A program made the position numbers and the translations under genes. Positions 1-64,000 of a stretch of DNA of 64,000 bases are shown here, in pieces. Under the pieces are notes generated by a model that did not search any database, was not told where the DNA came from, and was given only the letters and a program-made list of their open reading frames with translations. Position 1 is the stretch's first letter. The number at the start of each line of letters is the position of its first letter. The stretch lies in NCBI GenBank assembly GCA_037479115.1, contig JBBFLK010000007.1, positions 62,001 through 126,000 of the forward strand, in the 5' to 3' direction. The DNA is from Anaerohalosphaeraceae bacterium (GTDB taxonomy: Bacteria; Planctomycetota; Phycisphaerae; Sedimentisphaerales; Anaerohalosphaeraceae).

Positions 1-1
1 G

Positions 2-3000
2 ACGAACATGGCCAACATCGTGATGCGTCCTCAGGAGGATACCCGGATTGAGATTCAGCTTCCGGTTGCCAGTCCGGAGACCCGCCGCAAACGGCAGGCG
101 TTTCAGGAGGCGATTCAGAGTCTGGAACGGGACAATCTGAATCTGCTCCAGATCAAAAAGGCGCTGTCTCTGCCGAAAGAGGAGCGGCAGGCCCAGCTGA
201 CGGCAATGGCTCAGGGCCATCCGGAGCGGCTCGCTGTTTTGACGGCTTTGGCCGAAACATATGACTGGCGGACTTCGCTTCAGAATGAGCGGGACCAGGC
301 GTGGGCCCAGATGGAAGCCCTGCTTGCGCCGCTTCGGGAGCAGGGGTTGGATACCGATACCATCCAGTCCAACATTGCTCTGTGGAATGAACAGCCGCAA
401 GAGCGGCGAACGGAGGCGATGAAGGGGTTTGTCAAGTGGCTCAAGCCCGCCGAACCGGCTCAGGAGGAGCTGACGGAGGAACAGACGGCCCTGCTGGATG
501 TTCTGCAGCAGTATTTGGCGTTTTACGGCCGTTGGGCCATGTCGGTCAACGAATTAACTCGGCCGATAGACGGGGCCAATGTCCGGTGGAATAAGGCCGT
601 TGCCGACCTGAATCGGCTGAATCTGAATCTGCAGCAGCTGCAGGATATTCTCGACCTGCCGGCCAATTCGGCCCGTCGGCGGGAAGCCCTGGACGAGCTG
701 AAAAAGCAGTTTCCGGATCGGGCGGAAAAACTCAGTCAGGTGGAAAAACTCTTTGAGGACTACCGCAAGGTAGCCGGCCTGCTGGATGACCCGGAGGACC
801 TCAAGCGGATGCTGAAGGGCGCCGGTGTTCTCGAATTCCGGATTCTGCCGACCCCTGACGACGGCCGAACCAACATGGATGAGATTCGCGGCTATCTGGA
901 AGCCCTTCGTTTAAAAGGACCGCGACAGGCCTCCGACGCCAAATATGTCTGGGTCGAAATTGAGGACCCGGCCAACTGGCCGCAGGGGCTGGGAATTGTA
1001 GGCACGTTTGGGGATAAGCAGTACGTGCTGGCCAGCAATCAGCCGAAGGAATGTATGCTGCATTCTCCGGACAAAAAATGGAGGCTTCGGCGGGCATCCC
1101 CGACGCGGGACGACAAAGGACATCGGGCTATCAGCTTTACATTTAATCAGACAGCCGCCAATCTGTTTTTCAATCTGACCCAGTCGAATCTTGGCCGACC
1201 GCTGTGCATCATTCTGGATGACAGGGCTCTGTCGGCTCCGACCATTCGGGCGGCCATCAGCACACAAGGAATCATCGAAGGCCGATTCAGCCCCACGGAG
1301 CAGATGGATTTGGTTAACAAACTTAACGCCGGTTCGTTTCGGGCCAAGCTGTCGGAAGTGCCGATCTCCGAAAAAACCATCGGTCCCCTGCTGGGAGCTG
1401 ACAATCTGCGGCAGGGCCTTCGAGCCGGGTATACGGGGCTGATAGCCGTCGGAGTTTTCATGCTTTTCTATTACCTGCTGGCCGGAGTGCTCGCAGATAT
1501 TGCCCTGATGCTGAACCTGCTGTTTGTTCTGGCGATGATGGCGGCCTTTAATGCCACGTTTACGCTGCCGGGCATCGCCGGTTTAATCCTGACAATCGGC
1601 ATGAGCGTGGATGCCAACGTGCTGATTTTTGAACGAATCCGCGAGGAGCAGAAACGCGGCTCGGCCCTTCGTGCGGCGATTGCCAATGGTTACGGTCGGG
1701 CTTTTCGGACGATTTTTGACGCCAACCTGACTACATTCGGCGTTGCCTTTATTCTGCTGATGGTGGCCTCGGAGGAAATCAAGGGATTTGCCATCGTTTT
1801 GATGCTCGGTATTGTGTCGAGCATGTTTACCGGATTGTTTGTCACGCGGGTGATTTTTGATTTTCTGATCAGCCGCAGGATTCTGACTCAGCCGCTGAAA
1901 ATGTTTGCTCTTTTCCAGCAGGTTCGTGTGGACTGGATGAGTCTTCGGCCGGTGTTTCTGGTCATTTCCGGAACGCTGATGCTCGGCGGTCTGGCGGTTT
2001 TCTTTACACGCGATGAGACGACCAACAGCAAATATGACATTGAGTTTACCGGCGGAACCAGCGCTCAGATTGACCTGAAACCCGGAACCGCCTATACGCG
2101 AAGAATTGTGGAGGAAAAGTTCCGCCAATACGCTGAATCCATCGGCAACCGGGCGCTGGCGGCGGCCAAAGTGTACAGCATCGGCGACAGCGGACTTCAG
2201 TATGAAATCACCACAACGGAAACCAACCGCGGGCGAGCGGAAATTCTCTTTAAAGAACCCGGTCAGACCGTTCAGAGCGTTCAGAGTGCGATTCTGTCGG
2301 CTGCTCAGAAACTGCACCAGTCCCTGCCGTCTCTGGAAGTAAAGACGCTGGGAGACAACCGGTTCCAGATTACGACCCGACGGCTGAACCTTTCGCTGAT
2401 TCAGGAAGTGCTCCAGAATGCGTTCGGTGAAAAAGCCGAAATTGTTGAGATGAAAGTGGATGAAATTGTCAGCGATGCGATTCGAGCGGCCTTTAAGGAT
2501 TTGCTGGCGGTCAAAGAAAACCTTAACCCGCAGATACTCTCTGCACGCGAGGTACCGATCGGCACGCCGGAACTGGCTGACTTTGTCGGAGGGGTTCAGA
2601 TTCATGTGAAATTGGGGGTCCCGACAACCGCCGGTGATATTCGCACCCGGCTGCTGGATTTAAAATTTAAGCGGGATACCCAGCATTTCCAATGGTACCC
2701 CTTCCAGCTCCTGCACCCCAACCTGACGGAACTTCCCGATGAGCAGATTGTTGAGGAATTCCTCTATGTGAGCATGCATCCGGAAGCGGCATTCCGGTCG
2801 CTGTCGGAAGAGGAACGCGTTCAGTACACCAACAATGAAACCGCCCGGGTGATGCAGGCCCTTTCGATGGAAACATCGCTGTCCCGTGTTACGCAGATCG
2901 ACCCGTCCATCGGCTCGGAGGCAAAGGTGCGGGCGCTGCTGGCCATCATTCTTTCGCTGGCGGCGATTGTGCTTTATATCGGGTTCCGATTCGGCAGTGT

Positions 3001-3463
3001 CCGCTACGGCATGGCGGCTATCATCGCCCTTGTACACGACGTCTCCATTACGCTGGGGCTGGTTACGGCCTGTACCTATGTCGCCGGCACTCCGCTGGGC
3101 CAGGCGCTCGGCATTTTGGATTTCAAAATCAATCTGGAAATGATTGCTGCCTTTTTGACGATTATCGGGTATTCACTCAACGATACCATCGTTGTATTCG
3201 ACCGCATTCGTGAAAACCGCGGCAAGACCCTGACGCTGACTCCCAAGTTAATCAATGACAGCATCAATCAGACGCTTTCGCGTACGTTCCTGACCTCGTT
3301 CACCACCTTTATGGTGCTGTTTATTATGTATGTCTGGGGCGGCACCGGAATGAGAGGTTTCAGCTTTGCCCTGCTGATGGGTATCATCGTCGGGACCTAC
3401 TCGTCCATCGCGATTGCGGCTCCGATTCTGCTGCTGGGCGGAAAGAGTCAGGACAAAACCTGA
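2..3463 (+). CDS. secDF: Protein translocase subunit SecDF (fused), 5' end outside window
   Basis: Fused SecD-SecF, the proton-driven inner-membrane partner of SecYEG that helps pull exported proteins across. The reading frame is open to the left edge. The first visible conserved block, RIEIQLPV near residue 17, is the periplasmic P1 motif that normally follows the N-terminal membrane segment and DLRGG motif of SecD, so the true start lies upstream. SecD membrane segments begin near residue 480, with the signature GMSVDANVLIFERIREE near 535. SecF starts near 650, with YDIEFTGG near 680 and IIGYSLNDTIVVFDRIREN near 1055. Two insertions stand out. A roughly 240-residue helical, charged stretch separates RIEIQLPV from VLEFRILP (about residues 25-272). 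The SecF periplasmic domain is nearly 290 residues, against about 110 in E. coli. A bidirectional terminator follows. Confidence 0.95.
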   Translation, partial: TNMANIVMRPQEDTRIEIQLPVASPETRRKRQAFQEAIQSLERDNLNLLQIKKALSLPKEERQAQLTAMAQGHPERLAVLTALAETYDWRTSLQNERDQAWAQMEALLAPLREQGLDTDTIQSNIALWNEQPQERRTEAMKGFVKWLKPAEPAQEELTEEQTALLDVLQQYLAFYGRWAMSVNELTRPIDGANVRWNKAVADLNRLNLNLQQLQDILDLPANSARRREALDELKKQFPDRAEKLSQVEKLFEDYRKVAGLLDDPEDLKRMLKGAGVLEFRILPTPDDGRTNMDEIRGYLEALRLKGPRQASDAKYVWVEIEDPANWPQGLGIVGTFGDKQYVLASNQPKECMLHSPDKKWRLRRASPTRDDKGHRAISFTFNQTAANLFFNLTQSNLGRPLCIILDDRALSAPTIRAAISTQGIIEGRFSPTEQMDLVNKLNAGSFRAKLSEVPISEKTIGPLLGADNLRQGLRAGYTGLIAVGVFMLFYYLLAGVLADIALMLNLLFVLAMMAAFNATFTLPGIAGLILTIGMSVDANVLIFERIREEQKRGSALRAAIANGYGRAFRTIFDANLTTFGVAFILLMVASEEIKGFAIVLMLGIVSSMFTGLFVTRVIFDFLISRRILTQPLKMFALFQQVRVDWMSLRPVFLVISGTLMLGGLAVFFTRDETTNSKYDIEFTGGTSAQIDLKPGTAYTRRIVEEKFRQYAESIGNRALAAAKVYSIGDSGLQYEITTTETNRGRAEILFKEPGQTVQSVQSAILSAAQKLHQSLPSLEVKTLGDNRFQITTRRLNLSLIQEVLQNAFGEKAEIVEMKVDEIVSDAIRAAFKDLLAVKENLNPQILSAREVPIGTPELADFVGGVQIHVKLGVPTTAGDIRTRLLDLKFKRDTQHFQWYPFQLLHPNLTELPDEQIVEEFLYVSMHPEAAFRSLSEEERVQYTNNETARVMQALSMETSLSRVTQIDPSIGSEAKVRALLAIILSLAAIVLYIGFRFGSVRYGMAAIIALVHDVSITLGLVTACTYVAGTPLGQALGILDFKINLEMIAAFLTIIGYSLNDTIVVFDRIRENRGKTLTLTPKLINDSINQTLSRTFLTSFTTFMVLFIMYVWGGTGMRGFSFALLMGIIVGTYSSIAIAAPILLLGGKSQDKT

Positions 3464-3484
3464 ACCCGCAGGACAGTTTGAGAA

Positions 3485-3523
3485 CAGAAAGCCCCTGCCG
3501 CCGCGGCGGGGGCTTTCTGTTTA
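3485..3523. terminator. Bidirectional terminator between secDF and the TonB receptor gene
   Basis: A near-perfect GC-rich hairpin with arms CAGAAAGCCCC and GGGGCTTTCTG around a palindromic CCGCCGCGGCGG core. It sits between the convergent secDF stop (3463) and the receptor stop (3521). A short T run follows on the plus side. Confidence 0.8.
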
Positions 3524-5815
3524 GAATCGAATCTGATACCGGATACCGACCATCGTCGGTTCTTCAATCCAGCTTGTTCGGTCGGGATAATTCTTTTTGT
3601 GTCCGGAAGAATAGGAATAGCGTTTGTTATCTCCAACCACAGGGATATTCTGGACATAAAAGGTCAATTCAGCCGCCTTGGTGATGTGGTAAGTTAAGGA
3701 CACATTGGCCGTCATTTCCATATCATAGGCATTGTGTTTTTTGACATCACGGATTCTTGCCGCCACCCCGCCGGCTTCCGCTACGGCATTCAAACCGTCA
3801 CGGGCACCTTCAAATCCCCAGAAAGTTTTCAGGTTGCCGTGGAGAACCAATTTCCCGTCAAAGAAGCGGATATTGCTGAACAGTTTTGTTGCATGGTTGG
3901 ACCAGTTGTTCAAATCATTTCCTTTGGACCTGATAATGACGCCGGAGCCCGCATTGACATAATAATCCGAATAACTGATGCCGGAAGCGGTCATTCCCTT
4001 GTCGAGCTGCCAGTCCAGCTGTTTGACAAACGAATGATTGATACCGAGATTCCAGTTTTCTTTTTTGTACTGAGCTTCGAGTTCAATACCGGCGGTTCGC
4101 AATGTTCCGATGGGAGCACTTCGGCGGGTCGTCCAGTCCCAGGCGATTACGGCATTTCGATTCAGGAAGGTTGAGGCCTGATAAAAAAGGTTTTTCCCGC
4201 CCTTGCCGGAATAAATCAATTCGAATGTATCCAGTTTTTCCGGCTTATTGGACGCGCCGAGCTCGTGGCTCATATACAATTCTTCCTGGGTATTCATCCG
4301 GACAGACCGCTGGGCGATGAACTTGAGGTACTCTTCTTCTTTCAACTCGTATATCCAGGCGAATCGAGGGGAGAACATATAGTCGGTATAACTGTGTTTG
4401 TCCAGTCGGGCCGACCACAGGGTGCTCATCCGTTGACTGTGTTTCAGATTGACTTCGCCGAGAAAGGCATAGCTTCCGGTTTCCCATCCTTCCCCGACGG
4501 GGAAATAACGGTCGCTGGAACTGTTAATCTGTCCGTCTCCGGTTCCGTAGGCGTCTGAGGTCGGGCCGCTGATAATTCCGTCAGCCAGACGCAGACCGTC
4601 GTCTTTGTCTTTGCCCCAGCCGGGGCGAATCAAATCGTAGCTGGCTTCAAATCCTACGGCTGCTTTGAGCCAGTCTTTGTCCGGTTCATAATTCAGCATA
4701 AAGCGGGTATAGTATTCCCACTCCGACCAAATCCATTTGATGTTTCTCAGATTGTCCTTGTGATTGTTAATGGTTGCCCCCCATTTTTCTATATTATGGA
4801 CATCAATGGAGCTCAGACCGAATGTGGATTTCAGGGTTAGCTCGTCTGTTAACTGGGCCGTGTTTTCGAGGGCCGTCTGGAAATAGCGGTAGCGGGCCTG
4901 GCGGAAGTCTCTGTATTTGCCGTCGATAAGATATTTGGTCCCCGAGCCCTGTGCCAGTTCCGAAGAGGTGTTTGTATAGCGTGCCCAGAACCGCCAGTTT
5001 TCCCAGAAGTTGAAATCCACGTGGGCTTTGATTTGGGGTTCATTGAAGAAGTCTGTCATATACGTAAACGGCGGGCGAGGCCGGTAGGGAGAAGTAGGAT
5101 ATCCTTTTACATAGCCGCTTCGTGCGGTATTTTCTACGCCGAAGAGGTCGGGGGTAATCCCGGCGGTATCCGTAATACTCAAATAGGAATAAAGTGAAAC
5201 CTTTTCTGTGTTGTATCCGTAACTGATGGAGTTGCCGATGCTGTCGTATTTATCCCAGAATTTTCCGGCCAATTGCAGTCCCGGGTGGTCTTTCGCCTTT
5301 TTTGTGGTGATATTGATGACCCCGCCGATGGCTCCCGGTCCGTAAGTCACCGACCCCGGCCCGCGGATGATTTCCACTCGTTCAATATCGCCCAAATCCC
5401 AGTTGAGCAGCTCCAGACGAGCCCCGTAATGGGCCTTGATGTTTACATTGATTCCGTTGACATTCACGAGGAATTTGTAGGGCCGATCGGCAATAATGCC
5501 GCGGATACCCGGCACAGGCCCGATGCTGTGGTTCATGTACAGGGCGCCGGGCACATAGATTTCAATCAGGTCGAGCAGATTGCGGGCCGGCGTACGGGCA
5601 ATGTCTTCGGCGGTGATGATCGTTACACTGGCCGGAACTCTGAAGGGGTCCTTTTCAGTAATGGAGCCGGGTACAAAAAGTTCGATGTTCATCAATTCGT
5701 CCAGCGACATGTCAAAAAGGTCGTTTCCGGACGGATTCTGAGCAAAAAGAACCGCGGCAAAAAGGCAGAAAAACCCTCCATAAGTCCCCCGTATTTTTGC
5801 ATCCGCTCTCGGCAT
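3521..5815 (-). CDS. TonB-dependent outer-membrane receptor
   Basis: A 764-residue TonB-dependent receptor that would import a ligand across the outer membrane using TonB energy. A signal peptide covers about residues 1-26 (hydrophobic GGFFCLFAAVLFA). A plug domain follows at about 45-165, with PASVTIITAEDIART and RGPGSVTYGPGAIGGVINI. The rest is a beta-barrel ending in the C-terminal Phe expected for BAM recognition (GIRYQIRF). The ATG at 5815 is chosen over a GTG at 5836 because it has GGAG seven bases upstream. Its substrate cannot be read from the sequence. The neighbouring pectate lyase makes an oligosaccharide possible, but the plug also resembles siderophore and vitamin receptors. No SusD partner or tonB gene is in the window. 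Confidence 0.9.
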   Translation of the reverse strand: MPRADAKIRGTYGGFFCLFAAVLFAQNPSGNDLFDMSLDELMNIELFVPGSITEKDPFRVPASVTIITAEDIARTPARNLLDLIEIYVPGALYMNHSIGPVPGIRGIIADRPYKFLVNVNGINVNIKAHYGARLELLNWDLGDIERVEIIRGPGSVTYGPGAIGGVINITTKKAKDHPGLQLAGKFWDKYDSIGNSISYGYNTEKVSLYSYLSITDTAGITPDLFGVENTARSGYVKGYPTSPYRPRPPFTYMTDFFNEPQIKAHVDFNFWENWRFWARYTNTSSELAQGSGTKYLIDGKYRDFRQARYRYFQTALENTAQLTDELTLKSTFGLSSIDVHNIEKWGATINNHKDNLRNIKWIWSEWEYYTRFMLNYEPDKDWLKAAVGFEASYDLIRPGWGKDKDDGLRLADGIISGPTSDAYGTGDGQINSSSDRYFPVGEGWETGSYAFLGEVNLKHSQRMSTLWSARLDKHSYTDYMFSPRFAWIYELKEEEYLKFIAQRSVRMNTQEELYMSHELGASNKPEKLDTFELIYSGKGGKNLFYQASTFLNRNAVIAWDWTTRRSAPIGTLRTAGIELEAQYKKENWNLGINHSFVKQLDWQLDKGMTASGISYSDYYVNAGSGVIIRSKGNDLNNWSNHATKLFSNIRFFDGKLVLHGNLKTFWGFEGARDGLNAVAEAGGVAARIRDVKKHNAYDMEMTANVSLTYHITKAAELTFYVQNIPVVGDNKRYSYSSGHKKNYPDRTSWIEEPTMVGIRYQIRF

Positions 5816-6083
5816 CGGCTGACTCCTTATTTTCACTAACCGATTTTGGGAAAGAGATTTACGCTTTTATGTCGGCCGACAAAGACCTTCACTTCACCGA
5901 GAGCGACAAAACAGAGGCACCGGAAATGGAGGACCTAATTTATTCCGATAATATCCCGAAAATAAAGAAATCCTGCAGGGAAATGAAAAAAGGGGTTTTG
6001 CAGAGATTCTTTTTTTTTCTAAAAAAAGACAAAATAGACTTTTATAGGCCCCTCAAAACTCTTTGTTATGCGGGCTCTATCTC
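5816..6083. promoter_or_regulatory. Intergenic region upstream of the TonB receptor, with a perfect palindrome
   Basis: 268 bases without a convincing gene. The region holds the 5' leader of the receptor (minus strand) and the 3' end of the pectate lyase transcript. TGTCGGCCGACA at 5870-5881 is a perfect 12-bp palindrome, 55-66 bases upstream of the receptor start, and could be an operator. An A/T-rich stretch at 6000-6045 has runs of T and A that may form a weak hairpin past the lyase stop. No clear -10/-35 pair was assigned. Confidence 0.4.
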
Positions 6084-7946
6084 TTAATCGCAGACGGCGA
6101 TTTCCGGGGCCGGCCCGATGACCTGAAGGTAATCAATATTGGCACAGCCGGCACTGTTGGTTGCTTCGAGGCGGATGTCTTTCAGTCCGGCCGTCATCGG
6201 CACGCTCACACTCTGATAAGCCCAGCTGCTCCAGGCCCCGGTGGCCGGAAAATTGATGGAGGAGACCGCTTCGCCCCCGTTGACCAGCAGACGAGCTGTT
6301 CGGTCGGAGGCGCCGTTGGCAAAGCGCCAAAGGAAGGTATAGGTGCCGGGCTGGATGAGACGAATTTTCCAGTTGATGCCGGCTCCGGCGGCGTTGGTGG
6401 TATCCAGAAAACCGACTCCGGTGAATCCGGGATGCTTGCCGTAATCGACTATCCCGTCCACGCGGCAGAAGCCGACGGCATCCTCCTGAAGGAGAATATT
6501 CACTTCGCCGGTTTGAGGAACGGCACAGGCCTGCACGGAATAGACGGATTCGTTCGAGCTTCTATCAACCGCTGTGACGACATAATAATACATAGTCCCG
6601 TTGACGGCTGCGGAATCCGTGAATTCCGACATAGACAGGAGAGAGCTGTTGACTTTTGTATAACCGGAACCCGAAACTGTGGAACGGTACACATTGTATC
6701 CGGCCAGGTCCGATTCCGAATTATCGTCCCACTGCAGGAAGACCTGGGCATTTTGCCCCAGAGCCCGCAAATTCGCCGGAGCGGCCGGCGGGGTTGTATC
6801 CGGAGGGACATAAAGCCAATTGCTCACAAAGAGAGCCAGTTCTTCCAAATCAACAATGCCGTTCGGATAGTAGTCTGCGTTTTCGATGCCGCTGACGGCC
6901 TTCCAAAGCCCTGCAAAGACCGCAAAATCATTGTAATCGACCCATCCATTCAAATCAAAATCCCCATACATCCCGAACATCCAGTGAGGCGGATAGCCGT
7001 CTTTGCCGTCGGCGCCGGCCCCCCACTGCACAATCGTCGGAACCATCAACGCATCGTCCAGTGTATAAGCATACGGCGGTGCAAACACGCTGTCCGTGCC
7101 CGGATGCACAGTGCCGGTGCAGTTGTCCAGAATATTTCCCGAAGCTGCGATTTTGCCTTTTACCGTATCATCGTAGTCAATATTGTAATAAGGATTATTG
7201 ACTTCTTTGAAGTAGTTGTTTTCAATGAGACATTCGGAATACAGTCTCGCCCAGACGCCGTAGAGAGTCTGAACTCCGGTGCAGTGATAATAATTATTAT
7301 ACAGGTGCACTTTTCCGAATCGAACCGATGGAATTCGCTGCAGACACATCGGCCCGAACCAGTTGTGATGAAACGTGATGCGGAGCTTGCCGTAGTCATC
7401 CGTCGCGCTGTCGCTGCTGCCGACCAGACTGACCCGCTGATTGTTCATCGGCTGGGTAAAATAAAATTTGCACCAGGAGACAGTGACATTGTCGGAACGG
7501 CGTGTAATATCCACCAGACCGTCGTAGCAGTCATAAATAGTGCATTTTGTGATGAACACATTTGTTATATCTTCTTTCACGGCGATTCCGTTGCCTTCCC
7601 CGTACCCCTGCGGACACCGAATCGTCAGCCGCTGAATGATGACATTCGAACAGCCCTTCTTAAAGCCGAGCATTCCGATGATTGTGGGATTCGTCCCTGT
7701 GCCTTCGATGGTTTTGTTGGACTGGATGCTGATTTTGCCCCCAATGGAAGCTAAGTCTAATGTACCGGAGACCTGAATGATATAAGGGGTGTTGACGGTT
7801 TCCGCATAGGTCTTCAGATCTGCAGGGGTGGATACAACAACAATGGTCCCCCCTGCTCCTCCAGTTGTATTCTGCCCAAAACCGTCTGCTCCGTGTGAAA
7901 CAGCCCCACACGCGATTATCAGGAAAACAAGCACTGTTTCTTTCAT
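6084..7946 (-). CDS. Secreted PL1 pectate lyase with dockerin-like, Fn3 and CBM-like domains
   Basis: A 620-residue exported polysaccharide lyase predicted to cleave homogalacturonan by beta-elimination. Signal peptide about 1-19. The PL1 beta-helix spans about 30-300. It contains the calcium/substrate block around YDGLVDITRRSDNVTVSWC (141-159) and the RxPxxR catalytic-arginine block RIPSVRFG (204-211). A dockerin-like pair of EF-hand segments lies at about 329-378 (DFDLNGWVDYNDFAVFAGLW, then PNGIVDLEELALFVSNWL). An Fn3-like domain follows at 383-476, and a C-terminal CBM6/35-like beta-sandwich at 480-613. The ATG at 7946 has AGAGGA about ten bases upstream. The gene is divergent from xylB and shares its control region. 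Catalytic family is assigned from motifs; exact substrate is inferred. Confidence 0.92.
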   Translation of the reverse strand: MKETVLVFLIIACGAVSHGADGFGQNTTGGAGGTIVVVSTPADLKTYAETVNTPYIIQVSGTLDLASIGGKISIQSNKTIEGTGTNPTIIGMLGFKKGCSNVIIQRLTIRCPQGYGEGNGIAVKEDITNVFITKCTIYDCYDGLVDITRRSDNVTVSWCKFYFTQPMNNQRVSLVGSSDSATDDYGKLRITFHHNWFGPMCLQRIPSVRFGKVHLYNNYYHCTGVQTLYGVWARLYSECLIENNYFKEVNNPYYNIDYDDTVKGKIAASGNILDNCTGTVHPGTDSVFAPPYAYTLDDALMVPTIVQWGAGADGKDGYPPHWMFGMYGDFDLNGWVDYNDFAVFAGLWKAVSGIENADYYPNGIVDLEELALFVSNWLYVPPDTTPPAAPANLRALGQNAQVFLQWDDNSESDLAGYNVYRSTVSGSGYTKVNSSLLSMSEFTDSAAVNGTMYYYVVTAVDRSSNESVYSVQACAVPQTGEVNILLQEDAVGFCRVDGIVDYGKHPGFTGVGFLDTTNAAGAGINWKIRLIQPGTYTFLWRFANGASDRTARLLVNGGEAVSSINFPATGAWSSWAYQSVSVPMTAGLKDIRLEATNSAGCANIDYLQVIGPAPEIAVCD

Positions 7947-8036
7947 TGGTTTTTTTTCCTCTCCATCCGGTCAAACAACCCCATCTTGAATCAAACTTCT
8001 ACTATATTTTCGCTCCGTTTTAGCTGTTTCACAAGG

Positions 8037-8071
8037 CAATCTTGCGCCCAAAAAAAGACAATTTTGCGCAC
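8037..8071. promoter_or_regulatory. Direct repeats with 22-bp period between the lyase gene and xylB
   Basis: CAATCTTGCGCCC (8037-8049) and CAATTTTGCGCAC (8059-8071) match at 11 of 13 positions and start exactly 22 bp apart, so they lie on the same DNA face. A third TTGCG at 8106 lies 42 bp after the second. This spacing is typical of AraC-family activator sites. The site could serve xylB, the pectate lyase gene, or both. No regulator gene is nearby. Confidence 0.4.
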
Positions 8072-8132
8072 GTTTCCGTCTTCAGGCCGCCGTGGGAAAA
8101 AAGATTTGCGTAAAATTCTGAAAAAACTCTTC

Positions 8133-8160
8133 TTGCACTCGCACAAAAGGTTTCTATAAT
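8133..8160 (+). promoter_or_regulatory. Sigma-70-type promoter of xylBA
   Basis: A -35 box TTGCAC at 8133-8138 is followed by a 16-bp spacer and a consensus -10 box TATAAT at 8155-8160, placed 45 bp before the xylB ATG. Confidence 0.75.
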
Positions 8161-8163
8161 GGC

Positions 8164-8183
8164 TTCAGTAATCGATTACTGAA
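8164..8183. promoter_or_regulatory. Perfect 20-bp palindromic operator at the xylBA start site
   Basis: TTCAGTAATCGATTACTGAA is an exact palindrome of 20 bp with a central CG, the symmetry typical of LacI-family operators. It begins three bases after the -10 box, over the expected transcription start, where a bound repressor would block initiation. The regulator itself is not encoded in the window. Confidence 0.7.
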
Positions 8184-8204
8184 CGCTGATATTGGGAGAA
8201 AGCA

Positions 8205-9689
8205 ATGTACCTTCTTGGTTATGATTCCGGCACCTCCTCTATCAAAGCCACCCTTTTGGATTCCCAAACCGGGAAAGTCGCCGCTTCGGCTGCCGCACCG
8301 AAAAAAGAAATGCCTATCGAAGCTCCTCAGCCCGGCTGGGCCCAGCAGAATCCGCATGACTGGTGGGTCAATCTGAAAGCGGCTACCGCGGAAGTTTTAA
8401 AAATATCCGGAGTTAATCCATCCGATATTAAAGCCGTCGGGATCACCTACCAGATGCACGGGCTTGTCTGTATTGACAAATCCGGCAGTGTGATTCGTCC
8501 CGCGATTATTTGGTGCGACAGCCGGGCCGTTGAAATCGGCAATCAGGCCGCCAAAGACCTCGGGCCGGAGCGTTGCCTGCGCGAACTGCTGAACTGTCCG
8601 GGCAACTTTACGGCCAGCAAGCTAAAATGGGTCATGAAGAATGAACCCGACCATTACAAAAATATCTGGAAAATCCTGCTTCCGGGCGACTGGCTGGCGC
8701 TGAAAATGACCGGACGGGCGGTCACGACGGCCTCCGGACTTTCGGAGATGATACTCTGGAACTTTCCAAAGGCCGCACCGGCTGATTTTTTGATGGATTA
8801 TTACGGATTTGACCCTTCTTTTCTTCCTGAATTGGTGCCGACGTTCGGCCTTCAGGGGGAATTGACAAAAGAGGCCGCTGCGGAGTTGGGGCTGAAAGCC
8901 GGTACCCCTGTAACGTATCGCGCAGGCGACCAGCCCAATAATGCCCTGTCGCTCAACGTCCTCGAGCCGGGCCAGATTGCGGCTACGGCGGGCACCAGCG
9001 GGGTTGTGTACGGCATCAGCGACCGCCCTGCCTATGACCCGAAATCCCGCGTCAATATCTTTCTCCATGTCAACAATACCCCTGGGCAGATTCGCAACGG
9101 GGTTCTTTTGTGCATCAATGGGACGGGAATCCTGAACAGCTGGCTCAAACATACGGTTGCGGCCGGCAGAGACTACCCGGAAATGAATGCCCTGGCCGAG
9201 CAGGTTCCCATCGGCAGCGAAGGGCTGGTGATTCTGCCCTACGGCAACGGAGCGGAACGCACGCTGGAAAACCGCAATCTCGGGGCTTCAATTCACAATC
9301 TGAACCTGAACCGCCATCATCTCGGTCATCTGCTGCGGGCCGGACAGGAAGGAATCGTTTTTGCTCTCCAGTACGGACTGGAAATTATGAAGGATATGGG
9401 CATTCGGATGGACACAGTCCGTGCCGGAAAAGCCAATATGTTCCTGAGCCCTGTTTTTGCCCAGACTTTTGCGACCCTGACCGGAGCCGTTGTTGAATTG
9501 TACAATACAGACGGTTCGCAGGGAGCCGCCCGCGGCGCCGGAATCGGGGCCGGCATTTACAAAACATTTGCCCAGGCCTTTGAGACCCTCCAAAAGGTGG
9601 AAACTATCGAGCCCAAACCGGCACAGGCTGAACCTTGCCGTCAGGCCTATGCGGCATGGCGGAATATCCTGCACAAACAGCTCGGATAA
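8205..9689 (+). CDS. xylB: Xylulokinase
   Basis: A 494-residue FGGY-family sugar kinase that phosphorylates D-xylulose to xylulose 5-phosphate. The N-terminal phosphate-binding block is YDSGTSSIKATLLD. The substrate region includes GITYQMHGLV and IIWCDSRA, and the catalytic aspartate block is YRAGDQPNNALS (Asp near residue 243). The glycine-rich ATP-binding segments AATAGTSGVVYG and GSQGAARGAGIGAG lie further on. Length fits the family. A GGGAGAAAG ribosome site precedes the ATG. It is the first gene of a two-gene operon, 25 bp ahead of xylA, so the pair supports xylose entry into the pentose phosphate pathway. No xylose transporter is in the window. Confidence 0.94.
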   Translation: MYLLGYDSGTSSIKATLLDSQTGKVAASAAAPKKEMPIEAPQPGWAQQNPHDWWVNLKAATAEVLKISGVNPSDIKAVGITYQMHGLVCIDKSGSVIRPAIIWCDSRAVEIGNQAAKDLGPERCLRELLNCPGNFTASKLKWVMKNEPDHYKNIWKILLPGDWLALKMTGRAVTTASGLSEMILWNFPKAAPADFLMDYYGFDPSFLPELVPTFGLQGELTKEAAAELGLKAGTPVTYRAGDQPNNALSLNVLEPGQIAATAGTSGVVYGISDRPAYDPKSRVNIFLHVNNTPGQIRNGVLLCINGTGILNSWLKHTVAAGRDYPEMNALAEQVPIGSEGLVILPYGNGAERTLENRNLGASIHNLNLNRHHLGHLLRAGQEGIVFALQYGLEIMKDMGIRMDTVRAGKANMFLSPVFAQTFATLTGAVVELYNTDGSQGAARGAGIGAGIYKTFAQAFETLQKVETIEPKPAQAEPCRQAYAAWRNILHKQLG

Positions 9690-9714
9690 CCTATAAAAAA
9701 GAAAGGGGAAAACA

Positions 9715-11028
9715 ATGACGGAGTATTTTCCTGAAGTCAAAAAGGTGGTGTATGAGGGGCCGGATTCCAAGAATCCTCTGGCGTTTAAGCATTACAATCC
9801 CAAAGAAAAGGTGATGGGCAAAACGATGGCCGAGCATCTGCGCTTTGCCGTTTGCTACTGGCATACGATGAAGGGGCTCGGGGCGGACCAGTTCGGGATG
9901 AATACCATTGTCCGCAGCTATAACAAGGCCTCCGACCCGATGCAGCGGGCTGAACAGACCCTACAGGCGGCGTTTGAATTCTTCACGAAACTGGGGGTCC
10001 AGTTCTGGTGCTTCCATGACCGCGATATTGCGCCGGAGGCGGATAATCTGGCCGAAACGAACAGGCGTCTGGACAAAATCGTGGCGATGGCCAAGAAGCT
10101 GCAGTCGGATACGGGCGTAAAGCTCCTCTGGGGCACGACCAATGCCTTCTCGCATCCGCGGTTTATGGCCGGAGCGGGAACCAATCCGGACCCGCATGTG
10201 TTTGCCTATGCCGCCAGCCAAATCAAGAAAGCAATGGAAATTACCAAAGAGCTCGGCGGTGCAGGATACGTCTTCTGGGGCGGCCGGGAAGGGTATGACA
10301 CACTGCTGAATACCGATATGAAGCGGGAGCTGGACCATATGGCCCTGCTGCTGCAGATGGCGGTCGATTACAAAAAGAAAATCGGTTTCAAAGGCCAGCT
10401 GTACATTGAGCCCAAACCGAAGGAACCGACCAAGCACCAGTATGACTTCGATGCGGGCAACTGTTATGCCTTCCTGCAGAAGTACGGTCTGGTGGAGCAC
10501 TTCAAACTAAACATCGAGGCCAACCATGCTACGCTGGCGGCTCATACATTCCATCATGAGCTGGCCTTCTGTGCCGCCAACAACCTGCTCGGGTCGGTGG
10601 ATGCCAATCGCGGAGACCTGCTGCTGGGCTGGGATACGGACCAGTTCCCGACTGATTTGTATGATACGACACTGGCGATGTATATTATTTTGAAGGCGGG
10701 CGGATTCACGACCGGCGGTCTGAATTTTGACGCCCATGTGCGTCGGCAGTCTATCGACAATGTGGACCTCTTTTATGCTCATATCGGGGCGATGGACGCC
10801 TTTGCCCGCGGCCTGAAGATTGCCGCTCGTCTGATGAAGGACAAGGTGTTTGACAAGGCCATCAAAGAACGCTATGCCGGCTGGGATACGCCGTTTGGGC
10901 GAGCCATCGAGGCAGGCAAGATGGACTTTGTGAAGCTCGAGAAATACATTCTCGAAAAGGGAGAACCGAAACTCCGTTCCGGACGGCAGGAGCTTCTGGA
11001 AAATATCCTGAACGAGTATATTCGGTAA
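9715..11028 (+). CDS. xylA: Xylose isomerase
   Basis: A 437-residue class II xylose isomerase converting D-xylose to D-xylulose, a metal-dependent cytoplasmic TIM barrel. The catalytic pair H101 and D104 sits in FWCFHDRDI, at the same numbering as E. coli. Metal and substrate blocks are [51 protein letters not shown] and [20 protein letters not shown]. An AAAGGGGAAAAC ribosome site lies just ahead of the ATG. It is cotranscribed with xylB and closed by a strong terminator. Nothing unusual is seen. Confidence 0.97.
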
Positions 11029-11043
11029 TACGTTTCTGTCCCC

Positions 11044-11079
11044 AAAAAGCCCGCTTTCAATCCGGAGCGGGCTTTTTTT
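11044..11079 (+). terminator. Rho-independent terminator of xylBA
   Basis: A perfect 12-bp stem (AAAAAGCCCGCT and AGCGGGCTTTTT) with a 10-nt loop runs into a T tract, beginning 16 bases after the xylA stop. Confidence 0.9.
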
Positions 11080-11114
11080 ATTCAAAAGTCTTTTCTTGTT
11101 TTTTGCGTTTTTTC

Positions 11115-11142
11115 TTGATATTTTTTCTATTCGTGTTATGTT
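11115..11142 (+). promoter_or_regulatory. Likely promoter of tRNA-Lys
   Basis: TTGATA (11115-11120), a 16-bp spacer and TATGTT (11137-11142) precede the tRNA by about 38 bp. Confidence 0.5.
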
Positions 11143-11180
11143 TTATGGCCTTTTCAGAGGGCCAGAAACTCTCTGAAGGC

Positions 11181-11253
11181 GGAGGCGTAGCTCAGCCGGT
11201 AGAGCAACGGCCTTTTAAGCCGTAGGTCCTGGGTTCGAGTCCCAGCGCCTTCA
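11181..11253 (+). tRNA. tRNA-Lys (anticodon TTT)
   Basis: A 73-nt cloverleaf. The acceptor arms GGAGGCG and CGCCTTC pair, with one G-T pair. The D arm is GCTC/GAGC, and the anticodon stem ACGGC/GCCGT encloses loop CTTTTAA with TTT at 11214-11216. The T arm is CTGGG/CCCAG around TTCGAGT, and the discriminator is A. CCA is not encoded, which fits the CCA-adding-type enzyme at 61800. Confidence 0.97.
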
Positions 11254-11487
11254 TTATTCATAAGGTCTTTTCTGAAAACAAGTTAGAATTCTTTGCATCT
11301 TTCGGCCAAATCGGTTTCCGTCCAAAAACAAACCGTCTTTTTGTTTCGAACCTTCTTTACTCGCTCCCTGCGGCCCTTTACAATGCCGACTGCTCGGCCG
11401 TCTTCCATAAATTGTCTATGGGGACGCCGGGGGCTGCTGCGGAAACGGTCAAAACTGAACCATTGAATACCGAAAAGGATTTGCTCT

Positions 11488-13338
11488 ATGAAACAGTTGG
11501 GTATTTCTCGCTGTCGATTCTTTGCAGGGATTGCTTTTGTTTTTGCATTTTTGACGTTGGGTCTTGATTCTTCGGGCAAGTCCCGTTCGCTGTCTTCTTA
11601 TGACCCTCAAGTCAATCAGCTGCTGGCCCGAATGACCCTTGAGGAAAAAATCGGCCAGATGATTCAGGCGGAAAGCACCGCTCTGCTCAAAGAGTCTGAC
11701 ATCGAAACCTATTATCTGGGTTCAATTTTGAGCAGCGGGGACGCAGACCCGCCGTCGGGAAACACGCTGGAATACTGGACGGAAAAATATGAACGGCTTC
11801 AGAAAAGAACTCAATATACGCGTCTGAAAATCCCCCTTCTTTATGGTGTCGATGCGGTTCACGGCCATAACAACGTGCTCGGCGCCGTCATCTTCCCGCA
11901 CAATATCGGTCTCGGATGCACCCGTAATCCGGAATTAGTCCGGGAAATCGGACGTATTACCGCCCGGGAAGTACGAGCAACCGGCATCCAGTGGACCTTT
12001 GCTCCCTGTGTAGCCGTTCCGCGAGATGAACGCTGGGGACGCACATACGAGGGATTCTCGGAAGACCCGCAGCTTTGTGCCCTGCTGGGTGCGGCGGCGG
12101 TTCGGGGCCTTCAGGGAGATAATCTGCGAAGTCCGTATTCCGTGCTGGCCTGTGCGAAACATTATGTCGGAGACGGCGGAACCCTCTTCGGCACTTCTGA
12201 AAACGGCAGAGGGCTGGATCAGGGCGATGTCCGAACGGATGAAGAGACATTGCGGCGCATCCATCTGGCCCCCTATCCGGCTGCTATCCGGGCCGGAGTC
12301 GGAACCATTATGCCTTCCTACAGCAGCTGGAACGGCGTAAAGTGTTCCGCCAACAAATACCTGCTGACCACGGTCCTCAAAGAAGAACTCGGATTTGAGG
12401 GCTTTTTAATCTCTGACTACAACGCCATTCATCAGGTCCATCCGGATTTCAAAGTCGCTATCGGCATCTGCGTCAATGCCGGGATGGATATGGCGATGGA
12501 ACCGAACCGATATCGGGAGTTCTTTGTCTACTTGAAGGAACTGGTGGAGGAAGGCACGGTTCCAATGTCACGAATTGACGATGCCGTCCGTCGGATTCTG
12601 CGGGTTAAGTACGCCATGGGCCTGATGGACAAGGGGTACTCTTTGAAGGCCAATCGTCGTCTGCAGAAGGAATTTGGTTCGGAAGCCCATCGACGGGTTG
12701 CCCGACAAGCCGTGCGGGAATCACTCGTTTTGCTGAAGAATGAGAATCGGACGCTGCCTCTTTCTAAAAAAGCGGCTCGAATCCATGTGGCCGGACGAAG
12801 TGCCGACAATTTAGGCAATCAATGCGGCGGCTGGACCATTACCTGGCAGGGCCAAAGCGGCCCCGTCACCCTCAACGGAACGACCGTGTTGACGGCTATC
12901 CGTCGGACGGTATCCGAACAAACCCTCGTGACGTATTCTGATGACGGAAAGCGTGCCGAAGGAGCAGATGTTGCGGTGGTCGTAATCGGGGAAAAGCCGT
13001 ATGCCGAGGGGTATGGAGACAGAGACAACCTGGAAATTTCCCAAGAGGATAAGCGGGTCATCGAAAATGTGAAAAAAGCCGGAATCCCGATTGTCGTTAT
13101 CCTGTTTTCGGGCCGACCCCTGATTCTTGGGGATGTTCTGGAGCAGGCGGACGCGCTGATTGCCGCCTGGCTGCCCGGGACCGAAGGACAAGGCATTGCC
13201 GATGTCCTTTTCGGGGATTACAAACCGACCGGCAAGCTGTCCTTTACCTGGCCTAAATCGATGGATCAAATCCCCATTAATCTCGGCGATGTGCCCTATG
13301 AGCCCCTGTTTGAATATGGGTACGGCCTGACCTATTAA
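11488..13338 (+). CDS. Secreted glycoside hydrolase family 3 (beta-glucosidase or exo-glucanase/xylosidase type)
   Basis: A 616-residue GH3 enzyme that would release terminal sugars from beta-glycans or oligosaccharides. The N-terminus ([16 protein letters not shown]) is a signal peptide or anchor. The first domain (about 45-380) contains [41 protein letters not shown] and the nucleophile block [11 protein letters not shown]. Its Asp is the expected nucleophile; Tyr replaces the more usual Trp after it. The second domain (about 400-616) holds [18 protein letters not shown], which carries the candidate acid/base Glu as in the plant exo-glucanase ExoI. There is no C-terminal Fn3 domain. An AAGGAT ribosome site precedes the ATG. 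The gene is monocistronic, and its substrate cannot be told from sequence. Confidence 0.92.
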
Positions 13339-13354
13339 GTTAAGACACCGTCCT

Positions 13355-13392
13355 CAGAGTGGGGTGATTCCCCCACTCTGATTTTCTTTTTC
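13355..13392 (+). terminator. Rho-independent terminator after the GH3 gene
   Basis: A perfect 10-bp stem CAGAGTGGGG/CCCCACTCTG with a 6-nt loop, followed by ATTTTCTTTTT. It lies between convergent genes and may act in both directions. Confidence 0.85.
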
Positions 13393-13409
13393 AGCCGGGT
13401 AAAAGGCCT

Positions 13410-15194
13410 TTACAGGACAAAGGTCTGGCTGTGCTGTTTGCGCAGGGCTTTGTTCAGACTTCTCAGGAAGTATTTCTCTACGACAGTCTCCCAGCCCATA
13501 TGGCTGGCCAGTTCATAGCCGCTGTGAAGCAGCCGATTGAACTCCTCATCATTTTTGGGCAGCCGCGCGCAGATTTCCAGGGCCACTTTCTCGCTTACTT
13601 TGTACTCAATCTGGTCGCGGAATTCGCGGTCAATCTGAAGCAGATCCTCCAGCGCCATTCCGCGCTGTCCGTTCAGGTTTGTATAATCTACTTCGATCAC
13701 GTTGGGGACCTTCTGGCCGCCTGTGACCGCCCGGACGAATCCTGCACAGCCGCACAGACTGGTAACCACGCACAAACCGCCGAAGCAAAGCGGCTCCAGC
13801 TGTGCGATGCCGAACGGCTCATAAATGCTCTGGCCGAACTCGACATCAGTGCCTTTGCGGATATCCATAAACTCCATATCATACGGCATCCGGTGCCCGC
13901 AGCACTGCCGGTTGAATCCGAACTGGTTGATGAAAATCACCTTGATATTGCGGCTCCGCAGGTTAAATTCCTGGACCCCCGCATAAAAGGCCGCTTCGCC
14001 GCCGGACAGGTCCGGCATCCCCTCGCGATGAGCCGCGGGCCAGTGGTAGTCCGCTTCCATCTGGTAAATATCCCGGTCTCGCCGCTTGTGGGTTTCCGTA
14101 CTGAGCACAATCAGAACGCCGGTTTTGTTCTGTGTTCGGAATTCCCGGTCCAGATGCTCCAGCACCCGCAGGTCTCTCCAGAGCCCTTTGCTGATGACCA
14201 GGCGTGTCACATGCGTAAAAATAAAATCGGGCTTCCAGCCGAGAAGATTTTCGCAATACTGACGCAGGCGGTTGCGGGATTCATATTTTTCCGCCAGGCC
14301 GATTTGATAGGCCGGTATGCCGTTGTAAGTCAAATCAATATCGGCCAGGTTGAACTCCGGTGCCAAAAACCGCAGCTCCTCCACGACCGAATCGCCGACA
14401 GCCAGGATGTTGTCGCAATGACGGGAGGCCTCCACGAGGGCGTATTTGAAGAAGTGGCTCTGGTCTCCAAAAACGTCGTTGACATACAAATCCTGCTCGC
14501 GGGCCTTGCGGAGGACATTGTAAAACATGGTATCGTGACCGCTGTGGCCTTCGACGATTCGACGCATCGGAGCAACTTCGTGGGCATAAAAGACCGTTTT
14601 AAAATCATACGAGTCCAGAATGCCGGCCAGCGCCGTCGGAATCCCCATAAATTCATGGGCCACCAGCACAGTCGGAATGTCTTTTTCTGTGGCTCCGACA
14701 ACACGGAGGGCCTCAATGGCGGGAAGCGCCAGACGCACGTACTGCTCGTATTCCCATAGATTTTCGTATAAATCGCTTCGGATGCCGAATTCGCGGAATA
14801 AAGCCCCTTTGAACTGATTGACCGGATTTGGATCCATTCGTGTAACATCAATCAGGATGACCTCCGGCGTACTTTTGATGTGCGTCATAGGGTCAAAAAA
14901 TATCCGCCGGCCGTAAACAATATCCACATTGAACTGGTCTTCAATGCGCTGAAATCCGGCGGCATAGCTGCTGCGGATTCGTCCGTCCAAAGACGAATAA
15001 AGGACTTCCCCTCCCGGTCCCAAACGGGAATCGGCCCCTTCATCGCGGAAAAACAGCGGGCTGATGAGAATCGTTCTTCCGGCGGCATTCAGATAATTTT
15101 GACTGGTAAACAGGCCTTCCAATACGGCCCCGATTCCTCCGATTTTCCCAATTGCTTCGTGGGTGATATGAACAATCGTCGGACGCTGATTCAT
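13410..15194 (-). CDS. GT5-like glycosyltransferase (glycogen/starch synthase-related)
   Basis: A 594-residue cytoplasmic glycosyltransferase with a GT-B layout. The N-terminus HITHEAIGKIGGIGAVLEGL resembles the ADP-glucose-binding KxGG region of glycogen synthases. The C-terminal half carries FTHVTRLVISKGLWRDLRVL and the donor-site block QSIYEPFGIAQLEPLCFGGL (E-x7-E type). The rest is divergent from classical GlgA, so the donor and acceptor are uncertain. Glycogen or another intracellular alpha-glucan is the most likely product. GAGGTGAAGCA precedes the ATG. It stands alone; the 222 bases upstream are noncoding. Confidence 0.75.
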   Translation of the reverse strand: MNQRPTIVHITHEAIGKIGGIGAVLEGLFTSQNYLNAAGRTILISPLFFRDEGADSRLGPGGEVLYSSLDGRIRSSYAAGFQRIEDQFNVDIVYGRRIFFDPMTHIKSTPEVILIDVTRMDPNPVNQFKGALFREFGIRSDLYENLWEYEQYVRLALPAIEALRVVGATEKDIPTVLVAHEFMGIPTALAGILDSYDFKTVFYAHEVAPMRRIVEGHSGHDTMFYNVLRKAREQDLYVNDVFGDQSHFFKYALVEASRHCDNILAVGDSVVEELRFLAPEFNLADIDLTYNGIPAYQIGLAEKYESRNRLRQYCENLLGWKPDFIFTHVTRLVISKGLWRDLRVLEHLDREFRTQNKTGVLIVLSTETHKRRDRDIYQMEADYHWPAAHREGMPDLSGGEAAFYAGVQEFNLRSRNIKVIFINQFGFNRQCCGHRMPYDMEFMDIRKGTDVEFGQSIYEPFGIAQLEPLCFGGLCVVTSLCGCAGFVRAVTGGQKVPNVIEVDYTNLNGQRGMALEDLLQIDREFRDQIEYKVSEKVALEICARLPKNDEEFNRLLHSGYELASHMGWETVVEKYFLRSLNKALRKQHSQTFVL

Positions 15195-15416
15195 TGCTTC
15201 ACCTCGTTTCTGCCTTTCCTATCCTTGGTTCTCCCCTTGTAAACCATACGAAATAAGTTCAAGAGCTTAAAAAGAAAATATCCATATTTTTACTGAAATA
15301 ATCATCGGAAAATTCCGTATTCTCCCTGCATGCCCTTTTCTTATTTTTTATCGGATAGATGACAAGGAAAGTTCAGAAAAATAATAATTAGAATATTGTG
15401 TCGTCAATCTCCACAT
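15195..15416. other. AT-rich intergenic region
   Basis: 222 bases between the PLD-like gene and the GT5-like gene, both on the minus strand. It must hold the GT5 promoter, but no confident -35/-10 pair or terminator hairpin was recognised. Confidence 0.4.
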
Positions 15417-15968
15417 TTAATATTCTTTTCTTTTCAACGGAAAATTCATCATTTCCGGGAATTCGGTGCAAAAATCTTTCCGACCGCAGTCCGAACAAAA
15501 ATCCCCCCGCCAGACCCGGTCGAATTGCTCCATCATTTTTTCCAATAATCCCGGGTCGGTTGTAATGATTCCATTTTCGAAATTGCGCCGATTATCCGCT
15601 TTGCCGCCCATCCCGGCCCCGGTCAAATTGGCACTTCCGCAATATCCAAAAACTCCATCTACAATCACCATTTTAAAATGAACCCTCGGGCAAAGCATTT
15701 TTTCCATTCCCTGCAGAAGCAGCGGATAACGGTCGAAATCCATCTGAAATCTTTTGCCGGGTTCTTTGGCATGCAGAAGACGGATTGAGACTCGTTTGTG
15801 AGCCAGCTCGGCGAGAATCTTCAGGAAAGGAACCCATTTGCCGCGCGATAAAACATGTAAATCTTTCAGGTCGCTGGTGCCCATCCAAAGAAACGATTTT
15901 GCATGAGGCACTCTTTCCATCAGGATTTTTTCATACAGCTGCCGGTCGGTTATGTATTCGACATTCAT
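15417..15968 (-). CDS. Phospholipase D-like single-HKD protein
   Basis: A 183-residue protein with one HKD catalytic motif, HFKMVIVDGVFGYCGSANLTG (H-x-K-x4-D then G-S-x-N) in the middle. Single-motif PLD proteins usually act as dimers and include nucleases and phospholipid hydrolases. The C-terminus has a cysteine cluster, CSDCGRKDFC, that could bind a metal. There is no signal peptide. Its ATG overlaps the nnrD stop by four bases (ATGA), indicating translational coupling. It is the last gene of the tsaD-larB-nnrD operon. Substrate and role are unknown. Confidence 0.8.
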   Translation of the reverse strand: MNVEYITDRQLYEKILMERVPHAKSFLWMGTSDLKDLHVLSRGKWVPFLKILAELAHKRVSIRLLHAKEPGKRFQMDFDRYPLLLQGMEKMLCPRVHFKMVIVDGVFGYCGSANLTGAGMGGKADNRRNFENGIITTDPGLLEKMMEQFDRVWRGDFCSDCGRKDFCTEFPEMMNFPLKRKEY

Positions 15969-16840
15969 TGGGATTGCTTCTGGAGATAAACCTGAAAGGC
16001 AGAAGGAAGAAAATCGATTAAGTCCAGGGCTGTCAGGGAGATTTCGCCTTTTTGCTGTGCGGCCAAATCGCCGGCTAAACCGTGGACGTACACCGCCAGG
16101 ACCGCTGCGTCAAAATTATTCAACCCCTGCCCTGCCAGGGCCGTAATGATGCCGCTTAAAACATCTCCGGAGCCGGCTGTTGCCATTCCGGGATTGCCGG
16201 TTGGATTGATATAGAATTGTTCTGAATCGGCTACAACAGTTCCCGCCCCTTTGAGCACCACTGTACCCCCGACGCGCCGGGCCATTTGGGCGGCCTGTTC
16301 GACGCGTTCAGACGGTATCGGTTCTCGAAAGAGCCCTTTCCAGAGGCGGGCGAATTCTCCGGGATGCGGAGTAAGGATAATAGACGCCTTGGCTTTGGCC
16401 GGCCAATCGCCGGCCGATGCCAGGATATTCAATCCGTCCGCATCGATAATCAAACGCGTATCCGAATCGGCAAGCAGATGGAGGAGAACTTCCCTGGTTC
16501 CGGCCCCTGTTCCGGCACCGGGACCGAAACAAATCACATCATTTTCACCTTTAATACGAGTGAGAAGTGCCGCCGCAGATGCATCCATGCGGCCCAAAGA
16601 GTCTTCCGGCAACCCAATCGTTGTATAACAGGGATCCAGGCCGGCCGCTGTAGGCTGGATGGATTTCGGGACGGCAACACGAACCAGGCCTGAACCGCTG
16701 CGGAGAGCGGCTTTTGCCGCCAGAACCGGCGCACCACTGAAGCCCACAGATCCGCCGACGATGAGAACCTTTCCAAAGGTTCCTTTGTGTCCATCACGGG
16801 GCCGCGGGGCCAGAATGGGTATTCTGCTGGTCTGTTTCAT
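15965..16840 (-). CDS. nnrD: ADP-dependent (S)-NAD(P)H-hydrate dehydratase
   Basis: A 291-residue ribokinase-fold enzyme that repairs hydrated NAD(P)H using ADP. Motifs include HKGTFGKVLIVGGSVGFSGA at the start, IIDADGLNIL, LTPHPGEFARLW, VVLKGAGTVV and the catalytic NPGMATAGSGDVLSGI. The common fused epimerase half (NnrE) is absent. The ATG at 16840 is preferred because GGAG lies seven bases upstream; an alternative ATG at 16852 is in frame. Either start lies inside larB, giving an overlap of 47 or 59 bp. The gene is translationally coupled to the PLD-like gene downstream. Confidence 0.92.
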   Translation of the reverse strand: MKQTSRIPILAPRPRDGHKGTFGKVLIVGGSVGFSGAPVLAAKAALRSGSGLVRVAVPKSIQPTAAGLDPCYTTIGLPEDSLGRMDASAAALLTRIKGENDVICFGPGAGTGAGTREVLLHLLADSDTRLIIDADGLNILASAGDWPAKAKASIILTPHPGEFARLWKGLFREPIPSERVEQAAQMARRVGGTVVLKGAGTVVADSEQFYINPTGNPGMATAGSGDVLSGIITALAGQGLNNFDAAVLAVYVHGLAGDLAAQQKGEISLTALDLIDFLPSAFQVYLQKQSQ

Positions 16841-17612
16841 TGCCTGCTCCATCGGGCCTGATCTTGCGATGCATCAGACAGGCCGCCACAGCAGCCCCAA
16901 AGCCGTTATCAATATTTACGACGGTAATGCCTGCCGCACAACTGTTTAACATCGTCAGGAGGGCCGACAGTCCTTCAAAATTCGCCCCATAGCCGACGCG
17001 GGTAGGCACGGCGATAACCGGGGAATCGACCAGTCCCCCGACCACACTGGGCAAGGCCCCTTCCATACCGGCCACGACAAGAATCACATCCGCCCGGCGA
17101 ATCTCCTCGATGCAGCCCAGCAGACGGTGCAGACCGGCCACGCCGACATCACAGAAGAGTTTGACCCGGCTGCCGAACAGTTCCGCCGTTATCCGGGCTT
17201 CGGAAGCTGTCGGCAAATCCGCCGTGCCGGCCGTAACCACCGCAATATAGCCCGGACGCCAACGAATCGGCTTCTGTATGAGAACGATTGTTTTGGCCTG
17301 GCTGTCATAGGAAAGGCCCGGGTGGGAAATCACCTCTTTAACAGCGGCAAAGGCCTCCGGCGAAGCCCGTGTGGCCAGGACATTGTGTCCGGTTTGGGCC
17401 ATTCTTAAAAAGATTTCACGAACCTGCTCCGGGGTCTTAAAAAGGCAGAAAATCACTTCCGGAAATCCGCAGCGGATTTGCCGGTGATGGTCAATCCGTG
17501 CTATTTCAATGTTTTCAAAAGGGAGCCGGCGCAGCTTTTCGACGGCTTCGTGAATCGACATCCTCCCGGCTTTTACCTCTTCCAGCAGTGCCTCTAATGT
17601 TTTGACGTCCAT
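16794..17612 (-). CDS. larB: LarB-family pyridinium-3,5-biscarboxylate mononucleotide synthase
   Basis: A 272-residue LarB homologue. LarB carboxylates nicotinic acid adenine dinucleotide in the first step of nickel-pincer cofactor synthesis, and its C-terminal half is related to PurE (AIR carboxylase). Visible blocks are RIDHHRQIRCGFPEVIFC, VVTAGTADLPTASEARITAE, VVAGMEGALPSVVGGLVDSP and the terminal VVNIDNGFGAAVAACL. It lies 2 bp after tsaD and overlaps nnrD. No larC, larE or lactate racemase gene is in the window, so its role here is inferred from family alone. Confidence 0.88.
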   Translation of the reverse strand: MDVKTLEALLEEVKAGRMSIHEAVEKLRRLPFENIEIARIDHHRQIRCGFPEVIFCLFKTPEQVREIFLRMAQTGHNVLATRASPEAFAAVKEVISHPGLSYDSQAKTIVLIQKPIRWRPGYIAVVTAGTADLPTASEARITAELFGSRVKLFCDVGVAGLHRLLGCIEEIRRADVILVVAGMEGALPSVVGGLVDSPVIAVPTRVGYGANFEGLSALLTMLNSCAAGITVVNIDNGFGAAVAACLMHRKIRPDGAGNETDQQNTHSGPAAP

Positions 17613-17614
17613 GG

Positions 17615-18649
17615 TTATTCCAGAGATGCTTTGGGTTCCAGTGTTAAATCAGCGAAAAGGCCGGCTTTGTATTTGGGATAAGCCAGCGAAGCCACCATCG
17701 CGGCATTGTCCGTACAGAGGGATTTGGCCGCAACGGAGAAGGTCAATCCGCGACGGCGACAGAAATGTTCCAGAGCGGTTCGCAAGGCATAATTGGCGGC
17801 TACGCCGCCGCCGAGCAGGACCGTCCGGGCTCCCACCTGCTCTGCTGCACGTCGGGTTTTTTCAACCAGCACGTCGATGACGGCGGCCTGGAAGGATGCA
17901 GCAATATCCGCCAGTTCCTGTCTGCCCATTTGAGGAGCTCGGTTTGGCCCCTTCATATCCTGTCCCTGACAATGATAAAGCACAGCGGTTTTTAGGCCGC
18001 TGAAAGAGAAATCGAGCGAATCTTTGTCCATCAAAGAGCGGGGAAACGGAACAGCCCTCGGATTGCCATCACGGGCGATTGTTTCAATTGCCGGTCCGCC
18101 GGGATAACCTAAGTTCAGAATTGACGCGACTTTATCAAACGCTTCGCCGGCGGCATCGTCAATGGTTGTCCCTAAAAGCCGCAGGTCAAGACAGGAACGG
18201 ACTTCGTACAAGAGGGTATGTCCGCCGGAAACAATCAGGGCAACGGCAGGACATTCCAGTTCATTTTGGCCTATCAGGGCGGATTGCAAGTGGGCTTCGA
18301 CATGGTTGACGGCGACAAGGGGTTTGCCCCAGGCCCAGGCGAGGGCCTTGGCGGCTGTCACCCCGACCATCAGGGCGATAGATAGGCCGGGCTGGTTGGC
18401 GACGGCCACAGCCGAAATTTCATCTGCTGTAACCCTTGCGGATTCAACGGCTTCCGACACAACCGGCAGAATGTGTTCGACATGGGCACGCGATGCCACT
18501 TCCGGCACAACACCGCCGTATCGGCTGTGAAGATGGGTCTGAGAAGCAATCACAGAGGAAAGAATGGTATGACCGTCGGCGACAACCGCGGCGGCGGTTT
18601 CATCGCAACTTGTTTCAATTCCGAGAATTATAATCCGGTCTTCATTCAT
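17615..18649 (-). CDS. tsaD: tRNA N6-adenosine threonylcarbamoyltransferase
   Basis: A 344-residue ASKHA-fold protein that transfers the threonylcarbamoyl group to A37 of ANN-decoding tRNAs. The N-terminal IILGIETSCDETAAAVV, the metal-binding NHVEAHLQSAL (HxxxH) and the ATP-site VSGGHTLLYEV are all intact. GGGVAANYALR closes the fold. It is the first gene of a tsaD-larB-nnrD-PLD operon with gaps or overlaps of a few bases. Only a weak AGG precedes the ATG. The partner genes tsaB and tsaE are not in the window. Confidence 0.96.
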   Translation of the reverse strand: MNEDRIIILGIETSCDETAAAVVADGHTILSSVIASQTHLHSRYGGVVPEVASRAHVEHILPVVSEAVESARVTADEISAVAVANQPGLSIALMVGVTAAKALAWAWGKPLVAVNHVEAHLQSALIGQNELECPAVALIVSGGHTLLYEVRSCLDLRLLGTTIDDAAGEAFDKVASILNLGYPGGPAIETIARDGNPRAVPFPRSLMDKDSLDFSFSGLKTAVLYHCQGQDMKGPNRAPQMGRQELADIAASFQAAVIDVLVEKTRRAAEQVGARTVLLGGGVAANYALRTALEHFCRRRGLTFSVAAKSLCTDNAAMVASLAYPKYKAGLFADLTLEPKASLE

Positions 18650-18814
18650 CCTGTTCTCACTGTGCTCTCCTTACGGTAGCGGGTTTGACGGATTCTGTCA
18701 ATTGAAATGCCGATTCTTGACAAGGGCTGTCCATCAATCTACAATTTCATTCAAAATTGCCGCTTTAAAGAAAGAATGGATTGAACAACTGCAATAAAAG
18801 ATATTGAGCTGCTC

Positions 18815-19981
18815 TTGGAAGCACAGCAGACATCCGGCTTTGAGTATGTTCAAAATGCGCAAGCACTTCCAAACCTGCTTGAGCATATCCAAAACGCCAA
18901 TCGTCTTGCGTTGGATACTGAAGCGGACAGCTATCATCATTACTATCCGAAAGTCTGTTTGATTCAGCTTTCTACGGAAGATGCCCATTTTATCATTGAC
19001 CCGTTTGGCGGCCTGAATCTAAAGGAATTTTTCGAGATTCTGTGTCGAAAGAATCTTGTACTTCATGATGCCGGCTATGATTTACGGATGCTGAAGGCCT
19101 CGTTTGGTTTTGAACCAAAAGGAGAGATATTTGATACGATGCTGGCGGCTCGGCTGATTGGGCTGGAACGAGTTGGTCTTTCGGATTTGCTGGCTGACTT
19201 TTTGGGGGTCCAGGTACACAAGAAAAATCAGCGGGCCGACTGGTCAAAACGTCCGTTATCGGAAGAGCTTCTGAAATATGCTCTGGATGACACACGGCAT
19301 CTGCTGAAACTGGCGGATATACTGGCTGAGAAACTGACTGAACTGGGACGGCTCGAATGGCATCGGCAGAGCTGCCGCTGGTCCGTTCGTTCGGCCCTTT
19401 TGCCGGCAAAAAACAACCATGACCCGGACGAAATCTGGCGGATAGCCGGAGTCAGCCGGCTCCGCCCCAAAGAGATGGCTTTTGTGAGGGAACTGTGGCA
19501 CTGGCGGGAAAAAGAGGCCCAAAAAGCCGATGTCCCGCCTTTTCGGATTTTGTATCCGAAACAGATGCTGGCACTTTCCGTCTGGGCGGCTGCGCAAAAG
19601 AAAGGGATAGAGATTGACCCGCATCGGCTTCCGCGAAGCTGTCGGGGCGAACGGCTGGCCTCGCTGAAAAAAGCCATCGAGAGGGCCTCACAAACTCCGC
19701 CGGCGCAGTGGCCGGACCGCAAACGGCCTCAAACCGGGCATCAGCCCAGTTTCGAACAGCAAAATCAGATTGAAACGCTTCGAAAAAAGGTTGTTCAGAT
19801 TGGTGCGTCGCTGAATCTGCCGCCGCAGTGGATTGCCCCGAAGGCGACCCTCACCAGCATTGTCCTGCGGAGGCTGGATACACCGGAAAAAATTATTCAA
19901 TCCAATCTGCTGGCTCCGTGGCAGGCCGAACTGCTTACTGATGCCCTTGATGAAGCGTTTGGAAAAAACCGGAATCTCTAA
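18815..19981 (+). CDS. rnd: Ribonuclease D (TTG start)
   Basis: A 388-residue 3'-5' exoribonuclease that trims tRNA precursors. The DEDD exonuclease domain (about 10-185) shows ALDTEADSYHHYYPKVCLIQ, LHDAGYDLRML and YALDDTRHLLKL. Two HRDC-like helical regions follow (about 205-290 and 315-388). No ATG is available upstream: a TGA closes the frame at 18782, so the TTG at 18815 is the most plausible start, with a weak GAG upstream. The gene is divergent from tsaD and convergent with the DUF362 gene. Confidence 0.92.
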   Translation: MEAQQTSGFEYVQNAQALPNLLEHIQNANRLALDTEADSYHHYYPKVCLIQLSTEDAHFIIDPFGGLNLKEFFEILCRKNLVLHDAGYDLRMLKASFGFEPKGEIFDTMLAARLIGLERVGLSDLLADFLGVQVHKKNQRADWSKRPLSEELLKYALDDTRHLLKLADILAEKLTELGRLEWHRQSCRWSVRSALLPAKNNHDPDEIWRIAGVSRLRPKEMAFVRELWHWREKEAQKADVPPFRILYPKQMLALSVWAAAQKKGIEIDPHRLPRSCRGERLASLKKAIERASQTPPAQWPDRKRPQTGHQPSFEQQNQIETLRKKVVQIGASLNLPPQWIAPKATLTSIVLRRLDTPEKIIQSNLLAPWQAELLTDALDEAFGKNRNL

Positions 19982-20029
19982 ACAGACAGAAACTTTCCAA
20001 ATCAGCTTATACGAAGCAAAAAACAGAAT

Positions 20030-21013
20030 TCAGCGGAGGCGGTTTTTAACCAGAATCAGGGCCTGTTTGGCTACGCTTTTGCAGATTCGGGGAAGAGTAA
20101 AGCGGAGCGGCGTCTGCTGAGCAAAGCGAAAATCCGGACAGGGCTTGACGGGCAGAGGGTCCCCCAGCACCGTCATCTTCTCCGGCGACGGACAGCCGAA
20201 ACTCATCACGGCGGCGGTGCGAAGAATCGGCAGAGACATCGGCTCCAGCCCGACCAGCCGACAGCAGGCATATTCGCAGGCGATTGGGTCCGTGCCTCCG
20301 ATAAAGTATCCCAGATGCCGGGGACTTCCGCTGATAGGCCCCTGCCCTTCCATCGCAACGACAGCATCCACCAGATTGACTGCCGGCGCCAGGTACCGGT
20401 AAATCCCGAGCAGCAGCCGGCAGAAGGCCTCTGCATCGCCTCCGCGGAGAAAATGCCAGAGGGGTTTTTCTTTCCCGACGACGCAGCCGAACATATTTTT
20501 GACGGCAAAGGTCGCCCCCAGCTGCTGGTGCATTTTGAATTTGGGGACATTGAGAATAACATCCGCCTCGAGAGCAGCGCGGCTTATCCCAACGCTTGCC
20601 CCGTCTATCTTCACTCGCACGGCCTTATCCAGCTGCACCATCGGCACCTGCATCGCATCGAGCACAGTATCGATTTGCAGGGCCTTCAGGCACGCGCGGA
20701 CATCGCCCCAGGCGGGAGAATCTCCGACCATTGGTTTTGCCCCCGCCTCTTTTATCATTTGAGCCAGTGTGACGATGACGGCCGGATGAGTCTGGGCCGC
20801 TTTCTCCGGTTCCGACGGGACAATCAGATTGGGTTTTATCAGGACCCGGTCGGACGGCCGGACAAATTGTCCGATTCCTCCTGCCAGATTCCAAAACCGC
20901 TCGAGGGTCTCTCGAACCTCGGACGGTTCATATGAGCCGCACCGGCACAGAACGACCGTATAGTCGGGAGCGGCTGACGGCTGCTGGGAAAAACCTGCTC
21001 TGTCCGCCGACAT
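20030..21013 (-). CDS. DUF362 domain protein
   Basis: A 327-residue DUF362 protein. Characteristic blocks are RVLIKPNLIVPSEPEKAAQT, the GDSPAWG segment, ILNVPKFKMHQQLGATFAVKN and the C-terminal GGTDPIACEYACCRLVG. The ferredoxin-like 4Fe-4S cluster of longer DUF362 proteins is not present. The biochemical function of the family is not settled. Its ATG directly abuts the stop of the upstream lipoprotein gene, so the two are cotranscribed and probably translationally coupled. Confidence 0.85.
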   Translation of the reverse strand: MSADRAGFSQQPSAAPDYTVVLCRCGSYEPSEVRETLERFWNLAGGIGQFVRPSDRVLIKPNLIVPSEPEKAAQTHPAVIVTLAQMIKEAGAKPMVGDSPAWGDVRACLKALQIDTVLDAMQVPMVQLDKAVRVKIDGASVGISRAALEADVILNVPKFKMHQQLGATFAVKNMFGCVVGKEKPLWHFLRGGDAEAFCRLLLGIYRYLAPAVNLVDAVVAMEGQGPISGSPRHLGYFIGGTDPIACEYACCRLVGLEPMSLPILRTAAVMSFGCPSPEKMTVLGDPLPVKPCPDFRFAQQTPLRFTLPRICKSVAKQALILVKNRLR

Positions 21014-21799
21014 TTAGTCCCCCGCCTTTTGACAGACAATTAAAAAAAGCAGCGCCCCCGGCTCTTTGGCAGATGGGGCCGAAAAGAACCGGCTGAAGAT
21101 GCTCATCTCTTCAGGTTTGGGCGAAGCCAGTACGAGCAGATCCCCTTCTGTCATGGCAGTCAGGAGCCGGCCTTCCCGAAATGACAGGCTTTCAAATAGG
21201 GAAATTCCGGTTCGTCCAAATCCAGCTGATGCAGGCTGAAAAAGAGGTTCAATTCGCACGGAAACAAACCCGCGCTGAGGGGTATCGGGTCTGGCACGGA
21301 GCATCAAAGACATTCGGCCTGCGGGGACTTGCTTGCCGGCAGGAACCCTGTCGGAAGTAAAATAGAAAAGGGTCTGTCCGGTCTCAACGGGAAAGCCGGT
21401 GATTTCTTCGGGATAGTCCTGAAAAATCAGCAGCTTTTTTGTACCGAGCCGTTTGGCTCCGTTTTGCTCGAGGGCCGAGAGGACGGATTCGGCGAGGTCA
21501 TACGTTCCGGCTGCCGCCCACAGGCCGTTGGATTCAAAGGCCAAAGGGTCCGAAAAGGTGATTCCTTTGGAGGACAGCATCGGGAGAATGCGGGGCAGGT
21601 CCTGCATTTTTTCCAGCGGAACCCGCCAGATAATTACGGCAAAAGCCGACTGCATCTGGACTGCCGGCTGCTCCCGCGGGGCCAAATCCGTGATTTTCAG
21701 ACGGGGCAGCGGAGCCGGGGCGGGATTCTGGACAGCCGGAGGGGTCTGGCAGCCGAATCCGCTGAACAGGCCAAGAAGCAGCAGCCTGACCGCTTTCAT
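21014..21799 (-). CDS. Putative lipoprotein of unknown function
   Basis: A 261-residue protein not assigned to a family. The N-terminus MKAVRLLLLGLFSGFGC looks like a lipoprotein signal with Cys17, although FGC is not a perfect lipobox, and a Pro/Ala-rich linker follows (PPAVQNPAPAPLPR). The remainder is a mixed alpha/beta domain with no membrane segment, containing YFTSDRVPAGKQVPAGRMSL. It lies 12 bp after the thioredoxin-like lipoprotein and directly abuts the DUF362 gene, which suggests a shared envelope role. The reading frame is supported by operon position and composition. Confidence 0.65.
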   Translation of the reverse strand: MKAVRLLLLGLFSGFGCQTPPAVQNPAPAPLPRLKITDLAPREQPAVQMQSAFAVIIWRVPLEKMQDLPRILPMLSSKGITFSDPLAFESNGLWAAAGTYDLAESVLSALEQNGAKRLGTKKLLIFQDYPEEITGFPVETGQTLFYFTSDRVPAGKQVPAGRMSLMLRARPDTPQRGFVSVRIEPLFQPASAGFGRTGISLFESLSFREGRLLTAMTEGDLLVLASPKPEEMSIFSRFFSAPSAKEPGALLFLIVCQKAGD

Positions 21800-21811
21800 C
21801 GTCGTCAGCTC

Positions 21812-22405
21812 CTATTGGTCCCGATAGCGGCGAATTTTCAGCAGGTAATCCAGATATTCGGTCGGACCGAGCTGCTGATACTCCGCCATCGCATAGGGGG
21901 TACCGTCCGGCTTGGCCAGATAGAGAGTCGGAAAGAGATTCCGAAAACGGTATCGCCGAGCCAGCTGCTGGTTTTGTCTCCGGATTTCCACTGACTGTTT
22001 GGACGGGTCACTCGGGAAGTCAACCAGCATAAAGACAAAATATTTTTCGGCTTCCTTGGCAAAGGCCTCCTGAGCAAACACATCCTTTTCCAGCCGGATG
22101 CAGAAAATGCACCAGTCCGAACCGGAAAAATTGATGAGCAAGTCCTTGTTTTCCTTCTGTGCTGCTGCCAGTGCTTCCTGAAAATTTGTGTACCAGCGGA
22201 CACCGGAATGAGCCGTTTCTGACAGCGAATTGGTCGGAGGATTTTCTCTGGGTGCATTCATATCGGTGGGGCTGTCGGAAGAGACAGGGGCCGGCGGAGC
22301 GGGTTGCGGAGACTTTGCAGGAGACTGCTTTTTGCATCCTGCAGGTGCAGCGATGCCGGCAGCCCAAACCAGCAGAAGCAAACGGATTGCGGCATGTTGT
22401 ATCAT
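21812..22405 (-). CDS. Thioredoxin-like lipoprotein
   Basis: A 197-residue envelope protein with a thioredoxin-fold domain. An N-terminal lipoprotein signal ends near AAPAGC, followed by a Pro/Ser-rich linker. The redox motif WCIFC sits in NFSGSDWCIFCIRLEKDVF, as in the DsbD-gamma/Thioredoxin_7 group, with the cis-proline region FRNLFPTLYLAKPDG further on. The start at 22405 is chosen because GAGG lies seven bases upstream; the frame extends to 22447 without a ribosome site. It heads the operon with the unknown lipoprotein and DUF362 genes. The predicted role is thiol-disulfide exchange at the periplasmic face. Confidence 0.82.
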   Translation of the reverse strand: MIQHAAIRLLLLVWAAGIAAPAGCKKQSPAKSPQPAPPAPVSSDSPTDMNAPRENPPTNSLSETAHSGVRWYTNFQEALAAAQKENKDLLINFSGSDWCIFCIRLEKDVFAQEAFAKEAEKYFVFMLVDFPSDPSKQSVEIRRQNQQLARRYRFRNLFPTLYLAKPDGTPYAMAEYQQLGPTEYLDYLLKIRRYRDQ

Positions 22406-22553
22406 AAAAAACCTCATTTTCCCGGAACATATAGACATTACAATCAAAAACTGATTATAATCTCTTCTATTGAAATAGAAAAGGGTTCATAAAAATACAG
22501 ACAGGATTGCAGATATACCTTTGCATCAAACCGGTATTCTTTCGAATCCTTCC

Positions 22554-22581
22554 TTGACCTTTTTTTTATTTCCGATAGAAT
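22554..22581 (+). promoter_or_regulatory. Promoter of tatA
   Basis: TTGACC (22554-22559), a 16-bp spacer and TAGAAT (22576-22581), 45 bp before the tatA ATG. Confidence 0.6.
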
Positions 22582-22625
22582 GATTTTTCCGGGTTATTTT
22601 TGAGAACCAAAAGAAAGGATTGTCT

Positions 22626-22850
22626 ATGCAAACCATGGCTTTTTTAACCGGCCAGTGGGAGTGGGTGGTCATCTTGATTATTGCAGTGCTCCTGTTCGGC
22701 AGGCGGCTGCCGGAGATTGCACGAAGTCTCGGAAAAAGCATTACGGAATTCAAGAAAGGCATCAAGGAATCCGAGAACGAAATTCACAAAGCCCTGGAAG
22801 AATCGGAGAAGGCTGCCGAAAAAAATATGACGAAAAATCCCCCGCAATAA
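22626..22850 (+). CDS. tatA: Twin-arginine translocase subunit TatA
   Basis: A 74-residue TatA/E-type pore subunit for export of folded proteins. One membrane helix (EWVVILIIAVLLFG) is followed by the hinge and amphipathic helix GRRLPEIARSLGKSITEFKKG, then a charged Glu/Lys tail. The ATG at 22626 lies seven bases after AAAGGA; a TTG six bases upstream is less likely. tatC lies just downstream on the opposite strand, so the two tat genes are convergent rather than cotranscribed. Confidence 0.93.
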   Translation: MQTMAFLTGQWEWVVILIIAVLLFGRRLPEIARSLGKSITEFKKGIKESENEIHKALEESEKAAEKNMTKNPPQ

Positions 22851-22896
22851 TCTCCGGGCGTCTGGAGATGTCCGAAGCGGAAAGTAAGGACCTTTT

Positions 22897-23643
22897 TTAT
22901 TCTTTCCGTCTCCAGAAGCGGCAGACCAGAAGACTGGCCTCATAAAGCAGATAAAGCGGCACAGCCAGCGCAATTTGAGTAATCACATCCGGCGGAGTCG
23001 CAAAGGCCCCGATGATAAAAGAAGCCAGAAAGACATAGCGGCGGATTTTCCGAAGCGACTCCAGACGAATCAAACCCATCCGCTCCGCAAAAACGATAAA
23101 AATCGGGGTCTGAAAGGTCAGTCCGAAGATCACTGAAAGCATCAGAACAAAGGAGACATAATCCGACAGAGAGGGCTGATACCGAATATACTCCACACCG
23201 GCATTAAACTGGACGAAGAACTTTAAGGCAATCGGAGCGACAATCAGCAGAAAGAACAGCACGCCGCTGATAAACAGCAGCACACTGATGGGGGCAACCA
23301 CATAGACGTATCGCCGTTCACGGCGGTAGAGTCCAGCGGATACAAAGGCCCAGATTTGATAAAAGACCCACGGAGACGACAAAAGAATTCCCAGTACAAG
23401 AGAGGCCTTCAGATAAATCAAAAACGGCTCCGCCACCTTGATGGCCTGCAGCAACGGCTCCTGATTGGATTGCTTCATCGCCTGTTCAAAAGGAAAGAGA
23501 ATCAGATGAAGAAAGTCCCTTCCCCAAAACAGAGCGATACCCAGCCCGACGGCCAGCCCCAAAATAGCCAGAATAAGCCGCGCCCGAAGCTCCTCGAGGT
23601 GATCGCCTAAACTCATGGACTTGAGTTCTTCTTCCTGTTCCAT
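22897..23643 (-). CDS. tatC: Twin-arginine translocase subunit TatC
   Basis: A 248-residue TatC, the signal-peptide receptor of the Tat system. The conserved cytoplasmic N-terminus MSLGDHLEELRARLILAI is followed by six predicted membrane segments. The conserved stretch SSPWVFYQIWAFVSAGLYRRE and the later FGLTFQTPIFIVFAERMGL are present. The ATG at 23643 has AGAGG upstream; the frame extends to a TTG at 23676 without support. It is convergent with tatA. No tatB is present, as in many bacteria with a minimal TatAC system. Confidence 0.94.
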   Translation of the reverse strand: MEQEEELKSMSLGDHLEELRARLILAILGLAVGLGIALFWGRDFLHLILFPFEQAMKQSNQEPLLQAIKVAEPFLIYLKASLVLGILLSSPWVFYQIWAFVSAGLYRRERRYVYVVAPISVLLFISGVLFFLLIVAPIALKFFVQFNAGVEYIRYQPSLSDYVSFVLMLSVIFGLTFQTPIFIVFAERMGLIRLESLRKIRRYVFLASFIIGAFATPPDVITQIALAVPLYLLYEASLLVCRFWRRKE

Positions 23644-23746
23644 TCGATTTTTCCTCTTGTCCTGTCTGAACCGCAAGCCAGTTTATCTGTTTTTTCCCGT
23701 CTGTAAATCCCTTTTCGAAAAGAACGCAACAGGATAAGATGGAGGG

Positions 23747-23986
23747 ATGAGCGGATTTATAAGAATTCTCCTGATTGCGGCAGGCGGACTGCTTTTTACG
23801 GCAGGGCTGGCCGCTTTTCTTTATGTGCGGATAAAACTGAAACCGACGTGGAAGGAAATTGAGGAAACGTATTACGAATTCGAAGAGGTCCATCCGGCCA
23901 TGCGGCGCTATCAGCTGGGGCTGCAAATCAGTATGGCCCTCATTGCCGCTGCAATGCTTCTGCTGTTCCTCGGAGCCGTTCTCTAA
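23747..23986 (+). CDS. Small two-helix membrane protein of unknown function
   Basis: A 79-residue protein with two predicted membrane helices (residues about 5-27 and 58-79) around a charged, Tyr/Glu-rich loop (EIEETYYEFEEVHPAMRRYQ). It is not recognised. GGAGGG lies directly against the ATG and AGGA 12 bases upstream. It is divergent from tatC and its stop directly abuts the rtcB stop on the other strand. Hydrophobic pattern and clean fit between genes support it as real. Confidence 0.55.
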   Translation: MSGFIRILLIAAGGLLFTAGLAAFLYVRIKLKPTWKEIEETYYEFEEVHPAMRRYQLGLQISMALIAAAMLLLFLGAVL

Positions 23987-25417
23987 TCAGCCCTTGATGC
24001 AGACCAGAGGGACTAATTTGGCGACCTTTCGGGCCAAACCGGCCTTGTCGGAAACTTCGACCACTTCGCTGACATCTTTGTAGGCCCCCGGGGCCTCTTC
24101 GGCCAGCCCCCGCATCGAAGCACTTCGAATCAGGATTCCCCGCCCCTGAAGAGTTCGGATAATTTCCTTGCCGTGCCAGCGCTTGGTGGCGGCGGTGCGG
24201 CTCATCTGGCGTCCTGCCCCGTGGCAGGAGGAGCTGAGCGAGAGCGACTCGGCCTCTTTGGTGCCGACCAGGATAAAGGAAGCGGTGCCCATCGTTCCGC
24301 CGATGAGAACGGGCTGACCGACCGAACGATACTCCGTCGGAAGACCCGGATGCCCCGGTCCCCAGGCACGGGTTGCCCCCTTTCGGTGGACGAAAAGACG
24401 GCACGGCCGACCGTCGATTTCGTGTTCCTCCTCCTGACAGGTATTGTGCGAAACATCGTAGAGAAGACGGATTTGCGAACCGGGTATTTCTTTTTCGAAA
24501 ACCTCCCGAACCAGATGCATCAAAATCTGGCGATTGGCCAGAGCACAGTTGATGCCGCTGCGCATCGCCCCCAGATAACTGCGTCCGACTTCAGACTTCA
24601 GCGGAGCACAGGCCAGTTCCCGCTCGGCCAGCTCGATTCCCGCTTCGCGGGCCGCCGTTGCCATCTTTTTCAGATAATCCGTACCGATTTGATGCCCCAG
24701 CCCACGCGAGCCGCAGTGAATGCTGATTTTGATGTCGCCCTCCTCCAGCCCAAAAGCCGCGGCGGTTTGGGGGTCATAGATTTCCTCGACCTTCTGAATC
24801 TCCAGATAATGGTTGCCGGAACCGAGCGTACCCATCTCCTCCCGCTGGCGTTTCTTGGCCTCGTCCGAGACCTTGGAAGGGTCGGCTCCGGCGATGCGGC
24901 CTCCGGATTCGATAAAGCGAAGGTCTTCGGCTGTGCCGAAGCCCTGCTGAACGGCCCAAACCGCCCCGCCCGCCAGCACCTCGTCCAGTTTGGGGATGGA
25001 AAGGGCGATTTTTCCGGTGCTGCCGACGCCGGCGGGGATATGGCGAAAGAGAGCGTCCGCAATGCGCTCGCGATGCGGGAGAAAATCCTTCTCCTTCAGG
25101 CCCGTATGCATCGTCCGCACGCCGCAGGCAATATCAAATCCAACGCCGCCGGCGGAGATGACCCCGCCCTTGTCCGGGTCAAAGGCCGCTACACCGCCGA
25201 TGCAGAAGCCGTAGCCCCAGTGAGCGTCGGGCATCGCATAGGAAAACCCGACAATCCCGGGCAGACAGGCCACATTGGCCACCTGACGGGCCACCATGTC
25301 GTCCATCTCGGCAATCAGCGATTCGGAGGCAAAAATCAGGCCGTCCACATGCATTTTGCCCGTTCGTTCGATCAGCCAGCGGTATTCATCCCTGCGCTTG
25401 ACCAGTTTGCGGTCCAT
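23987..25417 (-). CDS. rtcB: RNA-splicing ligase RtcB
   Basis: A 476-residue GTP-dependent ligase joining 2',3'-cyclic phosphate (or 3'-phosphate) and 5'-OH RNA ends in RNA repair. Metal and catalytic blocks are intact: MPDAHWGYGFCIGGVAAF, GGVGFDIACGVR, MGTLGSGNHYLEIQ, HCGSRGLGHQIG, and the guanylylated histidine in SSSCHGAGRQMSR. The ATG at 25417 follows GAGGAG by five bases. It is downstream of the archease gene in an ahcY-archease-rtcB cluster, which matches the known dependence of RtcB on archease. No RtcR-type regulator is seen. Confidence 0.97.
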   Translation of the reverse strand: MDRKLVKRRDEYRWLIERTGKMHVDGLIFASESLIAEMDDMVARQVANVACLPGIVGFSYAMPDAHWGYGFCIGGVAAFDPDKGGVISAGGVGFDIACGVRTMHTGLKEKDFLPHRERIADALFRHIPAGVGSTGKIALSIPKLDEVLAGGAVWAVQQGFGTAEDLRFIESGGRIAGADPSKVSDEAKKRQREEMGTLGSGNHYLEIQKVEEIYDPQTAAAFGLEEGDIKISIHCGSRGLGHQIGTDYLKKMATAAREAGIELAERELACAPLKSEVGRSYLGAMRSGINCALANRQILMHLVREVFEKEIPGSQIRLLYDVSHNTCQEEEHEIDGRPCRLFVHRKGATRAWGPGHPGLPTEYRSVGQPVLIGGTMGTASFILVGTKEAESLSLSSSCHGAGRQMSRTAATKRWHGKEIIRTLQGRGILIRSASMRGLAEEAPGAYKDVSEVVEVSDKAGLARKVAKLVPLVCIKG

Positions 25418-25426
25418 AAACACTCC

Positions 25427-25834
25427 TCAAACATCTACGACACACTGGGCAATCCATCGCCCATCCTCGAAGGCTACCTTCAGCATCTGATATGTAGCCG
25501 CCTTGGCCTCGACGGCCGCTTCGTGCCGGACCGGGTCCATCCGCTCGCCCCACAGCATGCCCGAGAGCGTATCGCCGGAAATCGTCACCTCAAAGCGGGA
25601 AAAAAACATCTTTCGCGTATCCGCCTCATACAAAATCTGATTGAGCCATTCAGCCAAAAGCAGCTCTCTGTCGTCCATCTGCACCGAAACCGACACCGGC
25701 TCCAGAGGGCGAACCTTCTGCGGATTGCACATGACGGCCATCAGAGCATACGCGGCCTCCGCAAAGGCCTCTTCAAGCGTTGCCCCGATTCCCCGGATGC
25801 CGATGTCCGCCTGATGGGCAAAATGCTCCCACAT
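25427..25834 (-). CDS. Archease (RtcB cofactor)
   Basis: A 135-residue archease, a small metal-binding protein that promotes guanylylation and multiple turnover of RtcB. The N-terminus MWEHFAHQADIGIRGIGATL has the typical H-x-A-D metal site, and a second site lies in the C-terminal IAQCVVDV with its terminal Asp. The ATG at 25834 is preferred; a TTG at 25852 would overlap the ahcY stop. It lies 9 bp upstream of rtcB, which supports its function. Confidence 0.9.
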   Translation of the reverse strand: MWEHFAHQADIGIRGIGATLEEAFAEAAYALMAVMCNPQKVRPLEPVSVSVQMDDRELLLAEWLNQILYEADTRKMFFSRFEVTISGDTLSGMLWGERMDPVRHEAAVEAKAATYQMLKVAFEDGRWIAQCVVDV

Positions 25835-25848
25835 ACGAGAGCGTTCTC

Positions 25849-27300
25849 TCAATAGCGGTAATGCTCGGGTTTGAACGGCCCTTCCACCGGCACTCCCAGA
25901 TAGGCGGCCTGTTTGGGCGTCAGTTTGGTAATCTTGCCGCCGAGGGCCTCGACGTGAAGCCGCGCCACCTCTTCATCCAGCTTCTTGGGCAGTGTATATA
26001 CGCCGGGCTTAAGATTCTCTGTTGCCAGCATAATCTGGGCCAGGCACTGATTGGTGAAACTGTTGCTCATTACAAAACTCGGATGGCCGGCCGCACAGCC
26101 GAGATTCACCAAACGCCCCTCCGCCAGCACAATTATTGAGCGCCCGCTTTCGAGGGTCCATTTGTCCACCTGCGGCTTGATCGTCTGCTTTTTGCACTTG
26201 GGGTTGTTCTCCAGATAACTCATCTGGATTTCACTGTCGAAGTGGCCGATATTGCAGACAATCGCCTCATCCTTCATCCGTTCCATATGAGCGCCGGTAA
26301 TCACATCACAGCAGCCGGTCGCCGTCACGAAGATATCGCCGATTGGGGCGGCCTCCTCCATTGTCGTGACCTCGTAGCCCTCCATCATCGCCTGCAGGGC
26401 GCAAATCGGGTCAATTTCCGTAATCAGCACACGGGCCCCGAAGCCCCGCATGGACTGGGCGCATCCCTTGCCGACATCGCCGTAGCCGCAGACGACAACC
26501 ACTTTGCCGGCTACCATCACGCCGGTAGCCCGCTTAATGCCGTCCGCCAGCGATTCCCGGCAGCCGTACAGGTTGTCAAACTTGGACTTCGTGACCGAGT
26601 CGTTTACGTTAATCGCCGCAAACGGCAAATCGCCCGCCGCCTGCAGCTGATAAAGCCGATGGACCCCCGTCGTGGTTTCCTCGGAAACCCCTCGAAGATT
26701 GGCGGCAATCTGCGTCCATTTGGTTGGATTTTGCGAATAGGAGGCCGCCAGCCGGTCCATGATGATGCTGAATTCCTTGTTGTCGTAGGTGCGTTCGAGC
26801 AAAGAAGGGTCTTTTTCCACCCGCATACCCTGTATGACCATCAATGTAGCGTCGCCGCCGTCATCGACAATCATGTCCGGCCCCCCGCCGTCCGGCCAGG
26901 TAAGGGCCTGTTCCGTACACCACCAGTAATCCTCCAGCGTCTCGCCCTTCCAGGCGAAGACTGCCGTGCGGCCAGCTTTGGCGATGGCTGCGGCGGCATG
27001 GTCCTGCGTAGAGAAAATATTGCAGGAAGCCCACCGGACCTTCGCCCCCAAAATCTCCAGCGTCTCAATCAGCATCGCTGTCTGGATTGTCATATGAAGG
27101 CTGCCGGTGACTTTCAGGCCTTTGAGGGGCTGACTGGGACCGTATTTCCTCCGGATAGCCATCAGACCCGGCATTTCCTTTTCGGCCAGTTTCATCTCCC
27201 GCCTTCCTAAATCCGCCAGCGAGATATCCGCCACCTGATACGGCAGAGTCAAATCCACCGGACGAACCTTTTTGCGTTTTGTATTTTGAATCGTATCCAT
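25849..27300 (-). CDS. ahcY: S-adenosylhomocysteinase
   Basis: A 483-residue NAD-dependent enzyme hydrolysing S-adenosylhomocysteine to adenosine and homocysteine, which clears the product of methyltransferases. The substrate region has [22 protein letters not shown] and [10 protein letters not shown]. The NAD region has [20 protein letters not shown], and [20 protein letters not shown] precedes it. The C-terminal PFKPEHYRY is the conserved NAD-contacting tail. AAGGAAGGTCA sits directly before the ATG. It is the first gene of the ahcY-archease-rtcB operon and has its own promoter. Confidence 0.98.
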
Positions 27301-27333
27301 TGACCTTCCTTTCTTTTTCGGATTTTGCCTTCG

Positions 27334-27362
27334 ATATTAGTTTATTTCCCGCTCCTTTTCAA
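27334..27362 (-). promoter_or_regulatory. Promoter of ahcY
   Basis: On the minus strand, TTGAAA (27357-27362), a 17-bp spacer and TAATAT (27334-27339). The leader to the ATG is only about 30 nt, so there is no room for an SAH riboswitch. Confidence 0.65.
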
Positions 27363-27464
27363 CATCAATAGAAAGGAACTATGCGACATACCCTGTCTAT
27401 ATTATGTTTTTTTGCAAAATTTTTGCCAAGATTGCCCCCGCCGCGTATATTTGCAAAAGAGGAC

Positions 27465-27492
27465 TTTACATACGTCTAAAAAATGATATATA
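27465..27492 (+). promoter_or_regulatory. Likely promoter of greA
   Basis: TTTACA (27465-27470), a 16-bp spacer and TATATA (27487-27492), 43 bp before the ATG. Two copies of TTTGCAAAA (27411-27419 and 27450-27458) lie just upstream and could be protein-binding sites. Confidence 0.5.
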
Positions 27493-27534
27493 TCTGAAGC
27501 CGTTTTCAAAGAGTTTTTTTAAGGAAAGACGATT

Positions 27535-28017
27535 ATGCCGGATATTATGCCCATTTCCTTAACAGGATATGAGAAACTCAGGGAAGAACTCCGCAATCTG
27601 GAGCAGGAGGCCGTAGAGGTCCGACAGCGCGTCGCAGAGGCACGAGCTCAGGGGGATCTGCGTGAAAATGGAGAATACATTTACGGCCGTCAGCAGCTGG
27701 GTTTTATCGAAGGCCGTATGGCAGAAATCCGGGGAAAGCTAAACTTTTCTAAAGCGATTGACTGTACCCAGATTCCCACAGAGCATGCGGGCTTCGGCAC
27801 AATTGTCAAAGTCAAAGACCTCGATACAGGGAAAATTCACATTTATCATCTCCTGGGCCCCTATGATTCGGACCTGACAGACGACAGTATTTCCATCCTT
27901 TCTCCTGTTGGTCAGGCATTAAACGGCAGCACAGTCGGAAGCCGAATAACCGTTCAGGTGCCTCGCGGAGAACTTCATCTGGAAGTGCTCGACATCCAAA
28001 AATCTCCCATTCAATAA
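27535..28017 (+). CDS. greA: Transcription elongation factor GreA
   Basis: A 160-residue GreA that rescues backtracked RNA polymerase by stimulating transcript cleavage. The N-terminal coiled coil (about 8-80) carries the acidic tip ARAQGDLRENGEYIYG, with the Asp and Glu required for cleavage. The C-terminal FKBP-like domain contains GTIVKVKDLDTG and ISILSPVGQALNGSTVG. AAGGAA precedes the ATG. It is a single gene of standard length. Confidence 0.95.
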   Translation: MPDIMPISLTGYEKLREELRNLEQEAVEVRQRVAEARAQGDLRENGEYIYGRQQLGFIEGRMAEIRGKLNFSKAIDCTQIPTEHAGFGTIVKVKDLDTGKIHIYHLLGPYDSDLTDDSISILSPVGQALNGSTVGSRITVQVPRGELHLEVLDIQKSPIQ

Positions 28018-28240
28018 GACCTGCTGCAGCAATCCCCGCTGATTATCTGAATGGAATCAGCCGATACGTTCAAGGAATGCTTTTGCTTTAACACACAAAA
28101 AGACATAACAGGTCCTATATGTTTTGTTGTCACAAATAGAAGCCGACTTTGTTTTTCTTTTACTTTTTTTACCAAATTGCCTCTGCAGAGATATATGCCT
28201 AAGAAAAATAAGGACAAGAACCCTAAATATAGGATTATAA
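28018..28240. other. Intergenic region before the ECF sigma gene
   Basis: 223 bases without a convincing gene. GCTGATT and AATCAGC (28038-28061) form a 7-bp hairpin after greA but lack a T run. The AT-rich part at 28140-28240 presumably holds the sigma-gene promoter. AGGA lies nine bases before that ATG. A minus-strand frame across this region has no supporting features. Confidence 0.4.
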
Positions 28241-28774
28241 ATGTCCGCAATTGAAAATGAACGCGTAAAGATTTTTCTGAATCTTTACTCCACATACCAG
28301 CATCGGATTTATGGATTTATTATGTCCATTGTCGGGGATTGGGATCAGGCGGACGATATCCTTCAGGAAACCATGAGTGTGCTGTGGAATAAGTTTGAAC
28401 AATACACTCCGGGAACAGATTTTCTGTCCTGGGCTCTGAAAGTCGCCCACTTCCAGGTGCTTTCGCATATCAAAAAGCAAAAGATTCAAAACAAGTATTT
28501 CAGCCGCAAGACCATCGAAAACATCAGCGAAATTGCCGCTTCTTTGTCGGGCGATACGGATGAATCTCTCAAGGCCCTTCGTCAGTGCATCAAAAAAATG
28601 TCGGAGCGCAGCCGGCAGCTTCTGGCTTTGCGTTATGAAGACGGCGCAACCATCCAGAAGATTGCCCAGCGGATTCAGGAAAGCGTCAACAGTCTCTACA
28701 AGGAATACCAGCGGATTCACCAACAGCTCTTTCAGTGCATCCGCAGGCAGATGGGGTGGGACGCTGAACGATGA
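28241..28774 (+). CDS. ECF-type RNA polymerase sigma factor
   Basis: A 177-residue sigma-70 family factor of the extracytoplasmic-function group, close to the planctomycete/verrucomicrobial subfamily. Region sigma-2 spans about 12-80 (GDWDQADDILQETMSVLWN, then SWALKVAHFQVLSHI). Region sigma-4 spans about 110-168 (LLALRYEDGATIQKIAQRIQ, a helix-turn-helix). Its stop overlaps the start of the FecR-type gene by four bases (ATGA), so the two are translationally coupled. The expected target is the downstream pectin locus, although no ECF promoter motif was identified. Confidence 0.9.
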   Translation: MSAIENERVKIFLNLYSTYQHRIYGFIMSIVGDWDQADDILQETMSVLWNKFEQYTPGTDFLSWALKVAHFQVLSHIKKQKIQNKYFSRKTIENISEIAASLSGDTDESLKALRQCIKKMSERSRQLLALRYEDGATIQKIAQRIQESVNSLYKEYQRIHQQLFQCIRRQMGWDAER

Positions 28775-31059
28775 AAAACGCTCGAGATATCCAGAGAATG
28801 TTTGAACTGCTGGACGCCGTCCGGGAAGGCACAATCCGTCCCGAAGAAGTGGAGGAATTGGACCGCATTTTAGCCGAGGACAAAAAGGCCTGCCGGTTCT
28901 ACTACGAGTATTTCAATATGTGTGCCCTTCTGCGAAGCGGCAAGGCCTTTGAACCGAACTTGTCCGGACTGCCGCAAGCGGGCGATTCCCTGCACAATAT
29001 GGCTTTTTGGAAGGCCATGGCCCGCGAAGAGGAAACGGCCCCGGGCATTGAACGGCCCGCCGAACCGAAAGAAACTATTGAACCCCAACCGAAAACAGGA
29101 CCAGGCCGGATTCCCGTCCGGGTCAGTCGCTTCTCTATCATCTCCCTGGCGCTGTCGGCCGCCGCTCTGTTTTTTCTGATTGGATATGCGCACATTGTTT
29201 CTCTGAAACGCGGCATTGAAGTCGCCACATTAACAGACAGTATCAAGGCGGTCTGGGCAGATCCGACTCTGTCGCTTCGCAATTCTTCCCGGCTGTCCAC
29301 GCATCAGCGTCTGGTTTTGTCCAAAGGAATCGCTGCCCTGAAAACAGACCAGGGTGTCTCACTGACTATTGAGGGGCCGGCGGAATTTGAGATGAAATCA
29401 GGCCATGAGATTCTGCTGACCTACGGGCGGCTTTATGTGCAGGTCTCTGCAGAAGGGATTGGCTTTACGGTCGAGACGCCGACAGCCAAAATGATTGATT
29501 TGGGTACGGAGTTCGGCGTGCAGGCAGACCTGAACGGTTCTTCCGAACTGCATGTGATGAAAGGAGCGGTCCATCTGTTTGCCGGTCCGAAAGGCAAACC
29601 CCACATCAGCCTGATTGTTCAGGAAAACAACGCCGTTCGATACAATAACCAAACCTTTGAAATTTCAGAAATTCGTCTCGAAAAATACAGGTTTGTCCGC
29701 TCGGTTGATTCCAAGAACCAGACCGTCTGGCGGGGGCAATCTTATATCTGCCTGGCGGATATTGTAGGCGGAGGGAACGGCGGCGGCAGCGGAAAACGCA
29801 ATCAGGCAATCGCCTGGGACGGACAAGGCCTCCTGGATGCCAGCCGGCTGAAACCATCTGGTCAAAGCCTTCGGTCCTATATTCCCGTTCGCTTCAGTCC
29901 TTACATCGACGGAATTTTCATTCCGGCCAGTCAGGGGGAACCGACCCCTCTTCGCTCCGAAAGTTCGGAACTGAATCTGGATGCGTTTCTGAAAGAAGAC
30001 ACCAACGGTCTGGTTACCCTGTTGGTGATGAAGAAGGATTCGGATGATGCCTCTATCTATTGGTTCTTCTCCAAAGAAGGAGCCCAGGGAGATCCGTCAA
30101 AAATGCCTTCCTTGTATTTCCCGCGGGGCCGGAACGGTCAGCCGGTTTTTGTAACAACAGCAGAGGGGGACGGGGCCGACACCTATTTGACGAATGATGT
30201 GATGAATCGGACCTGGCGCCGGTACGGCAGCTCCCATTTTCTGCACTGCCGGTATATTCAGGACCAGCGGGTTCGCATGATTTTGCTGCGGTTTGATATT
30301 CGCCAGGTAGAGGATGTAACAGGAGCTGTTTTCAACCTTTGTCTGGACAGCGGAAACCGCAAACGAAGTCTGTCGGTTTACGGCCTGCGGGACGGTCCGG
30401 AAGACTTCTGGGATGAGAATGAGACGGATTACCGCACAGCGCCCGGGTTCAAGAACGCCCCCTTCGGACGGTTTGAACTGAATGAGACGGTCTGGAGAGA
30501 ACTGGGCATTTTCCGTGTTGTGGACAACCGGGCTTCCCGCAGGCCGATTCCGATTGTTTCGGACGGTTCGATTCAGTGGGCTGCGAAGGAATCGCAAAGC
30601 CGGACGAATTTTGCCATAACAAATGCGGAAGAAATCCCCGACCCGCTTTCCCCGGAGCGGTTTGTGCGTCTTCAGCTCGGCGGTCAGGTTTGCGGGGCCG
30701 ACAATCCGGCGATTCTGATGCACGCCAATGCCGGAATTACGTTCGACCTGAACACTCTGCGAGCCGAATACGGACGCCTGAAATCCTTCACAGCTCTGTG
30801 CGGCCTGTCGCCGGTTGGTCCCCAAGAAAGCCGAACCAGCATTCCCAGGGCCGCTTTTTCTGTTCTTCTGGACGGACAGGAGGTCTTTGCCGCTGAAGAT
30901 ATGACACCGGATGATGCCCCCAAACCGATTCATATCTCCCTGCCGCCGACGTGCCGCTATCTGACCCTGATTGCTGCGGAGGGCTCTGATGATTCCATCG
31001 ACAATGACTTGTGCCTGTTTGTTAAACCCAGAATTCATCTGGAGGGAGCAGCGAACTGA
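28771..31059 (+). CDS. FecR-type membrane regulator with a DNRLRE module inserted in an NPCBM-like domain
   Basis: A 762-residue putative anti-sigma or signal transducer paired with the ECF factor. A short cytoplasmic helical region (about 1-60) is followed by a Pro/Glu linker, one membrane helix (120-142, FSIISLALSAAALFFLIGY) and a FecR domain (about 160-277, FTVETPTAKMIDLGTEFGVQ). An NPCBM-like domain common in planctomycete FecR proteins begins near 325 (YICLADIVGGGNGGGSG, then YIDGIFIP) and resumes near 631-759 (RLQLGGQVCG, ILMHANAGITFDL, RYLTLIAAEGSDDS). Between them lies about 210 residues resembling the DNRLRE/CBM96-like modules of the next genes. The segment order is reversed: the C-terminal part (398-452, ELNLDAFLKEDTNGLVTLLV) precedes the N-terminal part (458-600, VTTAEGDGADTY). 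The outer region may sense pectic glycans. Confidence 0.85.
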   Translation: MKNARDIQRMFELLDAVREGTIRPEEVEELDRILAEDKKACRFYYEYFNMCALLRSGKAFEPNLSGLPQAGDSLHNMAFWKAMAREEETAPGIERPAEPKETIEPQPKTGPGRIPVRVSRFSIISLALSAAALFFLIGYAHIVSLKRGIEVATLTDSIKAVWADPTLSLRNSSRLSTHQRLVLSKGIAALKTDQGVSLTIEGPAEFEMKSGHEILLTYGRLYVQVSAEGIGFTVETPTAKMIDLGTEFGVQADLNGSSELHVMKGAVHLFAGPKGKPHISLIVQENNAVRYNNQTFEISEIRLEKYRFVRSVDSKNQTVWRGQSYICLADIVGGGNGGGSGKRNQAIAWDGQGLLDASRLKPSGQSLRSYIPVRFSPYIDGIFIPASQGEPTPLRSESSELNLDAFLKEDTNGLVTLLVMKKDSDDASIYWFFSKEGAQGDPSKMPSLYFPRGRNGQPVFVTTAEGDGADTYLTNDVMNRTWRRYGSSHFLHCRYIQDQRVRMILLRFDIRQVEDVTGAVFNLCLDSGNRKRSLSVYGLRDGPEDFWDENETDYRTAPGFKNAPFGRFELNETVWRELGIFRVVDNRASRRPIPIVSDGSIQWAAKESQSRTNFAITNAEEIPDPLSPERFVRLQLGGQVCGADNPAILMHANAGITFDLNTLRAEYGRLKSFTALCGLSPVGPQESRTSIPRAAFSVLLDGQEVFAAEDMTPDDAPKPIHISLPPTCRYLTLIAAEGSDDSIDNDLCLFVKPRIHLEGAAN

Positions 31060-31141
31060 CGACAAAAAGACCTGATAAGCGTGAAGCTCGGAATGAAAAA
31101 AATGTTTTATTCATCGCAAACTTTTTTTGGAGGATTTTTTT

Positions 31142-32548
31142 ATGAGAACAGCATGGGTGATTGTTTTGTTGTGTCTGGCCGGGCTTGCCCGGGCGGAAAT
31201 GATTGTTTCCACAGCGGATGGAAACGGTGCGGATACGTTTGTGGGCAATGACAGCAACAAGGGCCCCAACAATAACTACGGTGCAAGTACCACAATGGAC
31301 ATCCGTAATTATACCAATGTACGTGCTCACATTGGATATGTGCGGTTCGATATTACAAGCATCGGCGGTGTGGACCCGACAGGGGCTCGTCTGGAACTGT
31401 TTCTTACACAGGCTCAGAACACTCGAACCTGGAACATTTACGGAGTTAAGGACGGTCCGAACGATTTCTGGAATGAGATGACGATTACGTACAACAACAG
31501 CCCGTGGATGCTTCCGGCCAGTGCCGGCAATTTTGCTTTGGATGAAACCAAAGTGGTCTTTTTGGGAACGATGTCCGTGCCGGCCGGAGGCAACATGCTC
31601 CGCACCTCCGATCCAGCTTCTCTGGATTTGGCTTCTTTCATCAAACAGGACACTAACAATCTGATTACGCTGATTCTCATTGGTCCGGCGGACGGCAGCG
31701 GGACTCAGTATTATGTCCTGACAAAAGAAGGACAGGCCGACTCAACGGACCCGACGTTTGTGGCACCGCGGCTGGTTTTGCCCGCTGAGCCCAATCCGTT
31801 CTGGGCATCCAATCCGAACCCCGCGATGAATCAGGTGGTTTCCACCAATCTGAACCAGCTGTGCTGGAGCAATCCGGAGCCCAATTTGCCGGGCGGCATC
31901 ATCACCTGCGATGTCTATTTCGGCACGCGGGAGCCCAATCGTCTGGCGCCGAATTATGATTTGGAATATACACTGGCCGTCAATACGACAAACACCTGTG
32001 TTTCGCTGCCGGGCAGTCTGGCTCAGTTTACACGCTATTACTGGGTCGTGGACGTGCGTGATTCTTCTCAGCCGGGCGTTCTCCATCGCGGCCGGGTCTG
32101 GTCGTTTAATACGTTCAACATCGGACCTTCTGTGAACGCCGGTCCTGATCAATATATCTGGCTGGGCCATCTTGGTGACCCGGCTACGGCCACGGTGTTC
32201 ATCAATGCCACGGCGACGGATGACGGTCTGCCGGAACCGCTGACTTATTTGTGGGAACAGCTGAGCGGCCCGACCGTAACCATCAGCCCCAATGATGTCG
32301 AAGATATCACTGTGGTCTTTACCGAGGCGGGTGACTATACATTCCGTCTGACCGTCAGCGATGGGGCGGAGTCCAACTCGGATTCTGTACGGGTTTTTGT
32401 TGGAACGGATGCCTGCGCAGCGGCCAAAGCCGTGCCTGGATTTGCCGCAAACCGGATGGACTTTAATTCTGACTGTCTGGTGAATCTGGCTGATCTGGCG
32501 ACCTTTGCCGCTCAGTGGATGGACTGCCGAAGCTTGTCCTGTCCGTAA
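31142..32548 (+). CDS. Secreted DNRLRE-domain protein with Fn3-like, PKD-like and dockerin-like domains
   Basis: A 468-residue exported protein with no recognised catalytic domain. Signal peptide about 1-18 (AWVIVLLCLAGLARA). A DNRLRE/CBM96-like beta-sandwich follows at about 20-215 (STADGNGADTFVGNDSNKGP, RTWNIYGVKDGPNDFWNEM). Next come an Fn3-like domain at about 218-325, a PKD-like domain at 326-423 (LTYLWEQLSGPTVTISP) and a C-terminal dockerin-like EF-hand (DFNSDCLVNLADLATFAAQW). The ATG at 31142 has GGAGG eight bases upstream; the frame also opens at a TTG at 31127. It is probably a glycan-binding component of the pectin locus. Confidence 0.82.
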   Translation: MRTAWVIVLLCLAGLARAEMIVSTADGNGADTFVGNDSNKGPNNNYGASTTMDIRNYTNVRAHIGYVRFDITSIGGVDPTGARLELFLTQAQNTRTWNIYGVKDGPNDFWNEMTITYNNSPWMLPASAGNFALDETKVVFLGTMSVPAGGNMLRTSDPASLDLASFIKQDTNNLITLILIGPADGSGTQYYVLTKEGQADSTDPTFVAPRLVLPAEPNPFWASNPNPAMNQVVSTNLNQLCWSNPEPNLPGGIITCDVYFGTREPNRLAPNYDLEYTLAVNTTNTCVSLPGSLAQFTRYYWVVDVRDSSQPGVLHRGRVWSFNTFNIGPSVNAGPDQYIWLGHLGDPATATVFINATATDDGLPEPLTYLWEQLSGPTVTISPNDVEDITVVFTEAGDYTFRLTVSDGAESNSDSVRVFVGTDACAAAKAVPGFAANRMDFNSDCLVNLADLATFAAQWMDCRSLSCP

Positions 32549-32563
32549 GAGAGCCGATTGTTC

Positions 32564-32589
32564 GGCGGGCGGAAGCAATTCCGCCCGCC
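32564..32589 (+). terminator. Stable intercistronic hairpin (GNRA loop) before the PEP-CTERM gene
   Basis: A perfect 11-bp GC-rich stem GGCGGGCGGAA/TTCCGCCCGCC is closed by a GCAA tetraloop and begins 15 bases after the upstream stop. TTTGAAAAAACTTTTTTT follows, so it may be a partial terminator, a processing barrier or both. Confidence 0.65.
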
Positions 32590-32622
32590 TTTGAAAAAAC
32601 TTTTTTTCAGGAGGTTGGAAAG

Positions 32623-33339
32623 ATGAAAAGAGTATTTCTGATTATGCTGACGGTGCTGTGGGTGTCTGCGGCCCAGGGCATTTTGATCACAACCGCAGAT
32701 GGCAACGGAGCTGATACCTTTGTGGGCAATGACAGCAACAAAGGCCCAAACAGCAACTATGGTGCAAGCGCTACCCTGGATATCCGCAACAATCCAGGAG
32801 TACGGGCTCACATCGGGTATATCCGGTTTGACCTGACCGGCGTCAGCGGCGATTTCAGCGGGGCTCAGCTTCAGTTTTATGTAACGCAGGGCGGAGCAAC
32901 CCGAACCTGGAACATTTACGGCTTAATCGACGGTGTGGATGATTTTTGGGGCGAAATGAGCATAACATACAATACAGCCCCCGGAATGATTCCGACGGAC
33001 CCGCAGGCCAATGGTACGTACATCATCGACGAGACCAAACTGACCCTGCTTGGAACAGTTCTTGTTCCGAATACACAGCCGGTTCTGGTGACCTCCAGCA
33101 CAGCAAGTCTGAATCTGGATTCTTTTCTGGCCGCCGATAGAAACAAACTGGTTACCTTTGTGCTGATTCCCACAGGAGGAGACCGGCAGTTTTATGTTGC
33201 GGCCAAAGAAGGGCTTGCCTCCAACCCGACCTGGTCAGCCCCGACGCTGATTCTGCCGAATGCTGTGCCGGAACCTGCCTCGCTGATGCTGCTGGCAGTC
33301 GGCAGCCTGGCGAGTCGTTTCAGAAAACAAAAACGGTAG
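32623..33339 (+). CDS. Secreted DNRLRE-domain protein with PEP-CTERM tail
   Basis: A 238-residue exported protein made of little more than one DNRLRE/CBM96-like module (about 18-212; TTADGNGADTFVGNDSNKGP, RTWNIYGLIDGVDDFWGEM) after a signal peptide (MKRVFLIMLTVLWVSAAQG). It ends in a PEP-CTERM sorting signal: VPEP, then hydrophobic ASLMLLAVGSLASRF, then basic RKQKR. The protein is therefore predicted to be processed by an exosortase and retained at the surface. AGGAGG lies about nine bases before the ATG at 32623; the frame extends further upstream without support. It is flanked by two strong RNA hairpins. It is likely a surface glycan-binding protein with no enzyme domain. Confidence 0.85.
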   Translation: MKRVFLIMLTVLWVSAAQGILITTADGNGADTFVGNDSNKGPNSNYGASATLDIRNNPGVRAHIGYIRFDLTGVSGDFSGAQLQFYVTQGGATRTWNIYGLIDGVDDFWGEMSITYNTAPGMIPTDPQANGTYIIDETKLTLLGTVLVPNTQPVLVTSSTASLNLDSFLAADRNKLVTFVLIPTGGDRQFYVAAKEGLASNPTWSAPTLILPNAVPEPASLMLLAVGSLASRFRKQKR

Positions 33340-33350
33340 GCGTGTTCACA

Positions 33351-33388
33351 GGGCATTTGCAGACATCAGGGAAGGTCTGCAAATGCCC
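33351..33388 (+). terminator. Long intercistronic hairpin after the PEP-CTERM gene
   Basis: A perfect 14-bp stem GGGCATTTGCAGAC/GTCTGCAAATGCCC with a 10-nt loop lies 12 bases after the stop. Only a short, broken T run follows (TTCTAT), so it could act as an attenuator or 3'-end stabiliser as well as a terminator. Confidence 0.65.
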
Positions 33389-33424
33389 TTCTATAGCCGC
33401 AACCTTCTTTCAAGGAGTGAAACG

Positions 33425-34276
33425 ATGCGAAAAAGCGGGTTTACGCTGATTGAACTGCTGGTGGTAATTGCCATCATAGGGCTGCTTCTGACGATTGTTA
33501 TGCCCGGTCTGAATCTGGCCAAAAAGAAAGCGGCTTCAGCAGTCTGCTTCAGCAATCTGCGGCAGATGTCCACCGGCTGGTTTATGTATCAGGACGAGAA
33601 CGGCGGCAGGATTATGAGCTGCCGGATGGAAAATGTCGGGACTCAGACGGTCTGTCAGCAGGGCTGGATTGGTCAGCCGCATCGGGAAACTGATGCCACA
33701 AGCTCCTCTCTGTCGATGACGCAGACGGCCCCGCCGGTCACCGATGAAGATGAAATCCGGGGTCTTCAGAAAGGAAAACTGTTTCCTTATCTGGGCACCC
33801 CTGAGGTGTATCACTGCCCGGCAGACAAACTGCGCAAAGGATGCGACGGCACACCGCTGTATGTGAGTTATGCGATGCCCTATTGTCTGAACAACGGCAG
33901 CAGCAATTCCATCAAAAAGATGGGGGAAATCAATCCGCCCAGCAAACGGTTTGTGTTTGTAGAAATCGGTACGTACGGGTCTCGAAACTGGTCCTGGAAC
34001 GGGTGGTGGTCGCTGGCAGCGCCCGGCAGCACCTCTGAGCCGTGGGGGCTGCACGACCCGCTGGCCGTCAGCCATGGAAACAGCGCCGTATTCGGCTTCG
34101 CAGACGGCCATTCAGAAATTCGCAAGTGGAAGGACACGATTGTGCTGGAGCACTATGCCAAAGGGGCGAATATGAAGCCCGGGGAACTCTATGGAGTGAC
34201 CTATCCGCCGGCCGGAACGCGCAGTGAAGATATTGAGTGGCTGTCCACCGGCTGGGCGCTGCGCCCGAGACGATAA
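33425..34276 (+). CDS. Prepilin-like protein with C-terminal H-X9-DG motif
   Basis: A 283-residue pseudopilin-type protein. The class III signal is MRKSGFTLIELLVVIAIIGL, with Gly5/Phe6 as the expected prepilin peptidase site and Glu10 in the usual place. The globular part contains FSNLRQMSTGWFMYQDENGG and a YHCPAD element. Near the end is HGNSAVFGFADGH, the H-X9-DG motif of planctomycete/verrucomicrobial processing-associated prepilins. AAGGAGTG lies upstream of the ATG at 33425. It sits inside the pectin locus, away from the secretion operon at 42.6-52 kb, and is probably a locus-specific pseudopilin. Confidence 0.88.
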   Translation: MRKSGFTLIELLVVIAIIGLLLTIVMPGLNLAKKKAASAVCFSNLRQMSTGWFMYQDENGGRIMSCRMENVGTQTVCQQGWIGQPHRETDATSSSLSMTQTAPPVTDEDEIRGLQKGKLFPYLGTPEVYHCPADKLRKGCDGTPLYVSYAMPYCLNNGSSNSIKKMGEINPPSKRFVFVEIGTYGSRNWSWNGWWSLAAPGSTSEPWGLHDPLAVSHGNSAVFGFADGHSEIRKWKDTIVLEHYAKGANMKPGELYGVTYPPAGTRSEDIEWLSTGWALRPRR

Positions 34277-34339
34277 GGTCTCTTTTCCGGGGAAAAATTC
34301 CGACAGCATCCGCGGCCCCAACAGCAAAGGGAGTATCAA

Positions 34340-37318
34340 ATGGTTCTGAAATCGGGTTCTGTTCCGACTCTTCTGCTGCTCTGTTTGTTCAATCTTTCGG
34401 AAGATGTTCTTTTTGCCGGTCGAAAAGTTTATAATTTCAATCCCGGCTGGAAAGTTTTTGTCGGAGATTCGGCAGATGCTCAGAGGCCGGATTTTGATGA
34501 CAGTCACTGGAAGCAAGTGACGCTGCCTTATGCATGGAATCAGGAAGAGGCCTTTCGAAAAGATATTCGGGACCTTTCGACAGGGATTGCCTGGTATCGC
34601 AAGCATTTTGTCCTGCCGGAAGGAACGGCCGGACAAAAGGTTTTTCTTGAATTCCAAGGCGTCCGTCAAGCCGGTGAGTTTTATCTGAACGGCTGCTTCC
34701 TCGGGCGCCATGAAAACGGAGTGACGGCGTTTGGTTTTGACATCACCAATCTGGTCAAACCGGCTCCGGAAGCGAATGTTTTGGCTGTCCGAGTAGACAA
34801 CAGCTGGGAGTATCGGGAAAAAGCAACCAACAGCCGTTACCAGTGGAATGACCGTAATTTTAACGCCAACTACGGCGGAATTACCAAAAATGTTAAGCTG
34901 CATCTGGCCGGAAAACTCTATCAGACCCTACCTCTCTATACCACACTGGGGACCAGCGGGGTGTACATCTACGCCCGGGACTTTGATATTCCGAATCAAA
35001 CAGCCGTTGTGTGTGCAGAATCCCAGGTCCGGAATGAGACCGATTCCGCTCAGACCTTTCACTGCGAAGTAAGCATCCAGGATAGGGATGGCCGAATCGT
35101 AAAGTCCTTCACAAGCATTCCCTATACCCTGGCGCCGGGGGGCACAGTCATTGTGCAGGCCTCCGGACGAGTGGAAGGACTGCATTTCTGGAGTTGGGGC
35201 TACGGGTACTTATATGATGTGATTACAAGGTTAATCAAAGACGGAACGGCGGTCGATGAAGTCCGCACGCGGACCGGTTTTCGAAAAACCGAGTTTCGCG
35301 ACGGAATGATTTTCCTGAATGACCGTGTGATTCAGGTGAAAGGGTATGCCCAGCGAAGCACAAACGAGTGGCCTGCCGTCGGGGTTTCCGTGCCCCCGTG
35401 GATGAGCGATTTCAGCAACCGCCTGATGGTCGAAAGCAATGCGAATCTGGTCCGCTGGATGCATATTACCCCCAGCAAACAAGATATAGAATCCTGCGAC
35501 CGCGTCGGACTGATTCAGGCGATGCCGGCAGGAGATGCGGAATCGGATGTGAGCGGGCGGCGGTGGGAGCATCGGCTGGAAGTCATGCGGGATGCAATCA
35601 TTTATAATCGGAACAATCCGAGCATTCTGTTTTACGAAGCCGGCAACAAGGGAATCAGCGAAGCCCATATGGCGGAGATGAAGCACATCCGGGACTGCTG
35701 GGACCCGCATGGGGGGCGAGCAATAGGCTGCCGGGAGATGCTCGACAGCCGAATTGCCGAATACGGCGGAGAGATGCTGTATATTAACAAAAGCGCTCGT
35801 ATCCCGATGTGGGCGATGGAATATTCACGGGATGAGGGACTGCGGAAATACTGGGATGAGTACTCGCCCCCATATCACAAGGATGGGGATGGCCCTCGCC
35901 GGGGCAATACGCCGCCGGAGCCGTACAACCGCAATCAGGATTCGCACGCGATTGAAAATGTGATTCGCTGGTACGATTACTGGGAACATCGTCCGGGAAC
36001 AGGCCGTCGGGTCAGTTCCGGAGGGGTTAATATTATTTTTTCCGATACGAATACGCATTATCGCGGAGCGGAAAATTACCGACGAAGCGGTGAAGTTGAT
36101 GCGGTGCGGCTTCCGAAAGACGGCTGGTTTGCTCATCAGGTAATGTGGGACGGCTGGGTGGACATTGAGAGGCCGCGAATTCATCTGCTGGGGCATTGGA
36201 ATTACCAGCCGGAAGTCAAAAAGAATGTTTACGCTGTTTCCGGCGCCGAAAAAGTCGAATTATTCATCAACGGCCGATCGATGGGCTTTGGAGAGCAGAG
36301 CTGTCGGTTTCTTTTTACATTCCGCGATATTAGCTGGGAGCCGGGGGCGATTTGGGCCGTGGGCTATGATGCCCAGGGTCGGGAAGTCTGCCGAACGGAG
36401 AAAATCACAGCCGGTCCGCCGAAACGGATTCGGTTAACCGTCCATACAGGGCCGAAAGGGCTTCGGGCGGATGGAGCTGATATGGCCCTGATTGACGTGG
36501 AGGTGGTGGATGCCGAAGGCCGCCGCTGCCCAACGGCTATGAATCTGATTCGGTTTGAGCTGACCGGACCAGCGGAATGGATAGGCGGTATCGCACAGGG
36601 GCCGGACAATTATATCCTGTCCAAAGAGCTGCCTGTTGAGTGCGGCGTAAACCGGGTGATGATTCGTTCGACTGTTCAGGCCGGACAAATCGTGCTGACC
36701 GCTGCTTCGGAGGGGCTGGAAGAAGCTCAAATTGAAATCACGTCCCGGCCTGTTGAAGTTGTCAACGGTCTCTGTGTTGAACTGCCGGATGCTGAACTTG
36801 TCGGGAATTTGAGCCGCGGTCCGACGCCAAAAGGTCCGTCGCTCCAAATCAGCCGTGTTCCGATTTCCGCCGCTCGGATTACGGCCGGAGCCAATCCGGA
36901 CCAGGCGATGCTGACTGTCGATGACAACGAACGCACGGGCTGGGAAAATGACGGAACGCTCCGGACGGCATGGCTCAAATACGAATTTTCCGGAGAAACC
37001 CTCGTCGGGGAAGTAGTTATCAAGTTCGGCGACTGGCGGAGGCGGACATATCCAATCCGTATTCGGGTTGATGACAAAATCGTCTTTGCAGGAAGGACTC
37101 GCCAGAATCTCGGCTATTATACCATTCGATTTGAGCCGGTTCGGGGACGAAGTCTGACGGTAGAGCTGACCGGGCGTCCTGATGAGCAGGATGCCTTTGG
37201 GCTGGTGGAAGTCACCGGTCAGAAGGATGAGGCCGGGACGGAAACAGCTGCATCGTCGGCCAGAGGGACATTGAAGATTCTGGAACTGGAAATCTACGGT
37301 CCGGTAACCAAACCATAA
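34340..37318 (+). CDS. Secreted glycoside hydrolase family 2 enzyme with altered acid/base site
   Basis: A 992-residue GH2-type exported enzyme (signal peptide about 1-27). The N-terminal jelly-roll (about 30-200) shows SHWKQVTLPYAWN, TGIAWYRKHFVLP and FYLNGCFLGRHENGVTAFGF. An immunoglobulin-like domain follows, then a TIM barrel from about 315 (GMIFLNDRVIQVKGYAQR). In the acid/base region NNPSILFYEAGNKG (425-438), Lys437 occupies the place of the catalytic Glu in the canonical GNE motif; Glu433 is nearby. A nucleophile candidate is Glu494 in WAMEYS. Immunoglobulin-like domains follow and a discoidin-like beta-sandwich ends the protein (about 850-990). AAAGGGAG precedes the ATG. The expected role is removal of galactosyl or related side chains from rhamnogalacturonan; activity needs proof. 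Confidence 0.85.
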   Translation: MVLKSGSVPTLLLLCLFNLSEDVLFAGRKVYNFNPGWKVFVGDSADAQRPDFDDSHWKQVTLPYAWNQEEAFRKDIRDLSTGIAWYRKHFVLPEGTAGQKVFLEFQGVRQAGEFYLNGCFLGRHENGVTAFGFDITNLVKPAPEANVLAVRVDNSWEYREKATNSRYQWNDRNFNANYGGITKNVKLHLAGKLYQTLPLYTTLGTSGVYIYARDFDIPNQTAVVCAESQVRNETDSAQTFHCEVSIQDRDGRIVKSFTSIPYTLAPGGTVIVQASGRVEGLHFWSWGYGYLYDVITRLIKDGTAVDEVRTRTGFRKTEFRDGMIFLNDRVIQVKGYAQRSTNEWPAVGVSVPPWMSDFSNRLMVESNANLVRWMHITPSKQDIESCDRVGLIQAMPAGDAESDVSGRRWEHRLEVMRDAIIYNRNNPSILFYEAGNKGISEAHMAEMKHIRDCWDPHGGRAIGCREMLDSRIAEYGGEMLYINKSARIPMWAMEYSRDEGLRKYWDEYSPPYHKDGDGPRRGNTPPEPYNRNQDSHAIENVIRWYDYWEHRPGTGRRVSSGGVNIIFSDTNTHYRGAENYRRSGEVDAVRLPKDGWFAHQVMWDGWVDIERPRIHLLGHWNYQPEVKKNVYAVSGAEKVELFINGRSMGFGEQSCRFLFTFRDISWEPGAIWAVGYDAQGREVCRTEKITAGPPKRIRLTVHTGPKGLRADGADMALIDVEVVDAEGRRCPTAMNLIRFELTGPAEWIGGIAQGPDNYILSKELPVECGVNRVMIRSTVQAGQIVLTAASEGLEEAQIEITSRPVEVVNGLCVELPDAELVGNLSRGPTPKGPSLQISRVPISAARITAGANPDQAMLTVDDNERTGWENDGTLRTAWLKYEFSGETLVGEVVIKFGDWRRRTYPIRIRVDDKIVFAGRTRQNLGYYTIRFEPVRGRSLTVELTGRPDEQDAFGLVEVTGQKDEAGTETAASSARGTLKILELEIYGPVTKP

Positions 37319-37343
37319 AACGGCTATTTGCTATGGGGGTTTT

Positions 37344-40292
37344 ATGAAATTCGGAACAGTCTTTCGGTCATGCGTATTCGCGTTGTTTCTGTCGGGAGCC
37401 GCTGCTTTTCCGGAAGTGATTTTATCCACGGCAGATGGGAACGGGGCCGATACTTTTGTCGGCAATGACAGCAACAAAGGTCCTGACAGTAATTATGGCG
37501 GCTCCTCTACCATGGACATTCGCAACTATACGGGTGTGAGAGCTCATATTGGGTACGTCCGATTTGACCTCAATCCCGTCCGCGGGCGGAATCTGTCGGG
37601 GGCTCTTCTTCAGCTGTTTATCACTTCCGCACAGAACTCAAGAACATGGAATGTCTACGGAGTGATTGACGGTCCGGATGATTTGTGGAATGAGATGACC
37701 ATTACATACAACAACAGTCCCTGGATGCTTCCGGCTTCCTCGGGTAATTTTGCTCTGAATGAAGCGAAGGTGACTTTTCTGGGAACTCTGTTTGTCCCGG
37801 CCGGTTCGAATTATACGCTGACTTCCAATCCGTCTTCTCTGAATTTGGATTCTTTTCTTGCCGGCGATACGAACGGGCTGGTAACGTTTGTGCTGATTGG
37901 CCCGGCAGACGGCAGCGGTTCGCAGTATTATGCCGCCACGAAGGAGGGAGTTTCCGCCCCTGCCATCATTTTGCCGAATGCCTATTGGATTGAGCCGGCC
38001 AACCAGCCGCAGCCGGACGGCACTCAACCCGTTTCCGGAGACAATGTAGTTTTCAGCTGGCGGCCGGGGCAGATTCTCCATCCCACGGAACCCGGCCAGA
38101 CGATTGCCGACCCGAAAATTACGGGCTTTTATCTGTACTGGATTCAATATCCCCGCGATTCGGAGCCTCAAAGTCCTGATTTTTCCGGCGTAACACCCGT
38201 TTATGTTCCGCGAGGTACGCAGGAGCGGGACCAATATCCGATATCCGGTCCCGGTCTTGTCTTTTCAAAGAATCAGGTGGTTTATTGGCGTGTTGATGAA
38301 TCCATTTACGGTTCGCAGGCGGGGGCTCCGGAAACGGTCACCGGACCGGTCTGGCGGTTTGAAACAGAAAGGACGGCTCCTGCCCGCCGGTATATGGAAA
38401 ATTTGGGACGCGGTGTAGTTGCCGTACGAAACAGCAGCGGCGTGTTTGTCAGTTGGCGTCTGTTGGGAACCGACCCTGAAGACATTGGATTTAATCTTTA
38501 CCGCTCTGCGGCCGGTGGACCTCCTGTCAAACTGAACAGCACAGTGCTGACGGGCGGGACCAACTTCACCGATACGACAGCCAATCTTTCTGTGAATAAT
38601 ACCTACTTTGTCAGACCGGTACTGAACGGTGCAGAACAGGCGGCAAGCGGCTCCTATACACTGCCCGCCAACAGCCCGGTCCAGCCGCTGATTGTGATTC
38701 CTCTGCAGACAAGCAATACGGATGAGATTCACTTTGTCTGGGTGGGAGATTTGGACGGAGACGGCGAATATGATTTTGTGCTGGACCGTCTGAACTGGGA
38801 GGGAAGGCCTCAGTCCCTCGAGGCTTACCGGCGGGACGGTACCTTTTTGTGGTCGGTCAATCTGGGGCCCAACAGCACCAACACCTATACCATAGAACCC
38901 GGCTCAGCCACCATTGATGTAGGACACTGGGACGGAGTCACCGTGTACGACCTGGACTGCGACGGAAAGGCGGAGGTTGTGCTTCGCACCGCCCGGGGCG
39001 TTGTTTTCGGCGACGGAACGGTTTTGACAGCCCCCAATGACCTGGTGCAGTTCATTTCCGTTTTGGACGGAATGACCGGGGCGGAACGGGCCCGTATTCA
39101 GATACCAACCGACTACATTGCAGACGGACCGATGGGAGCGCACATGGGTATCGGCTATCTGAACGGCAAGACGCCGAGCATCATTGCCTCGATGAAAAAC
39201 CGCATCGGGGATGGGGATTTTAATATGATGATTTGTGCTTGGGACTTTGACGGGACGGCACTGACCCAGCGATGGAAGTGGCTCCGCGGGTCACAAAACT
39301 GTCCGGACGGCCACCAAATCCGCATCATCGATGTCGATGGGGATGGAATGGATGAGGTCTGCCATCTCGGCTTTGTACTCCGGAACAATGGAACGCTGCT
39401 TTACAATCTCGGCGAGCAGGGAATCGTTCACGGGGACCGCTGGCATATCGGCAAGTTCGACCCCAGCCGGCCCGGCCTTCAGGGATACGGTATCCAGCAA
39501 AGCAATCCGAGCGGCCTGCGGTTTTACTACTATGACGCCGGCACCGGACAGATTCTATGGTCTTACTCTGCTTCGGTGGTGGATGTGGGACGAGGAGATG
39601 TCGGAGATACAGACCCACGATATCCGGGTTTTGAATGCTGGGCATTTGACGGAATGTGGAACGGTCCGACGGGGATTCAGATTGCGCCGAATGCCCCGTG
39701 GCCCTGCCTGCGCCTCTGGTGGGATGGAGATGAGCTGAGCGAAAGCTACAACGACGGCAAAATTGAAAAATGGATTTACAGCACCAGTTCCGTTTCACGG
39801 CTTGTCACCACGTGGAACTATGAAACCTATACCCGCAGCGATCGGGGCTGTCCGATGTTTTACGGCGATATTCTCGGGGACTGGCGGGAGGAGGTCATCG
39901 TGACCAACAGCAATTATACCAAGCTGGGGATTTTTACCACGAATGTTCCCACCAGCCGGCGGATTTACACCCTTCCGCACAATCCGGCTTATCGAAACAG
40001 CATGACGGTCAAAGGGTATATGCAGTCGCATCATGTTGATTTTTATCTGGGAAATGGAATGAGCACTCCGCCTAAGCCGCCGATTCGCTTGGCGGGCGTT
40101 CCTTTCCATCCGACGGATTTGGTTCGAGACGGAAAAATTGACATGAACGACTTTGCCGTCTTGTCATCCCAGTGGATGAACTCTCCCGCGGTTCCTTCGG
40201 CAGATTTGGCGCCTGCCGGCGGGGACGGGCAAGTCAATTTGGCTGACCTGGTCTTTTTTTGCGAGAACTGGCTGACTGTTGATTTGGACTAA
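37344..40292 (+). CDS. Secreted PL11 rhamnogalacturonan lyase with DNRLRE and dockerin-like domains
   Basis: A 982-residue exported lyase predicted to cleave rhamnogalacturonan I. Signal peptide about 1-22. A DNRLRE/CBM96-like module spans about 24-212 (STADGNGADTFVGNDSNKGP), and an Fn3-like linker domain about 215-340. The PL11 eight-bladed propeller runs from about 349 to 905, with RYMENLGRGVVAVR, FVWVGDLDGDGEYDFVLDRL, DGPMGAHMGIGYLNGKTP, DVDGDGMDEV and SRRIYTLPHNPAYRNSM. The repeated DxDGDG segments are the calcium sites of this family. A dockerin-like pair ends the protein (DGKIDMNDFAVLSSQWM and DGQVNLADLVFFCENWL). The start is 26 bp after the GH2 stop with GGGGG upstream. It is the last gene of the pectin locus. 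Confidence 0.93.
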   Translation: MKFGTVFRSCVFALFLSGAAAFPEVILSTADGNGADTFVGNDSNKGPDSNYGGSSTMDIRNYTGVRAHIGYVRFDLNPVRGRNLSGALLQLFITSAQNSRTWNVYGVIDGPDDLWNEMTITYNNSPWMLPASSGNFALNEAKVTFLGTLFVPAGSNYTLTSNPSSLNLDSFLAGDTNGLVTFVLIGPADGSGSQYYAATKEGVSAPAIILPNAYWIEPANQPQPDGTQPVSGDNVVFSWRPGQILHPTEPGQTIADPKITGFYLYWIQYPRDSEPQSPDFSGVTPVYVPRGTQERDQYPISGPGLVFSKNQVVYWRVDESIYGSQAGAPETVTGPVWRFETERTAPARRYMENLGRGVVAVRNSSGVFVSWRLLGTDPEDIGFNLYRSAAGGPPVKLNSTVLTGGTNFTDTTANLSVNNTYFVRPVLNGAEQAASGSYTLPANSPVQPLIVIPLQTSNTDEIHFVWVGDLDGDGEYDFVLDRLNWEGRPQSLEAYRRDGTFLWSVNLGPNSTNTYTIEPGSATIDVGHWDGVTVYDLDCDGKAEVVLRTARGVVFGDGTVLTAPNDLVQFISVLDGMTGAERARIQIPTDYIADGPMGAHMGIGYLNGKTPSIIASMKNRIGDGDFNMMICAWDFDGTALTQRWKWLRGSQNCPDGHQIRIIDVDGDGMDEVCHLGFVLRNNGTLLYNLGEQGIVHGDRWHIGKFDPSRPGLQGYGIQQSNPSGLRFYYYDAGTGQILWSYSASVVDVGRGDVGDTDPRYPGFECWAFDGMWNGPTGIQIAPNAPWPCLRLWWDGDELSESYNDGKIEKWIYSTSSVSRLVTTWNYETYTRSDRGCPMFYGDILGDWREEVIVTNSNYTKLGIFTTNVPTSRRIYTLPHNPAYRNSMTVKGYMQSHHVDFYLGNGMSTPPKPPIRLAGVPFHPTDLVRDGKIDMNDFAVLSSQWMNSPAVPSADLAPAGGDGQVNLADLVFFCENWLTVDLD

Positions 40293-40302
40293 TACTCCAA
40301 AA

Positions 40303-40316
40303 GTCTTTGCAAAGAC
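40303..40316. repeat. 14-bp perfect palindrome between convergent genes
   Basis: GTCTTTGCAAAGAC lies in the 34-bp gap between the convergent PL11 and GT4 stops. It may form a cruciform or short hairpin, but no T run follows on either strand. Confidence 0.4.
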
Positions 40317-40326
40317 AGTGTCCTGT

Positions 40327-41451
40327 TCAAGGCGTCTTCCGTGAATCGGATGACTGTTTCCGAACCGACAAATATAGCTCTATCAGCTGCTCAATCATCC
40401 TGCTGACAGGGTGATGGCGGCGAACGTAATCCTGCGCCGCTGCAGCCAGCTGACGGGCCAGCTCCGGGCGGCTCAGAAGTTTCTTCAGAGCCGTATAAAT
40501 GCTCAATTCATTGTTCGGTTCCAGCCAAAGGGCTGTTTTGCCGTCCTGCAGCAGCCCCCCCGCCGGGTCCGGTGCCCCCGCTATGGCCAGTCCCGTTCCC
40601 ATGACCTCCAGCAAAAGCGGCTCGAATCGCCGGACCGGATTCAGATAAACAAAGATATCGGCCCCGGACAGCACATCCCGAATTGACTCCTCCATCGGAA
40701 CCACAATGGCATTCGCCCGCAGACCGAGATTCCTTACCCTTCGTCGAACCGCATGTTCCGCCCGTCCGGAACCAAGAATCGCCGCAAAAAAGTCAAATCC
40801 GTCCAGCCGCAGGTGTCGCAGGGCCTGAAGAAACGGTTCCAGCGATTCGGCCCGGTCCAGCGGATGAGCCAGAACCAGACTCGGCAGACGGGAGGGGTCG
40901 GAAAAACAGACACAGGTATCCTCTGCATAGCAGCCGGGTCGGATCAGATGAATCGGAGGCAGCTGTCCGCGTCCGTTTTGCCGGACAGCCTGCAGAATCG
41001 GCTCACTGGCGGCTGTCAGAGCATCCGCCTGCTCAAAAGGAAACAGCCGGCTGAAGAGTTTGGTCGGAAAGTCAAAAAAAGACAGGATATAAGGGACCTC
41101 AAAGCAGTCGGAAAGAAAACGCAGCAGGCGTGCATGGGCCGGCCAAACGCCGTGCAGGACCGTCGGGCGATAGGAATAAATCAGTTCAAGAAACTCCTGC
41201 ATGGGCCGGCTCCAACTGCGGAACTGCCAGCCCTGAGGATACTCAAAAACCTCTACGGACGGACATAAAACCTTATAAAAATCGCTTCCCTGCGGCCCCG
41301 CCAGCGCCGGACGATAGGACGACCCGACAAACCCCACAAGCATACTTCGAAAAAGTCCGGGGTACAGCCGAAGCACCTCCGGCCGGACAAAAAGCAAAGG
41401 CCTGCAAACCTTCCGACACGCTCCGCCGGTATTGTTTTGGTCAGGAGGCAT
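40327..41451 (-). CDS. GT4-type glycosyltransferase
   Basis: A 374-residue GT-B glycosyltransferase. The C-terminal donor-binding half (about 190-345) contains VLAHPLDRAESLEPFLQAL, AILGSGRAEHAVRRRV, IRDVLSGADIFVYLNPVRRF and EPLLLEVMGTGLAIAG, the E-x7-E-like nucleotide-sugar region. The N-terminal half has VLHGVWPAHARLLRFL. There is no membrane helix. It lies 6 bp after panB on the same strand, so they are probably cotranscribed although unrelated. Donor sugar and product are unknown; surface polysaccharide or a small glycoside is plausible. Confidence 0.75.
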   Translation of the reverse strand: MPPDQNNTGGACRKVCRPLLFVRPEVLRLYPGLFRSMLVGFVGSSYRPALAGPQGSDFYKVLCPSVEVFEYPQGWQFRSWSRPMQEFLELIYSYRPTVLHGVWPAHARLLRFLSDCFEVPYILSFFDFPTKLFSRLFPFEQADALTAASEPILQAVRQNGRGQLPPIHLIRPGCYAEDTCVCFSDPSRLPSLVLAHPLDRAESLEPFLQALRHLRLDGFDFFAAILGSGRAEHAVRRRVRNLGLRANAIVVPMEESIRDVLSGADIFVYLNPVRRFEPLLLEVMGTGLAIAGAPDPAGGLLQDGKTALWLEPNNELSIYTALKKLLSRPELARQLAAAAQDYVRRHHPVSRMIEQLIELYLSVRKQSSDSRKTP

Positions 41452-41457
41452 AATCCG

Positions 41458-42321
41458 TTACTGATTGTTGCTGCGTCGGGCCAGGCACTGCGTTAATTTC
41501 TCCAGCTCGCCCGGCCTGATATGGTAGCATTGTGAATCATCAGGGAAGCGGCCTTCCCGCACGTCCTTTGCATAGGCGGCTACAGCCTGTTCCACCGCCG
41601 GTCCCAGCTCGGCAAATCGCCTGGAAAACTTCGGCATCGGACCCGGGCTGAGCCCAAGAATGTCAGAGATGACCAAAATCTGGCCGTCACAGTCGGGCCC
41701 GGACCCGCAGCTGATAACCGGAACGGGGCTTTGCCGGGCAATCAAAGCGGCGGCCTCTCGGGCTGTCCCTTCCAGCAGGAGTGCTCCGGCGCCGGCCTGG
41801 ACCATTTTTTCGCTCAATTCGAGCAGCTCATAGGCCAGCTCCGCCGTTGTGCCTTCGGCCTTCAGCCGTCCGAGTTTTGTAATGCTTTGAGGACGAATTC
41901 CGATATGGGCCATAACGGCCATGCCGGCATCGCTGACGGCCTTGACGGCATCCAGATAGGCCGCAGAGACTTCCATTTTGATGATTTGTGCGTCTGCTTC
42001 CCGGACAAACCGGCCTGCATTTCGGACCGCATCCGCCGGACAGGTCTGATAGGAAAGAAACGGCATATCCGCCACCAGACAGACATCCGGCGCCCCTTTT
42101 CGTACGGCGGCTGTGAGCATCACCATCATATCCATATCGGCCGGCAGAGTCGATTCGCAGCCAAACACGACCTGGGCAGCGGAATCCCCCACCAGAATCA
42201 TATCGACGCCCGCCCGGCTGACCCATTGGGCCGTCGTATAGTCATAGCAGGTAACCGCCGTAATCTTCCGGCCAGTCCGCTTCATTTCCAGTAAGGTCAA
42301 AATGTTCTTTCTTGCAGCCAT
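41458..42321 (-). CDS. panB: 3-methyl-2-oxobutanoate hydroxymethyltransferase
   Basis: A 287-residue PanB, which adds a hydroxymethyl group from methylene-THF to alpha-ketoisovalerate to make ketopantoate in the pantothenate and CoA pathway. Blocks are VTCYDYTTAQWVSRAGVDMI, LVGDSAAQVVFGCEST, VVADMPF-like LVADMPFLSYQ, IIKMEVSAAYLDAV, MAHIGIRPQS and the catalytic LLLEGTAREAAALIA. The ATG at 42321 is preferred to a GTG at 42330. panC and panD are not nearby. A promoter is visible upstream. Confidence 0.95.
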   Translation of the reverse strand: MAARKNILTLLEMKRTGRKITAVTCYDYTTAQWVSRAGVDMILVGDSAAQVVFGCESTLPADMDMMVMLTAAVRKGAPDVCLVADMPFLSYQTCPADAVRNAGRFVREADAQIIKMEVSAAYLDAVKAVSDAGMAVMAHIGIRPQSITKLGRLKAEGTTAELAYELLELSEKMVQAGAGALLLEGTAREAAALIARQSPVPVISCGSGPDCDGQILVISDILGLSPGPMPKFSRRFAELGPAVEQAVAAYAKDVREGRFPDDSQCYHIRPGELEKLTQCLARRSNNQ

Positions 42322-42343
42322 ATCTTCCACAAGATTTTATTTT

Positions 42344-42372
42344 ACAATAACTTACTCTCTTATTTTTTTCAA
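42344..42372 (-). promoter_or_regulatory. Likely promoter of panB
   Basis: On the minus strand, TTGAAA (42367-42372), a 17-bp spacer and TATTGT (42344-42349), 22 bp before the ATG. Confidence 0.5.
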
Positions 42373-42444
42373 GTGCAAAAACCTGAAGAGTTCTGGAGTA
42401 AAGTCCACCTAACAAGACAATCGTTATCGTATATTATCCATTAA

Positions 42445-42490
42445 AATTTTGTTAAAGTTTTGAACAAAATTCGTTCGATATGACTATTAA
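42445..42490 (+). promoter_or_regulatory. Inverted repeat and possible promoter for a small RNA
   Basis: AATTTTGTT (42445-42453) and AACAAAATT (42463-42471) form a perfect 9-bp inverted repeat. It overlaps a -35-like TTGAAC (42460-42465), followed after 19 bp by a -10-like TATTAA (42485-42490). The spacer is longer than ideal. The panB start is too far to make this its operator with confidence. Confidence 0.35.
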
Positions 42491-42494
42491 CATA

Positions 42495-42600
42495 AAGAAG
42501 GGTCTTTCAGGGTCTAATAGAGAGTACTTTTCAGGCTTTTCATCACCCTCCTCCGAAGCCAGATTCTGACTCGTTTGGGATCTGGCTTTATTTTTTTATT
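42495..42600 (+). ncRNA. Candidate small RNA with CCUCCUCC segment and intrinsic terminator
   Basis: The 312-base gap between panB and the secretin gene has no ORF. On the plus strand, where no gene is annotated, it ends in a clear intrinsic terminator: AAGCCAGAT (42556-42564), a 15-nt loop, ATCTGGCTT (42580-42588), then a T-rich run. Just before the stem is CACCCTCCTCCG (42544-42555), whose CCTCCTCC could pair with Shine-Dalgarno sequences. With the promoter-like boxes upstream this would give a transcript of about 100 nt. Both flanking genes are on the minus strand, so the terminator is not explained by them. Confidence 0.45.
42556..42600 (+). terminator. Rho-independent terminator of the candidate small RNA
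   Basis: A 9-bp perfect stem followed by TATTTTTTTATTTTT. The T run lies on the plus-strand side only. Confidence 0.7.
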
Positions 42601-42633
42601 TTTACAAGCAGAGGAAGGTAAAAAAAACCTATC

Positions 42634-43848
42634 CTATCTAATTTCCCCAGTTTCTTCTTTTGGGCCCTGAAGATGCTTTAAAATCGCATCGACCGGTTGA
42701 TAGGCCGGAGCCAGGTTGGTTTTTTCGGGAGCAAGCTTCAGCATCGGCTCCCGGCGAAATGCCTGATAGTGTTCCGCCTGCTCCGCTGACGGCTCGAAAC
42801 CTTTGTTCAAATGCGGAGCCAGCATAATCAGCAGTTCCGAGTTGGTTTTTTCCTTCCTTTCGCTTGAAAACAGAATCCCCAGAAGCGGCAGATTTCCCAA
42901 CAGGGGCACCTTCTGAGTCGTTATCAGCGTATCTTTCCGGCGCAGGCCGCCTAAAACAATCACCTGGCCGTCCTCTACCAGCAGCGTCGTGCGGGCCTGG
43001 CGGGTATTGACAATCGGTACATTGGTGGACGATTTGCCGGAGGTCACATTCTGTTTGGGCTGAATCGTCATCTGGATTTTCCGCTCGTCGGTCACCACTG
43101 CCTTGACCGTCAGCGTCACGCCCACTTCCTTAAATTTCGTGCTCGTCAAAGTCCCCCCGCCGGATGTATCGCTGGTTTCTGTATAGGGGATTTCCTCAAC
43201 GGTTTTGATTTCGGCCTCCTGCCCGCTAAGTACCACGATTCGAGGCGTTGCCAGCAGCTCCACACGCCGCTGCTGCTGGAGCGCATGGAGTGTTGCCGTC
43301 AAATCCCCGTTGAGAAACGTAAGGTCCATCCCCGCTGAGGCCGGCGGGTTGGTATCAAAGGTGTCCAGCAGAATCTGCTTGGAGGTCGTTCCTCTGCCCT
43401 CTGCCCCCCCCAGCAGAAACTGCCAGTTGACGCCGATTTCGGTATCGTCCATCAGCATGACGTCTGCAATCACAACCTCAATCAGAATCTGTTCAGGCAT
43501 CCGGTCGGCCTGACGCACCTCACTGACAATCCGCTCCAGATAGTCGGGCAAATCACACAGGAGAAGCGAGTTGGTAGCCGCGTCAATCGAAACCTTGCCG
43601 GCCGAAGAAAGCATTCCGCTGACCAGGTCTTTGAGATTTTCGGCACGGAGAAACTTCAGCATGACCGTCTGGACGGCCATCTGACGCCCGTCGATGAGCA
43701 CGACCGCCGAATCAGAGGATTTCGTCAGAGACTCTTCAGCCATCAGATTCCCAAACGGATCACGGGAAACAGGTGTCTGCTGGGCGAAACAAAACACGCC
43801 AAAAAGAATAATTCCCGAAGCTGCGGTTTGTATAAGTCGGTTCATCAT
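42634..43848 (-). CDS. Secretin (GspD/PilQ-like)
   Basis: A 404-residue secretin that would form the outer-membrane gate of the secretion/pilus system. Signal peptide about 1-22 (IILFGVFCFA). One N-terminal secretin-type domain (about 60-130, VSIDAATNSLLLCDLPDYLE) is followed by the C-terminal secretin domain (about 140-360) with VELLATPRIVVLSGQEAEI, VGVTLTVKAVV and the signature QKVPLLGNLPLLGILFSSER. It is much shorter than classical GspD or PilQ, with only one recognisable N domain. The ATG at 43848 has GGAGAA upstream and lies one base after the pilO-like stop. It is the last gene of the ten-gene operon. Confidence 0.92.
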   Translation of the reverse strand: MMNRLIQTAASGIILFGVFCFAQQTPVSRDPFGNLMAEESLTKSSDSAVVLIDGRQMAVQTVMLKFLRAENLKDLVSGMLSSAGKVSIDAATNSLLLCDLPDYLERIVSEVRQADRMPEQILIEVVIADVMLMDDTEIGVNWQFLLGGAEGRGTTSKQILLDTFDTNPPASAGMDLTFLNGDLTATLHALQQQRRVELLATPRIVVLSGQEAEIKTVEEIPYTETSDTSGGGTLTSTKFKEVGVTLTVKAVVTDERKIQMTIQPKQNVTSGKSSTNVPIVNTRQARTTLLVEDGQVIVLGGLRRKDTLITTQKVPLLGNLPLLGILFSSERKEKTNSELLIMLAPHLNKGFEPSAEQAEHYQAFRREPMLKLAPEKTNLAPAYQPVDAILKHLQGPKEETGEIR

Positions 43849-43849
43849 C

Positions 43850-44473
43850 TTATTTCTCCTTTGATTTCTCCGGCGGCGACGGCTCCTGACTGTCCGGAGT
43901 CCGTGCAATCGGCACCAGCAGGCACACCCGCCCCGCCAGCAGGCCCGGACGCTCTCTGGCCGAGTCAATCTTCAGCGAATCCAGCAGTACAGATTGAGGA
44001 TAGGACTCGAGCTGTCGAAACCACTGAATCCAGGCGTCATATGTGCCGTACATCATCAGTTTGACCGCCCGGATATCCACAGTCCTGGATTCATTGGGCA
44101 AAACGGAAAGAGTCTTCGGGGCCGCCTCATATTCCACGGAGGCCAGATGGCAGCGTGTCTGCAGGGCCGCCTGTTCCAGCCAGGCAAAAAAAGTTTCGGC
44201 CTGGGCGGGGGTTAAGATTGATGAGGGCTCCGCCGCCTGCTGTTCTTCGAGCTGCCGCAGCTGGGCGTCCAGACGCTCGTTCATTCGTTCCATCGACGCC
44301 AGACGTTCGGCGTAGAGTGCATCAAACCGCCGTTGCTCAGAAGAGGCCTTTGCCGACTGGACAAGCGGATGCAGGAACAGCGGATAGCCCGCCGCCAGAA
44401 TCAGTCCAGTCGCCAAAACAGGCAGCCAATCCCGAAGCCATGCTCCCTGTTTAATCAGCCGCAGCCTCTGCAT
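43850..44473 (-). CDS. PilO/GspM-like assembly protein
   Basis: A 207-residue inner-membrane protein. One membrane helix (LPVLATGLILAAGYPLFL, about 18-35) is followed by a coiled coil (about 40-80) and a ferredoxin-like periplasmic domain with VKLMMYGTYDAWIQWFRQLE, typical of PilO. The Pro/Ser/Lys tail is presumably disordered. Its start overlaps the upstream pilMN-like gene by 23 bp, and one base separates its stop from the secretin start. Assignment rests on topology and operon position. Confidence 0.75.
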   Translation of the reverse strand: MQRLRLIKQGAWLRDWLPVLATGLILAAGYPLFLHPLVQSAKASSEQRRFDALYAERLASMERMNERLDAQLRQLEEQQAAEPSSILTPAQAETFFAWLEQAALQTRCHLASVEYEAAPKTLSVLPNESRTVDIRAVKLMMYGTYDAWIQWFRQLESYPQSVLLDSLKIDSARERPGLLAGRVCLLVPIARTPDSQEPSPPEKSKEK

Positions 44474-45965
44474 CCTTCTTTTCTCCTGTCTTTTCTCCTG
44501 TTTCAGTAGGGTTCATCCGGCAAACAATCCGAAACTCATACATTCGTCCGGACGATGCACTCAGCCGACTTTCCGTTATCTGGGTGTTCGAAATTCGGGG
44601 ACTTTGGCCCAGCTGTGCTGCAAACTGATGAACAGCCTGCAGGGACAAAGCCCTGCCTGCGATTCCGATATGTCCTTTCCGGTCCATTTCCAGAGAAGTC
44701 ATTTGAACCGAAGACGGGACGGCGCCGGCAATCTCATCAAAAACTGAAGAGAAGGAGTAAAGGTTTTTTTGACGGAGGAGCTGTCGGCTGCTCTGATGCA
44801 GGTCACGGAGGCGGTCGAGTTTTTCTTTGGCCTGTTTTTGGCTTTCGGCCAGCCGCGCCAAACGCAGCGGTTCAGGGGAAAGCGAATCCGCCGACGCATT
44901 CAGAGGCCCCAGTCGGGCGGCCGCATAAAATCCTGCAATCATCAAAGCGGCTGCCGCAACCGTCTTTCGCAGACTTTTGTGCCAGGCATACAGCTGCGGC
45001 ACATCCGGCGGCAGCAAATCCGGCATTGTCTGTGCGGACGGCTGAATCCCCGTCCAGGCGGCTCCGAGGGCCGCCGCTCCAATCAGCCGGTTGTCTTTCG
45101 GTACGATGCCGTTGGGCCGCCAGTCGGGTGTGATCCAAATCACTGTCCGGCCCCACAGCCCTTCTAATGCAGATGACAGCGCATTCTTGACACCATCTGT
45201 TTGATCCAAAACCACGATAATTCGGCCGTGATGCGGAAACGAAATTCCTTTTTCTAATTCATAAAACTGCTGGATTGTCCGAATCTGCCCGAAAAGAAAG
45301 GAGGCGATGTCCGTTTGTCCCTCCCGGGAAAACCGCTGCACAAAATCCAATTTCCGCTCTAAATAAACGCAAACCGTCAGCGTCTGACCGGTCAGGGAAG
45401 CCAGCAGAAGATTTTTGCTCGCTCGGGTCTCTTCGCAGAAGGACTCCGCGGCCTGATAGACGGCACAGAAATCCGTCTGAAGCGACTGAATCCGGATTCC
45501 CGCCAGCCGGAAGGTCTCCACCAGACTGCGAATGCATTCCCGGGTTGTCAGGACTGCAAGAATCTTCTCTTTCCCATCATCATCTGCCCCAATCAGTCGG
45601 TAATCCGCATAAGGAGTCCGTTTTGCCAGAATCGGGCTGAAACGCATTTCGGTATGGATGAACTTCTGCATATTCGACGGAAGTTCGGCCGGCAAATCCA
45701 GAATTTGCGCCGTCGTCTGCCGGTCCGGCACTACAACGACCGCCTCTCGGAGACTGATTCGGGCACTTGTGAGCATTTTCCGGATTCGAGCCGCCGTCCG
45801 GGCCGGAGACTGAACCCAGCCTGCGCATACCTCTCCCGGCGGCAGGTCCGCACGGGCAGAGCGAAGACGGATGATTTGGGAGCCGGCGGCCTGGACGCAG
45901 ACGGCCTCGATATAGGCATCCGTCAAAACAATCCCCAACGACTCTTTTTTACGGTCGGTTTTCAT
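44451..45965 (-). CDS. PilM-PilN-like fusion (GspL-type) assembly protein
   Basis: A 504-residue protein combining an actin-like PilM part (about 1-300; LGIVLTDAYIEAVCVQAAG, VVVPDRQTTAQILDLPAEL) with a PilN-like part. The PilN-like part has a membrane helix at about 335-355 (TVAAAALMIAGFYAAARLG), a coiled coil at about 370-410 and a small periplasmic domain (SSVQMTSLEMDRKGHIGIAG). This is the arrangement of GspL in type II secretion. It would bridge the cytoplasmic ATPase and the periplasmic parts. The start overlaps the pilX-like stop by four bases. Confidence 0.8.
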   Translation of the reverse strand: MKTDRKKESLGIVLTDAYIEAVCVQAAGSQIIRLRSARADLPPGEVCAGWVQSPARTAARIRKMLTSARISLREAVVVVPDRQTTAQILDLPAELPSNMQKFIHTEMRFSPILAKRTPYADYRLIGADDDGKEKILAVLTTRECIRSLVETFRLAGIRIQSLQTDFCAVYQAAESFCEETRASKNLLLASLTGQTLTVCVYLERKLDFVQRFSREGQTDIASFLFGQIRTIQQFYELEKGISFPHHGRIIVVLDQTDGVKNALSSALEGLWGRTVIWITPDWRPNGIVPKDNRLIGAAALGAAWTGIQPSAQTMPDLLPPDVPQLYAWHKSLRKTVAAAALMIAGFYAAARLGPLNASADSLSPEPLRLARLAESQKQAKEKLDRLRDLHQSSRQLLRQKNLYSFSSVFDEIAGAVPSSVQMTSLEMDRKGHIGIAGRALSLQAVHQFAAQLGQSPRISNTQITESRLSASSGRMYEFRIVCRMNPTETGEKTGEKKDAEAAAD

Positions 45966-46372
45966 GGATTGACTCGAAAGGATTGAATCGAAACCGGATA
46001 GGGCGAAGACAGCCCTGTACGCACTTCGGCTACCAGACGGGCCTGATAGCCGGCGGCGGTTCTCCCGATGGACTCTATCGTAATCAAAGGCGGACTGCCG
46101 GCTACCGAAACACTGTAGGAATCCTCAAAAAAGGGTTTATTCGCAAACCCGCTTTTCCAGGAAATATCCTGCCGAATTGCGGCAATGGCATCGTTCAGCC
46201 CCGCCTCTGCGACCGCCAGGGCTCGGGTCATCTCCCGATGGTTGCTCACCTGCAAAAGCTCCTGCGTCGTCAAATGAAGCATCCCGATCACCAGAGCCGC
46301 CGTAAGAGCCAGCAGGAACACCACAATCAGCAGCACACTGCCGGAACAAGTTGTCCTCGTTCTTGCCGACAC
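45962..46372 (-). CDS. PilX/GspK-like minor component (GTG start proposed)
   Basis: A small protein of about 136 residues with an N-terminal membrane segment CSGSVLLIVVFLLALTAALVIG, then a region typical of PilX N-termini (ELLQVSNHREMTRALAVAEAGLNDAIA). The frame is open to an ATG at 46540, but the extra 56 residues are basic and low in family character. GTG at 46372 has GGAG seven bases upstream and is proposed as the start. It lacks a clear Gly-Phe prepilin cleavage site. It lies between the gspJ-like and pilM-like genes and overlaps the latter by four bases. Confidence 0.7.
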   Translation of the reverse strand: MSARTRTTCSGSVLLIVVFLLALTAALVIGMLHLTTQELLQVSNHREMTRALAVAEAGLNDAIAAIRQDISWKSGFANKPFFEDSYSVSVAGSPPLITIESIGRTAAGYQARLVAEVRTGLSSPYPVSIQSFRVNP

Positions 46373-46574
46373 TATTTTTCTCCGATTTATGACAGAATCC
46401 GCCTCTTTCAATTCATCGTCTATACAGGGATGTCGATTAAGCGGCTTTTCCTGCGGTTTGAATCTTCTTCCAAATGGTCTGCCAACGTCGAAGAGGTCCG
46501 CCTTATCGGAACAGACCGCCGTTTTGCCGAATTGAGGCAAAGATGAGAAAATAAGTCCGATAAATCCCTAATCG

Positions 46575-47738
46575 CTACATTCTTCCGGCGGCCCATTCGA
46601 TTGAACGCCGAAGAATCAGCCATCCTTCATCCGTCAGCCAGCTGTTGTTAAATCCGCTGTAGCCCCAGGGCAAAACCACCCGACGAGCCGGAGCCGGCTG
46701 ACCGCCCCAAAGAGCTTCCCCCGCTTCAATGGCCGCCAGATTCACATCCGAATACAAAAGCCGCATTCCCAAAGGCACAAGTCCCCCAGCCGTTGTCCCT
46801 CGGATGCGAACCAGATCGGCCAGCAGATTATTCAAGACAACCACATAGTTATTCAGGCCGTAGGAAGCTGTAATCGGATGAGAGTTGTTTACAATCCGCA
46901 CCCCCCAGGCCCAATACCCCGTTCCTTCCTGACTGGAAATCCGCATATCATCATGGCAATTCTCATGCTCGATCACGACGCCGATCGGAACCATCGCCGC
47001 TTTAGCCCCCAGATTTTGACATCCGCAGCTGGAGGGGATAACAAGGACGTCCGCCGCCGCAGCCGCCCTGTCAATCTGGCTCTGGGAGGCGTTGTCGTCC
47101 AACAGCGAAATCTGATACCCCCAGCCCCCGAGCCGCTGAGTAAGCCGACGTTCATACGTGCTCAGCGAGGCCGGATTGCCGACAACCAGCAGAACCCGAA
47201 GGACGGCAGCCGTCTGTTCGGTTCGAAGAAAGACGGAAAAATCGAAGGATTCTCTTCGCCCTCCTGTACCGGTAATGTCTGAACTGATTCGAAGGAGTCG
47301 AATCTGAGATGTCTCCGCAGCGGGATTGACCAAATCAGACGGAGAAAACCCGGTTATCTGAAACCGAGTGACCGGCCCGGCCAGCAGCGACAAATCTCCT
47401 GTCGGACCAAAATAAACATATCCATCGGGCCTGACTTCATAGCGGAAGGTTTGTCCGGCTGCGTCCTGGAACTCCACAAATCCGAGGGTCTGGGCGGGGC
47501 CGCTGACGGCGGATATCGAGCGAGCCGCCGCCAAATGACGATTCAGATGCTCCTGAAGAACCCGAACGTTCTGCTGGATCTCCGAGGCGGATTCTTTGGA
47601 GTCCCACCCCGCCTGCAGAAGCCGAAACTGCGGCAGAATCACCACAAACACCATCGAAACCAGCGACAGGGCCAGAATCATCTCCACCAGCGTCCAGCCG
47701 CTTCCGAATCGTTCCGGTTTTTCGAGCCGCCTGTTCAT
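46575..47738 (-). CDS. Minor pseudopilin (GspJ/PilW-like) fused to an amidotransferase-like domain
   Basis: A 387-residue protein. Residues 1-175 are a GspJ/PilW-like minor pseudopilin with signal RFGSGWTLVEMILALSLVSM (Glu19 at the conserved position) and the usual VRVLQEHLNRHLAAARSI. Residues about 178-387 form a separate alpha/beta domain, from AVLRVLLVVGNPASLSTYER through AAAADVLVIPSSCG and VPIGVVIEHENC to RRVVLPWGYSGFNNSWLTDE. That layout resembles ThuA or class I amidotransferase-like extracellular domains. Such a large C-terminal domain is not part of standard GspJ. The start at 47738 lies in an operon, 8 bp after the pilV-like stop. Confidence 0.8.
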   Translation of the reverse strand: MNRRLEKPERFGSGWTLVEMILALSLVSMVFVVILPQFRLLQAGWDSKESASEIQQNVRVLQEHLNRHLAAARSISAVSGPAQTLGFVEFQDAAGQTFRYEVRPDGYVYFGPTGDLSLLAGPVTRFQITGFSPSDLVNPAAETSQIRLLRISSDITGTGGRRESFDFSVFLRTEQTAAVLRVLLVVGNPASLSTYERRLTQRLGGWGYQISLLDDNASQSQIDRAAAAADVLVIPSSCGCQNLGAKAAMVPIGVVIEHENCHDDMRISSQEGTGYWAWGVRIVNNSHPITASYGLNNYVVVLNNLLADLVRIRGTTAGGLVPLGMRLLYSDVNLAAIEAGEALWGGQPAPARRVVLPWGYSGFNNSWLTDEGWLILRRSIEWAAGRM

Positions 47739-47746
47739 TCTGTTCC

Positions 47747-48145
47747 TTATTGAAGTCTGGCAATTCGGCTTCGCAGCACGGCTAACACCTCCGTCCCGTC
47801 CAGCACACCGTTTCGATTTTCATCATAGCCGACCGAAACGGACACCGTACGAAGCCGCGTATCCGAGTCTGCCTGGATCGTTCCCAGATATCCGCCGCCC
47901 AGCCCACGGTTGGACACGGACCAGGAGGAAGAAAAGTCCGCGGCAGCGCGGACTCGAAGTTCTTCCAGCTGATTCTGGGCCAAAATCAGCGAACGGGCGG
48001 CCTTTTCCGCCCGGGATGTAAAGAAATACACCCGACTGGTCGCCTGCAGGATCGGCACCATCGCCAGCGAGAGAATCAGCGTGGAGACCAGTACTTCCGT
48101 AAAGGTCATCCCCGAACGAAAAAACCCGTTTGAATGCCGATTCAT
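47747..48145 (-). CDS. Minor pseudopilin (GspI/PilV-like)
   Basis: A 132-residue minor pseudopilin. The class III signal is GFFRSGMTFTEVLVSTLILSL, with Glu at position five after the cleavage Gly. LILAQNQLEELRVRA is the usual helix end of PilV/GspI. The ATG at 48145 overlaps the gspH stop by four bases (ATGA); an upstream ATG at 48160 has AGGAG and is a possible alternative. An EF-hand-like DENRNGVLDGTEVL near the C-terminus suggests calcium binding, as in several pseudopilins. Confidence 0.82.
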   Translation of the reverse strand: MNRHSNGFFRSGMTFTEVLVSTLILSLAMVPILQATSRVYFFTSRAEKAARSLILAQNQLEELRVRAAADFSSSWSVSNRGLGGGYLGTIQADSDTRLRTVSVSVGYDENRNGVLDGTEVLAVLRSRIARLQ

Positions 48146-48603
48146 TCTTCTTTCCGGCATAAAACGGCTCCTGTTGCCGGAATCACCGTAAGGGTATAAC
48201 GGATGTTTCCCGCAGAAAGACGAATCTGAGTGTCGCTGCCGCTGAGGAGGTTGCCCAGCGGACCGAATGCAAAGGTCCGACCGCCTGTACAGACTACGGC
48301 GGAGGGAAACGACACACTCGTTCGAATAACTCCGCTTTGACGGCTGCATACAGAATAGCCGGTGTAGGGGTCCCCGCCTTCCATCCGGAGTTCATAGCCG
48401 GACGGATTGCCCGCGGCATCCGCCAGGGCCAGCTGACGGGTCCAGCGCAGGTCGGCGGCCAGCTGACGGGCCGCCGTCTTGGCTGACTGCCTGCTCACAG
48501 CCCCCATCGGCAAACGCGGAACCGCCGCCGCTGCCAGCAGCCCCGCCAAAAGAAGCACAAACAGCAGTTCCATAACACTGATACCCGCCGATGCCCGTTT
48601 CAC
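48142..48603 (-). CDS. Minor pseudopilin (GspH-like), GTG start
   Basis: A 153-residue minor pseudopilin. The signal is VKRASAGISVMELLFVLLLAGL, with Gly then Ile and Glu at the expected place. RQLAADLRWTRQLALADAAGNP is the characteristic GspH/FimT helix end, followed by a beta-rich domain. GTG at 48603 is chosen because GAGGG lies seven bases upstream; the frame reaches 48636. That ribosome site is in the stem of a small hairpin (48611-48627). It overlaps the GspI-like start. Confidence 0.82.
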   Translation of the reverse strand: MKRASAGISVMELLFVLLLAGLLAAAAVPRLPMGAVSRQSAKTAARQLAADLRWTRQLALADAAGNPSGYELRMEGGDPYTGYSVCSRQSGVIRTSVSFPSAVVCTGGRTFAFGPLGNLLSGSDTQIRLSAGNIRYTLTVIPATGAVLCRKEE

Positions 48604-48687
48604 CGTTTCGCCCTCAAAAAAAGAGGGACACCGCACTCACAAAGCGGTATCCCTGCTGATTGCTTCGAAACAATACAGTTTACTCAA

Positions 48688-48996
48688 TCAGTGATTGCAC
48701 GTCACCCGATGATTGGCATTCATGGTGTACGTGCCGCCCAGCGGACAGACCGGTGCGCCGTCCGGAAAATAGGTCGTGTTGTTCGTGACGTTCGACAAAG
48801 CCGCCGGATAGCTGCCCTGGTCCACGTAGTACATTTCAATGGCCGAATTGATTAAGCTGATGTTTGTATCACAAGCCCGCTGTCGGGCATTGCTGGCACT
48901 CTGCGAAATGCGGGGCAGAGCAATCGCCGCCAAAGCCCCCAGAATCATCACGACAATCAGCAGTTCTACCAGCGTAATACCTTTTTTATCCTTCAT
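48688..48996 (-). CDS. Major pseudopilin (GspG-like)
   Basis: A 102-residue major pseudopilin. The signal MKDKKGITLVELLIVVMILG gives mature ITLVEL, and the helix continues with AIALPRISQSASNARQRACD. Two C-terminal cysteines (VCPLGG and VTCNH) probably form a disulfide loop. It is short compared with classical GspG (about 140), nearer to the small pilin-type proteins. AGGAAAGG lies upstream. It is probably the most abundant product of the operon. Confidence 0.92.
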   Translation of the reverse strand: MKDKKGITLVELLIVVMILGALAAIALPRISQSASNARQRACDTNISLINSAIEMYYVDQGSYPAALSNVTNNTTYFPDGAPVCPLGGTYTMNANHRVTCNH

Positions 48997-49123
48997 GGCC
49001 TTACCTTTCCTGTTCTATTGTCTGTCTGTTCCGCTTCCACCGTGCATCCGTTTCATCGTCCAAAACGAAGCCCGACTTTTGCACGGACGCATTTTTTTTC
49101 AAATCATTTTCCGTCGCGGCGGC

Positions 49124-50329
49124 TTATTTGATATGGCTCATATAATCAAACATGGGCAGATAAACTCCCAGCAGAATCAGCCCGACCGCCGCCCCCATGA
49201 TGACCGATAACATCGGCTCCAGTTTCACCAGAATCGCGTTTGTCCTCCGCTGAACCGCATGGTCCAGATAATCCGCCCCTTTGGCGAGCATCTGCGGCAC
49301 CAGACCCGCCTGTTCTCCGGCATGGGCCAGCTGGACAATCACCGGCGGGAATATCGGATGTTCGGCCAGCAGCTGCGACAGAGAACCGCCGCTCATAATC
49401 TCCTGTTCGATTCGCTCTCCGATTCGATTCAAAACACTGTTGCGGCAGACCTGACGGGCCTGCTGAAGGGCCTGAACAATCCCGACACCGGCCGACGACA
49501 TCATCGCAAAGGTCCGAATATACCGGCTGACCAGCATCATTTTCACCAGCGGCCCGACTGCCGGAAGGTTGAGAACCGCTTTATCCCACAGCGTCTGCAA
49601 TTTCGGATGGTTTCTCCATCGTTTCCAGCTCCAGTAGGAAACACCTACCAGGAGCGGAAAAATCCAGAAATAATGACGCACCAGTTCGCTAAGCCCTATC
49701 AGAATCTGCGTCGGCCAAGGCAGTTCAATATGCAGCTGCTGATAGAGCCGCTGGAAAACCGGTATTACAAAAATCACAATAGCCGTCAGGATAGCCGCAC
49801 AAAGCAGAGCCACCACAGCCGGATACAGAAACGCCCCTTTCACTTTTGTTTTCACTTCCAGCTGCTTTTCATAATATTCCGCCGCTTTCCGGAGTGTCTC
49901 AGCCAATTTCCCGCCGCTCTGTCCGGCCTCGAGCATCCCCAGAAAGAAATCTCCGAAGATCTCTCGATAGGGTTCAAAGGCCGACGCAAGCGGCACACCA
50001 GTCTCTATCGAACGCCGCACCGAGCTCAAAATGGACTTGAGCGTTTCATTGGAGGCCTGCTCCTCGAGGGTTTCCAGACATCGCACCACGGTCAGGCCTG
50101 CCGCAAACATTCCCGAGAATTCATAAGCAAACGCCACAATCTCCGTCGGACGAATCCTCTTTTTAGGAGAAACGGCAGTTCCTGTCCGCTCCAACGGCTT
50201 GGCCTCCAGCAGACGGCAGCCCAATTTTCGCAATTCCGCCTCCAGATGGGCGGTGTCTGCTGCATCCTCATAAATGCCGGCCAGCCGGTTCCCGCGGCTG
50301 TTTTCCGCTATATACTGATACAAAGGCAT
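49124..50329 (-). CDS. Type II secretion/type IV pilus inner-membrane protein (GspF/PilC)
   Basis: A 401-residue polytopic platform protein. The N-terminus MPLYQYIAENSRGNRLAGIY and the two T2SSF repeats (about 70-195 and 270-395) are standard: FAYEFSGMFAAGLTVVRCLE, GDFFLGMLEAGQSGGKLAET, SRYIRTFAMMSSAGVGIVQAL and VQLAHAGEQAGLVPQMLA. Three membrane segments are visible. It lies 5 bp after gspE. Confidence 0.94.
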   Translation of the reverse strand: MPLYQYIAENSRGNRLAGIYEDAADTAHLEAELRKLGCRLLEAKPLERTGTAVSPKKRIRPTEIVAFAYEFSGMFAAGLTVVRCLETLEEQASNETLKSILSSVRRSIETGVPLASAFEPYREIFGDFFLGMLEAGQSGGKLAETLRKAAEYYEKQLEVKTKVKGAFLYPAVVALLCAAILTAIVIFVIPVFQRLYQQLHIELPWPTQILIGLSELVRHYFWIFPLLVGVSYWSWKRWRNHPKLQTLWDKAVLNLPAVGPLVKMMLVSRYIRTFAMMSSAGVGIVQALQQARQVCRNSVLNRIGERIEQEIMSGGSLSQLLAEHPIFPPVIVQLAHAGEQAGLVPQMLAKGADYLDHAVQRRTNAILVKLEPMLSVIMGAAVGLILLGVYLPMFDYMSHIK

Positions 50330-50334
50330 TTGCT

Positions 50335-52047
50335 TTATCTTTCCCGCATATCAATCACGCGCAGGACTTCCTCCAGCGTCGTTCGGCCCTGCCGGACAGC
50401 CGAAAGTCCCTGCATTTTCAGCGTCTTCATTCCCTCCTGAATCGCCTGCTCCTTTAATTCATCTTCCGACGCCCCGGAGACAATCAGACGGCGAATCGAG
50501 GGCGTCATCATCAAAATCTCATAAACGGCCGCACGTCCCAGATATCCCGTCCGGCGGCAGTCGCCGCAGCCCGTTCCCCGATAGAGAACGGTCGGGCCAT
50601 CCGCATCGGCGAAGAGTCTCATTTCCTCCGGCTGCGGTTTATAGGGATGACGGCACCGGGGGCAAATCGTCCGAACAAGCCGCTGCGTAATCACTCCCAG
50701 CAGGGCACCGGCCAGCTGATGAGCGGCCACACCCAAATTGAGAAACCGCGGAATGACTCCAACGGCGGTGTTTGTGTGCAGGGTGCTCAGAACCAAATGG
50801 CCGGTCTGGGCCGCGCTGACGGCTATCTCGGCCGTTTCCTCGTCCCGAATTTCTCCAATCAGAATGATATCCGGGTCCTGACGAAGAATGCTTCGCAGGG
50901 CCGAAGCAAAGGTAAGACGAATATCCGGTTTGACCTGCACCTGCGTAATCCCGGCAATCTGATACTCCACCGGGTCTTCCACCGTCACAATGTTGTGTTC
51001 CGGACGATTCAGCTGCTGAATCATCGAATACAGCGTGGTGGTTTTGCCGCTCCCTGTAGGCCCTGTCAGCAGAATCATCCCGTACGGATTGCTCAGCAGA
51101 GAATGAAACTTCTCCAAATCCGACGGCTCGCTTACCAGTTCCTCCAGTCGACGCAGACCGGTTTGGGAGTCCAGAATGCGGATAACAATCTTTTCTCCTC
51201 CAACCGCCGGCAGCGAAGACACACGCAAATCATACAATTTACCCTGCTGCTCCAGGGCAATATGCCCGTCCTGCGGAAGCCGCTGCTCCGAAATGTCCAT
51301 ATTCGCCAGGATTTTAATATGAGAGATCACCTGACGCTGCACGGACGAAGGGACCTCCAGGGCATCCTGAAGAAGCCCGTCTATCCGGTAGCGGACTTTC
51401 ATATCCGGCTGCTGCGGCTCCAGATGAATATCGCTGGCGCGGCTGTCGATTGCCCCGGTCAGAATGGATTCAACCAGTCGTACAACCGGCGCATCGGCCG
51501 ACCGGACGGCCTGCCGAACCGGCGTATGTTTCTTCTCTTCGGAGGGTTTATTCTTCAGCCGCATGGACACAATGTCCTGGCGGGTCAGATTTTCTACATT
51601 ATAATGTTTCTGAATCGCCTGACGGATGGCTTCCGCCCCGGCCGCCACCGGCTGAACTTCATAACCCGTACGGGCCGCTATCATCTGGCGAACAGACAGA
51701 TTCAGCGGGCTGCTCATGGCCACAATCAGCTTGTCTGCCTGGATACGAAGCGGAATCAGGCCGTAGCGGCGGGCGGTCTCCGGGGGAATCAGTTTCAGGA
51801 CGGTGGGGTCCACCATTTCCGGAGTCAGGGGGATAAACTCGATTCCGCTGCAGACTGCGGCCAATTCGGTCAGAGCATCCTCATTCAGCCACTCCTTTTG
51901 CCGGAGCAGATGAAAAAGACTTTCCCCGGTTCTTTCCTGCTCGGCCAGAACTTCCTGAATCTGCTCTTCCGAAAGAAGTTTCCGCTGCCGCAAGACACTC
52001 AAAACCGCGGCCGTCTGTTCATCAATTCCGGACGAAATCGCTTTCAT
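50335..52047 (-). CDS. Type II secretion/type IV pilus ATPase (GspE/PilB)
   Basis: A 570-residue assembly ATPase. The N-terminal MshEN-like region (about 10-150; LLSEEQIQEVLAEQERTGES) is followed by the ATPase core: Walker A GPTGSGKTTTLYSM, the Asp box, Walker B in ILRQDPDIILIGEIRDEETA, and the His box TGHLVLSTLHTN. A four-cysteine zinc element is present (CPRCRHPY and CGDCRRTG). The ATG at 52047 is favoured because GGAG lies six bases upstream; another ATG at 52059 lacks a site. It is the first gene of the ten-gene operon. Confidence 0.95.
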   Translation of the reverse strand: MKAISSGIDEQTAAVLSVLRQRKLLSEEQIQEVLAEQERTGESLFHLLRQKEWLNEDALTELAAVCSGIEFIPLTPEMVDPTVLKLIPPETARRYGLIPLRIQADKLIVAMSSPLNLSVRQMIAARTGYEVQPVAAGAEAIRQAIQKHYNVENLTRQDIVSMRLKNKPSEEKKHTPVRQAVRSADAPVVRLVESILTGAIDSRASDIHLEPQQPDMKVRYRIDGLLQDALEVPSSVQRQVISHIKILANMDISEQRLPQDGHIALEQQGKLYDLRVSSLPAVGGEKIVIRILDSQTGLRRLEELVSEPSDLEKFHSLLSNPYGMILLTGPTGSGKTTTLYSMIQQLNRPEHNIVTVEDPVEYQIAGITQVQVKPDIRLTFASALRSILRQDPDIILIGEIRDEETAEIAVSAAQTGHLVLSTLHTNTAVGVIPRFLNLGVAAHQLAGALLGVITQRLVRTICPRCRHPYKPQPEEMRLFADADGPTVLYRGTGCGDCRRTGYLGRAAVYEILMMTPSIRRLIVSGASEDELKEQAIQEGMKTLKMQGLSAVRQGRTTLEEVLRVIDMRER

Positions 52048-52242
52048 TCGATACTCCATGCGCAGAAAAAACCAAACATCCTCTTTCTTTTCGACCGGAT
52101 GAGCGCTCTGCTTAACCGACGGTTTCCGGAAGGTTTACATAAAAGAAAAAGATTCTGCAAAAACAGACAGGGGATTTGACCGATATGATGACGTTGACGG
52201 ACATATTTAGAATGGACATACTGGATATATATACGAGAATAT

Positions 52243-52959
52243 ATGGCCATTAAACAAGAAGTTTTTCCTCTTGAATCCAGTCCGCTCACGGAAGAGCAGA
52301 CCCTTTTTGAGGCTGGACGGGCCGTGCGAAGCCTCTCCCACTTTGTGAAAAATCTCCTTCAAATGGTCGGAGGGAGCGCCGAAGTGGCCCAAACGTCCCT
52401 TCAAACCGGCAACTCGAAATGCCTTGAGAAAAGTCTCAATCTTCTCCTGCCCAATCTCGAGCGGCTGCGCCGAACAGTCCTTGACTTGTGTGAATACAGC
52501 CGAATCCGCCCTATCGAAGCAGCTGTTTGCGACATCAAAACACTTTGGGAGAATGCTTTGGCGGATTTACCTGCCGCTGGGAAGGAAAAACTTCCTCCAA
52601 TCACCCTGCAAACTGACAGTCGCTTGCCCTGTGCTTATTTGGACTCGGACAAAATCCGTCAGATGTTCCGGCATATCCTCATTTTTCTGCTGGATCAGAA
52701 AGCCGATTCGATATCCGTCGAAATCCGGATTCTGCCGAATCCGCCACAATGGTTTATCTCTTTTGCCTGGGAAGGCATCCTGCCGGAAAATCCGCACAGT
52801 CTTTTTGAACCCGCCGAACCCCAAGGCAGCCAATGGGGGACGGGGCTGGATTTGCCCCTGGCGGCTCGATTCATCCATCAGCACAATGGACATATGGAGG
52901 CCGTGCAGGAAGGGAAAAACGCATTGCTGCGGCTCTATCTGCCCTCGCAGACGTTTTAA
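52243..52959 (+). CDS. Degenerate histidine-kinase-like protein
   Basis: A 238-residue cytoplasmic protein. The N-terminal half has a dimerisation-like helix with AVRSLSHFVKNLLQMVGGSA, whose His could be the phospho-acceptor. The C-terminal half resembles a HATPase_c domain, ending in a G-box-like WGTGLDLPLAARFIHQHNGH and LRLYLP. The N-box and first G-box are not clear, so ATP binding is doubtful. There is no sensor or membrane region and no response regulator nearby. It is divergent from the gspE operon, so it could control it. The start has only a weak GAGAA upstream. Confidence 0.65.
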   Translation: MAIKQEVFPLESSPLTEEQTLFEAGRAVRSLSHFVKNLLQMVGGSAEVAQTSLQTGNSKCLEKSLNLLLPNLERLRRTVLDLCEYSRIRPIEAAVCDIKTLWENALADLPAAGKEKLPPITLQTDSRLPCAYLDSDKIRQMFRHILIFLLDQKADSISVEIRILPNPPQWFISFAWEGILPENPHSLFEPAEPQGSQWGTGLDLPLAARFIHQHNGHMEAVQEGKNALLRLYLPSQTF

Positions 52960-53033
52960 GAAAAGCACCATGCTTCCATTCTGCGGCTGGGCCGAGACTT
53001 GCTCCCAAAACTATTCCCGCGCATAAGTCTTTC

Positions 53034-53093
53034 CGTCATTCCCGCGACTTGTTCTCCGAAGCTTCAGCGAAGGAGAAAGGCGGGAATCCAGAC
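53034..53093. repeat. REP/MITE-like palindromic element downstream of pheS
   Basis: A long imperfect inverted repeat: GTCATTCCCGCGACTTGTTC on the left and GGAGAAAGGCGGGAAT on the right, with ATTCCCG pairing CGGGAAT and TTCTCC pairing GGAGAA. The outer GTCATTCCCGCG/CGGGAATCC ends are like widely dispersed extragenic palindromes. A second ATTCCCGCG lies at 53013-53021. It occupies the 159-base gap between the kinase-like gene and pheS, and may terminate the pheS transcript. Confidence 0.6.
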
Positions 53094-53118
53094 CTTTTAG
53101 TTTTTGGGGTTGAGATAC

Positions 53119-54105
53119 TTAGAATTGATTCAGGAAGCGGATGTCGTTTTCGAACAGAAGCCGGATATCCGAAATGCCGTATTTCTTCATCGCCAGCCGC
53201 TCAATGCCGAACCCAAACGCCCAGCCGGTGTATTTTTCGCTGTCGATTCCCACGGCATCAAAGACATTCGGGTCCACCATCCCGCAGCCGCCGATTTCCA
53301 TCCAGTGTTCACTGCCGTCTTTGTCCGTCCACAGGATATCTACCTCACAGCTGGGCTCTGTAAACGGAAAGAAGCTGGGGCGAAACTGCCATTTCGTGCC
53401 GGCCCCGAAAAAGATTTGAATGAACTGGTGAATTGTACTTTTCAGGTCCACCATGCTGACGCCCTCATCCACCACAAGGGCCTCCAGCTGATGGAACATA
53501 AACATATGCGTGGCATCCACCGTATCCGGCCGATACACCCGTCCCGGCGCAACCACCCGAATCGGAGGTTTCTGCCGCTCCATCACCCGAATCTGAATCG
53601 TCGAGGTCTGACTGCGCAGCAGCCGCCGGTCATCAATGTAGAAATTGTCCATCGGGTCGCGGGCCGGATGCTCCGGCGGAATATTCAGCGCAATAAAATT
53701 GTGCCATTCATCCTCGACTTCCGGCCCGTAGGCCACCGCAAACCCCATTCGCCCGAATATCTCCAGCAGTTCACTGATGGTCTGAGAAATGATATGGCTC
53801 TTGCCCTGTCGTACCGGAAGGCCCGGCAGCGTCACATCGAGAATCGGTCCGCCCCGATGCACGGTGCCCAGGGTGTTCTTTTTCCGTTCAAACGCCTCCG
53901 TCACCTCATTTTTAATTCGATTGGCCAGCTGTCCGCCCTGCTTTTTGAATTCCGCAGGCAGCGTGCCAATCTGACTGAGCATCAGAGTTACCTGACCCTT
54001 TCGGCCCAGATATTTAATGCGGAAGGCCTCCAGCTGCTCGGCGTTTGAAACCGTCTCCAGCTCCTGCAGAGCCGCTCGGCCGATTTGTTCGAACTGTTCG
54101 AGCAT
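53119..54105 (-). CDS. pheS: Phenylalanine--tRNA ligase alpha subunit
   Basis: A 328-residue class II aminoacyl-tRNA synthetase subunit. The N-terminal coiled coil (about 1-85) precedes the catalytic core: motif 2 MVDLKSTIHQFIQIFFG/WQFRPSFFPFTEPSCEVDIL, and motif 3 GWAFGFGIERLAMKKYGISD. VTLPGLPVRQGKSHII and the HNFIALNIPPEHPARD block are typical. The ATG at 54105 is preferred to a TTG at 54111. pheT is not downstream: the next gene is on the opposite strand, so the beta subunit must lie elsewhere. It follows rplT by 8 bp. Confidence 0.95.
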   Translation of the reverse strand: MLEQFEQIGRAALQELETVSNAEQLEAFRIKYLGRKGQVTLMLSQIGTLPAEFKKQGGQLANRIKNEVTEAFERKKNTLGTVHRGGPILDVTLPGLPVRQGKSHIISQTISELLEIFGRMGFAVAYGPEVEDEWHNFIALNIPPEHPARDPMDNFYIDDRRLLRSQTSTIQIRVMERQKPPIRVVAPGRVYRPDTVDATHMFMFHQLEALVVDEGVSMVDLKSTIHQFIQIFFGAGTKWQFRPSFFPFTEPSCEVDILWTDKDGSEHWMEIGGCGMVDPNVFDAVGIDSEKYTGWAFGFGIERLAMKKYGISDIRLLFENDIRFLNQF

Positions 54106-54113
54106 ATCCAACC

Positions 54114-54467
54114 CTACAGGGCGGCTTTGGCTTTTTCCACAATCTGGTCAAAAGCGGCCGGGTCGGCAATGGCCAGCTCGCTGAGCATTTTGCGGTTCAG
54201 ACCGATTCCGGCCTTCTTGCAGCCGTTGATGAAATGGCTGTAGCTGATTCCGCGCTGCCGGCAGGCGGCACTGAGGCGGATAATCCACAGGCCCCGGTAG
54301 GTCCTCTTTTTCTGCTTTCTTCCGATTCGGGCGTTGACGTTGGCCCGAACAGCGGCTTCTTTGGCCAGACGCAGCAGCTTGCCGTCCGGACCGCGATGCC
54401 CCTTAACAACCTGAAAAATCCTCTTTTTGGCTTGGCGCCGTGCAGCGCCTCGACGTACTCTCGGCAT
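54114..54467 (-). CDS. rplT: Ribosomal protein bL20
   Basis: A 117-residue large-subunit protein. MPRVRRGAARRQAKKRIFQV and RIGRKQKKRTYRGLWIIRLS are characteristic. In several bacteria L20 also represses its own operon. AAAGGAAAG lies before the ATG. It is in the standard infC-rpmI-rplT order. Confidence 0.98.
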   Translation of the reverse strand: MPRVRRGAARRQAKKRIFQVVKGHRGPDGKLLRLAKEAAVRANVNARIGRKQKKRTYRGLWIIRLSAACRQRGISYSHFINGCKKAGIGLNRKMLSELAIADPAAFDQIVEKAKAAL

Positions 54468-54557
54468 ACCAGCTTTCCTTTCGTACCTGTTTCTTTCGCC
54501 CGCTGCGGCAGCTGATGTGGCCGGGAAGCAGGCAGAATCGACTTGTCTTTCCTATCC

Positions 54558-54752
54558 TTACTGCCCGAGCAGGACCCGGATTTTCTTGGCGCGAACGCCT
54601 TTAACCAGAGTGGGCGAACCGAAACGCCGACGACGCTTAGCGCTCTTGTCGCTGAGCAAGTGCCCGCCGCCGCAGCGTTTGCGCTTCACCTTTCCGGTGC
54701 CGGTTATCTTGACCCGCTTGGCAAGTCCTTTATGGGTTTTTAGTTTCGGCAT
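54558..54752 (-). CDS. rpmI: Ribosomal protein bL35
   Basis: A 64-residue basic protein: MPKLKTHKGLAKRVKITGTG and KRKRCGGGHLLSDKSAKRRR. AAAGGA lies upstream of the ATG. It is preceded by a promoter-like sequence in the 110-bp gap after infC. Confidence 0.97.
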   Translation of the reverse strand: MPKLKTHKGLAKRVKITGTGKVKRKRCGGGHLLSDKSAKRRRRFGSPTLVKGVRAKKIRVLLGQ

Positions 54753-54799
54753 TGTATAAATCCTTTAAAAATTAGATTTTTTCAGAAAAAGAGCCAAAC

Positions 54800-54828
54800 A
54801 ATTTATCCGTCATTGACCGTTCCGTCAA
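54800..54828 (-). promoter_or_regulatory. Internal promoter ahead of rpmI-rplT-pheS
   Basis: On the minus strand, TTGACG (54823-54828), a 17-bp spacer and TAAATT (54800-54805). It would let rpmI-rplT-pheS be transcribed apart from thrS-infC. TGAC and GTCA half-sites flank the -35 region. Confidence 0.55.
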
Positions 54829-54862
54829 CCCTAAAATCTACAAAAAAGCTGATTTTTCCTGC

Positions 54863-55384
54863 CTAACTGCCCTTGGCGGGCACCAGAACCATGGTAATCC
54901 GTTTGCCCAGCATCTGAGCCGGACGCTCAATCTTGGCCACCTCCTGAAGGGCCTGAACAATTTCGTCCATCATTTGGTAGCCCTGATCCACATGGGCCAT
55001 TTCCCGCCCTCGAAACGGCATCGTAAACTGCACTTTATGCCCCTTTTCGAAGAACTTGACGGCCTGCGCCAGCTTAATCTGGCGGTCATGGTCGTCGATT
55101 TTCGGACGAATCCGAATCTCCTTGAGCGTAACGACGTGCTGTTTTTTCTGGCTTTCCTTGGCCTTCCGCTTCTGCTGGTACAAAAATTTGCCGTAATCCA
55201 TAATCCGGCAAACCGGCGGATTCGACGTCGGCGACACCTCCACCAAATCCAGCCCTGCTTCCATTGCCCGGTTTCGGGCCTCCTCAATGGACACAATCCC
55301 GACCTGCTGGTTGTTCTCGTCAATCAGCCGAACGGGGCTGACCCGAATCCGCTCATTAATCCGATAATTCAGTTCTTTAGTGAT
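54863..55384 (-). CDS. infC: Translation initiation factor IF-3 with an AUC start codon
   Basis: A 173-residue IF-3, which keeps ribosomal subunits apart and rejects wrong start codons. The first ATG/GTG/TTG-type codon in frame (GTG, 55294) lies inside the conserved N-domain at VSIEEARNRAMEAGLDLVEV. Reading back gives TKELNYRINERIRVSPVRL, the usual IF-3 N-terminus, beginning with ATC at 55382-55384. AGGA lies seven bases upstream (55392-55395). The thrS stop closes the frame at 55430 with no ATG, GTG or TTG between. The C-domain has RIRPKIDDHDRQIKLAQAV and FRGREMAHVDQGYQMMDEI. Rare start codons in infC are known to mediate autoregulation. Confidence 0.93.
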   Translation of the reverse strand: MTKELNYRINERIRVSPVRLIDENNQQVGIVSIEEARNRAMEAGLDLVEVSPTSNPPVCRIMDYGKFLYQQKRKAKESQKKQHVVTLKEIRIRPKIDDHDRQIKLAQAVKFFEKGHKVQFTMPFRGREMAHVDQGYQMMDEIVQALQEVAKIERPAQMLGKRITMVLVPAKGS

Positions 55385-55429
55385 AGCGCATTCCTTTCCA
55401 AAAAGTGTGTGAAATCGTTTCAGACCTGC

Positions 55430-57355
55430 TCATAACGTCAGCGTCAAAGACCGACTGCGGATTTTTTCCTGCACACCGGTCAGAAATGCTTCCACGCCCA
55501 TCGAACAGCTTTCTTTCGACTGGCGAAGCCGGACGGTCAGTGTGCCCGTCTCCGCCTCTTTGGGACCGACAACCGCCATATACGGAATCCGGTCCGAATG
55601 AGCCCGGGCGATCTTGGCGCCAATCTTGTCATCCGTCAGGTCCGAGGTGCAGCGAATCCCCGCCTCCTCCAGCCGCCGCTGCAGCTGGTCGGCATAGGCA
55701 TTCGTTTTTTCGCTGATCGACAAAACCCGCACCTGTTCCGGAGCCAGCCAGACCGGAAAATGCCCGCCGTAATGCTCAATCAGAATCCCCAAAAACCGCT
55801 CCAGCGACCCCAAAATCGCCCGATGAATCATCACAGGCGTTTTCTCGGTATTGTCCCGGTCGGAATAGACCAAGTTGAACCGCTGCGGCATCGAAAAATC
55901 CAGCTGAATCGTCCCCAGCTGCCAGGACCGCCCCAGACAGTCATTGATATGGAAATCAATCTTCGGCCCGTAAAACGCTCCGTCGCCTTCGTTTATCTGA
56001 AAGGCCAGCCCTTTGTGTTTCAGGGCTCCGGCCAGCGCATTCGTTGCCAGCTCCCAGATTTCATCGGAACCGATATGCTTTTCCGGTTTGGTGGACAATT
56101 CAATATGATAGTCCTCAAACCCGAAGGTCGAGTAAATCTCCTGAACCAGATTAATCACTCCGATAATTTCGCCTTCAATCTGTTCGGGCGTACAGAAAAT
56201 ATGGGCATCATCCTGCGTAAACTGCCGCACCCGCACCAGCCCGTGCATCTGCCCGCTGGCCTCATAGCGGTGAACCAGCCCCAATTCCGCCACCCGCATC
56301 GGAAACTCCCGATAGGAATGCTTCTTGGAATTGTAAATCAGAAGTCCGCCCGGACAATTCATCGGCTTGATGGCGTAATTGACTCCGTCCACCGATGTAA
56401 AATACATATTCTCCTTATAATGGTCCCAGTGCCCGCTGCGGTGCCAGAGCGACTCGTTGAGAATAATCGGCGTCTTCACCTCCACGTATTTATACTTGCG
56501 GTGCACCTGCCGCCAGAAGTCAATGATTTCGTTCCAGATAATCATCCCCTTCGGATGCAGAAAAGCAAAACCCGGCCCCTCTTCGTGGAAGCTGAACAGT
56601 TCCATCTGCTTTCCGATAAGCCGATGATCCCGCTTTTTGGCCTCTTCAAGCCGTTCCAGATAGGCATCCAGCTCCTTTTTCGTCGGCCAGACTGTTCCAT
56701 AAACACGCTGCAGCATCTTCTGGCTGGCATCCCCGTGCCAATAGGCGCCGGCCACACTCATAATCTTAAAGGCCTGCGGGTCGATGCAGCCGGTTCTCGG
56801 AATATGCGGTCCCCGGCAAAGGTCTTCGAAATGGCTCTCACCGTGGCGGTAAAAACTGATAACATCCCCGCTGGCCCGCTGGATGTTGTCCAGTTTATAC
56901 GGGTCATGGGCCATTTTTTGCAGGGCCTCCTGCCGACTCATCTCAATCCGAATGAAGGGCTGGTTGGATTGGATGATTCTCCGCATCTCCTCTTCGATTT
57001 TCTCAAAGTCCTCCGGACGAATCGGCTCATCCAGGTCAATGTCGTAATAAAACCCGTCGGCAACCGTCGGCCCGTAAACCAGTTTGGTCTTCGGCCAAAT
57101 CCGGCAGATTGCCTCTGCCATAATATGCGCGCAGCTGTGCCGCAACACCTCCAGTCCTTCCGGCTGGCGGGCCGTCACGACTTCAAAGGAAACATCTCCC
57201 TGCAAAGGGGTGGACAAGTCGGCAAGTTTTCCGTTTATTTTTACAGCCAAGGCTGCTTTGGCCAGCCCCGGCCCAATTTGTTCAACCGCCTGTTCGGCTC
57301 GTATTCCGTCGACCGCAGTCAGAACTTTCCCATCCGGGAGCGTCAGTTTTGCCAT
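55430..57355 (-). CDS. thrS: Threonine--tRNA ligase
   Basis: A 641-residue class II synthetase. The TGS domain (about 1-60; KLTLPDGKVLTAVDGIRAEQ) is followed by the editing domain with HSCAHIMAEAICRIWP and YWHGDASQKMLQRVYGTVW (zinc-like HxxxH). The catalytic core has MNCPGGLLIYNSKKHSYREF, LGLVHRYEASGQMHGLVRVR and MIHRAILGSLERFLGILIE. The anticodon-binding domain follows at about 540-641. GAAAGGATAG precedes the ATG. It is the first gene of thrS-infC-rpmI-rplT-pheS. Confidence 0.98.
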   Translation of the reverse strand: MAKLTLPDGKVLTAVDGIRAEQAVEQIGPGLAKAALAVKINGKLADLSTPLQGDVSFEVVTARQPEGLEVLRHSCAHIMAEAICRIWPKTKLVYGPTVADGFYYDIDLDEPIRPEDFEKIEEEMRRIIQSNQPFIRIEMSRQEALQKMAHDPYKLDNIQRASGDVISFYRHGESHFEDLCRGPHIPRTGCIDPQAFKIMSVAGAYWHGDASQKMLQRVYGTVWPTKKELDAYLERLEEAKKRDHRLIGKQMELFSFHEEGPGFAFLHPKGMIIWNEIIDFWRQVHRKYKYVEVKTPIILNESLWHRSGHWDHYKENMYFTSVDGVNYAIKPMNCPGGLLIYNSKKHSYREFPMRVAELGLVHRYEASGQMHGLVRVRQFTQDDAHIFCTPEQIEGEIIGVINLVQEIYSTFGFEDYHIELSTKPEKHIGSDEIWELATNALAGALKHKGLAFQINEGDGAFYGPKIDFHINDCLGRSWQLGTIQLDFSMPQRFNLVYSDRDNTEKTPVMIHRAILGSLERFLGILIEHYGGHFPVWLAPEQVRVLSISEKTNAYADQLQRRLEEAGIRCTSDLTDDKIGAKIARAHSDRIPYMAVVGPKEAETGTLTVRLRQSKESCSMGVEAFLTGVQEKIRSRSLTLTL

Positions 57356-57409
57356 CTATCCTTTCATCCTGAATAAATCTTCTTTTTTATTATCGACAAT
57401 CTTCAAAAA

Positions 57410-57437
57410 AATATACAGACATTACAAAAAATGTCAA
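57410..57437 (-). promoter_or_regulatory. Promoter of thrS with an internal inverted repeat
   Basis: On the minus strand, TTGACA (57432-57437), a 16-bp spacer and TATATT (57410-57415). GACATT-N6-AATGTC spans the -35 box and spacer and is positioned like a repressor site. The leader is about 50 nt, too short for a T-box. Confidence 0.7.
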
Positions 57438-57504
57438 CCACGAATATCGTTTTTATAGGTCCTTAGAAAACCGGCCGAATACCCCAGAAACAGACTCTCT
57501 CCCT

Positions 57505-58488
57505 CTAAAAATCCCATTTTACTGTCAAGGCTCCGTAGCTGTCGAAATAATTTTGTTCCTTGTATTCCTGAGTCAGGTAAGTCTGTGAGTAGCCCAGTTC
57601 CAACGAACGAAACTGAAGAACACACCCCACTTGAAGATGTCCGACAATTGGTTCCGGGTTTAAATCGGTCAAAAATTGGTTATACCCAACCGCCCTTCCG
57701 CCCAGCCGAACAAAGAAGTATCCCGCTCTTTCTTTCCGGAAGGCTTCGGCAATAGCTCCGGCAGGCAATTCCAGCCGGTCCGGTCCCCAATCCTTCGGCA
57801 ATTCCCAAAATCCAAACCGCCCGATTATACTTGCCTGCAGATGACAAAACACCGAACCGGCCGTAAACCCATACTCGGAAAGGAAATCAACCTTTTCGGA
57901 CGGCTTCCAGAATGCCCCTTGCAAACGCTGCTTGCGATACCAGGAAAAGTCTACTGCCGGACGGTCTCCCAGCTGGCTGTCCCAGCCGATTGGTTTTCCG
58001 GAATGCATCGCTTCATGAACACAGGTCTGAATCTGGCGTCCTTTGGCGGAAGGCCCTATGACACCCAGACTCAATTCCGCCTGGTCCAGAACCTGTTCAT
58101 TGGCCCGCTGGACAAAAAGCCCGCTGTAAAGCCAGCCGGCAAACCGCATATCCTTCAGACGCCGTTTGGCGGGCTCATCCACATGATCCGGCGTATAAAT
58201 GTTCTGCCCCAAAAAGACACCGGCCGCCGTCTCGACTGGCCCCTGAGGAGCCGAGAAGAAAGGCACACTCATCTGTCCGTACCCTTCCAGCCACTGCCAG
58301 CTTGGCTTGAAGCCGTACACCAGTTTAAACCCGTTGGTGTAATGCCGGTCTGTATTGTGATTGGGTTTCAGATACCGGCTGTCGTTTTCAGCATATATCG
58401 TAAACGTCTCCGCTCGTCCAGCCGAGCCCAGCCCCATCATCGCCAACAGCATCAGCCCCCTGCCCGCCGTAAACCAGCCGTTTGCCAT
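57505..58488 (-). CDS. LpxR-like outer-membrane lipid A deacylase family protein
   Basis: A 327-residue outer-membrane beta-barrel of the LpxR (DUF2219) family, which in enteric bacteria removes the 3'-acyloxyacyl chain from lipid A. The signal peptide covers about 1-26. Family blocks are IYAENDSRYLK with the Asn-Asp pair, TDRHYTNGFKLVYGF, FLGQNIYTPDHVD, RFAGWLYSGLFVQRANEQVL, LSLGVIGPSAKGRQIQTCVH and PIGWDSQLGDRPAVDFSW. The protein ends in Phe (LTVKWDF), as expected for a barrel. It starts 12 bp after guaA, so it is probably cotranscribed with guaBA. Enzymatic activity is inferred from family. Confidence 0.85.
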   Translation of the reverse strand: MANGWFTAGRGLMLLAMMGLGSAGRAETFTIYAENDSRYLKPNHNTDRHYTNGFKLVYGFKPSWQWLEGYGQMSVPFFSAPQGPVETAAGVFLGQNIYTPDHVDEPAKRRLKDMRFAGWLYSGLFVQRANEQVLDQAELSLGVIGPSAKGRQIQTCVHEAMHSGKPIGWDSQLGDRPAVDFSWYRKQRLQGAFWKPSEKVDFLSEYGFTAGSVFCHLQASIIGRFGFWELPKDWGPDRLELPAGAIAEAFRKERAGYFFVRLGGRAVGYNQFLTDLNPEPIVGHLQVGCVLQFRSLELGYSQTYLTQEYKEQNYFDSYGALTVKWDF

Positions 58489-58500
58489 GGTGTTTTCCCC

Positions 58501-60050
58501 TTATTCCCACTCAATCGTCGCAGGCGGCTTGCTCGATATATCATACACCACGCGATTGACCCCGCGCACCTCATTGATAATCCGGTTGGCAATCCGCCCG
58601 AGTACCTCATAAGGAATCCGTGAGAAATCCGCCGTCATAAAGTCCGTCGTATCCACCGAACGAATCGCAATCACATGCTCGTAGCTGCGCTCGTCCCCCA
58701 TCACGCCGACCGTTCCTATCGGCAGCAGAACCGCCAGCGTCTGGCTGACGCTCCGATACAGCCCCGCCGCCTTGATTTCCTCAATCAAAATATCATCCGC
58801 CTCCCGCAGAATGGCCAGTTTCGGCTCGGTCACCTCTCCGATAATCCGCACCGCCAGTCCGGGCCCGGGGAACGGATGCCGCCAGACCATCTCTTCCGGC
58901 AGCCCCAGGTACTCCCCGACCAGCCGCACCTCATCCTTAAACAAATCCCGCAGCGGCTCAACCAGTTCAAACCCCAGCTGCTCCGGCAGTCCGCCGACGT
59001 TGTGATGCAGTTTGATGTTCGCCGCCAGATTGCCGTCCTTTTTGCCCGATTCAATCACATCCGGATACAGCGTACCCTGTGCCAGAAAACGCGCATCCGG
59101 AATTTTGGCGGCTTCGGACTTGAACGCTTCAATAAACTCCGCTCCGATGATTTTGCGTTTTTTCTGCGGGTCCGTCACACCGGCCAGCTTCGCCAGAAAC
59201 TGCTTTCCCCAATCCACCACCCGCAGGTCAATATGAAAATGATTGCGGAAGGTCGCCACAACGCCTTCACGTTCGTTTTTGCGCAGCAGCCCGTTATCCA
59301 CAAAGATGCAGACCAGCTGGTCGCCTATGGCCTTGTGCAGGAGGGTCGCCGTGACCGCCGAATCAACCCCGCCCGACAGGCCGCAAATCACCCTCGAGGA
59401 GCCCACTTTTCGACGGACGGTCTCAATCGCCTCCTGGACAAAATCGCTCACCTGCCAGTCGCCCCGGCAGCCGCAGATATCATACAGGAAGTTGCGGATG
59501 ATTTCCTGTCCGCGGGGCGTATGCGTCACTTCCGGATGGAACTGAACCCCCCAGAACCGCCCGTTTTTGTGCCGAACCGCCGCAACAGGACAGGTCGGCG
59601 TCTCGGCCAGCGGAACGAAATCATCCGGAAGCTGCTGCACCTGGTCGCCGTGGCTCATCCAGACGGTTGTATGCTCCGGAAGGCCCCGGAACAAATCATC
59701 CTGACGGAGGATGGTCAGGGCCGTGCGTCCGTACTCGCGGGCCGGAGCCGAAGAGACCTGCGCCCCCAGCAGTTTGCAGCCCGCCTGCATCCCGTAGCAA
59801 ATCCCCAAAATCGGCACCCCTGCCTCAAACAGCCGGCGGTCGCACATCGGTGCATTCGGGGCATAGACGCTGGCCGGCCCGCCCGAAAGAATAATCCCTT
59901 TCAGTCCCGGACGCAGAATCTTCTCCAGCGGCATACTCGGCTGGACAATCTCCGAATAAACCTTATGCTCTCGAACCCGACGGGCAATCAGCTGCACATA
60001 CTGACTGCCGAAATCCACAATGACAATCTGCTCATGCATAGATTCAACCA

Positions 60051-60051
<1 letters not shown>
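58501..60051 (-). CDS. guaA: GMP synthase (glutamine-hydrolysing)
   Basis: A 516-residue two-domain enzyme converting XMP to GMP. The class I amidotransferase part (about 5-200) has the catalytic Cys in ILGICYGMQ and the His/Glu pair in [12 protein letters not shown]. The ATP-pyrophosphatase P-loop is [15 protein letters not shown]. The dimerisation domain includes [17 protein letters not shown] and ends in [12 protein letters not shown]. The start overlaps the guaB stop by one base (TGATG). A second ATG at 60039 is a possible alternative start. Confidence 0.98.
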
Positions 60052-61559
<1,508 letters not shown>

Positions 61560-61570
61560 TTAGAAGACAG

Positions 61571-61599
61571 AATATATCTGTATAACAGAGATGCGTCAA
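61571..61599 (-). promoter_or_regulatory. Promoter of guaBA
   Basis: On the minus strand, TTGACG (61594-61599), a 17-bp spacer and TATATT (61571-61576). The leader is about 40 nt, too short for a purine riboswitch. Confidence 0.7.
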
Positions 61600-61710
61600 A
61601 GACAATTTGACGTGGGCTGTTTCGACAGGCTTTTCTTTTTGTAACCATACAATACTGTACCTGACAAAATAGGCCCTGTCAATCCTCGGCTTTCGAAAAC
61701 TGAAAAAATG

Positions 61711-61759
61711 TTGTTCCGAAAAAGAACAATTTGACAGTCCGGCCTGCCGCTGAAAGAAT
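61711..61759 (+). promoter_or_regulatory. Inverted repeat and promoter ahead of the CCA/poly(A) polymerase gene
   Basis: TTGTTC-N7-GAACAA (61711-61729) lies immediately upstream of a consensus -35 TTGACA (61731-61736), followed after 17 bp by AAGAAT (61754-61759). The gene starts at 61800. Confidence 0.5.
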
Positions 61760-61799
61760 AAAGACCTTCAGCTATCTCTTGTTTTGGGAACAACCGGGA

Positions 61800-63023
61800 A
61801 TGACGAATCGTGCTCAGGCACTAAAAGTACTGAAACGGCTCCGCCAGGAGGGCTATCAGGCCCTTTTTGCAGGCGGCTGCGTGCGAGACTACCTGCTCGG
61901 ACGACGCCCCAAAGATTACGATGTCGTCACCGATGCTGTACCGGACCAAATCATTCCGCTGTTTCGGAAAACACTCAAAATCGGAGCCCGTTTCGGCGTG
62001 GTGATTGTCATCCTCGAAGGCAAACAGGTGGAGGTGGCTACCTTCCGAACGGAATCCGATTATCAGGACGGACGTCATCCCGAAAAAGTCGAGTTTGCCA
62101 CGGCCAAAGAAGACGCTATGCGTCGAGATTTTACCGTCAATGGGATGTTCTTTGACCCCATTAGTCGACAGACCCTCGATTTCGTCGGCGGGCAGGAAGA
62201 CCTCCAAAAGAAAATCATCCGCACTATCGGCAACCCCGATGAGCGTTTCGGTGAAGACTACCTGCGACTCCTGCGGGCGGTGCGTTTTGCTGTCCAGCTG
62301 GATTTCGAAATCGAAGAACAAACCTGGCAGGCCGTTTGCCGACATGCCCCCAAAATTCGCCAAATCAGCCCAGAACGGATTGCTATGGAACTGGAGCAAA
62401 TCCTCACGCATCCAAACAGAGCACGCGGTGCTCAGCTCCTGAACGATTCCGGCCTGGCGGAAGCCATCCTGCCCGGCTTTGAAAAATCTTTCCGCCTTTT
62501 CGGCAGCAAAATGCTTCGGCATCTGCCGGAAAAAATCGATTTTCCTCTGGCTTTGGCGGCTTACTGGGCGGCCGCCCCCATCGATAAAAGTATGGAATGG
62601 GCCAAATCGCTTCGCCTCAGCAATTCTGCGATAAAGCATATCCGTTTTCTGCTCGAAAACAAAGAGGTGCTCGCTGAGGCCGACCTGCCTTTGGCCCAGT
62701 TAAAAATTCTCATGGCCGAACCCTATTGGGAGGACTTACTCCACCTTCGCAGGGCCCTTCTTTTGTCAGAGGGACGGTCCATCAGCCCCCTGAAAACGAT
62801 TCAAAAAAGGGCCGCCGCCCTGAAAGGCACAATCCTTCGCCCAAAACCCTTGCTGGACGGCCACCAACTCATCGCTTTGGGGGCTGTTCCCGGCCCGATG
62901 GTCGGCCGGCTTGCCCGCGAACTGTATATTGCCCAACTTGCCGAGGAAGTCCAAACCCCCCATCAGGCCCGCCTGTGGGTTCAGCAATGGCTTGAAAAAC
63001 ACACCGAAACCAAAAACAAATAA
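61800..63023 (+). CDS. CCA-adding enzyme / poly(A) polymerase family nucleotidyltransferase
   Basis: A 407-residue class II nucleotidyltransferase. The head domain has ALFAGGCVRDYLLGRRPKDY with GG and DxD (KDYDVVTDA), then VEVATFRTESDYQDGRHPEK and AMRRDFTVNGMFFDP. The RNA-binding neck has GEDYLRLLRAVRFAVQLDFE and ISPERIAMELEQIL. Both tRNAs in this window lack encoded CCA, so a CCA-adding role fits, but poly(A) polymerases share these motifs. The ATG at 61800 is preferred to an upstream TTG at 61731, which coincides with the -35 box. No HD domain is seen. Confidence 0.9.
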   Translation: MTNRAQALKVLKRLRQEGYQALFAGGCVRDYLLGRRPKDYDVVTDAVPDQIIPLFRKTLKIGARFGVVIVILEGKQVEVATFRTESDYQDGRHPEKVEFATAKEDAMRRDFTVNGMFFDPISRQTLDFVGGQEDLQKKIIRTIGNPDERFGEDYLRLLRAVRFAVQLDFEIEEQTWQAVCRHAPKIRQISPERIAMELEQILTHPNRARGAQLLNDSGLAEAILPGFEKSFRLFGSKMLRHLPEKIDFPLALAAYWAAAPIDKSMEWAKSLRLSNSAIKHIRFLLENKEVLAEADLPLAQLKILMAEPYWEDLLHLRRALLLSEGRSISPLKTIQKRAAALKGTILRPKPLLDGHQLIALGAVPGPMVGRLARELYIAQLAEEVQTPHQARLWVQQWLEKHTETKNK

Positions 63024-63050
63024 TCCGTCTTTTTTTCGGCAAAACAGGAC

Positions 63051-63079
63051 TTGTCAGGATATTTAAACTATGGTATAGT
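63051..63079 (+). promoter_or_regulatory. Promoter of tRNA-Ala
   Basis: TTGTCA (63051-63056), a 17-bp spacer and TATAGT (63074-63079), 11 bp before the tRNA. Confidence 0.75.
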
Positions 63080-63090
63080 CCTCCTCTGAC

Positions 63091-63163
<73 letters not shown>

Positions 63164-63218
63164 GTTCCTCAGAGGGGGCGAAAACTTGCCGAAAGCCAAA
63201 GGAAAGGGATTCAACCCC

Positions 63219-64000
63219 ATGAAACCCAAACGTGCTTTTACGCTCATCGAACTGCTGGTTGTCATTGCCATCATCGGTCTTCTCCTGTCAATCATTATCC
63301 CGGCCCTCAAAAGCGCCAAAAACCTCGCGGCGGCCTCCGTCTGCCTCGGCAATGAAAGTCAGCTGATTAAAGCATGGCTTCTTTATGCAGAGGACAGCGA
63401 TGCCAGAATTGTTGACGGAGACACCTCGGACAGTTTGACCGAACCGGGGTACAATTACTACACCATCTCCAGCCGCTCCGTCCGCGTCTGGAACTGGGTC
63501 GGAAGGCCGATGGGCCCCAACCGTGAGGATGTCAACAAAACCCTCGATGACAAGATTCGCGGATATCAGGCCGGCGCCCTCTGGCGCTATATTGAGGCCC
63601 CTAAAATCTATAACTGCCCCGTCGATACCCGGTACACCAAACCCGCCACCTACAAAGGGAACAACCCCAACAATTATGACCCCGACTGGATGGGCGGATA
63701 CCGGAGCTATTCCATCGGGAAAGTCCTTTCTCAGAGGCCGGAAGCCGGAACCGGTGAGGACGTCTACACCATTACCAAACTGTCCCAGTTTACTTCGCCC
63801 GGCAGCAAAATCGTTTTTTTGGAAGAGGCCGACGGCTACGGCTGGAATCACCGCACCTGGAATATGAACCTGAATTCTCCCCAATGGGTGGACCCCTTCG
63901 CCATCTGGCACAACGGCAGCAGTACACTGGCCTTTGCCGACGGCCACGCCGAACGCCACAAATGGGTCTCCAAAAACACCCTCGAAATGGCCAAGGCCCA
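63219..64000 (+). CDS. Prepilin-like protein with H-X9-DG motif, cut by the window end
   Basis: At least 260 residues of a pseudopilin-type protein running off the right edge. The signal is MKPKRAFTLIELLVVIAIIG, with Ala-Phe rather than Gly-Phe at the cleavage site. A YNCPVDTRYT element follows, with FTSPGSKIVFLEEADGYGW, then HNGSSTLAFADGH, the H-X9-DG motif. It has the same layout as the 33425 protein but low identity outside the signal and motif. GGAAAGGG lies upstream of the ATG; a TTG at 63186 is in frame. It lies just after tRNA-Ala. Confidence 0.88.
   Translation, partial: MKPKRAFTLIELLVVIAIIGLLLSIIIPALKSAKNLAAASVCLGNESQLIKAWLLYAEDSDARIVDGDTSDSLTEPGYNYYTISSRSVRVWNWVGRPMGPNREDVNKTLDDKIRGYQAGALWRYIEAPKIYNCPVDTRYTKPATYKGNNPNNYDPDWMGGYRSYSIGKVLSQRPEAGTGEDVYTITKLSQFTSPGSKIVFLEEADGYGWNHRTWNMNLNSPQWVDPFAIWHNGSSTLAFADGHAERHKWVSKNTLEMAKA

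What the first reader, a model, noticed from the sequence alone, without database searches (positions are those of the whole stretch)
29959..30570. Circularly permuted DNRLRE module inserted inside the NPCBM domain of a FecR-type regulator
In the FecR protein, residues about 398-452 (ELNLDAFLKEDTNGLVTLLV, SKEG) match the C-terminal part of the DNRLRE modules encoded just downstream (SLNLDSFLAGDTNGLVTFVL, TKEG). Residues about 458-600 (VTTAEGDGADTY, VYGLRDGPEDFWDE, FELNETVWRELGIFRV) match their N-terminal part. The order is therefore swapped. This block interrupts an NPCBM-like domain whose halves lie at about 325-390 and 631-759. The regulator thus seems to have captured the binding module of its own target proteins. 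That would let an anti-sigma factor sense the same glycan, or compete with the surface proteins, a signalling arrangement I do not recognise as described.
Basis: partly seen in the sequence, partly recalled or inferred. Interest (0 to 1): 0.72.

Follow-up and report, generated by a model that had tools for sequence, protein, structure and literature searches.

The report
Rearranged sugar-binding domain inside anti-sigma sensor
A membrane regulator that probably switches on pectin-digesting genes carries, spliced into its own sugar-binding domain, a second sugar-binding domain of the kind found in the enzymes it appears to control, with the two ends of that domain swapped; a related regulator elsewhere has acquired the same kind of domain at a neighbouring spot with a different swap.

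Summary
In the 762-aa FecR-type anti-sigma protein (28771-31059), residues 389-592 are a complete CBM96/DNRLRE domain in circularly permuted order (profile 124-185 precedes 1-128). It sits in a loop of an NPCBM (CBM51-like) sensor domain that is uninterrupted in nearly all relatives. It is not an artefact: two congeneric genomes carry the same insert (85% and 59% identical), with dN/dS 0.10 against the nearest.

Two regulators of another genus carry a CBM96 with a different cut point at a different NPCBM loop, in a pectate-lyase locus; insert-free relatives occupy equivalent loci. So capture with permutation probably happened twice, though one origin is not excluded.

The sensor half and downstream genes appear to move together: a congener has the same sigma factor and cytoplasmic half joined to an unrelated sensor and cargo between the same flanks; another has the same sensor and cargo under a different sigma.

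The module is in the family of the cargo's CBM96 but is not derived from today's neighbours. Anti-sigma factors bearing glycan-binding modules like their targets' are known (Clostridium RsgI); the permuted domain-within-domain form is what is new. Likely function: pectin/rhamnogalacturonan sensing (inferred, no binding data).

The parts
28241..28774 (+). ECF-type sigma factor (177 aa); its stop overlaps the fecR start codon (28771)
   Evidence: Sigma70_r2 and r4_2; coordinates
28771..31059 (+). FecR-type anti-sigma regulator, 762 aa, host of the insert
28771..29070 (+). cytoplasmic anti-sigma domain (residues 1-100); 95% identical to a G003 protein whose sensor is unrelated, 24% to the G001 protein that has the same sensor
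29122..29199 (+). hydrophobic segment, probable membrane helix (residues 118-143)
   Evidence: read from the sequence
29296..29733 (+). FecR/PupR-type cell-surface-signalling domain (residues 176-321)
   Evidence: Pfam FecR; model matches 6ovk PupR Z 16.5 and 4m0n Z 16.1
29734..29934 (+). first part of the NPCBM (CBM51-like) domain, residues 322-388
   Evidence: relative alignment and host HMM; model match to CBM51 2vmi, range 179..612 = residues 323-756, Z 12.6
29935..30546 (+). whole insert, residues 389-592
   Evidence: absent from insert-free sister hosts; host HMM break
29950..30123 (+). CBM96 C-terminal segment, now first (residues 394-451), with the calcium-site-like EDTNGL
   Evidence: HMM 124-185, E 2e-8
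30124..30144 (+). linker RGRNGQP joining the old C and N termini
   Evidence: alignments A2 and A4
30145..30519 (+). CBM96 N-terminal and middle segments, now second (residues 459-583)
   Evidence: HMM 1-128, E 3e-23; Pfam CBM96; model match 8wab_B Z 7.4, 110 residues
30547..31056 (+). second part of the NPCBM domain, residues 593-762
   Evidence: Pfam NPCBM 648-755; host HMM; CBM51 match
31127..32548 (+). secreted CBM96-PKD protein with a dockerin-like tail, natural order
   Evidence: tail read from the sequence
32515..33339 (+). CBM96 protein with PEP-CTERM, natural order
33383..34276 (+). prepilin-type (N-methylation) protein
34340..37318 (+). GH2 glycosidase
37344..40292 (+). CBM96-rhamnogalacturonan lyase (RGL11/PL11) with a weak dockerin match

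Best explanation
The protein is a one-pass FecR-type anti-sigma factor for the adjacent ECF sigma factor. Its extracytoplasmic sensor is a CBM51-like NPCBM domain into which a complete, circularly permuted CBM96 domain has been inserted through a loop (shown by sequence; fold partly supported by models). It most likely works by binding a pectic polysaccharide, plausibly rhamnogalacturonan I, which triggers release of the sigma factor by regulated proteolysis and expression of the downstream CBM96 proteins, GH2 and PL11 lyase (inferred). The permutation probably arose from tandem copies of CBM96 cut at new ends, which left termini that fit the host loop (inferred). The sensor half and cargo appear to be inherited and exchanged as one cassette behind a conserved sigma/anti-sigma head (shown by comparison at one locus).
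For: Complementary HMM matches in swapped order. Same insert in two congeners; purifying selection, dN/dS 0.10. Insert-free sister hosts show the uninterrupted site. A second form with another cut point and loop in genus g12; its middle and C segments model as CBM96 (7vbo Z 13.1, 139 of 182 residues). In all five proteins the D near the conserved W and the D-x-N-G motif, which lie at or near the calcium ligands of 7VBO (Asp82, Asp140, Asp142; PMC9971899), are kept although they now lie in swapped order. Split NPCBM models as CBM51, Z 12.6. Locus encodes PL11 and GH2; the second form lies beside a PL10 pectate lyase. Cassette exchange. Precedent: RsgI3 binds pectin and its sigma factor activates pl11 (PMC4711584).
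Against: No binding, transcription or proteolysis data. Nine FecR loci with CBM96 cargo in the set lack the insert, so sharing the cargo's module is not required for control. The model has low confidence at the junctions and in the first NPCBM part, so contact of the two CBM96 segments was not shown by coordinates. Most lysines of the alginate groove of 7VBO are not conserved in the window's CBM96 domains, so the ligand is a guess.
Confidence: 0.62

Rival explanations
1. Single capture: one permuted CBM96 entered the ancestor of the seven-member FecR clade, was lost in the insert-free sisters, and was re-permuted and moved by one loop in one lineage.
For: All carriers fall in one host clade (94/62); both types share the rare C-to-N junction with a similar linker (49% identity); segment C is slightly closer between types (40-49%) than to natural domains (best 39-45%); one clade of the inserts is not rejected, p-AU 0.34.
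Against: Different loop, different cut point, and insert-free hosts group with type 1 to the exclusion of type 2 (95/84), so it needs a loss plus a re-permutation; segments A and B show no special closeness.
Confidence: 0.35
2. The insert is a structural ornament or spacer without a sensing role; the NPCBM alone senses.
For: Most of the 72 FecR sensors surveyed are NPCBM without CBM96 or another module shared with their cargo, including nine with CBM96 cargo.
Against: Purifying selection (dN/dS 0.10), kept calcium-site-like residues, and association with CBM96 cargo (Fisher p 0.003, or 0.02 counting two events; the sample was partly chosen by CBM96 hits).
Confidence: 0.2
3. The insert binds the same glycan or partner as the secreted proteins and acts as a competitor or feedback device.
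For: Same domain family in regulator and cargo.
Against: No direct evidence; a plain sensor explains the same facts.
Confidence: 0.1
4. Assembly error, or two unrelated partial domains.
For: None found.
Against: Same arrangement in three genomes assembled separately and another permutation in two more; the segments complement each other almost exactly.
Confidence: 0.01

Closest known systems
RsgI1-RsgI6 anti-sigma-I factors of Clostridium thermocellum (PMC4711584)
   Same: Membrane anti-sigma factor with an extracellular glycan-binding module; RsgI6 carries a GH10 domain 57% identical to the xylanase Xyn10D of its regulon; RsgI3 binds pectin and sigma-I3 activates pl11.
   Different: Sigma-I and RsgI-N domain, Gram-positive, modules appended at the C terminus, none described there as permuted or inserted in another domain.
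FecR/PupR cell-surface signalling anti-sigma factors (6ovk, 4m0n)
   Same: ECF partner, cytoplasmic anti-sigma head, membrane helix, FecR periplasmic domain (Z 16.5).
   Different: Known ones receive the signal from a TonB-dependent receptor (my knowledge); here glycan-binding domains follow the FecR domain.
CBM96/DNRLRE domain (7vbo, alginate; 8wab, chondroitin sulfate)
   Same: Both segments match the family; calcium-site-like motifs kept.
   Different: Order of segments permuted, inserted inside another CBM, groove lysines mostly absent.
NPCBM / CBM51 (2vmi)
   Same: Host domain models as CBM51, Z 12.6 over 124 of 146 residues.
   Different: Interrupted by about 204 residues.
Circularly permuted RoCBM21 (PMC3511584, abstract seen)
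   Same: A permuted carbohydrate-binding module that still folds and binds.
   Different: Engineered, not natural; not inserted in another domain.

Membership tests
CBM96 / DNRLRE | Sequence match to the family profile | tested here: met
   Pfam CBM96 34 bits, cut-off 26; local HMM both segments
CBM96 / DNRLRE | Segments in the family's linear order | tested here: not met
   Profile 124-185 precedes 1-128; filed as a permuted derivative, not an ordinary member
CBM96 / DNRLRE | One closed beta-sandwich | tested here: inconclusive
CBM96 / DNRLRE | Calcium-site acidic residues | tested here: met
   D near W and D-x-N-G kept in five of five permuted domains; equivalence to Asp140/142 of 7VBO is by motif position only
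CBM96 / DNRLRE | Glycan binding | not testable with these tools
   needs a binding assay
NPCBM / CBM51 | Profile match and fold | tested here: met
   Pfam 34.9 bits, cut-off 23.9; CBM51 Z 12.6
FecR-type anti-sigma factor | FecR periplasmic domain | tested here: met
   Pfam FecR just above cut-off; PupR match Z 16.5
FecR-type anti-sigma factor | Adjacent ECF sigma factor | tested here: met
   28241-28774
FecR-type anti-sigma factor | Binds and inhibits its sigma factor | not testable with these tools
   needs experiment
RsgI / sigma-I system | RsgI N-terminal domain and sigma-I partner | tested here: not met
   No RsgI family in the Pfam scan; sigma is ECF type with regions 2 and 4. Works like it, is not a member

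The most novel reading that the evidence does not exclude
In this planctomycete family, sensor half and cargo of ECF/FecR pectin loci are exchanged as one cassette behind a fixed sigma/anti-sigma head, and sensors repeatedly take up the accessory module of their own cargo: permuted CBM96 twice independently (PL11 and PL10 loci) and an undescribed module once (a pectate-lyase locus, 46% identity to both cargo proteins). This would make sensor-cargo matching a general rule for these regulators when they depart from NPCBM.
Probability: 0.4. Interest if true: 0.75.

Novelty: new variant of a known kind. Interest (0 to 1): 0.6.

Why it matters
Natural circular permutation combined with insertion into another domain is unusual, and here two forms occur in one small clade of regulators with insert-free relatives at hand, so the event can be dated and reconstructed. 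The cassette exchange gives a way to read a regulator's ligand from its cargo, and a source of glycan sensors with exchangeable heads.

Tried and rejected
Artefact and chance: rejected by orthologues and HMM scores. Donor among present neighbours: rejected by tree and identities. First mixed-fragment alignment A3 was misaligned and not used. A general rule that every FecR shares a module with its cargo: rejected, none of the plain NPCBM sensors matches its cargo. LamG sensors: one matches its own cargo, but also many others, so not counted. 7vbo did not appear in the match list for the window model, whose order is permuted; this says nothing about the fold. Papers on planctomycete FecR with glycan sensing or NPCBM: none relevant found in the library, which omits most subscription journals.

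Full report
What is there. The gene at 28771-31059 encodes a 762-residue FecR-type protein whose start overlaps the stop of an ECF sigma factor gene. Pfam finds FecR, CBM96 and NPCBM. An HMM built from the three CBM96 domains encoded downstream matches the protein twice, with its C-terminal part first: positions 124-185 at residues 381-444 (E 2e-8) and 1-128 at residues 459-584 (E 3e-23). An HMM of FecR-NPCBM relatives matches residues 125-398 and 589-760, so the host domain is continuous but for the insert (the five insert-bearing hosts, with the insert cut out in the script, were among the sequences of that HMM). The insert is residues 389-592.

It is real. The closest relatives of the whole region lie in two genomes of the same genus, 83% and 56% identical. 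The insert itself is 85% and 59% identical over a slightly wider range, residues 392-617, and is under purifying selection (dN/dS 0.10 against G004). The junction joining the old ends spans fully in only five of 161 genomes of the order, the same five of 397 of the class, and four loci in the genome collection besides the window. Three of the five are this form (type 1).

A second form. Regulators in G024 and G028, of another genus of the family, also hold a CBM96 in the NPCBM, but profile 40-193 comes first and 3-51 after it, and it sits after the host strand VSTDPHLRW instead of before it. The type 2 match of its N-terminal segment is weak (E 0.002-0.01) but its motif GNGADTY is plain. Sister hosts without any insert (L024, L025, L026) read straight through both sites. 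In the host tree, carriers and two of these sisters form one clade of seven rows, support 94/62; the sisters join type 1 (95/84; L025 is partial and was not in the tree). Two captures are the simpler reading; a single origin with loss and re-permutation is not excluded, since both types share the junction and a similar linker and monophyly of the inserts is not rejected. Nearly adjacent CBM96-like domains exist in the family (L066), which offers a route.

Fold. AlphaFold gave moderate confidence for the insert (about 77) and poor confidence for the first NPCBM part and the exits. The FecR domain matches PupR (Z 16.5), and the NPCBM, taken across the insert, matches CBM51 (Z 12.6 over 124 residues). 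Segments A+B match a CBM96 only at Z 7.4. In type 2 the segments B+C match 7vbo at Z 13.1.

Setting. The window locus encodes CBM96 proteins, a GH2 enzyme and a rhamnogalacturonan lyase. The type 2 locus has a pectate lyase PL10 upstream and a CBM96-like protein downstream; an insert-free host in G025 lies in an equivalent locus. In a set of 72 FecR loci, no plain NPCBM sensor resembles its cargo, whereas the four insert carriers with testable cargo do (type 2 only at E 3e-4; the fifth, G028, lies on a truncated contig). Insert and CBM96 cargo are associated (Fisher p 0.003; 0.02 if only two events are counted), with the caveat that some loci were fetched because of CBM96.

Cassette exchange. 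Window and G003 share flanking DNA at 82-92%, including the sigma gene and the first 101 codons of fecR (28241-29073), and again from 40379 (86%); in between, 11.3 kb of the window is replaced by 7.5 kb with another sensor and an alpha-galactosidase. Conversely, the G001 regulator with the same insert has periplasmic parts 54-59% identical but an anti-sigma head only 24% and a sigma only 33% identical. A G001 locus with the matching head (60%) and sigma (78%) has a third sensor, 46% identical to a domain in both proteins encoded next to it, one of them a pectate lyase. Among the 62 FecR proteins compared, the pair window/G003 shows the strongest discordance of head and sensor.

How it most likely works, and what is known. 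The best reading is a pectin or RG-I sensing anti-sigma factor. Steps shown: anatomy, conservation, locus, exchange. Steps inferred: ligand, proteolytic signalling, promoter control. RsgI factors of C. thermocellum already show glycan-binding anti-sigma factors, one with a domain like that of its target enzyme and one that binds pectin and whose sigma activates pl11 (PMC4711584). So the logic is known; the permuted module inside another module, its second form, and the exchange of sensor plus cargo are the new parts.

Noticed in passing
window 28241-29073 and 29073-40379; L112 (G003:C41): Sensor half of fecR and downstream cargo are replaced as a block between conserved flanks, with one border inside fecR near codon 101.
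   Followed up: yes
L113:2576-8768 (G001:C6): A FecR whose NPCBM is replaced by a 275-residue module with no Pfam name, 46% identical to the N-terminal domains of both proteins encoded downstream, one a pectate lyase with dockerin.
   Followed up: partly
L045:4920-7211: A single ORF appears to fuse an ECF sigma factor, the anti-sigma head, FecR and NPCBM.
   Followed up: no
window 33383-34276; L043, L147, L148, L149: A prepilin-type N-methylation protein recurs in these loci, directly downstream of fecR in L043, L147, L148 and L149.
   Followed up: no
own genome G000: About 15 FecR paralogues, most with an uninterrupted NPCBM, at least one with LamG.
   Followed up: partly
L066:25-2673 (G010): Two CBM96-like domains nearly adjacent in one protein, a possible precursor arrangement for permutation.
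   Followed up: no
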